This document shows positions 1 through 23,949 of a stretch of 23,949 nt of DNA, piece after piece (position 1 is the stretch's first letter; each line of letters starts with the position of its first letter). The stretch is from positions 1-23,949 of IMG/VR virus record IMGVR_UViG_3300009132_000038; one strand, written 5' to 3'. The stretch comes from a virus. The position numbers and the translations under genes are program-made. The notes under the pieces were generated by a model. The model was not told the DNA's origin. It searched no databases and saw only the letters and a list, made by a program, of their open reading frames with translations.

Positions 1-669
1 CATATTGCCAACTACAGAGAAACCACCATAGTAGCCGTAGAATCTCCACATCGCTCGCGGAGTTCTAAAGAACACTTTTCGCACAATGATACGTTTATCT
101 TGCACCTGTTCATAGTAGGGGACGAGCGTGTCTGTAGCCGAGGAGGCGGATATAATCGACTGAATATCATAGTCTTGCTGTCCGGATACTCTCGCTAGTG
201 ATCCTGAGTATATCGGGACTGTTCCACCGAGACCGGTTTCTGTCGACATCTGCTCTGTGACTCTGCGCACGTATCCATACTCAAAGCGAGGATACCGTAA
301 AGCTATGTCTGAGCCCGAAAGAGCAGATCCGGATTGGATTTGCCCATCCTGATCGAATGACCCTGTGGTAGAGCCGAGATAAGACGATAGACTATTCTTT
401 GTTTGATGAAGATTAACGAGATACGAATATTCTAAGACCGCCTCTTCATAGGCAGCATAAACATTACCCTCTGTTAATTCAATATCAAGTACATCGCCAC
501 CAAGCTTCTTGTATGTATAAGCCACTTGGTCGGCGGCGCCGGAGAGAAAATACTTAGAGGCAACATACACCCCGAATGGCAATGTGGCACCGACATTTAC
601 TGTAGAGCCCGTGGGGGGCAAAATGTTGGCATTAGAAGTTGATGCGGGGTTAAGGTTAGGTATGGCCAT
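1..669 (-). CDS. Probable neck/connector virion protein downstream of gp23 (3' end outside window)
   Basis: The frame opens with ATG at 667-669 and stays open for 223 codons to the window edge, so the C-terminus is missing. AGAGGAA about 7 nt upstream is a fair ribosome binding site. The N-terminus begins MAIPNLNPASTSNANILPP. A helical stretch follows (YAAYEEAVLEYSYLVNLHQT, about residues 80-100), then a Gly/Ser-rich segment, and an aromatic tract near the visible end (RAMWRFYGYYGGF). No catalytic motif, signal peptide or membrane segment is visible. It is the first gene after the major capsid gene and lies behind an intrinsic terminator, so it starts a new transcription unit. Small helical proteins at this position in T4-like genomes are often neck or head-tail connector components, so I infer that role. 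It does not look like tail sheath. The function is inferred from position only. Confidence 0.6.
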   Translation of the reverse strand, partial: MAIPNLNPASTSNANILPPTGSTVNVGATLPFGVYVASKYFLSGAADQVAYTYKKLGGDVLDIELTEGNVYAAYEEAVLEYSYLVNLHQTKNSLSSYLGSTTGSFDQDGQIQSGSALSGSDIALRYPRFEYGYVRRVTEQMSTETGLGGTVPIYSGSLARVSGQQDYDIQSIISASSATDTLVPYYEQVQDKRIIVRKVFFRTPRAMWRFYGYYGGFSVVGNM

Positions 670-693
670 TTAAAGTTCCTCTATTAATACATT

Positions 694-702
694 ACTAAAT
701 AG
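694..702 (-). promoter_or_regulatory. Candidate late promoter-like motif CTATTTAGT
   Basis: The minus strand reads CTATTTAGT, 24 nt before the start codon at 669 and immediately after the terminator at 703-732. Near-identical sequences follow hairpins at 3710-3718 and 11231-11239. It could be a promoter element for the next unit or simply the U-rich tail of the terminator. It does not match the T4 late consensus TATAAATA. Confidence 0.25.
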
Positions 703-732
703 AAAGCCCCGCCTCAAAAGAGACGGGGCTTT
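703..732 (-). terminator. Intrinsic terminator after gene 23
   Basis: A 13-bp stem (AAAGCCCCGTCTC / GAGGCGGGGCTTT on the minus strand) closes a TTTT loop and is followed by CTATTTAG. The one irregular pair is a G-U wobble in minus-strand RNA but an A-C mismatch in plus-strand RNA. The hairpin is therefore built for minus-strand transcripts. It lies 28 bp past the gp23 stop codon and would end the highly expressed capsid message. Confidence 0.85.
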
Positions 733-759
733 AACTATTTTGACCTTACGTCTGACTTA

Positions 760-2526
760 TTAGCCTGTTACCATGTCTCCACAGATAACAAGACCGTACA
801 TGTCTGGACGAACCATCTTCTTGGCATAACGGGTCATGACACCCTTACGAGGTACAAAGTCCTCTACACCGAAGATAGTAGGTGTGGTCTGCAGCGGCAC
901 ATAAGGTGCATACACATAACCACTCTCAAGGAAGGAACTTCCGCGGCGACCGACGAGGATCACGTTACGCATGAAGTATGGATCGACAAAGATGTCGAGC
1001 TTCTTCGAGAGGGAACCAACCTTAACAGCACCCGCGTCGCCACGGTCGCTATCAGCAGTCACGTTAGCACGGAAGCCAGCTGTGAACTCAAGGACGTTGG
1101 CAACTTCTGGTCCGCAGACGATGAAGTTGGCAGCACCACGCAGAGTCTTGCGGTGGATCTGTGCAGAGACGTCATTGATGGTCTCAATGAGAGTCTCATA
1201 CCACTCGGAGACGTTACCAGTGAAGTCTGGAGCGCCATTAGCACCGATCTCGGCACCAGTCTCGCGATTAACAAACTTACCTGGGGAACGCGACCAGTAA
1301 CGGGTACCAGCCTGAGCACCAACTACGAGGTCCTCAAGGATCTCGCGGTCAATCTCAAGAGCGATCTGCTCAGAAAGAATCTGAGTAAGCTCAACCTCTG
1401 CATCCAAGTTGTGGTATGCGTTGAGGTCCTGACCCAATTCTGGGGTCCACTTAGCCTTGAGCTTCTTGGTAGAAGCTGTGACAGCCACAGAATCAACCTT
1501 GATGTTGATCTCTGGAATCTGTGGATTGTTCTCCAGTCCCCAGAAGTCGGCTCCTTCAACAGCACCAATAGCCGAAGCGTCTTGGAAGTTGTCGTTCTCA
1601 ATGAAACGGCACGTGGATGTGTTAACGGATGTCGAAAGCTGTGTGGCTGTCTGACCGCTAGTCGACACATAAAGTGCGCGGAGGACCTCCTGGTTGCCAG
1701 AGTCATCCAGATCCGAGAAGGATCGGCTGAGAGCCGTGAGGCGCTGTACGAGTACAGCAACGTTCGTGGCGATGCTGGTCTCGAATGCGGTGGCATCCTG
1801 CTTGGAGAACTGTGTTCCAGCCATGTTAAACTCGGCAATAACAAAGTTCGAGCCAGAAGTAAGATCTGGATCAAATCGCAAAATGGTGTTACAATCAGCT
1901 TCGCTCATCGCGGATGGCTGATCGCCACCCTTGGACAACCCAAGGAATCCTGGGGCCACTGCACCACCAGCACCCAGGGTACCGGAAGCAATAATTGTAA
2001 TTGCAGTAGCTGCAAGAGTACCGCTTGGAGAAGCATAACCGTTGCGCAAGTTGTATGGACCCTGGGCTTCTGTACCCTCAAGTCCGTTCAGATCAACACC
2101 ACCTGTGATCTGCGAACCGACAACACCACCACCATAGATGGATGTGTTATTGGCGAAACCAAGGCGGCGCGAGCCGGACGAACCGTCACCACCGAACTCA
2201 AAATCAAGGAAGAAGATGAGGCCGGAAGGCAGGCTCATTGGCTGAACGCTTACGAGTTCGTTAGCGATCAGGTTGCCGAATACTCGGCGTACAAGTGGGA
2301 ATGCAACTGCTGCAAAACCCTGGACGTCGCCACCAGCCATGGTGGACGCCTCTCGGAGCAGCTCTTTTGCTTGGTTCTCAAGCAAACGTGCCATTCCATT
2401 CCGAACGGTATCGTCACCGAGACCCTCAAGAAGACCTGTCTGTTCCCACTTATTAATGAGAGCAGCACCTTCAGCTGAGAGATCACGATTTACGATGCCT
2501 TCGGTCAATTTCTCGACGATAGACAT
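760..2526 (-). CDS. 23: Major capsid protein, T4 gp23-like
   Basis: 588 aa, somewhat longer than T4 gp23 (521 aa). The best-conserved block is about residues 68-112, including GFAAVAFPLVRRVFGNLIAN and a segment ending GLIFFLDFEFG, which is characteristic of gp23. The N-terminus (LLEGLGDDTVRNGMARLLEN) resembles the gp23 propeptide. A Leu-Arg-Glu59/Ala60 site sits near where T4 gp21 cuts gp23 (after Glu65), so I infer removal of about 59 residues during maturation. Residues about 115-205 are Gly/Ala-rich and probably a surface-exposed variable insertion. The C-terminal third includes a conserved-looking segment with PYVPLQTTPTIFGVEDFVPR. The ATG has a strong AGGAGGT ribosome binding site. The gene follows the scaffold gene by 36 bp and is closed by a strong terminator, as expected for the most abundant virion protein. 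It would form the hexamers of the head shell. Confidence 0.97.
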   Translation of the reverse strand: MSIVEKLTEGIVNRDLSAEGAALINKWEQTGLLEGLGDDTVRNGMARLLENQAKELLREASTMAGGDVQGFAAVAFPLVRRVFGNLIANELVSVQPMSLPSGLIFFLDFEFGGDGSSGSRRLGFANNTSIYGGGVVGSQITGGVDLNGLEGTEAQGPYNLRNGYASPSGTLAATAITIIASGTLGAGGAVAPGFLGLSKGGDQPSAMSEADCNTILRFDPDLTSGSNFVIAEFNMAGTQFSKQDATAFETSIATNVAVLVQRLTALSRSFSDLDDSGNQEVLRALYVSTSGQTATQLSTSVNTSTCRFIENDNFQDASAIGAVEGADFWGLENNPQIPEINIKVDSVAVTASTKKLKAKWTPELGQDLNAYHNLDAEVELTQILSEQIALEIDREILEDLVVGAQAGTRYWSRSPGKFVNRETGAEIGANGAPDFTGNVSEWYETLIETINDVSAQIHRKTLRGAANFIVCGPEVANVLEFTAGFRANVTADSDRGDAGAVKVGSLSKKLDIFVDPYFMRNVILVGRRGSSFLESGYVYAPYVPLQTTPTIFGVEDFVPRKGVMTRYAKKMVRPDMYGLVICGDMVTG

Positions 2527-2562
2527 ATTAAAACCTCCTAATATTGTTATTAATGAATGTCA

Positions 2563-3678
2563 TTATTTATTCAAACCTGCTAAACGCAGCATACGACCCA
2601 TATTTGGGTCTTTAGTAGCCTCGTTGTTTTTTCGGGAGTTGAGTAATAAGGATGTAGGTCGCTGAACCGCTTCACGAAGTGTCTGTGGTCGTGTGCGCTG
2701 ATCTGGCGCGGACCCCACTGCGTTTTGAATCGTTTCAAAAATCATACCCGTTTCTTCAACAGAATTGGCAGATTGAACAGCTTCGACAATTTGTGTTTTT
2801 TGTCGCTCATTCAAGGAGGCGCTATTCAAAGCCTTGTTTTGATAAACAAGCTTGGCGTTATCCAAGTTCAACTTCATGAGCTGATCCTTGGCTTCCATAA
2901 TAAGAGCACGTAGCTCTGTATTAGAATCTGTAAGTTCTGAGATCTTCGTCTCAAAGAGGGCGGCGTCAGAAACTGTATCGACAGTCTGTACCTCTTCCTC
3001 TTCCTCTTCTTCGAGGTTATCGGCATTAGCGGCTGCTGCGGCCATGGCTTCATCATTAGCCTGGAGAACGCTGTTATAAGCGGACCCTTCAGCGGACCAG
3101 CCCTGGGGTCGTGGTGTCATATCCACAGTAAGCTCTTCGATCAGATCGGCGATCATCTCTTCAGTAAGGTTAATCTCGTCGTCTTCGCATGCCTCTTCCA
3201 CAGCTGCATTTTCGATGTCCTGATTGGACATTGCATCATCTTCTTCTTGATCAACTTGACTAACACCAGAGAGGGTTGCTGCGGCGTCAGACTCAACATC
3301 GCTCATACCTGTCTGAGTTTCTTCTAGTGCATCGGCAAGGTCGAGGGCGTCATTTAGGTCCTCTTCTTCCACCATCTCGTCTTCTTCCTCTATACGAGCC
3401 TTAAGGGCATCAAAATCAATCTCTACGATTTCTTCGTCTGGGACTCCATCAACTTCTTCATTGGCAAAAGCAAATGGGACATCTTCAGTAAATTCCATAA
3501 GATCTTCGCCATTTGTAGCCTCTTCCTCTAGTCCCATCTCATCCTGCTCCAAAAGAGTATCGAGGGCGCGCTTGACTTCTCCTGAGTATTTGTTTAGGAC
3601 AGCGTCTTCTGCATTTTTTAATGCAGCTTCCTTGAGGGCTTTAGCGTCTACAATTGCTTCTTCTAATAGTGAAGACAT
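2563..3678 (-). CDS. 22: Prohead core scaffold protein, T4 gp22-like
   Basis: 371 aa and extremely acidic, with runs of Glu/Asp at about residues 90-110, 150-180 and an eight-residue Glu run near 225. A predicted coiled-coil follows (about 235-285, containing LMKLNLDNAKLVYQNKAL). The C-terminus is basic and ends MGRMLRLAGLNK. Acidic helical composition, size and position directly upstream of gene 23 fit the T4 gp22 scaffold, which fills the prohead and is degraded by the protease before DNA enters. Leu/Ile-x-Glu sites (SLLEEA, TLLEQD, INLTEEM) are candidate cut sites. The start is ATG with TTGGAG 8 nt upstream. The gene is preceded by a terminator and a small inverted repeat, so it probably has its own promoter and is cotranscribed with 23. 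Sequence similarity to gp22 is weak by nature; the call rests mainly on context. Confidence 0.87.
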   Translation of the reverse strand: MSSLLEEAIVDAKALKEAALKNAEDAVLNKYSGEVKRALDTLLEQDEMGLEEEATNGEDLMEFTEDVPFAFANEEVDGVPDEEIVEIDFDALKARIEEEDEMVEEEDLNDALDLADALEETQTGMSDVESDAAATLSGVSQVDQEEDDAMSNQDIENAAVEEACEDDEINLTEEMIADLIEELTVDMTPRPQGWSAEGSAYNSVLQANDEAMAAAAANADNLEEEEEEEVQTVDTVSDAALFETKISELTDSNTELRALIMEAKDQLMKLNLDNAKLVYQNKALNSASLNERQKTQIVEAVQSANSVEETGMIFETIQNAVGSAPDQRTRPQTLREAVQRPTSLLLNSRKNNEATKDPNMGRMLRLAGLNK

Positions 3679-3693
3679 AAGATTACTCCAAAT

Positions 3694-3708
3694 CTGATAA
3701 CTTATCAG
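3694..3708. promoter_or_regulatory. Perfect 7-bp inverted repeat in the gene 22 leader
   Basis: CTGATAA-C-TTATCAG is a perfect inverted repeat 15 bp upstream of the scaffold start codon, just ahead of its ribosome binding site. It would form a small hairpin in the leader mRNA or serve as a dyad operator. AT-richness makes a weak fold likely. No function can be assigned. Confidence 0.4.
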
Positions 3709-3709
3709 A

Positions 3710-3718
3710 AATAAATAG
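3710..3718 (-). promoter_or_regulatory. Candidate late promoter-like motif CTATTTATT
   Basis: Minus strand CTATTTATT, 31 nt upstream of the gene 22 start and downstream of the terminator at 3774-3807. It is identical over nine bases to the motif at 11231-11239. A promoter is needed here to restart transcription of 22-23 after the terminator, but the element itself is unproven. Confidence 0.3.
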
Positions 3719-3773
3719 TGCTTAGGATGCCGAAATGACTAATAGATGATTATTTCCATCTTATTCTCAAACT

Positions 3774-3807
3774 AAAAAGGGTGCCCCCCAAAAGGAGGAC
3801 ACCCTTA
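3774..3807 (-). terminator. Intrinsic terminator after the 824-aa fibre gene
   Basis: The minus strand has AAGGGTGTCCTCC, a TTTT loop, GGGGGGCACCCTT and then TTTTTAG. The 13-bp GC-rich stem contains two G-U wobbles that pair only in minus-strand RNA, and the U-run follows directly. It lies 38 bp beyond the fibre stop codon and separates the fibre operon from scaffold-capsid. Confidence 0.9.
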
Positions 3808-3845
3808 GATAGTTAGAAACTATCCCAAGCTGAACTAGGTTCGGC

Positions 3846-6320
3846 TTAGTACAGTCGCCAAAGGTCGCTACCCACATCGACGCAGATCAAAGATACTGCG
3901 GCGTATGGGGACTCAAGGACCACAGACGCTGCACCGTCAATTGTACCGCCAGAGACAGTAATTGTCAGTGAAGAGCTGCAGTTTGCTGGAGCCTTAACGT
4001 GAACGATGTCGCCCACTTCCTGTGGAGCTGGCAAAGACCAGACCCGTGCGGATGTGAGAGAAGCGTTACCGTAGTTGAAACCTTCTGCCAATGTTGCAGC
4101 TTCGTCGCCAATGGCGTTTGGAGCTACAGCGGAGTCAGCAGAAAGAACACCGTTGGTTGCAGTGAGACCAGCACCTGCCATGGCAGTTACGAGGTCAGCA
4201 ATGCTTTCCTTCTTGGAACCGTTGTCATCAGCGTCGACAATAGCAATGCTATCAGCGGCAACATTGACAGCTGCGCCAGCGAGATCGTTAAGGTCAAGAC
4301 CGAGACGACCAGCTGTGGAAGAAAGACCTTCGTTAGCACCAGCTGCGAGAGCTGTTGCATAGTTAGCAAGACTGGAAATCTTGATAGCGCCAGAAGCACC
4401 GTCATCAATCACCATCATGTCTGCTGTAAGATCAATTGCGACCGAAGCCAAGTTGTCAGCAGTCAAAGTACCACCGATCTGGAAGTTACCCGAACCGGAA
4501 ACACCTGCTGCAGTAAGGTTCTTACTAGCATCAGAGAGCTGGCTGTTAGCAATCTTGAAAGTCTGAGCAACGTCGAGGGAACCAAGAGCTTCAAGCTCTG
4601 CACCGTTCGAACCCATGGAACCGAGGTTAGCCAGGGTATCGATAGCTGCCTCAATGGTAGCTTCAGTTGTAGCATCAAGAGATGCAACGTTCTGAAGTGC
4701 CTGAGCGGCGCTAAAGACCTCCACACTGTCAATCTGAAGTGTGCTGAACTTACCAGCGTCGGAACCAGAGACTACACCAGTGGAGAACATCATTGCCTCA
4801 AACTCGCCGCTGGATCCAATACCGATGTGACCAACGGAAGTGATAGAAGCACCACCGGTCATCGTACTAGCAACATCAAGACCTACGTCCGAAGCGCCGG
4901 ATACCTTAAGGTTAACGCGGGAAGTTGCTTCCTGCGGAGTAACCCGGTATACCAAGTCGTCAGACGCGTTGTAGATCGCGCTCATACCATCAAACATGTA
5001 GCTACTACCACTAGCAGATGACGAAACGGCGAGACCGATGTAGCCACCCATCATTGGGTTACGTGTAAGGTTGTACGAAATCAACTCGTCGTCGTCCAAC
5101 TTACCAGCTGTCGAAACGAGCGGCAGTCGACCTGAGACAAGGTTTGTCGCCTTAAGGTCAGCAGAACTCAGCATTACCGAAGTAGCAACAGAGCCCGAAC
5201 CATCATAAGTGAAGTTGGCGTTTGCGCCGAACTCACCATTCTGGTTGTACTGAACGTATGTGTCCGAACCCACAGCATCAAGGTTTTCAACGTTGATGTT
5301 GGTGATGCCGGAACCGTCACCCTTGAAGTAGGAAGCGGTCAGCTGATTGATACCAGTGATATCCTTGGACGCGTCGAGAACGACGGCCTTGGAAGCCTCA
5401 GCAGTACCCGCTGCAGCAACGTTGGTGAAGTTAAGATCAGCAGCGGAAGCATTAACGAGAACGCCACCAAGCAACAGACCATTGGTACCATCGTGAGAAG
5501 CGATATCAAAATCATACGCTCCATCTTTGATGATAATATCACCATCCGCCTGAAGCTGAATCAGATCAGAAACCGAGTCTGGTCCAATGTAGCTGTCGTC
5601 GTCGACAGACAAGCTCTTGAGAGCTACGTCACCGTCGGCATCAACAGAGAAGCCGGACATTGTGATTGTGCCCATTGTGAGGTCGCCGGAGCCATCAACA
5701 CTTGTGAGACCGCTAGCGGCACCAGCTGCGCTGATAGATGCAGCTGCCAAAGTCAGAGCATTGGCGGTTGCAGTTCCATCCACGGCGAGCGATGCACCCT
5801 GGAGTTGTCCCGAACCACTGACTGTGGATGTCGAGGCCAGCGATGCAACGTTGGAGTTGCCGGAACTATCAACAGAAAAGCCTGTCATAGTGATGCTGCC
5901 CATTGTGAGGTCACCAGAACCGTCAACACTCGTGATGTTACTGACTGCGCGAGCAGACGAGATAACCTCTGAGTTTGCAATCTTAAGACCCTGAGCAACG
6001 TCAAGAGAGCCAAGAGCCTCAAGTTCGCTACCGTCTGAACCCATGGATGCGAGATTTGCAAGTGTATCGATTGCAGCCTCAACAGTTGCCTCAGTTGTTG
6101 CATCAAGGGATGCAATGTTCTTGAGACCTTGTGCGGCGTCAATGACTTCTACACTGTCAATGGAAAGTGTGCTGAACTTACCAGCAGCCGAACCAGAAAC
6201 AATACCGGACTGTAATACAGACGCGACTTCGCTTCCCGCTTGGTTGTGGAGCTTAAAAGCACCTTCCTGTGTAAGGGCGCCACTCATCTGAGCGAGACCC
6301 GATTGATATTTATATGCCAT
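3846..6320 (-). CDS. Long repetitive fibre-like virion protein
   Basis: 824 aa, rich in Ala, Ser, Gly, Asp and Thr with almost no Cys, typical of a fibrous beta-structured phage protein. An 80-residue unit at residues 39-118 recurs at 514-593 with about 81% identity. A shorter unit (SVDGSGDLTMG...) occurs at 128-161 and 204-237. Residues about 353-374 (YVQYNQNGEFGANANFTYDG) match a module also present in the next two upstream fibre genes. The last about 65 residues (TITVSGGTIDGAASVVLESP ... WRLY) match the C-terminal domain of the 440-aa fibre at 6499-7821. There is no signal peptide or enzymatic motif. The ATG has AGGAGG upstream, and a terminator follows. It is probably a tail, neck or head fibre taking part in host recognition; which one cannot be told from sequence. 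Confidence 0.8.
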   Translation of the reverse strand: MAYKYQSGLAQMSGALTQEGAFKLHNQAGSEVASVLQSGIVSGSAAGKFSTLSIDSVEVIDAAQGLKNIASLDATTEATVEAAIDTLANLASMGSDGSELEALGSLDVAQGLKIANSEVISSARAVSNITSVDGSGDLTMGSITMTGFSVDSSGNSNVASLASTSTVSGSGQLQGASLAVDGTATANALTLAAASISAAGAASGLTSVDGSGDLTMGTITMSGFSVDADGDVALKSLSVDDDSYIGPDSVSDLIQLQADGDIIIKDGAYDFDIASHDGTNGLLLGGVLVNASAADLNFTNVAAAGTAEASKAVVLDASKDITGINQLTASYFKGDGSGITNINVENLDAVGSDTYVQYNQNGEFGANANFTYDGSGSVATSVMLSSADLKATNLVSGRLPLVSTAGKLDDDELISYNLTRNPMMGGYIGLAVSSSASGSSYMFDGMSAIYNASDDLVYRVTPQEATSRVNLKVSGASDVGLDVASTMTGGASITSVGHIGIGSSGEFEAMMFSTGVVSGSDAGKFSTLQIDSVEVFSAAQALQNVASLDATTEATIEAAIDTLANLGSMGSNGAELEALGSLDVAQTFKIANSQLSDASKNLTAAGVSGSGNFQIGGTLTADNLASVAIDLTADMMVIDDGASGAIKISSLANYATALAAGANEGLSSTAGRLGLDLNDLAGAAVNVAADSIAIVDADDNGSKKESIADLVTAMAGAGLTATNGVLSADSAVAPNAIGDEAATLAEGFNYGNASLTSARVWSLPAPQEVGDIVHVKAPANCSSSLTITVSGGTIDGAASVVLESPYAAVSLICVDVGSDLWRLY
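4542..4781 (-). repeat. Copy 2 of an 80-aa intragenic repeat
   Basis: Encodes residues 514-593 of the 824-aa fibre. It is the counterpart of 5967-6206 with 65 of 80 residues identical by direct alignment. It shares the block LGSLDVAQ and the helical block SLDATTEAT(V/I)EAAIDTLANL. Confidence 0.9.
5610..5711 (-). repeat. Copy 2 of the short SVDGSGDLTMG repeat
   Basis: Encodes residues 204-237 of the 824-aa fibre and matches residues 128-161 (SVDGSGDLTMG(S/T)ITM(T/S)GFSVD). The 76-residue offset suggests tandem duplication within the fibre shaft. Confidence 0.8.
5838..5939 (-). repeat. Copy 1 of the short SVDGSGDLTMG repeat
   Basis: Encodes residues 128-161 of the 824-aa fibre. See the partner at 5610-5711; similarity is visible in both DNA and protein. 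Confidence 0.8.
5967..6206 (-). repeat. Copy 1 of an 80-aa intragenic repeat
   Basis: Encodes residues 39-118 of the 824-aa fibre. It is the partner of 4542-4781. The two copies are 475 residues apart, so this is not a simple tandem array; the intervening shaft may have been inserted or duplicated. Confidence 0.9.
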
Positions 6321-6498
6321 TTTAAAAAATCCTCCTATGGAAATGACTGAGACTGTGTTAAATCAAAAAATGTTTGAGGGTATCACTATCGGAGGAAGGA
6401 GTTACTAAAATTCTATACCCACATATGTCTCATTACATATAGATCTTTGGACGACAAGAAGACAGAAATATTTTATATTTTATTATATTTTTTTTACT
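6321..6498. other. AT-rich intergenic region between two fibre genes
   Basis: 178 bp without a credible gene. The part next to the upstream gene (about 6466-6495) is nearly pure A/T and includes a minus-strand TATAAT (6482-6487), but I see no good -35 box. The part next to the downstream gene holds its AGGAGG ribosome binding site. No strong GC-rich terminator hairpin is seen. It may carry a promoter for the 824-aa fibre gene. Confidence 0.5.
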
Positions 6499-7821
6499 TT
6501 AGTAAATGAACCAGTTTGTGCCATTTGAATATAGAAATACTGATCCATATGGCGACTCTATGAAAACGTCGGAATTACCATCTATTGTCTGGGAAGCAGA
6601 AGCATTAAGAGTTATAGTATTAGTCGGGCTTGCGGCCCCTGACTCATCTTTAATCACGAGAACCTGACCATCAGAAAAGGCTGTAGCATCACACAAAATA
6701 GATGTGGGTACAGCTGTGACAGCGAGAATATATTCGGTTAGGGATGCGGTATGGGTCGTGGAGATTGCGGTGCGCTTATGAATAAGTCCGCCGGATAGAT
6801 AAGAATTCCCATCGGTGCGAAGCGCTGAGGAGCTTAGTGTTGTCACTTGGGCTAAAGATCCCGTATAGGATCCTGTTAGCGTCGTTCCATTAAATGTAAG
6901 GTTTGCTGAGGCTCCGAAGCTGCCAGCATTGTTAAACTGAAGTTGGGTGTTAGCGCCGGCTGGTGATGTCGTAGCGCCGTCGCCTGTGGCGAGTACAACA
7001 TTGTTATTAGCGTCCAGAGATAAGTAACTCCCCGGGCCGGCCATTGTCCCGGACACAGGTTCTATATTCACAAACGATGCAGAAATCGTGGTGAGTTCAG
7101 CCAGCGAACCCGTATAGGACCCGGTGAGGGTTGTGCCGTTGAAGGTGAGGTTACTTGAGCCAGAGAATGCGCCGGCATTATTGAATTGTATTTCTGTGGT
7201 TGCGCCGCCGGGGTTTTGTCCGGAACCACTCATACGCGTGATAGCATAATCACCAATGTACAGGAATGCATCCACATAGGCAGGATTCTCGTCCGAATCC
7301 GTGGGCGGGTCCTGTTGGAAAAAGATTCCATTAAAATAATCTAGTACCCAATCGCGAGCGTCAAGAGCGGGAATCTGTGTTGGTCCAGATGAGGTGTGGT
7401 ATACCAGAGCCGTGTAGTTGGACCCGAAGGAGGGAGGGATGATCTGAAGGGTGCCAGTTGTCTCATTCAAAACTTGTCCATTAAGATAGAAACCAGTGCC
7501 TTTCTTGGGGTTGGAAGAGTTCGCCTGATAGTCTGTAGGGAGACTCAAAGCGAATGCTTGATAGCGACCGTCATCATCTTTGGTGCCGGCCATGGGAGTT
7601 GCAACAAGTTTCACCATCTCCGCAACGCCTCCCAAAATAGTATAATAGGAGCTAGAAACTGGGGTAGGCGGTTCGTACCCAAAAATAGTACTAGCGCCCA
7701 TACTGATATTTGAGCCTATACCCTCGTTGGATACCCCTTTCGTATTAGATGTTTGTGCTTTGCCTAAAACCTTCTTGAAAGAAAGATTAAGTTTTGAAGT
7801 ATCGGTTAATGCAGTGGACAT
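6499..7821 (-). CDS. Fibre-like virion protein with duplicated QFNNAG modules
   Basis: 440 aa. Residues 1-205 form a non-repetitive N-terminal region, including ARDWVLDYFNGIFFQQDPP (155-173), which I take to be the virion-attachment part. Residues 209-247 and 292-330 are two copies of a module with QFNNAG(A/S)F and a shared NLTFNGTTLTGSYTGSLA core, separated by a linker (GPGSYLSLDANNNVVLATG). The last about 80 residues (CDATAFSDGQVLVIKDESG ... NWFIY) are related to the C-terminus of the 824-aa fibre and probably form the distal tip or trimerisation domain. The ATG directly abuts the stop of the 983-aa gene, with GGGGAG inside that gene as ribosome binding site. Likely a tail or neck fibre. 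Confidence 0.8.
   Translation of the reverse strand: MSTALTDTSKLNLSFKKVLGKAQTSNTKGVSNEGIGSNISMGASTIFGYEPPTPVSSSYYTILGGVAEMVKLVATPMAGTKDDDGRYQAFALSLPTDYQANSSNPKKGTGFYLNGQVLNETTGTLQIIPPSFGSNYTALVYHTSSGPTQIPALDARDWVLDYFNGIFFQQDPPTDSDENPAYVDAFLYIGDYAITRMSGSGQNPGGATTEIQFNNAGAFSGSSNLTFNGTTLTGSYTGSLAELTTISASFVNIEPVSGTMAGPGSYLSLDANNNVVLATGDGATTSPAGANTQLQFNNAGSFGASANLTFNGTTLTGSYTGSLAQVTTLSSSALRTDGNSYLSGGLIHKRTAISTTHTASLTEYILAVTAVPTSILCDATAFSDGQVLVIKDESGAASPTNTITLNASASQTIDGNSDVFIESPYGSVFLYSNGTNWFIY
6832..6948 (-). repeat. Copy 2 of the QFNNAG/NLTFNGTTLTGS module
   Basis: Encodes residues 292-330 of the 440-aa fibre. It matches residues 209-247 at a spacing of 83 residues. The core NLTFNGTTLTGSYTGSLA is identical in both copies. 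Confidence 0.85.
7081..7197 (-). repeat. Copy 1 of the QFNNAG/NLTFNGTTLTGS module
   Basis: Encodes residues 209-247 of the 440-aa fibre. Divergent versions are also visible in the 983-aa protein (about residues 243-262) and the 824-aa protein (353-374), so the module is shared among three neighbouring genes. Confidence 0.85.
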
Positions 7822-10773
7822 TTAGCTACTCCCCCATGCTATACTTAGGGCTGAGATGTAGCCAGTCCATGCAGCGTCGGCAACTATTTTAACAACTATG
7901 TTCTCATTCTGCTCAACCGTCTGCGTGACAAAGGTACCCTCATGTGTATCATTGTTAATCTCTAGACCGCCAGGGTCCGGGGTACCAACAAAGGCGCCAT
8001 CGAGATTATTTAGTTGCGCTGGGTCGTTAGCTGTGGCAGATCCTAGGTCGAGCCAGCCTGTCGTCATTGCTGTCGATGTTGTCGGGAGCTTCACGAACAC
8101 GCGAATATTGGTAGCCGACAGCGCAGTGGTAGCTGGGACAATGCGCGTACTAGTATCTCCTGTAAAACTTATACGGAAATTAGTCTGGGAGGCTGCGCCG
8201 GTTTGAGTAAAGTATCGGAAGAAGGTACGAGTTCCCGAAATACTTGAATAATCTACATTCCCGGCGGGGCCGTTTGCAATAGCACTAAAGTCCCCACTAT
8301 TAGGAATATCTCCATCAATAGGTGAATACAGTCTCTGATTGTAGAACAGCAAGCCGTCTATTGTGAGAAGAGAGTCGCTAGAGGTCCAGGCATTAGCCGC
8401 ATCAACTACATCCGCTTGTGCGGCATAAGAGGATAGACTACCAGAGTCAAGTCGATAGTTTTCTCGCCTAAATGTTTCGCTAGTGGTAGTAGAGTTGTTG
8501 GATCTGTTGTATGCAAGAAGACTACTAATTGTCTCTGCTCCTCCGTTGGAGAGGTTAGACTTTAGTGGGTGAGCTACATTGACTCCTGCGCCGATAGAAC
8601 TATCCAAAATTGAAGTCCCATCCACAGTAAGACTTCCGGTAAGCTGAAGGATTTTTCCTTCGTCTTCGCTCCCTACTGAGATGCTAGGCATAGAAACAGA
8701 AGGAATGGAGCCATTCGTAACCGTATAAGAAATATTAGTAGAAGTGTAAACATTTCTATAGGCATTGGATACATCCACTCGGTATTCTGCTGTGCCGCCC
8801 GTATGATACTTTACCCCGGATAGACGTAAGTCTCCCGTCATGGATAAAGAATCTAGCACACTATTGGATGCTGCGAGGGCGTTGCTATTCGAATCATTAA
8901 CCCACGCCACATAGTTAGTGGTTCTGTCAAATGTAGATGAGGTGTGAATCACGCGCAGATAATTCCACCCCTCCTGCTGGTCGGCAGCTGTCACCTTGTA
9001 CTTACCGGTGCGGTGCTGGAATAGGTCCAGCTCTGTTCCATCATCAAATTCTGCTGATCCGGTCTGACTAAGGTCATAGAATCCGGATCCATTACCATTA
9101 AGGTCTGTACCCGTACCAGAACCAGGGACACCAGTGCCGACACTTGAGTCGGTCATCGACGCAGTATGGAGTGTGGCACCATTAACCTCCAACACAAGGT
9201 TTCCCTTATTAGCATCACCAAAAGAGTTAGCCGGGTAGTTGACCCCATCTGCTCCAACGTCTTCGTTGAGATCGCCGTTTATTACGGTGCTGCCATTGAA
9301 GGTGCCGCGGCGTAAATTGTTCCCACTGATTGAGGTACTGTAAGTTCCATTGATATCAACTGCGGAGAATCCCGCTGTTGTCCCCACATTAGTATAGCCG
9401 CTAATTCCCTGTGAGGCGCCAAAGGAAAGTTCTGCTGAGACGCCTGTATCATCGCAATCAATATCATCTAGATTCGGCGCTGGTCCCGGAGAGAGAGCCT
9501 TAAGAATTTCATTGAAGCGGTCGACGGCGGTGCCAACAGGAGTTGTATTGGTGAAATCTGCAAAGAGACCATCGGCATAGGTGGAGTCTTCTGCGGCGCC
9601 TATTGTCAAGGCAGTTAATTCAGCTCCATCTCCATAGAAAGCTGATGCCGAAACATTAACACTAGCGGACAGGGAGCCGCTAATTGAAACCTTGTGGTCG
9701 GGAGCGGTGGTGCCACCAATAGCTAGACTACTCGTCACATATGCACTAGATCCGTCAATAACCGTAAAGATACCATCAACGGAACTACCTCCGCCGACTG
9801 ACGAGGTGACGATAATATTGTTTTGTGCATCCAGAGCCAAGAAACTTCCTAGCCCAGCTACTGTTCCAGAGGTCGGCAACAAATTAGCATAGGAAGAGGA
9901 AGCAGTAGTGCTATAAATTATAGATGATGACACCGAATTGGAAGCCGTAAGGCTCCCAGTTATTACCATAGAATTGGAAGCTGTTAGAAAAGTAAAATTA
10001 GCTGTGCCGGCAAATACTCCAGCGCCGGCTTGAAGTTGTACAGACCCAGCTGGTCCGGCCGCATTCTGCCCGGAGGCGGCTATTGTTATTGTGCTGTTTG
10101 CCCCTCCGTCAGTAATTGTAATGCCCTCGCCGGCTGTAAGCACACGCTCGTTGGGTAGCTTGGTATCCGGTGTCACCGTTATATAACTGGCCGCTAGTGG
10201 CGGATAGGGCGCGGGGCGCGGAGCGGGATTGTCGACTTCGCCTGCCTGTTCCGCAGGAGTAACCGGGCGGTCGACTGCGGGCATCACGCGGAAGGTGCCC
10301 TTGCGAGCCCGCACACACTCTGCGGCGATCTGGAATTTATGTTCTACTTGTCCGAAGTAATATCGGGTATCATCAAAGGTCTTGACGATTTCATAGAAGA
10401 ACTCGCCATACTGGATAAAGTCACCAACTCGGACGTAAAGATTTTGATCTTCAGTGATCCGGCGTTCGCTAAAATATACAGTTAATTTGGTCTGATATTC
10501 ATATCCGAACTTTTCGTTACTTTGTTCGTTCGCCACATCAACGTATGCATAAACGCGGACTGGCGGGAGAGAAACTTTCTCAACGGCCTCGCCGTAGGTT
10601 TCGTTAAAGTTGGATTCTTCAGTACTTATAGGATAATAAGCAATGGGTTGTCCGATGACCCTTTCGGAAAGTTCATCATTAACCTGTTTTACTAAATCAC
10701 GTTCTTTTTTCCCGAAGAACATCGGGGCTGGGGGAGCCGCCGGTTGATTCCACTTGTTTTTTGGATCTGACAT
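7822..10773 (-). CDS. Putative neck/head-closure domain fused to a long fibre
   Basis: 983 aa with two distinct parts. Residues about 1-165 are non-repetitive and charged (NKWNQP; FFGKKERDLVKQVNDELSER; VRVGDFIQYGEFFYEIVK; RYYFGQVEHKFQIAAEC). The pattern 'GD-(I)-x-Y-(G)-x-x-(F/Y)-EIV', followed by beta strands, recalls small head-closure/adaptor proteins of phage necks. A Pro-rich linker follows (about 168-192). Residues about 200-983 are Ser/Thr/Gly-rich fibre sequence with a module matching the neighbouring fibre (LPTSGTVAGLGSFLALDAQN against PVSGTMAGPGSYLSLDANN) and the segment DGLFADFTNTTPVGTAVDRF. I infer a fibre anchored at the neck, formally like T4 whiskers (fibritin), but not homologous by eye. 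The start is ATG with AGGAGG. A second AAGGAGG lies 25 bp further upstream, overlapping the previous stop codon. Confidence 0.75.
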   Translation of the reverse strand: MSDPKNKWNQPAAPPAPMFFGKKERDLVKQVNDELSERVIGQPIAYYPISTEESNFNETYGEAVEKVSLPPVRVYAYVDVANEQSNEKFGYEYQTKLTVYFSERRITEDQNLYVRVGDFIQYGEFFYEIVKTFDDTRYYFGQVEHKFQIAAECVRARKGTFRVMPAVDRPVTPAEQAGEVDNPAPRPAPYPPLAASYITVTPDTKLPNERVLTAGEGITITDGGANSTITIAASGQNAAGPAGSVQLQAGAGVFAGTANFTFLTASNSMVITGSLTASNSVSSSIIYSTTASSSYANLLPTSGTVAGLGSFLALDAQNNIIVTSSVGGGSSVDGIFTVIDGSSAYVTSSLAIGGTTAPDHKVSISGSLSASVNVSASAFYGDGAELTALTIGAAEDSTYADGLFADFTNTTPVGTAVDRFNEILKALSPGPAPNLDDIDCDDTGVSAELSFGASQGISGYTNVGTTAGFSAVDINGTYSTSISGNNLRRGTFNGSTVINGDLNEDVGADGVNYPANSFGDANKGNLVLEVNGATLHTASMTDSSVGTGVPGSGTGTDLNGNGSGFYDLSQTGSAEFDDGTELDLFQHRTGKYKVTAADQQEGWNYLRVIHTSSTFDRTTNYVAWVNDSNSNALAASNSVLDSLSMTGDLRLSGVKYHTGGTAEYRVDVSNAYRNVYTSTNISYTVTNGSIPSVSMPSISVGSEDEGKILQLTGSLTVDGTSILDSSIGAGVNVAHPLKSNLSNGGAETISSLLAYNRSNNSTTTSETFRRENYRLDSGSLSSYAAQADVVDAANAWTSSDSLLTIDGLLFYNQRLYSPIDGDIPNSGDFSAIANGPAGNVDYSSISGTRTFFRYFTQTGAASQTNFRISFTGDTSTRIVPATTALSATNIRVFVKLPTTSTAMTTGWLDLGSATANDPAQLNNLDGAFVGTPDPGGLEINNDTHEGTFVTQTVEQNENIVVKIVADAAWTGYISALSIAWGSS

Positions 10774-10804
10774 TCCGCAGCCCTCCTATAGAGTAATTAC
10801 CTCC

Positions 10805-11215
10805 TTACCCTACAAGAGCCCCTAAAGATCCAGACCAGTTGGAGCCGGAAGGAGAAACAGACTGATTGTTGATAGCTGTGGTGGGGATTCCCGTGAGTCC
10901 CGCTACGACACTACAATGGTCGGAACCGGAGACCCAGATCTCGGTCACCTTAAGCTCTAATACCGTCATACTGTTGCTGACCTCATAAAAATTAGAGGTC
11001 AGTCCATTTTCGGAAAATGCAACTTTCATGGGGGTGGCGCTTTCGCCAGCGCTGTCACCATTCTGTACGCTAACCCATCTTGTCACTTGCGGGAAGGTAA
11101 TTCGAATCGGAGGATTTCCGGCGCGGCAATTAAGGGCGCCGGTCACATAGGGTACTCCTGAAACCTGAAATGATCCTACTGCGCCTAGTCCTGGTTTGTA
11201 ATTATAAGTTGACAT
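10805..11215 (-). CDS. Small conserved virion-type protein
   Basis: 136 aa, beginning MSTYNYKPGLGAVGSFQVSG. It is beta-rich, with alternating hydrophobic and Ser/Thr/Gly residues, one Cys in the first third (GALNCRAG) and one in DHCSVVAG, and a Gly/Ser-rich C-terminus (GSNWSGSLGALVG). There is no signal peptide or membrane segment. It lies between bS21 and the neck-fibre gene and follows a small hairpin and a promoter-like motif, with CGGAG as ribosome binding site. Composition suggests a virion beta-sandwich, for instance a head decoration or fibre-base protein. I do not recognise a named family, so the role is inferred from composition and context. Confidence 0.7.
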   Translation of the reverse strand: MSTYNYKPGLGAVGSFQVSGVPYVTGALNCRAGNPPIRITFPQVTRWVSVQNGDSAGESATPMKVAFSENGLTSNFYEVSNSMTVLELKVTEIWVSGSDHCSVVAGLTGIPTTAINNQSVSPSGSNWSGSLGALVG

Positions 11216-11230
11216 TCTCTATCTCCGTCT

Positions 11231-11239
11231 AATAAATAG
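11231..11239 (-). promoter_or_regulatory. Candidate late promoter-like motif CTATTTATT
   Basis: Minus strand CTATTTATT immediately downstream of the hairpin at 11240-11254 and 15 nt before the start codon at 11215. It is identical to 3710-3718. The short distance to the start codon would allow only a very short leader. Confidence 0.25.
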
Positions 11240-11254
11240 ACGCCACCTGGGCGT
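11240..11254. terminator. Weak hairpin just after the bS21 stop codon
   Basis: ACGCC-ACCTG-GGCGT is a perfect 5-bp stem with a 5-nt loop. On the minus strand it is followed by CTATTTATT and on the plus strand by TTTATC, so it could work weakly in either direction. It begins one base past the bS21 stop and may dampen read-through from the head genes into the fibre genes. Confidence 0.4.
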
Positions 11255-11255
11255 T

Positions 11256-11477
11256 TTATCTAAACAATTTTTGTTGTTTCTTTCTTTCTAGTTTGCGGCG
11301 CTCTCTTCGGGCAGCTTCAGACTTAAGCTTTTTACTTATTGAAGGCTTAATATAATGATCTGTTTTAGAGCGATAGAGCTTTACAATACCTTCTTTCTTG
11401 CACTTACGATTAAAGCGGCGGATTAATCTCTCAGATGTTTCTCCGCGTCGTAGATCTACTTTCACATTTACTGGCAC
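11256..11477 (-). CDS. rpsU: Phage-encoded small-subunit ribosomal protein bS21
   Basis: 73 aa, the size of bacterial bS21. The bS21 pattern is clear. After a short strand comes RRGETSERLIRRFNRKCKKE (residues 10-29), equivalent to the '(E)..(D/E).aLrRFkR.cek.Gi' core. Then come GIVKLYRSKTDHYIKPS and a strongly basic C-terminal helix (KKLKSEAARRERRKLERKK). bS21 binds the 30S platform near the anti-Shine-Dalgarno end of 16S rRNA and affects initiation. The start codon is GTG at 11475-11477, three bases after the stop of the preceding gene, with a modest AGGT ribosome binding site, so translation is probably coupled to that gene. bS21 homologues are known in some aquatic phages. I infer that it replaces or supplements host bS21 to favour phage mRNAs. 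The identification is strong; the function in infection is inference. Confidence 0.9.
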   Translation of the reverse strand: MPVNVKVDLRRGETSERLIRRFNRKCKKEGIVKLYRSKTDHYIKPSISKKLKSEAARRERRKLERKKQQKLFR

Positions 11478-11480
11478 AAC

Positions 11481-11930
11481 TTACCTACTTTCTTTCTTTA
11501 CATCGCTCATATGAGCATTCCAGTTTCTTCCAACACTTCCGAATAGATTTCCAATATCTACGCCCGCATCATTTGGCGCTTGGCCAGATAGGGGACTAGC
11601 TGATTGTGCTGGACTTGACTGTGCTGGGGCTGGTGTAGTGCCCTCAAAGAGATTAACTCCATTGTAGGCTTCTCCACCGATAGCGGACATCAACTTAGTC
11701 CGATGCTCCTGAAGCTTGGAGGCTTGTTGCTCACTGAACGCATTTTTCTGCATGCGCTCTAGTTGGGGGTCGGGGGTTTCCACCTTCTGCTCTACTATGG
11801 GCTGAGTGGATGACATTCCCCTTACAACCTCAGCAATGATACCTGAGATCATCCCATCTTCCATGAGAGACTCTTTGATACACTCGTGGACGAGTGGCTT
11901 GATTAGTTTCTTAAATTCTGACTTCTTCAT
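11481..11930 (-). CDS. Prohead core-region protein of unknown function
   Basis: 149 aa. The N-terminus is amphipathic and basic (MKKSEFKKLIKPLVHECIKE), followed by SLMEDGMISGIIAEVVRG. The first part resembles the short targeting helices of T4 internal head proteins, and LMED contains a possible gp21-type cut site. Residues about 50-85 are charged and helical. The C-terminal half is Ala/Pro/Ser-rich and probably disordered (TPAPAQSSPAQSASPLSGQ). The ATG overlaps the protease stop codon (ATGA), so the gene is coupled to 21 and sits where T4-like phages place core proteins. I infer an internal or core head protein; no family is recognised with certainty. Confidence 0.7.
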   Translation of the reverse strand: MKKSEFKKLIKPLVHECIKESLMEDGMISGIIAEVVRGMSSTQPIVEQKVETPDPQLERMQKNAFSEQQASKLQEHRTKLMSAIGGEAYNGVNLFEGTTPAPAQSSPAQSASPLSGQAPNDAGVDIGNLFGSVGRNWNAHMSDVKKESR

Positions 11931-12529
11931 TTCTCACCGACGATCTCGTTCATTAACGTAATGATCTTATTGTTCTTCTCGACTTGTTCGTTTACAAGCT
12001 TGCCTTCCGACAAAGCAATAAAAGCATTGGGCGTAGAGGGCTCTGACACAATATCAAAACAGATGAGCTGAAAATCATCTTCAACGATTGTCTCGCCCAT
12101 TCTTTCACTTACGGATCCCATGCCGCGGGAGGAGATGCCGATCTTAACGCCAGCATCCACTAGCGAGCGGAGGATCTGTCCTGCGGGGGTATCCAGTACT
12201 TTGCACTTCCCCATTACCTTTGGACCTTCCATCCAAATATCAATTACCATATGTGACACATTGGCTAGATTAACGATAGAAGAATCGGGGTGGTCAAGCT
12301 CACCCAGGGCACGATTGTCATCTACGATTTGCTTATACTTGCCGACTTCGCGCTCCATTACGCCCATAGGGTACTTGCGCTTGTTTCCATTGGGCCGGTC
12401 TGCTTCCTGCAGTTTCCCAGTTAGAATCATGCCACCCTCTTTAACAAAGCGCTTCTCAGCCTCTGTCAGTAAGTCCTGACAGACGCCGCCTTCGCATAGT
12501 TCATAAAATTCTCGTAATAGTTGTGCCAT
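11927..12529 (-). CDS. 21: Prohead maturation protease, T4 gp21-like
   Basis: 200 aa, close to T4 gp21 (212 aa). The serine protease signature of the gp21/herpesvirus assemblin-like fold is present: GELDHPDSS with His80, and VKIGISSRGMGSV with Ser133/Ser134. A third conserved acidic segment lies in FDIVSEPSTPNAF. The N-terminus contains LLTE23/Ala, a site of the kind gp21 cuts, which suggests self-processing. It would be packed in the prohead core and cut scaffold, capsid and internal proteins before DNA packaging. It overlaps the following gene by 4 bp and lies 15 bp after the gene at 12545. In T4 it is directly followed by 22; here bS21 and fibre genes intervene. Confidence 0.95.
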   Translation of the reverse strand: MAQLLREFYELCEGGVCQDLLTEAEKRFVKEGGMILTGKLQEADRPNGNKRKYPMGVMEREVGKYKQIVDDNRALGELDHPDSSIVNLANVSHMVIDIWMEGPKVMGKCKVLDTPAGQILRSLVDAGVKIGISSRGMGSVSERMGETIVEDDFQLICFDIVSEPSTPNAFIALSEGKLVNEQVEKNNKIITLMNEIVGEK

Positions 12530-12542
12530 TGTTTATTCTTCC

Positions 12543-12572
12543 GATTATCGCAAACTTGCGATAATCTTTTTT
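12543..12572 (+). terminator. 24-bp perfect palindrome followed by T6 on the plus strand
   Basis: GATTATCGCAA-AC-TTGCGATAATC (12543-12566) is a perfect 11-bp inverted repeat followed by TTTTTT (12567-12572) on the plus strand. That is the form of an intrinsic terminator for plus-strand RNA, although every nearby gene is on the minus strand. It overlaps the last codons and stop of the gene at 12545-13255. It could block antisense transcription, act as a dyad operator, or form an mRNA hairpin ahead of gene 21. Confidence 0.6.
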
Positions 12573-13255
12573 CCCCACGCCTTCCACTCGTCGCGCGTCC
12601 TAAACTCTGCCTCACGATTTTTGTCCCCGAAAGCCTTAAGCTGCTCCTTCGCCATCTCACCGCCGGGGTCGCGCTTCTCGGCGGCTTGCAGGTATTCTTT
12701 TGCTGCTTTCTCAATGCTCTTCCCGCTAAAGGAGGCATGCACCATGTCACGCATCCAATCTTCGAATCCCGAGCCACCAGGATAGTATTGGTGTCCTTTG
12801 TGACGCCAGATATTGCCTGCCGTGCTGATTGTGCTGTTATCCCATGGATCCCTGTTGCCGCCAAGAAACCCTCCAAAGAAACCTTCTTCAATCTCGCCGT
12901 GTTCTTGAGAATGGGTGCGGTCTCTGTTCTTCCACTTATCCATTTCGATGTCATCCTTAACTCCCTGCCGGCGGCGGGCTGCGTCGGCTCTCTTGCGCTT
13001 ATCGTAGCGGTCCTGGGCCATCCTGGCTTTTGAGCCACCGAACGCGTTATATATCGCGTCGTCCGAGTCCGATGAGGATCCTCCATCTCGGTCAGCCAAG
13101 CGCTTCGCCTGGGCCAAGCGCTGGATCATGGACATCTCGTCTAATCCCTCTTCGATCTCTTCTTCCTCAAGTCGGGAACCATCATCATTACGATTCACGG
13201 TCTCATTCAAGAAGTATCTTGGATCTATTCGTTTTACATTTTTTCTGCGTGCCAT
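12545..13255 (-). CDS. Charged head-cluster protein of unknown function
   Basis: 236 aa, strongly charged and probably largely disordered or helical. The N-terminus is basic (MARRKNVKRIDPRYFLNETV) and contains FLNE/T, a possible prohead-protease site. Two acidic motifs follow: EEEEIEEGLDEMSMIQRLAQ and GEIEEGFFGGFLGG. A similar DIEEGLDDLG occurs in the protein at 13678-14229. The middle is Arg/Lys/Asp-rich; the C-terminal third (SIEKAAKEYLQAAEK ... WKAWGKKIIASLR) looks helical. No enzymatic motif is seen. Its place directly before the protease and its motifs suggest a core or internal head protein. The gene has AAGGGA before its ATG, and its end carries the palindrome at 12543-12566. Confidence 0.65.
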   Translation of the reverse strand: MARRKNVKRIDPRYFLNETVNRNDDGSRLEEEEIEEGLDEMSMIQRLAQAKRLADRDGGSSSDSDDAIYNAFGGSKARMAQDRYDKRKRADAARRRQGVKDDIEMDKWKNRDRTHSQEHGEIEEGFFGGFLGGNRDPWDNSTISTAGNIWRHKGHQYYPGGSGFEDWMRDMVHASFSGKSIEKAAKEYLQAAEKRDPGGEMAKEQLKAFGDKNREAEFRTRDEWKAWGKKIIASLR

Positions 13256-13259
13256 TGTT

Positions 13260-13364
13260 TTAATTCCCTTGAATTTTAAAGTTTAACGTGGGGGCTCTCA
13301 CCCCCACATAAAGTATGCTACCCGAGCAGCAACGTCGGACAGGCTGGATTAACCATTTTTTCAT
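13260..13364 (-). CDS. Possible 34-aa peptide behind a strong ribosome binding site
   Basis: ATG at 13362-13364 overlaps the stop of the preceding gene (ATGA) and has an excellent AAAGGAGGTGA site 6 nt away. It encodes 34 residues beginning MKKWLIQPVRRCCSGS and ending NFKIQGN before TAA. The start signal is among the best in the window, which argues for translation. Against it, the peptide has no recognisable features beyond a basic N-terminus and a CC pair, and the frame runs through a GC-rich hairpin (13288-13307). Without it the gap 13256-13360 would be empty, in a region where genes otherwise abut. Not recognised. Confidence 0.4.
   Translation of the reverse strand: MKKWLIQPVRRCCSGSILYVGVRAPTLNFKIQGN
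13288..13307. terminator. GC-rich 7-bp hairpin, possible weak terminator
   Basis: GTGGGGG-CTCTCA-CCCCCAC is a perfect stem. No clear U-run follows on the minus strand (it continues GTTAAACTTT), so termination would be weak. It could instead stabilise or punctuate the mRNA between the membrane protein and the core-protein genes. Confidence 0.4.
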
Positions 13365-13678
13365 GATTCACCTCCTTTGTGGATCACACGGATCCCATAA
13401 TCATCCACTAACATACTAAGAAAGTAGGATGTTCCAGCGCTAATACACCCATATAGAAATGCATCTACGAGCGTATAGTCAAAGTTAAATAGTTCTGTAT
13501 AGGGACTAATGCCCCACAGAAACACACCAACCCAGAATCCCATGCACAAATGGCAATGGAATAAACGACCGAAGCCACCCATTGATTTGCAGGGTGGGCG
13601 GATCTTATTAAAGATGTGTCCGTGAATAATAATAAAGGTCATGCCGTAAGCGGCAAGCACAAAATGTAATAGTTCCAT
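13361..13678 (-). CDS. Small membrane protein with a CxxC motif (DUF1360-like)
   Basis: 105 aa. A hydrophobic N-terminal segment (LLHFVLAAYGMTFIIIHG, residues 3-20) is followed by Cys30 and HCHLCMGFWVGVFLWG (41-56), then a second hydrophobic segment (about 71-90) and a short polar tail. 'C-x2-C-x-GFW-x-G' after a first membrane helix resembles small phage membrane proteins of the DUF1360 type. The paired cysteines might bind metal or form a disulphide. The ATG overlaps the upstream stop by one base (TAATG). It is odd to find a membrane protein among head-core genes. It could act in superinfection exclusion or membrane-associated prohead assembly, both speculative. Confidence 0.7.
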   Translation of the reverse strand: MELLHFVLAAYGMTFIIIHGHIFNKIRPPCKSMGGFGRLFHCHLCMGFWVGVFLWGISPYTELFNFDYTLVDAFLYGCISAGTSYFLSMLVDDYGIRVIHKGGES

Positions 13679-14229
13679 TAAATCTTCTTTCTTTCTTGGA
13701 GAGCTTCTATAGCCTCCGTTCCTATATCAGCTATAGCATCGCCGAGTGTTTCCGGAGTTACTGCACCACTTACTAGTTTGCTCACTGTTTTGATGGCTCC
13801 GGGGGAGAACTCACCTCCCTGAATCATCAGGGCGCCGAGTGCCAGCCCTAGAGCTGCTGGGGCAGCTTTTGCCAGGAGGCGTCCGGCATTGGATGAGTTT
13901 AGAAATCTTTCTATCTTGGCGCTAGCGTCTAGTCCCAGTCCTGCCACTGAGCGCCCCAGGTCGTCTAGACCTTCTTCAATATCAACTTCCACCTCTTCAT
14001 CACCGGTAACTTCTTCAAACATATCTGAAAGAGCGCTCATGAGCGGACCGATATCAGTGTCGGTGGTGATTTGCTGAATAACCTTCTCTACTCTCTGCTG
14101 GTCGGTTTCGGTCGCAAGAGCTTTTAGCAAAGCCATAGCATCTTGAGGATCCTCTTTATACTGGGGCGCCTCTTCCTCTGTCAAGCGAAAGGCTCTCCAG
14201 CTCTCCATGATGAGTTTCATTTCACTCAT
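13678..14229 (-). CDS. Probable internal head protein with a targeting-like N-terminus
   Basis: 183 aa. The first 20 residues (MSEMKLIMESWRAFRLTEEE) form a short amphipathic helix ending at Leu-Thr-Glu. This strongly recalls the T4 capsid targeting sequence of internal proteins, which is cut by gp21 after Glu. Residues about 50-95 are acidic, including DIEEGLDDLG. A hydrophobic stretch (LLAKAAPAALGLALGALMI, about 118-136) could be membrane-active or buried. The C-terminus is helical (ALQERKKI). M4 is an alternative start; neither start has a convincing ribosome binding site. I infer an internal or core protein possibly ejected with the DNA. The hydrophobic helix also leaves room for a membrane role. 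Confidence 0.65.
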   Translation of the reverse strand: MSEMKLIMESWRAFRLTEEEAPQYKEDPQDAMALLKALATETDQQRVEKVIQQITTDTDIGPLMSALSDMFEEVTGDEEVEVDIEEGLDDLGRSVAGLGLDASAKIERFLNSSNAGRLLAKAAPAALGLALGALMIQGGEFSPGAIKTVSKLVSGAVTPETLGDAIADIGTEAIEALQERKKI

Positions 14230-14232
14230 GGT

Positions 14233-14745
14233 TTAATACCGATTGCGTAGGGGATAGTAGTAGTAGCCAGGACGCATGGAGCCCTTCTCGGCATACTGCG
14301 GAACTTCGCCGTACTCAGTTGAATCACGATCGGAAGGATGCACAAACATATCTTCCAGATTCTTCTCGTACTCATCAGCAATGCGCTCGTGCTCTGATTC
14401 AGTTTGAATAAACTCGGCGATCACGAATGTGGCAGCCTGTAGAGAATTGACCTGATCGCTTTCAAAGACCTTGGCTTCAAGAGAACGAAATACATTGCCG
14501 CCCTGAATTGAGGAGCGATCAATAATTCCCTTGTCGGCCAGAAGCTCTAATAGACGATTCTGAAAGTCATAGACATCTTCTGTTGCGGTCGTCTTAGGAA
14601 ACGTAGAAATCTTCATAGAAGATGGAACAACAGCAATATCAATCTTCTGGTGATCCATAATAAGGAGCGAGCCATCAAGACCTCGTCGTGCTTTAAGTTC
14701 TACTGTTGCCTGGGCTGCAGGCTCACCAATCTGGATCTTAATCAT
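14233..14745 (-). CDS. Conserved hypothetical between portal and protease
   Basis: 170 aa, soluble, with a mixed alpha/beta pattern. The N-terminus is beta-like (MIKIQIGEPAAQATVELKAR; LLIMDHQKIDIAVVPS). The middle is helical (VYDFQNRLLELLADKG). The C-terminus ends with an aromatic tail (RPGYYYYPLRNRY). No motif is recognised. It overlaps the upstream gene by 8 bp and is followed after 3 bp by the internal-protein gene, so it belongs to the portal-to-protease operon. Position suggests a head-assembly role; the function is unknown. Confidence 0.7.
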   Translation of the reverse strand: MIKIQIGEPAAQATVELKARRGLDGSLLIMDHQKIDIAVVPSSMKISTFPKTTATEDVYDFQNRLLELLADKGIIDRSSIQGGNVFRSLEAKVFESDQVNSLQAATFVIAEFIQTESEHERIADEYEKNLEDMFVHPSDRDSTEYGEVPQYAEKGSMRPGYYYYPLRNRY

Positions 14746-15544
14746 GTGCTGAAAGCTCCTTAACTAATTCTTGTGTCTTGAGGATCTTGTTGAGATCTCT
14801 ATCAGTAAAGTCCCTCTTCCGGAACTCTTCAAGATATTCATTTACATTGTCCAGCTTCTGAACAATTAGAACCTCTTCTGTGGTCTTCTTAGCATCTTCT
14901 ACCAGAGATTTCAGTCGGGTGAGTTCCTCATTAAGATAGACGCGCAACTCAAAGCCCTCATCAGCAAAGCTGGTGATGTAGCGATTCAGAAGATCTTTTT
15001 GCTCCTGGAGCAGATCGGTGTATTTGCTATTAAATTTCTTAATGAACGAGTGGTATGTAATATTGTCAATGGTTTTGAGATCTTCATTTAACTCATCGGT
15101 AGCTGTCATCTTCTCAATGATCTGCTGCTCAAAAAGTACTTTTGTCTTAACGGGCATCTTTGTGTTGAAGATCGCATTAACCGAAGCCAGAGACTTAAAG
15201 TTAGGTACAAAGTTAGACCAGACATGTTTTCCGAGATTCTTATTGATTGTAGCAATGATTCGGGACTGTGCATCAAAGACAGCCTTATCGTCCAGTTTGG
15301 AGTAAGCAAACTTAGTTTCCTGAAGCATCCGCTCAGCAAGGTTCTCGGGGACATTCTGCGACTCAAGCAATACCTTGTAGAGATTCAGCTCTGCTGTGAG
15401 TGGGGAGTCCGGGGTGAAGTGCTCTTTCACAATTGAAATCACCAAAGCCTTTTGTTCTGTTTCCTTCTCTACAATAGCCTTTGTCAGCTCTCGTGAGAGG
15501 GTTTCATAAATAAAGGCGGTGTTTCTTTTCTTATTATGTTTCAT
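14738..15544 (-). CDS. Helical protein directly downstream of portal
   Basis: 268 aa, Lys/Glu-rich and almost entirely helical by pattern, beginning MKHNKKRNTAFIYETLSREL. Hydrophobic positions recur through about 30-130 (NLYKVLLESQNVPENLAERM). A Lys/Glu-rich C-terminal section (about 200-268, with VQKLDNVNEYLEEFRKRD) is compatible with a coiled coil. No signal peptide, membrane segment or catalytic motif. It overlaps the portal gene end by 11 bp, implying coupled translation and probably a portal-linked assembly or core role, where T4 encodes the small core proteins 67 and 68. It is much larger than those, so the comparison is positional only. Confidence 0.7.
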   Translation of the reverse strand: MKHNKKRNTAFIYETLSRELTKAIVEKETEQKALVISIVKEHFTPDSPLTAELNLYKVLLESQNVPENLAERMLQETKFAYSKLDDKAVFDAQSRIIATINKNLGKHVWSNFVPNFKSLASVNAIFNTKMPVKTKVLFEQQIIEKMTATDELNEDLKTIDNITYHSFIKKFNSKYTDLLQEQKDLLNRYITSFADEGFELRVYLNEELTRLKSLVEDAKKTTEEVLIVQKLDNVNEYLEEFRKRDFTDRDLNKILKTQELVKELSAHD

Positions 15545-17486
15545 CTTTCTTTACCTCTTTACGCTCCATCTCTTCTACCAAACGTCTGACTTTAGAAGTG
15601 TTCTCAAACAAAACTGACTCGTCATTAGTATAAGTAGGTCGGTTTGATTCCTCTAGACCAATGTTACTGCGAAGGGATGCCATTGTTACCTTACCCGGAT
15701 GTTTGGTCCGGGCGGTGGTTCCCATCTCAGGTCCCTTAATCATTCTCTTCATTTCTCGGCGCATTGGTCCCGCGGAGTGCTGTGTGGCACTGCCGCGGCG
15801 CATATCAACTTCTACCGGCGTATGGGGGGCGCCCTGGTGTTTTGTCGGATTATCTTCTCGGCGTCCGGGTGTTGCCAGCAGTGCAGACTCGTCGCCTGCT
15901 GCTTCCTCGCCTCCGGCGTCGCCACCGAGGTCCAGGTCGCCACCGAGATCGTCGCCGCCTAGATCATCTAGTCCGCCCATGTCGCCGCCTAGGTCACCTA
16001 AGCCTTCGCCACCAGCTTCTTCCATGGCACCCTGTTCTGCCAGGGACTCTAGATCCTGCTGATACTTGCGGTCATAGAATGTCTCGCGTTGATTACGCAG
16101 GAACTCTGTGTCTGTCATTCCCAGAATATTCCGGGCGACCCAACGCTTGCTATATACTCCCTCAGGAACGCCTGTTGCTGTGTCGAACTTGGTCTTCATG
16201 TATTCAAGCTGCTGCAGCTCGGCTAGACGAGAAGGATTGTTAAGAGTGATCTTAAAGGAGAGAAGATCCTGTCCGCGGTAGCCTAGAGTATAGAGATGAA
16301 CAATGGCCATCTTCTCCAGCTCTGCAATAATGGATCGCTGGAGTCGGTGAATGGTACGGGCGAAACGAATGTCCTTCTGAGCTAATGTGGTCTTGTCTTC
16401 ACTTCCACCCTCTAGGTTGGTCAAATATGCCTGGGGGATCTTGATTGCTGCAAAGAGTTTGTCTCTCAGGTACTTAACATCTTCAATGTCGTTAAGAGAC
16501 TTGGCGCCTTGGAGTGAGACAATGTCCGAGCCCACGCCACCGCGCATTGGAATAAAATAATCCTCTTCAAGGGATAGCGGGTTATAACGCAGATCAACGC
16601 GTCCAGTATTAGCATCAACCAGAGAGTTTCGTTTCATCTCTGTCTTGACCTTCTCCATATAGTTCGGGACGTCCTGAGGCGGAATATTGCCGACGTCAAT
16701 CTTAAACACGCGGCGCTCGGGAGCGCGGACGACACGATAAGCAATCATAGCATCCTCAAGCAACACAAGCTGACGCCAAATACGGCGGGCTGGGTCTAAG
16801 ACCGATGTTCCGTAAGGACTGTACTTGTCGTTCCCGAGAATGCGGAAGTGGGCAACCTGCCAGTTCTCAAAAGTCATTCCGGCGCCGTTCCACTGATATT
16901 GAACGTAGTTGGGGTTCGAGGCGTCCTGTCCCTCAAGGCGCTCGACCTCGTTGTTGGGCATTCCAATTACCGAGGTGATTCCCAGCTTCTCATCAATATC
17001 CAAGTACAAAAAGAAGTCTCCGTACTTGCACATGGACCGTGCCCAACCAAAGCAATTGAACTCAATGTTGAGTGCATCATAGAACAAAGACTCAAGGATA
17101 GTTTTGATCTCGTGGTTGAGGCAGTCAATGTTAAGGAGACGATCAAACTCATTGGAAGTCGTCATCTCGTCAGCATAGATATCAAGTGCCGAGGCAATCT
17201 CAGGCATGTACTCCATTTGTTCAAAATCTACATAACGTTCGGCGCGGTTCTGGTTACGGAACGCAGCCGAGGTCATCATGTTATAGTTCTGCGAGTATTG
17301 GCTGTCTGAACGCTTGAACTCTTGTCCGCTCATTGAACGGAATCGGAAGCGATACTTATCTAGGTTGTTGCGGCGATCTTGTCGTGCTACCTGTGTGCGG
17401 TAATTAACAATCGGTCCCGACAGCAGGCGCGTGAGCCTCTTGAATAGTGGGGATGCTGGGTTTCTTGTATTGTCGTTCTTAGCCAT
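15534..17486 (-). CDS. 20: Portal protein, T4 gp20-like
   Basis: 650 aa against 524 in T4. Family-typical segments are evident: MEYMPEIASALDIYADEMTT (91-110), FNCFGWARSMCKYGDFFLYL (143-162), KYSPYGTSVLDPARRIWRQL (221-240), VVRAPERRVFKIDVGNIP (252-269), and LRDKLFAAIKIPQAYL (340-355) before GGSEDKTTLAQKD. The dodecameric portal starts head assembly, docks terminase and later connects to the neck. The extra length is a C-terminal extension from about 480. It starts with a Gly/Asp/Leu low-complexity tract (493-532), continues basic, and ends with GLEESNRPTYTNDESVLFEN, which has possible protease sites. The gene starts 3 bp after the terminase stop codon and overlaps the next gene by 11 bp. Confidence 0.96.
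   Translation of the reverse strand: MAKNDNTRNPASPLFKRLTRLLSGPIVNYRTQVARQDRRNNLDKYRFRFRSMSGQEFKRSDSQYSQNYNMMTSAAFRNQNRAERYVDFEQMEYMPEIASALDIYADEMTTSNEFDRLLNIDCLNHEIKTILESLFYDALNIEFNCFGWARSMCKYGDFFLYLDIDEKLGITSVIGMPNNEVERLEGQDASNPNYVQYQWNGAGMTFENWQVAHFRILGNDKYSPYGTSVLDPARRIWRQLVLLEDAMIAYRVVRAPERRVFKIDVGNIPPQDVPNYMEKVKTEMKRNSLVDANTGRVDLRYNPLSLEEDYFIPMRGGVGSDIVSLQGAKSLNDIEDVKYLRDKLFAAIKIPQAYLTNLEGGSEDKTTLAQKDIRFARTIHRLQRSIIAELEKMAIVHLYTLGYRGQDLLSFKITLNNPSRLAELQQLEYMKTKFDTATGVPEGVYSKRWVARNILGMTDTEFLRNQRETFYDRKYQQDLESLAEQGAMEEAGGEGLGDLGGDMGGLDDLGGDDLGGDLDLGGDAGGEEAAGDESALLATPGRREDNPTKHQGAPHTPVEVDMRRGSATQHSAGPMRREMKRMIKGPEMGTTARTKHPGKVTMASLRSNIGLEESNRPTYTNDESVLFENTSKVRRLVEEMERKEVKKDET
15891..16010 (-). 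repeat. Gly/Asp/Leu low-complexity tract in the portal gene
   Basis: Encodes portal residues about 493-532, built from irregular repeats of (D)LGGD, such as LGDLGGDMGGLDDLGG. It is probably a flexible acidic linker, and the underlying DNA has short imperfect direct repeats prone to length variation. Confidence 0.8.
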
Positions 17487-17489
17487 TTG

Positions 17490-19073
17490 TTAGCCCTTGA
17501 TTAAACCCAGGTATTGTTTGTTGAAACTAGTTGCTTCTCCAACCCTTTGGTTTTCCTTTGTGATTTTGTGTCCGGTCATACCCGGAATAGTGGTAGAAAT
17601 AGCTGTAGAAGCTGTGCTGATGCCAGCAATAAAGCTCTTACTATATTCAACATTCTTTTGACTTTCGATGATCACAGTATCTCTCACCCAACAACCAATT
17701 GCAAACGACATCACTAAGTCGTCGTTATAACTTCTCATCGCTTGAGGTCGGCCATGATGCCAGATAAAGGTTTTCATTTCTGATAACAGGCGATTAGAGT
17801 TGATAGTAATTAGTTTGTTTCTCATAAACTCTTCCATCTTCGCAACAATCAGTGGTCTTGTTTTAGAAGATGTGGTGAATCCAGGTATCGCATTGGATTG
17901 CCATTGCGCTGTGACTGGATCGATATACTGGTGATCTCCCTTAGTAGAATAGTATAGGTTAGGATACTCTTTATCCTGGAGTTTTTTAAGTACCGCGAAG
18001 CCAATATTGTTGTTTTCTATTACTAACATAGGATTATTGTACTCTGCGGCTATACTATAAAGTATGTCAGCAAAGTCATCAGGCGTTGGCTTGCCGATGT
18101 ATTCCCCTACTTGTTTCATGTCATCAAGCTGAATAATATGAAATGCGCTATTGTCTTTTCCGTCGCCGCGTGCAACATCAGCCACAATCAGATAGGACTT
18201 CTCGGGGTCATACTTTTCCCAGATCCAATAGTTGCGATCAAATCCAGTTCTATATTCGGGGCTTGTAATCCGTTCTAGGAACCACTCTAGATCCTCAGGG
18301 TGGATTACTGTCTCGCCTGAAACATTAAAGTTACATTCAAGCTCTTGAGCAATCTGCCGCTTGGACATGTTTCGGGTTTCTTTTTCAAACCATTTCTTAT
18401 CTCTGTCGGGGTGGGCATCCCACATCAGCGTGGTCATGTGGAAGTCGTTTGTTCCACTCTCTGCTTCTACGCAGTTCTGATGGAACCAGTTACCCACGCC
18501 ATTAGGTGTGGAGAGTGCGATGCACCGACCACCAGTTGATAGGGTGGGATACAAAGCGGTCCAGAGTTCATCTAGACGCTCAACGTGAGCAGCCTCATCA
18601 ATAATAAGGAGCGAGAGGGCTTCGGAACGACCAGCGTCCCCAGAAGTTGAAGAACCCTTAATCTGAGAACCGTTACTTAGTTCAAACGATGTTCTGTTAT
18701 CTACTGTGATGTCCGCGATTTGCATCCACGGTGGGAGGTTCTTGATGATCGCTTTTACTTTTTTAACGAGGTTGGTGGCTGTCTGTAGCTTGGTTGCAAC
18801 GACGAGGATGTTCTTATCCTTGTGAAACAGCATTAGCCATGCTACGTAAGCTGCACTAATAGTGGAGATGCCCAGCTGACGGGCTTTGAGAATAATATTG
18901 AAGCGATAGTCTCGGAAGTCTTTTAAGAGTTCTTGCTGATAGCCATATGCTTTAAAGGGAATGAGCCCCTTTTGCGGATGGGAAATGCGGCAATAATTAA
19001 CTGTAAAATATACCGGGTCTTTACCGGCTTTGACTACTTCCTTTAATATCTCTTTCTTGGTAAGAGCGGCCAT
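17490..19073 (-). CDS. 17: Terminase large subunit, T4 gp17-like
   Basis: 527 aa with both expected domains. The ATPase has Walker A KARQLGIST (63-71), Walker B SLLIIDEAAHV (154-164) and the coupling motif ALSTPNG (186-192). The RNase H-like nuclease has acidic residues in VADVARGD (Asp299), VIENNN (Glu353) and YNDDLVM (Asp451/452). T4 gp17 is 610 aa; this is shorter but complete in motifs. It cuts concatemeric DNA and drives it through the portal. The C-terminal tail (about 480-527) is Ser/Thr-rich. The gene lies 3 bp from portal and 2 bp after an upstream gene. No recognisable small terminase lies beside it. Confidence 0.97.
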   Translation of the reverse strand: MAALTKKEILKEVVKAGKDPVYFTVNYCRISHPQKGLIPFKAYGYQQELLKDFRDYRFNIILKARQLGISTISAAYVAWLMLFHKDKNILVVATKLQTATNLVKKVKAIIKNLPPWMQIADITVDNRTSFELSNGSQIKGSSTSGDAGRSEALSLLIIDEAAHVERLDELWTALYPTLSTGGRCIALSTPNGVGNWFHQNCVEAESGTNDFHMTTLMWDAHPDRDKKWFEKETRNMSKRQIAQELECNFNVSGETVIHPEDLEWFLERITSPEYRTGFDRNYWIWEKYDPEKSYLIVADVARGDGKDNSAFHIIQLDDMKQVGEYIGKPTPDDFADILYSIAAEYNNPMLVIENNNIGFAVLKKLQDKEYPNLYYSTKGDHQYIDPVTAQWQSNAIPGFTTSSKTRPLIVAKMEEFMRNKLITINSNRLLSEMKTFIWHHGRPQAMRSYNDDLVMSFAIGCWVRDTVIIESQKNVEYSKSFIAGISTASTAISTTIPGMTGHKITKENQRVGEATSFNKQYLGLIKG

Positions 19074-19075
19074 TA

Positions 19076-19621
19076 TTAGATCTTCACATTAGAAGGCTTT
19101 TTGGCTTTGTCTCTCCCCATTGAAAGAAAATCACGAATGGAGGAATCAAGTCGTTCCTCATCAGTTCCACCATTAACTTCAACTACATCTGTCAGACCAC
19201 CGATGCGGTAGTCACAATGCGCCTGAACGTCAGTGCGGTAGTTAGACATACGCTGAACTAGGATGGAGGAGTCTCCCTCTTTCGTCAGTGTAAGTGTGTT
19301 GCCCGTGATAGCTTTGTATTCTTTCTTCAGGAACTTTACGATTTCCTGAATCTGGTTTTCGATGTCACCTTCAAAACCTTTGTCTTGGACTTCTTTGATT
19401 CTTATTTCGGACTGATATGTAACCCGGAGGATGGGTCCATGGAACTTAACGCCAAAACCATCAATAACTCGTCGGTCATTAATAAAGTGTCCGTTTGCTC
19501 GCTTAAGACCAGCGTCGCGGGCTTTGCCATCGGCAGCTAAGTCTGCGGAGTGGGCGCCATCCCATGCGCCGTTAGCGGCTGCTTGGTTAATTCCCTGGAT
19601 GATTTCGTATACTGTTGCCAT
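19076..19621 (-). CDS. Conserved hypothetical directly upstream of terminase
   Basis: 181 aa, mixed alpha/beta. It starts MATVYEIIQGINQAAANGAW. A central segment (DGFGVKFHGPILRVTYQSEI, about residues 54-73) leads into KGFEGDIENQIQEIVKFLKK and LTLTKEGDSSILVQRMSNYR. It is soluble, with no metal or nucleotide motif. The position before the large terminase is where T4 has small terminase gene 16, but there is no visible helix-turn-helix or the long coiled coil expected of that family. I do not call it gp16. A virion or packaging accessory role is possible. Confidence 0.65.
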   Translation of the reverse strand: MATVYEIIQGINQAAANGAWDGAHSADLAADGKARDAGLKRANGHFINDRRVIDGFGVKFHGPILRVTYQSEIRIKEVQDKGFEGDIENQIQEIVKFLKKEYKAITGNTLTLTKEGDSSILVQRMSNYRTDVQAHCDYRIGGLTDVVEVNGGTDEERLDSSIRDFLSMGRDKAKKPSNVKI

Positions 19622-19622
19622 G

Positions 19623-20006
19623 TTATTCTTCCTCGTTAGGTCGCCAGCCTGTTGCCCATCTTTCTTCTCTGTGCTGGATGTATTGTATATAGCACCCGAA
19701 GCATGCTTCGAATTTATTCATATACAAATCATCCCGGGGGTGAAAAGAATATCTCGAACAAACAGGACAAGTCCTATTATGATCTCTAGTAAGTAGTTTT
19801 TTGTTTATTAAAAATCCGTCTTGTTCTACTTTGTCTTGGGATTCGGCCAGTTTAGCGAACTTACGCTGCTCTTCTTGTGATTGAGCAATGTAGCTCTTTT
19901 CTTTCTCATCATCCCAAAATCTCTTCGGATTGTTGATTGCTTCGGTGCCATACTTTTGAGAAATTGCCTTCTCTAGTTTGGCTATGTATTCTTGGTTGTC
20001 ATTCAT
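19623..20006 (-). CDS. Small zinc-ribbon protein
   Basis: 127 aa. Residues about 1-60 are helical and charged. The C-terminal half has CPVC (about 80-83) and CFGC (about 102-105) separated by 18 residues, a good zinc-ribbon arrangement, embedded in RYSFHPRDDLYMNKFEACFG and ending with EERWATGWRPNEEE. A nucleic-acid or protein-binding role is likely in general terms; the specific role is unknown. It overlaps the C1q-like gene by 4 bp and is followed after 1 bp by the gene at 19076, so all are one operon. Confidence 0.7.
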   Translation of the reverse strand: MNDNQEYIAKLEKAISQKYGTEAINNPKRFWDDEKEKSYIAQSQEEQRKFAKLAESQDKVEQDGFLINKKLLTRDHNRTCPVCSRYSFHPRDDLYMNKFEACFGCYIQYIQHREERWATGWRPNEEE

Positions 20007-20545
20007 CCCAACATATATCCACTAAAAAAATTAAATCTTGTAGTTGCCGGGGTGGAGCCTACCTCAATCCTGGCAGTTCCCGACTTAACAAAAGCTTGAA
20101 AGTCTATTTGATCACTGGCAGCCAAGGAGAGAATCACAGAGCCACCTACTGTCCAGTAGTCCACAGTCTGGTTATCTACTTCATAAATCCCTACACGATA
20201 ATTCTTTGACTGAGTTATGTTGCGGAACTGTCCCCATGGATATTGTGTTGATGAACTATCAATACTATCGATTCGCAGGTTCGCTGTGAATATGTATGTC
20301 CCAGTTCGCGGGGCCGTGAATGTATAGCTTGCAAAATCAGCATTGTTATCAAAATCAGCAGTATCAAACTGTACCGTAGTCCAGGTATCTGCACTCAGAG
20401 TTTGGTCCGTGCCGAGATAGTATAAGAAGCCAGGCTGCGAGGGGGCGCGGAAAATCCCTTTTACAACCAGTGAATCGATCTTTTTCAGGTATGCCTGAAG
20501 AAATGCTACTAGGCTGTTTCTAGTTTGTAACTCTGGGAAGCTCAC
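20003..20545 (-). CDS. C1q/TNF-like jelly-roll protein
   Basis: 180 aa from a GTG start (20543-20545) that overlaps the previous stop (GTGA); no strong ribosome binding site, so coupling is likely. After a short helix (NSLVAFLQAYLKKIDSLVV) the pattern is that of a C1q-type beta sandwich: TWTTVQFDTADFDNNADF, FTAPRTGTYIFTANLRID, VGGSVILSLAASDQIDFQAF, and the terminal RFNFFSGYMLG, matching the usual 'F-sG-(y/f)-L' ending. Such domains trimerise and occur in phage fibre tips and bacterial surface proteins. Here it is free-standing rather than fused to a fibre. It is probably a virion surface or receptor-binding component. Confidence 0.75.
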   Translation of the reverse strand: MSFPELQTRNSLVAFLQAYLKKIDSLVVKGIFRAPSQPGFLYYLGTDQTLSADTWTTVQFDTADFDNNADFASYTFTAPRTGTYIFTANLRIDSIDSSSTQYPWGQFRNITQSKNYRVGIYEVDNQTVDYWTVGGSVILSLAASDQIDFQAFVKSGTARIEVGSTPATTRFNFFSGYMLG

Positions 20546-21009
20546 TGTTTGACTATCTCCGTTGATAATGCAAAGATTCCCAACGACGTAAGGGTGCCAA
20601 TTCCAAAACCTAGTGCAACCATAAAAGGCTCACTTCCAGGCTTGGTCTTGGTTACCAGATCATATAGCCTCTCATTCTCTGTCGTCTTTAGAATCATCAT
20701 AGCCTCGTACTTGTCGGTCCATGAGGCAATCTCAATATCTTTATAAGACAGAAGCAGCTCATAGTTGTCTTTCTGGATCTGGAGTTCGTATTCTAGGCGC
20801 AGATCACATTCAACGTCCTCGTACTTCTTCTCTGTAAGGATCTTGGCGGCTGCGTCCAATGAAAGGAGTACTCCCTCAAACGGCACAGTGTCTCCTGCTT
20901 CAACTGGCAGGACCACATAATCTGGAAATGTCTCTACCTCTTCGGCCATCGCCACAGCAGGTGCTGCAACCCAAAGAGCAAGATAGACTGCTAATAATTT
21001 TTTAACCAT
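20542..21009 (-). CDS. Exported protein with C-terminal TM, spanin-like candidate
   Basis: 155 aa. A clear signal peptide (KKLLAVYLALWVAAPAVAMA, residues 3-22) leads to YVVLPVEAGDTVPFEGVLLS, a helical coiled-coil section (LRLEYELQIQKDNYELLLSY), and a C-terminal membrane helix (about 131-150, VALGFGIGTLTSLGIFALST). There is no lipobox cysteine. An exported, envelope-spanning coiled-coil protein with a terminal anchor, next to other small membrane proteins, suggests a lysis function like a spanin. The topology differs from lambda Rz/Rz1 and from T1 gp11. Its start overlaps the preceding stop by 8 bp. Confidence 0.65.
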   Translation of the reverse strand: MVKKLLAVYLALWVAAPAVAMAEEVETFPDYVVLPVEAGDTVPFEGVLLSLDAAAKILTEKKYEDVECDLRLEYELQIQKDNYELLLSYKDIEIASWTDKYEAMMILKTTENERLYDLVTKTKPGSEPFMVALGFGIGTLTSLGIFALSTEIVKQ

Positions 21010-21421
21010 TTTTTATCCCAAACGCTTCAGCTAGTTCTCTAGCAAGCTTTTCAGGATTATTATAGCTTTCATCTACGATTCTTTTAAGTTCTGCTTCTTT
21101 TTCTTTGTCAAGCGATTCGCCGCGTTTCTTAAATTCTTCTTCGATTTCGGTTCGTCGCTTGAGGTGTTCTTGTATTCGTGCATTCTTTTCCGCTATTTCG
21201 GTGTTGTGAATGTGTGCAAGAGTTTCCATCTCTTGGTCGTGCTGGTCTCGCTTGGCGTCCAGCAGATCCACCACCGCTGCTAGCACTCCAGCATTCTTGG
21301 TCAGCATGGCTACTAAGCCTGCAATAATAAAAAGCAGCCCTAGCGCAATTGCCCACCAAAACTTCTTAGCCCATAGCCAAACCTTTTTGGATAAAGTTCG
21401 TAGGCGCAATAAAGTTATCAT
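21002..21421 (-). CDS. TM plus coiled-coil protein, lysis-cassette candidate
   Basis: 139 aa from ATG at 21419-21421, which overlaps the previous stop (ATGA). A longer open frame reaches 21532 but runs through the upstream gene and is not used. A basic N-terminus (LLRLRTLSKKVWLWAKKFWW) precedes a hydrophobic segment (about 22-55, WWAIALGLLFIIAGLVAMLT). A long charged coiled coil follows (about 58-115, RQATNR-type heptads with EEEFKKRGESLDKEKEAELK). The layout (N-in, one or two TMs, then a coiled coil) is that of an inner-membrane spanin or another membrane scaffold. It sits between a holin-like gene and an exported protein. Confidence 0.6.
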   Translation of the reverse strand: MITLLRLRTLSKKVWLWAKKFWWAIALGLLFIIAGLVAMLTKNAGVLAAVVDLLDAKRDQHDQEMETLAHIHNTEIAEKNARIQEHLKRRTEIEEEFKKRGESLDKEKEAELKRIVDESYNNPEKLARELAEAFGIKNG

Positions 21422-21603
21422 TCCAGCCCCTTCAGGCGTGCCACTGTATCCACTACAGTCTGACCGCCAATATATACACAGGTGATTATGACCCAATCGC
21501 TGGATGCCAAATCGGCGAACATCAACAGGCACGTAGCTGTTCCCCAGGCCATTAGTTTTCGGGAAATAAGCTTATTCAACCCTTTATCAATAATATGTTT
21601 CAT
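21418..21603 (-). CDS. Small holin-like membrane protein
   Basis: 61 aa from ATG at 21601-21603; a GTG one codon upstream is possible, but the AGGAAGG site is better spaced for the ATG. A short basic N-terminus (KHIIDKGLNKLISRKL) is followed by two weak hydrophobic segments (WGTATCLLMFADLA and WVIITCVYIGGQTVVDTVA) with Asp/Ser between. The layout 'ISRKL - TM - WV..V..YIGGQ..VD' resembles small phage membrane proteins often annotated as holins. It overlaps the next gene by 4 bp. No endolysin is visible beside it, so the lysis call is tentative. Confidence 0.6.
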   Translation of the reverse strand: MKHIIDKGLNKLISRKLMAWGTATCLLMFADLASSDWVIITCVYIGGQTVVDTVARLKGLE

Positions 21604-21644
21604 CACTACCTTCCTCTCTCACTAATTAGCCCCAGGAGCAATGT

Positions 21645-22373
21645 ATGTCGAAACAAGTTAGACTTAAGTTTAAAAAATTACTAAAAAAGGCCGAGTTTGT
21701 ACATGCAGATTTAGAATACCACGAAGAATTGCTCCCGGAGGCAAAGCAAGAATTTATGGCGCATGTGAATGAAATTTTCCAGGCGCTACCTCTTGACGAG
21801 AAAAAGAAAATCAATGAACAACGTGAAAAGAGCCTGAGGGAGGAAACGGAAAGGCTTGAACGAGAAGCCGAGGAATCTCAGGAGGGGGATAAAGAAGAAG
21901 CAGAAGAGGAAGAAATTTCCCACACGCCAGATAAAGGCGATGAGTTGGACGACCTTCCAGAAATAGAAAACCCCGATGTTAGTCCGGTCAAGGGTTCCGA
22001 GTTAAAAAAGCTCTATTACAAAGTGGCCGACAAAACTCATCCTGACAAGGTGATAGCCAGAGGCGCCTCGGAGACTGAAGCCAAGCGTCTAGAGAAAATG
22101 TTCATGTCGGCTCAGGCAGCCTATAAAAATGCTAACTGGTATCTCTTATACTCGCTGGCGATGGATCTGGATATTGAGGTCGCGGATCCCACCAAAGAAA
22201 CTCTTCGGTGGTTAGAAGAAGACATCAAAGGAACAATGAGTAAAATCTCTAACGTGGCGGGGCTAATCATATGGGCATGGTATGTTGGAAGCGATACCGT
22301 GAAGGATCAAGCTCTCAAAAGCTATTTCCTACAGGCTTATGATTACAAGCTTGAAAGCACCTCTATTGACTAA
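21645..22373 (+). CDS. J-domain (DnaJ-like) coiled-coil protein
   Basis: 242 aa and the only plus-strand gene. An N-terminal helical region (LKFKKLLKKAEFVHADLEYH) is followed by a very acidic coiled coil (about 55-90) and a Pro/Asp linker. A J-domain core follows at about 118-175: LKKLYYKVADKTHPDKV with the diagnostic His-Pro-Asp at 132-134, then a helix with AQAAYKNANWYLLYSLAMDL. The C-terminus is helical. J-domains stimulate Hsp70 (DnaK) ATPase, so it may recruit the host chaperone to phage proteins. AGGAG lies 6 nt before the ATG. It is divergent from the holin-like gene (41 bp) and overlaps the end of gene 46 by 11 bp tail to tail. There is no obvious promoter in the short gap. Confidence 0.85.
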   Translation: MSKQVRLKFKKLLKKAEFVHADLEYHEELLPEAKQEFMAHVNEIFQALPLDEKKKINEQREKSLREETERLEREAEESQEGDKEEAEEEEISHTPDKGDELDDLPEIENPDVSPVKGSELKKLYYKVADKTHPDKVIARGASETEAKRLEKMFMSAQAAYKNANWYLLYSLAMDLDIEVADPTKETLRWLEEDIKGTMSKISNVAGLIIWAWYVGSDTVKDQALKSYFLQAYDYKLESTSID

Positions 22374-23949
22374 CCGAAGCGAAGCCTTTAACCTTATCAA
22401 TAGTAATTTCCATATCCACAATATCTTTGAGGGAGTCTAGGTGAGAAATAAGAATAACTGTCTTAAAGTACATCTTGATTAGCTGAAGCATACGAATAAA
22501 GCCTTCCATATTCTCCGCGTCCAGGGCAGTTCCGGGTTCGTCTAGAATAAAGATGTTACCCTTAGGTAGCGAAGATATGGACAACAGTGCAAGGCGAATG
22601 CCCATAGAGGCTATCGTCTTTTCTGCACCAGAGCCCATCTCAATGGGGCGAGCTTCGTGCTTGGGGTGCTTAAGCAAGACATTCAGTTTCCTGCCGTCTT
22701 CTTGGAAAAATACTTCAAACTCTACAAGATTTGATAAGACCTTAGCAATCTCCGCATTAATGACGGGGAGTCTCTTTTTGATAATGTCGTAAGCAATACC
22801 GTTTGAATGCATGCATCGCATAAACAAATCATAAGCCGCATACTCAGCACGAATATCTAGAACTTCCTGCTCTTTCTCCTTGAGGTCTGTGAGTTTTTGT
22901 TCAAGAGAGCCCAGAAGGCGATTGGAGCGATTAAGAGTTTCGTCACCTTTTTCAATAGCCTTCTTGGTCTTACCAATGGTTGCACTGACCTGATCACGGG
23001 AGTTTAAGAGCTTTTCAATATTCTGAATGAGTTCTTTCTTCTCTTCGTAGAGGTCTATCTTTTCTTGGGTTGCGGCTAGGTCAGTCTTAAGATTCTTAAT
23101 CTTTCCGTAGAGAACCTCAATAGAAACCTTGTTGTCCCTCTTTTCAAGTTCCACATTATTCTTTTTAACTATGGTCTCGTTGTATCGGTTGATTAGTTCA
23201 ATCATTTCAACTGTATCAACAGAAGCAATCTTGGTTTTATATGTCTTGGCGTCCTCAATCTCGGTGATGATGTCCATCTCTAACGAGGGCAACTCAACGG
23301 TGGCCAAGTGGGCATCACTAATAAAACGACAGGTAGGATAGTTATCTCCGCACGGAACCTCGTCTAAGAGTCGGAGCTTCTTACTCATTGACTTATATTC
23401 GGTGTCCATGACTCGGGCACGATTTACTGTGTCATCATACTTCTGCTTAAACTCGTCATACTCTTTCTTTTGTGAAAGAAGATCTTCAATATCCATTCCC
23501 ATCAAAAATTCATCATACTCTGTGAGCTGGGCTTCAAACTCTGCATTCTCATCCTTCAGTTCGCTGATGTTGGTATAGGAGTTTTGTATTTTCTTTTCTA
23601 GTGTATTACGGCTTTCAACCATCTTTTTGATATCTAGGCGCTCTGCGGGTATAGAATCAATCTTTGCTGTAAGGGTGGCATATTCTTCTTCTGATGTCTG
23701 TAGCTTTTGTCGGAGGACGTCGGTCGCTTTTGTCTCGCTTGCTAGCTCGGCAGTAGCTTCATCTAGCTGAACCTCTGCAACAGCGATGTCAATCTTGTAG
23801 TCTGTCTCTCCGAGGCGTCGTAGGACGCCCTTTAAGTCCGAAGAATCTTCTTTTGCAAGATTAAACTTTTTCTCAAAGATGTCTAAATCTAAGAACTTAG
23901 CTAAGATTTCCTTGCGCTTTGTAGAACCTTCCTTGATGAAGGACAAACT
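22363..23949 (-). CDS. 46: Rad50/SbcC-like recombination ATPase, T4 gp46-like (5' end outside window)
   Basis: The frame is open through the right edge, so the N-terminal Walker A lies outside; the visible part is 528 codons. It begins just after where the Q-loop is expected (SFIKEGSTKRKEILAKFLDL). A long coiled coil surrounds a zinc-hook-like segment VPCGDNYPTCRF, with cysteines six residues apart rather than the usual CxxC. The second ATPase lobe has signature EMGSGAEKTIASMG, Walker B NIFILDEPGTALD and the H-loop LISHLD. With the gp47 nuclease (expected upstream) it processes DNA ends for recombination-dependent replication. It overlaps the J-domain gene tail to tail by 11 bp. Confidence 0.93.
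   Translation of the reverse strand, partial: SLSFIKEGSTKRKEILAKFLDLDIFEKKFNLAKEDSSDLKGVLRRLGETDYKIDIAVAEVQLDEATAELASETKATDVLRQKLQTSEEEYATLTAKIDSIPAERLDIKKMVESRNTLEKKIQNSYTNISELKDENAEFEAQLTEYDEFLMGMDIEDLLSQKKEYDEFKQKYDDTVNRARVMDTEYKSMSKKLRLLDEVPCGDNYPTCRFISDAHLATVELPSLEMDIITEIEDAKTYKTKIASVDTVEMIELINRYNETIVKKNNVELEKRDNKVSIEVLYGKIKNLKTDLAATQEKIDLYEEKKELIQNIEKLLNSRDQVSATIGKTKKAIEKGDETLNRSNRLLGSLEQKLTDLKEKEQEVLDIRAEYAAYDLFMRCMHSNGIAYDIIKKRLPVINAEIAKVLSNLVEFEVFFQEDGRKLNVLLKHPKHEARPIEMGSGAEKTIASMGIRLALLSISSLPKGNIFILDEPGTALDAENMEGFIRMLQLIKMYFKTVILISHLDSLKDIVDMEITIDKVKGFASVSQ

Follow-up and report, generated by a model that had tools for sequence, protein, structure and literature searches.

A bS21 Gene in the Head-Gene Cluster of Large T4-Like Phages and Its Likely Late Control

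The window analyzed here is a stretch of 23,949 nucleotides (positions 1 to 23,949 of the IMG/VR virus record IMGVR_UViG_3300009132_000038) with a head-gene cluster on its minus strand. The genes lie in the order terminase large subunit (TerL; 17490 to 19073; phrog_2, E value 1.8e-54), T4 gp20-type portal protein (15534 to 17486; PF07230, E value 2.7e-78), g268, g170, g183, g105, g236, T4 gp21-type prohead core serine protease (11927 to 12529; PF03420, E value 2.4e-29; phrog_207, E value 6e-56), g149 (11481 to 11930), bS21 (11256 to 11477), g136, three fiber-like genes, the scaffold-like g371, and the major capsid protein (MCP; 760 to 2526; phrog_138, E value 6.9e-72). The labels "scaffold-like" and "fiber-like" are readings from sequence and position. 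The conserved upstream neighbor of bS21, g149, had no match in Pfam and PHROG searches; it adjoins the protease in the 80 loci that it recovered and is possibly a prohead core protein. The initial annotation had placed bS21 between the prohead protease and structural genes, and this layout was confirmed, with the protease upstream and the scaffold-like and MCP genes downstream. The three long fiber-like proteins, encoded between g136 and the scaffold-like gene (3846 to 10773, minus strand), are very variable in number and sequence among relatives, while the neighboring genes are conserved.

The rpsU-like bS21 gene runs on the minus strand from a GTG start codon at 11477 to a stop codon ending at 11256 and encodes 73 amino acids. 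Its start had been described as lying three bases past the neighboring gene, and the gap to g149 is exactly 3 nt. The bS21 profile search suggested at that stage gave a significant, full-domain match to PF01165 (51.6 bits against a cutoff of 27 bits; E value, 7.5e-14; profile positions 1 to 55 of 55), and a profile search of the whole record found this open reading frame as the only bS21 match. Its matches in the PDB include 24 distinct bS21 sequences. An AlphaFold model (mean pLDDT, 86) contains three helices (residues 15 to 29, 31 to 39, and 45 to 72), and all 16 Foldseek matches to the model were bS21 or organellar bS21, each with an E value of at least 0.2 for this very small protein. The proposed identity as bS21 thus agrees with the profile match, the PDB matches, and the predicted fold. 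Pairwise dN/dS values against relatives, where computable, range from 0.02 to 0.14, and the gene is under strong purifying selection.

Related viral loci were recovered via bS21, and in 82 of 82 the gene lies among head-gene homologues and on their strand. That set was selected for bS21, and a second search was therefore anchored on g149. There, bS21 was found within the fetched stretch in 77 of 80 loci. Two of the remaining three (L150 and L154) carry it 2 to 8 kb downstream, immediately before the scaffold and MCP genes, and the third (L130) stops at a contig end. The gene is kept in 79 of the 80 g149-anchored loci, with the last one cut by the contig end; some relatives are near-identical or represent one contig fetched twice, so these locus counts are not independent. 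A whole-contig search of 13 contigs found exactly one bS21 in 12, the exception being the truncated contig of L130. Within a clade of large T4-like phages the gene is effectively core, and L150 and L154 indicate that it can change its slot yet stays in the head cluster. Two relatives with a moved bS21 (L177, 11025 to 11324; L178, about 3487 to 3789) have it beside the scaffold and MCP genes; these proteins have acquired an extension at the N terminus that is basic and rich in Arg and Asn, and each gene has a CTAYTTA box of its own in front.

A hairpin had also been reported after bS21. It is present in the window (11240 to 11254), but it has a weak tail (CTATTTATTA) with no T run, the folding of the region is not exceptional (z, −1.58), and the hairpin is absent from the downstream regions of most relatives. 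It was rejected as a terminator on these grounds. The conserved part of the spacer is instead the sequence CTATTTA (11233 to 11239, minus strand), directly after bS21 and followed by a Shine-Dalgarno (SD) sequence. Among 58 unique regions downstream of bS21, 43 contain CTATTTA and 51 contain CTANTTA, and the motif is a candidate late promoter for g136 and the genes that follow. It recurs in the window as ACTATTTA upstream of g371 (3712 to 3719, minus strand), where 14 of the 15 homologous regions have CTATTTA, and as CTATTTA before the gene that follows MCP (696 to 702, minus strand). Two large relatives likewise have the motif before their homologue of that gene, and one of these homologues matches the head-tail adaptor family.

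An unbiased tally of the 7-mers that precede genes in two large relatives put CTATTTA first, with 29 sense and 0 antisense occurrences. Across ten contigs, the strand of bS21 has 87 occurrences of the pattern ACTATTTAT and the opposite strand has 2, compared with 17 forward-strand and 17 reverse-strand occurrences of the reversed pattern used as a control. The genes behind CTATTTA encode tail sheath, head-tail adaptor, scaffold-like, fiber-like, and PhoH proteins. The ten large relatives searched all have a match to the gp55-like late sigma family phrog_234 (E values, 3e-9 to 6.5e-4). The late promoter of T4 and KVP40 is TATAAATA, and S-PM2 has NATAAATA (PMC2984593); Aeromonas phage Aeh1 late promoters have a/gC at −13/−12 (PMC2988020). 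No T4-consensus late promoter was found near bS21 on the coding strand, and the T4-type TATAAATA occurs in the window only inside a coding sequence.

We conclude that (A)CTATTTA is probably a variant gp55-type late promoter and that ACTATTTA is plausibly a further variant of the known late-promoter boxes. As in T4, there is a single short box before late genes and a gp55-like sigma, the latter in ten large relatives; the box differs (TATAAATA in T4, ACTATTTA here), and one copy here lies within a protein-coding gene. Being AU-rich and located at gene boundaries, the motif might instead be an RNA processing signal or another signal at the RNA level, in which case it would be silent on the timing of bS21. 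We regard this as unlikely, given the resemblance to the T4 and Aeh1 promoters, the position of CTATTTA 10 to 43 nt before structural and other genes, and the gp55-like sigma encoded by all ten contigs searched.

The copy of CTATTTA nearest upstream of bS21 lies within the coding sequence of g105 (13486 to 13493 including the leading A, ACTATTTA, minus strand), about 1 kb before the protease gene and about 2 kb before bS21. All 54 distinct homologues of g105, which share ancestry, carry it at the corresponding codons of the alignment (CTA-TTT-A). CTA makes up just 15% of the leucine codons in these head genes, and in g105 the remaining columns of six-fold codons are variable. In codon alignments of seven head genes, this CTATTTA is the sole invariant run of at least 7 nt. 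The simplest reading is that the g105 box would act as a late promoter for a unit of protease, g149, and bS21. With one box inside g105 and another directly after bS21, candidate late promoters flank the unit on both sides.

SD signals were compared between the phage genes of the window and internal start-like codons, with means of −5.5 and −2.0 kcal/mol, respectively (P = 3e-7). The strongest belong to MCP and two fiber-like genes (about −10 kcal/mol); that of bS21 is moderate (−4.2 kcal/mol; mean of −5.0 in relatives). Since the signal lies well above the control, the host probably depends on SD sequences for initiation. By sequence alignment, the residue equivalent to Tyr54 of Flavobacterium johnsoniae is Arg58, with Arg in 55 of the 56 distinct relatives that could be aligned and Lys in the other, and the tyrosine of Bacteroidia that blocks the anti-SD (ASD) sequence is absent from the phage protein. 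The occlusion mechanism of Bacteroidia is therefore not obviously applicable here. Host inference through bS21 similarity was tried and rejected: a genome scan gave only L096 (PBOB01000007.1), which is DNA of the same phage family and not a host. This contig was binned in an Acidiferrobacteraceae metagenome-assembled genome, which is a weak host hint only.

The initial annotation had suggested that bS21 is made late, when capsid proteins are made. Late expression is probable from the head-cluster placement, and the candidate late-promoter elements strengthen the case. With moderate confidence, we favor a reading in which this core gene is made late from the g105 promoter and its product joins the host 30S subunit and aids initiation on late mRNAs. 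The protease, g149, and bS21 genes would be transcribed late as one unit with bS21 as the last gene, probably starting at a gp55-type late promoter (ACTATTTA) concealed within g105. The protein would most likely join the 30S platform near the 3′ end of the 16S rRNA, replacing or supplementing host bS21, and would help initiate translation of the abundant late mRNAs of the phage, many with strong SD sequences. Late expression, entry into ribosomes, and a preference for phage mRNAs are what we infer, and a retuning of host ribosomes for capsid synthesis, as originally proposed, is plausible.

Support comes from the two contigs in which bS21 has relocated, where a CTAYTTA box of its own lies 28 to 36 nt before its start, and from the SD signal above control. 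The literature adds incorporation of a phage bS21 into 70S ribosomes and late coexpression in related contexts: bS21 of pelagiphage HTVC008M was incorporated into Escherichia coli 70S ribosomes (Mizuno et al. 2019; PMC6375957). The same protein lowered E. coli ribosome activity in vitro to about 5% of wild type, which weakens the favored reading, as does the finding that the bS21 region studied by Chen et al. (2022; PMC9723584) is not transcribed as a single operon. A more specific version, held only tentatively, is that an obligatory late bS21 is driven by a divergent, embedded gp55-type promoter and that its non-Bacteroidia form biases the 30S subunit toward strong-SD mRNAs, unlike the ASD-occlusion model.

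Two other roles for the protein were weighed. It could be a stoichiometric supplement that refills 30S subunits when bS21 becomes scarce during host shutoff, with no preference for phage mRNAs. The ribosomal core is conserved under strong purifying selection, a new domain is not evident, and bS21 has been described as an easily exchanged protein (PMC6375957), all of which would suit this role; dosage alone, however, does not demand the phage-family signature (e.g., N4, C26-K27, and R58), and we consider a pure supplement fairly unlikely. The protein might also be made alongside the head proteins, be packaged in the virion, and enter the next host cell as infection begins, a possibility raised by Chen et al. 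(2022; PMC9723584). Its gene belongs to the head cluster and comes just after the protease region, and the protein is small and very basic (net charge, +19), both consistent with packaging. The core starts at residue 6, however, so that the N-terminal extension is nearly nil and leaves almost no room for a capsid-targeting peptide; packaging appears very unlikely.

The head-cluster placement and the takeover idea are not new. Chen et al. (2022; PMC9723584) reported a bS21 gene expressed at a late stage in the vicinity of TerL, portal, prohead protease, and MCP genes, found structural genes nearby in 388 of 900 published bS21 phages, and proposed a late ribosome takeover with metatranscriptome support. 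The layout here shares that neighborhood, but bS21 of those lake phages lies on the strand opposite the structural genes, whereas here it is codirectional in the window and in 82 of 82 loci. The lake phages infect Bacteroidetes, and their residue at position 54 is aromatic, whereas here that residue is Arg and the phage genes show an SD signal. Because the hosts of this clade seem to use SD initiation, the published Bacteroidetes mechanism is not the whole story. HTVC008M and the pelagimyophages are likewise T4-like and marine, with S21 as a core gene (PMC6375957, PMC7029224). In the isolate Microcystis phage Mel-JY01 (PP395634), a gene annotated as RpsU occupies the same slot and is likewise codirectional, following the prohead protease as the second gene and preceding MCP; this phage is diverged (TerL, 47% identical to that of the window) and has no CTATTTA directly behind rpsU. 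A tblastn search of bS21 against isolate phages gave no match, an uninformative negative since Mel-JY01 carries one. In Flavobacterium phage immuto, the protease is followed by a gene for 75 amino acids that was judged by eye not to be bS21-like.

The bS21 gene of the window is of a known kind, and the addition made here is its likely late control. The head-cluster bS21 is extended to a clade that retains the gene almost without exception, and the directional (A)CTATTTA motif is what is new. The motif offers sequence-level evidence, independent of transcriptomes, for bS21 in the late program, and the ACTATTTA box gives a large group of uncultivated T4-like phages a candidate late promoter that can be tested directly.

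Other features of these genomes were observed. The only long plus-strand gene in the window (21645 to 22373) encodes a 242-amino-acid protein with an HPD motif and a weak DnaJ-domain match (E value, 2.3e-4), which is below the Pfam cutoff. A minus-strand gene at 20003 to 20545 has a borderline C1q-domain match (22.2 bits against a cutoff of 23.7) and perhaps encodes a fiber or receptor-binding tip. A short motif, K-x-L-K-x-I/L-I/V-K/R-E-x, lacking in bS21, recurs at the N or C terminus of several prohead-region proteins, among them those encoded at 11481 to 11930 (minus strand) in the window and at 427 to 921 and 1540 to 2595 in L096, and may be a capsid-targeting signal.
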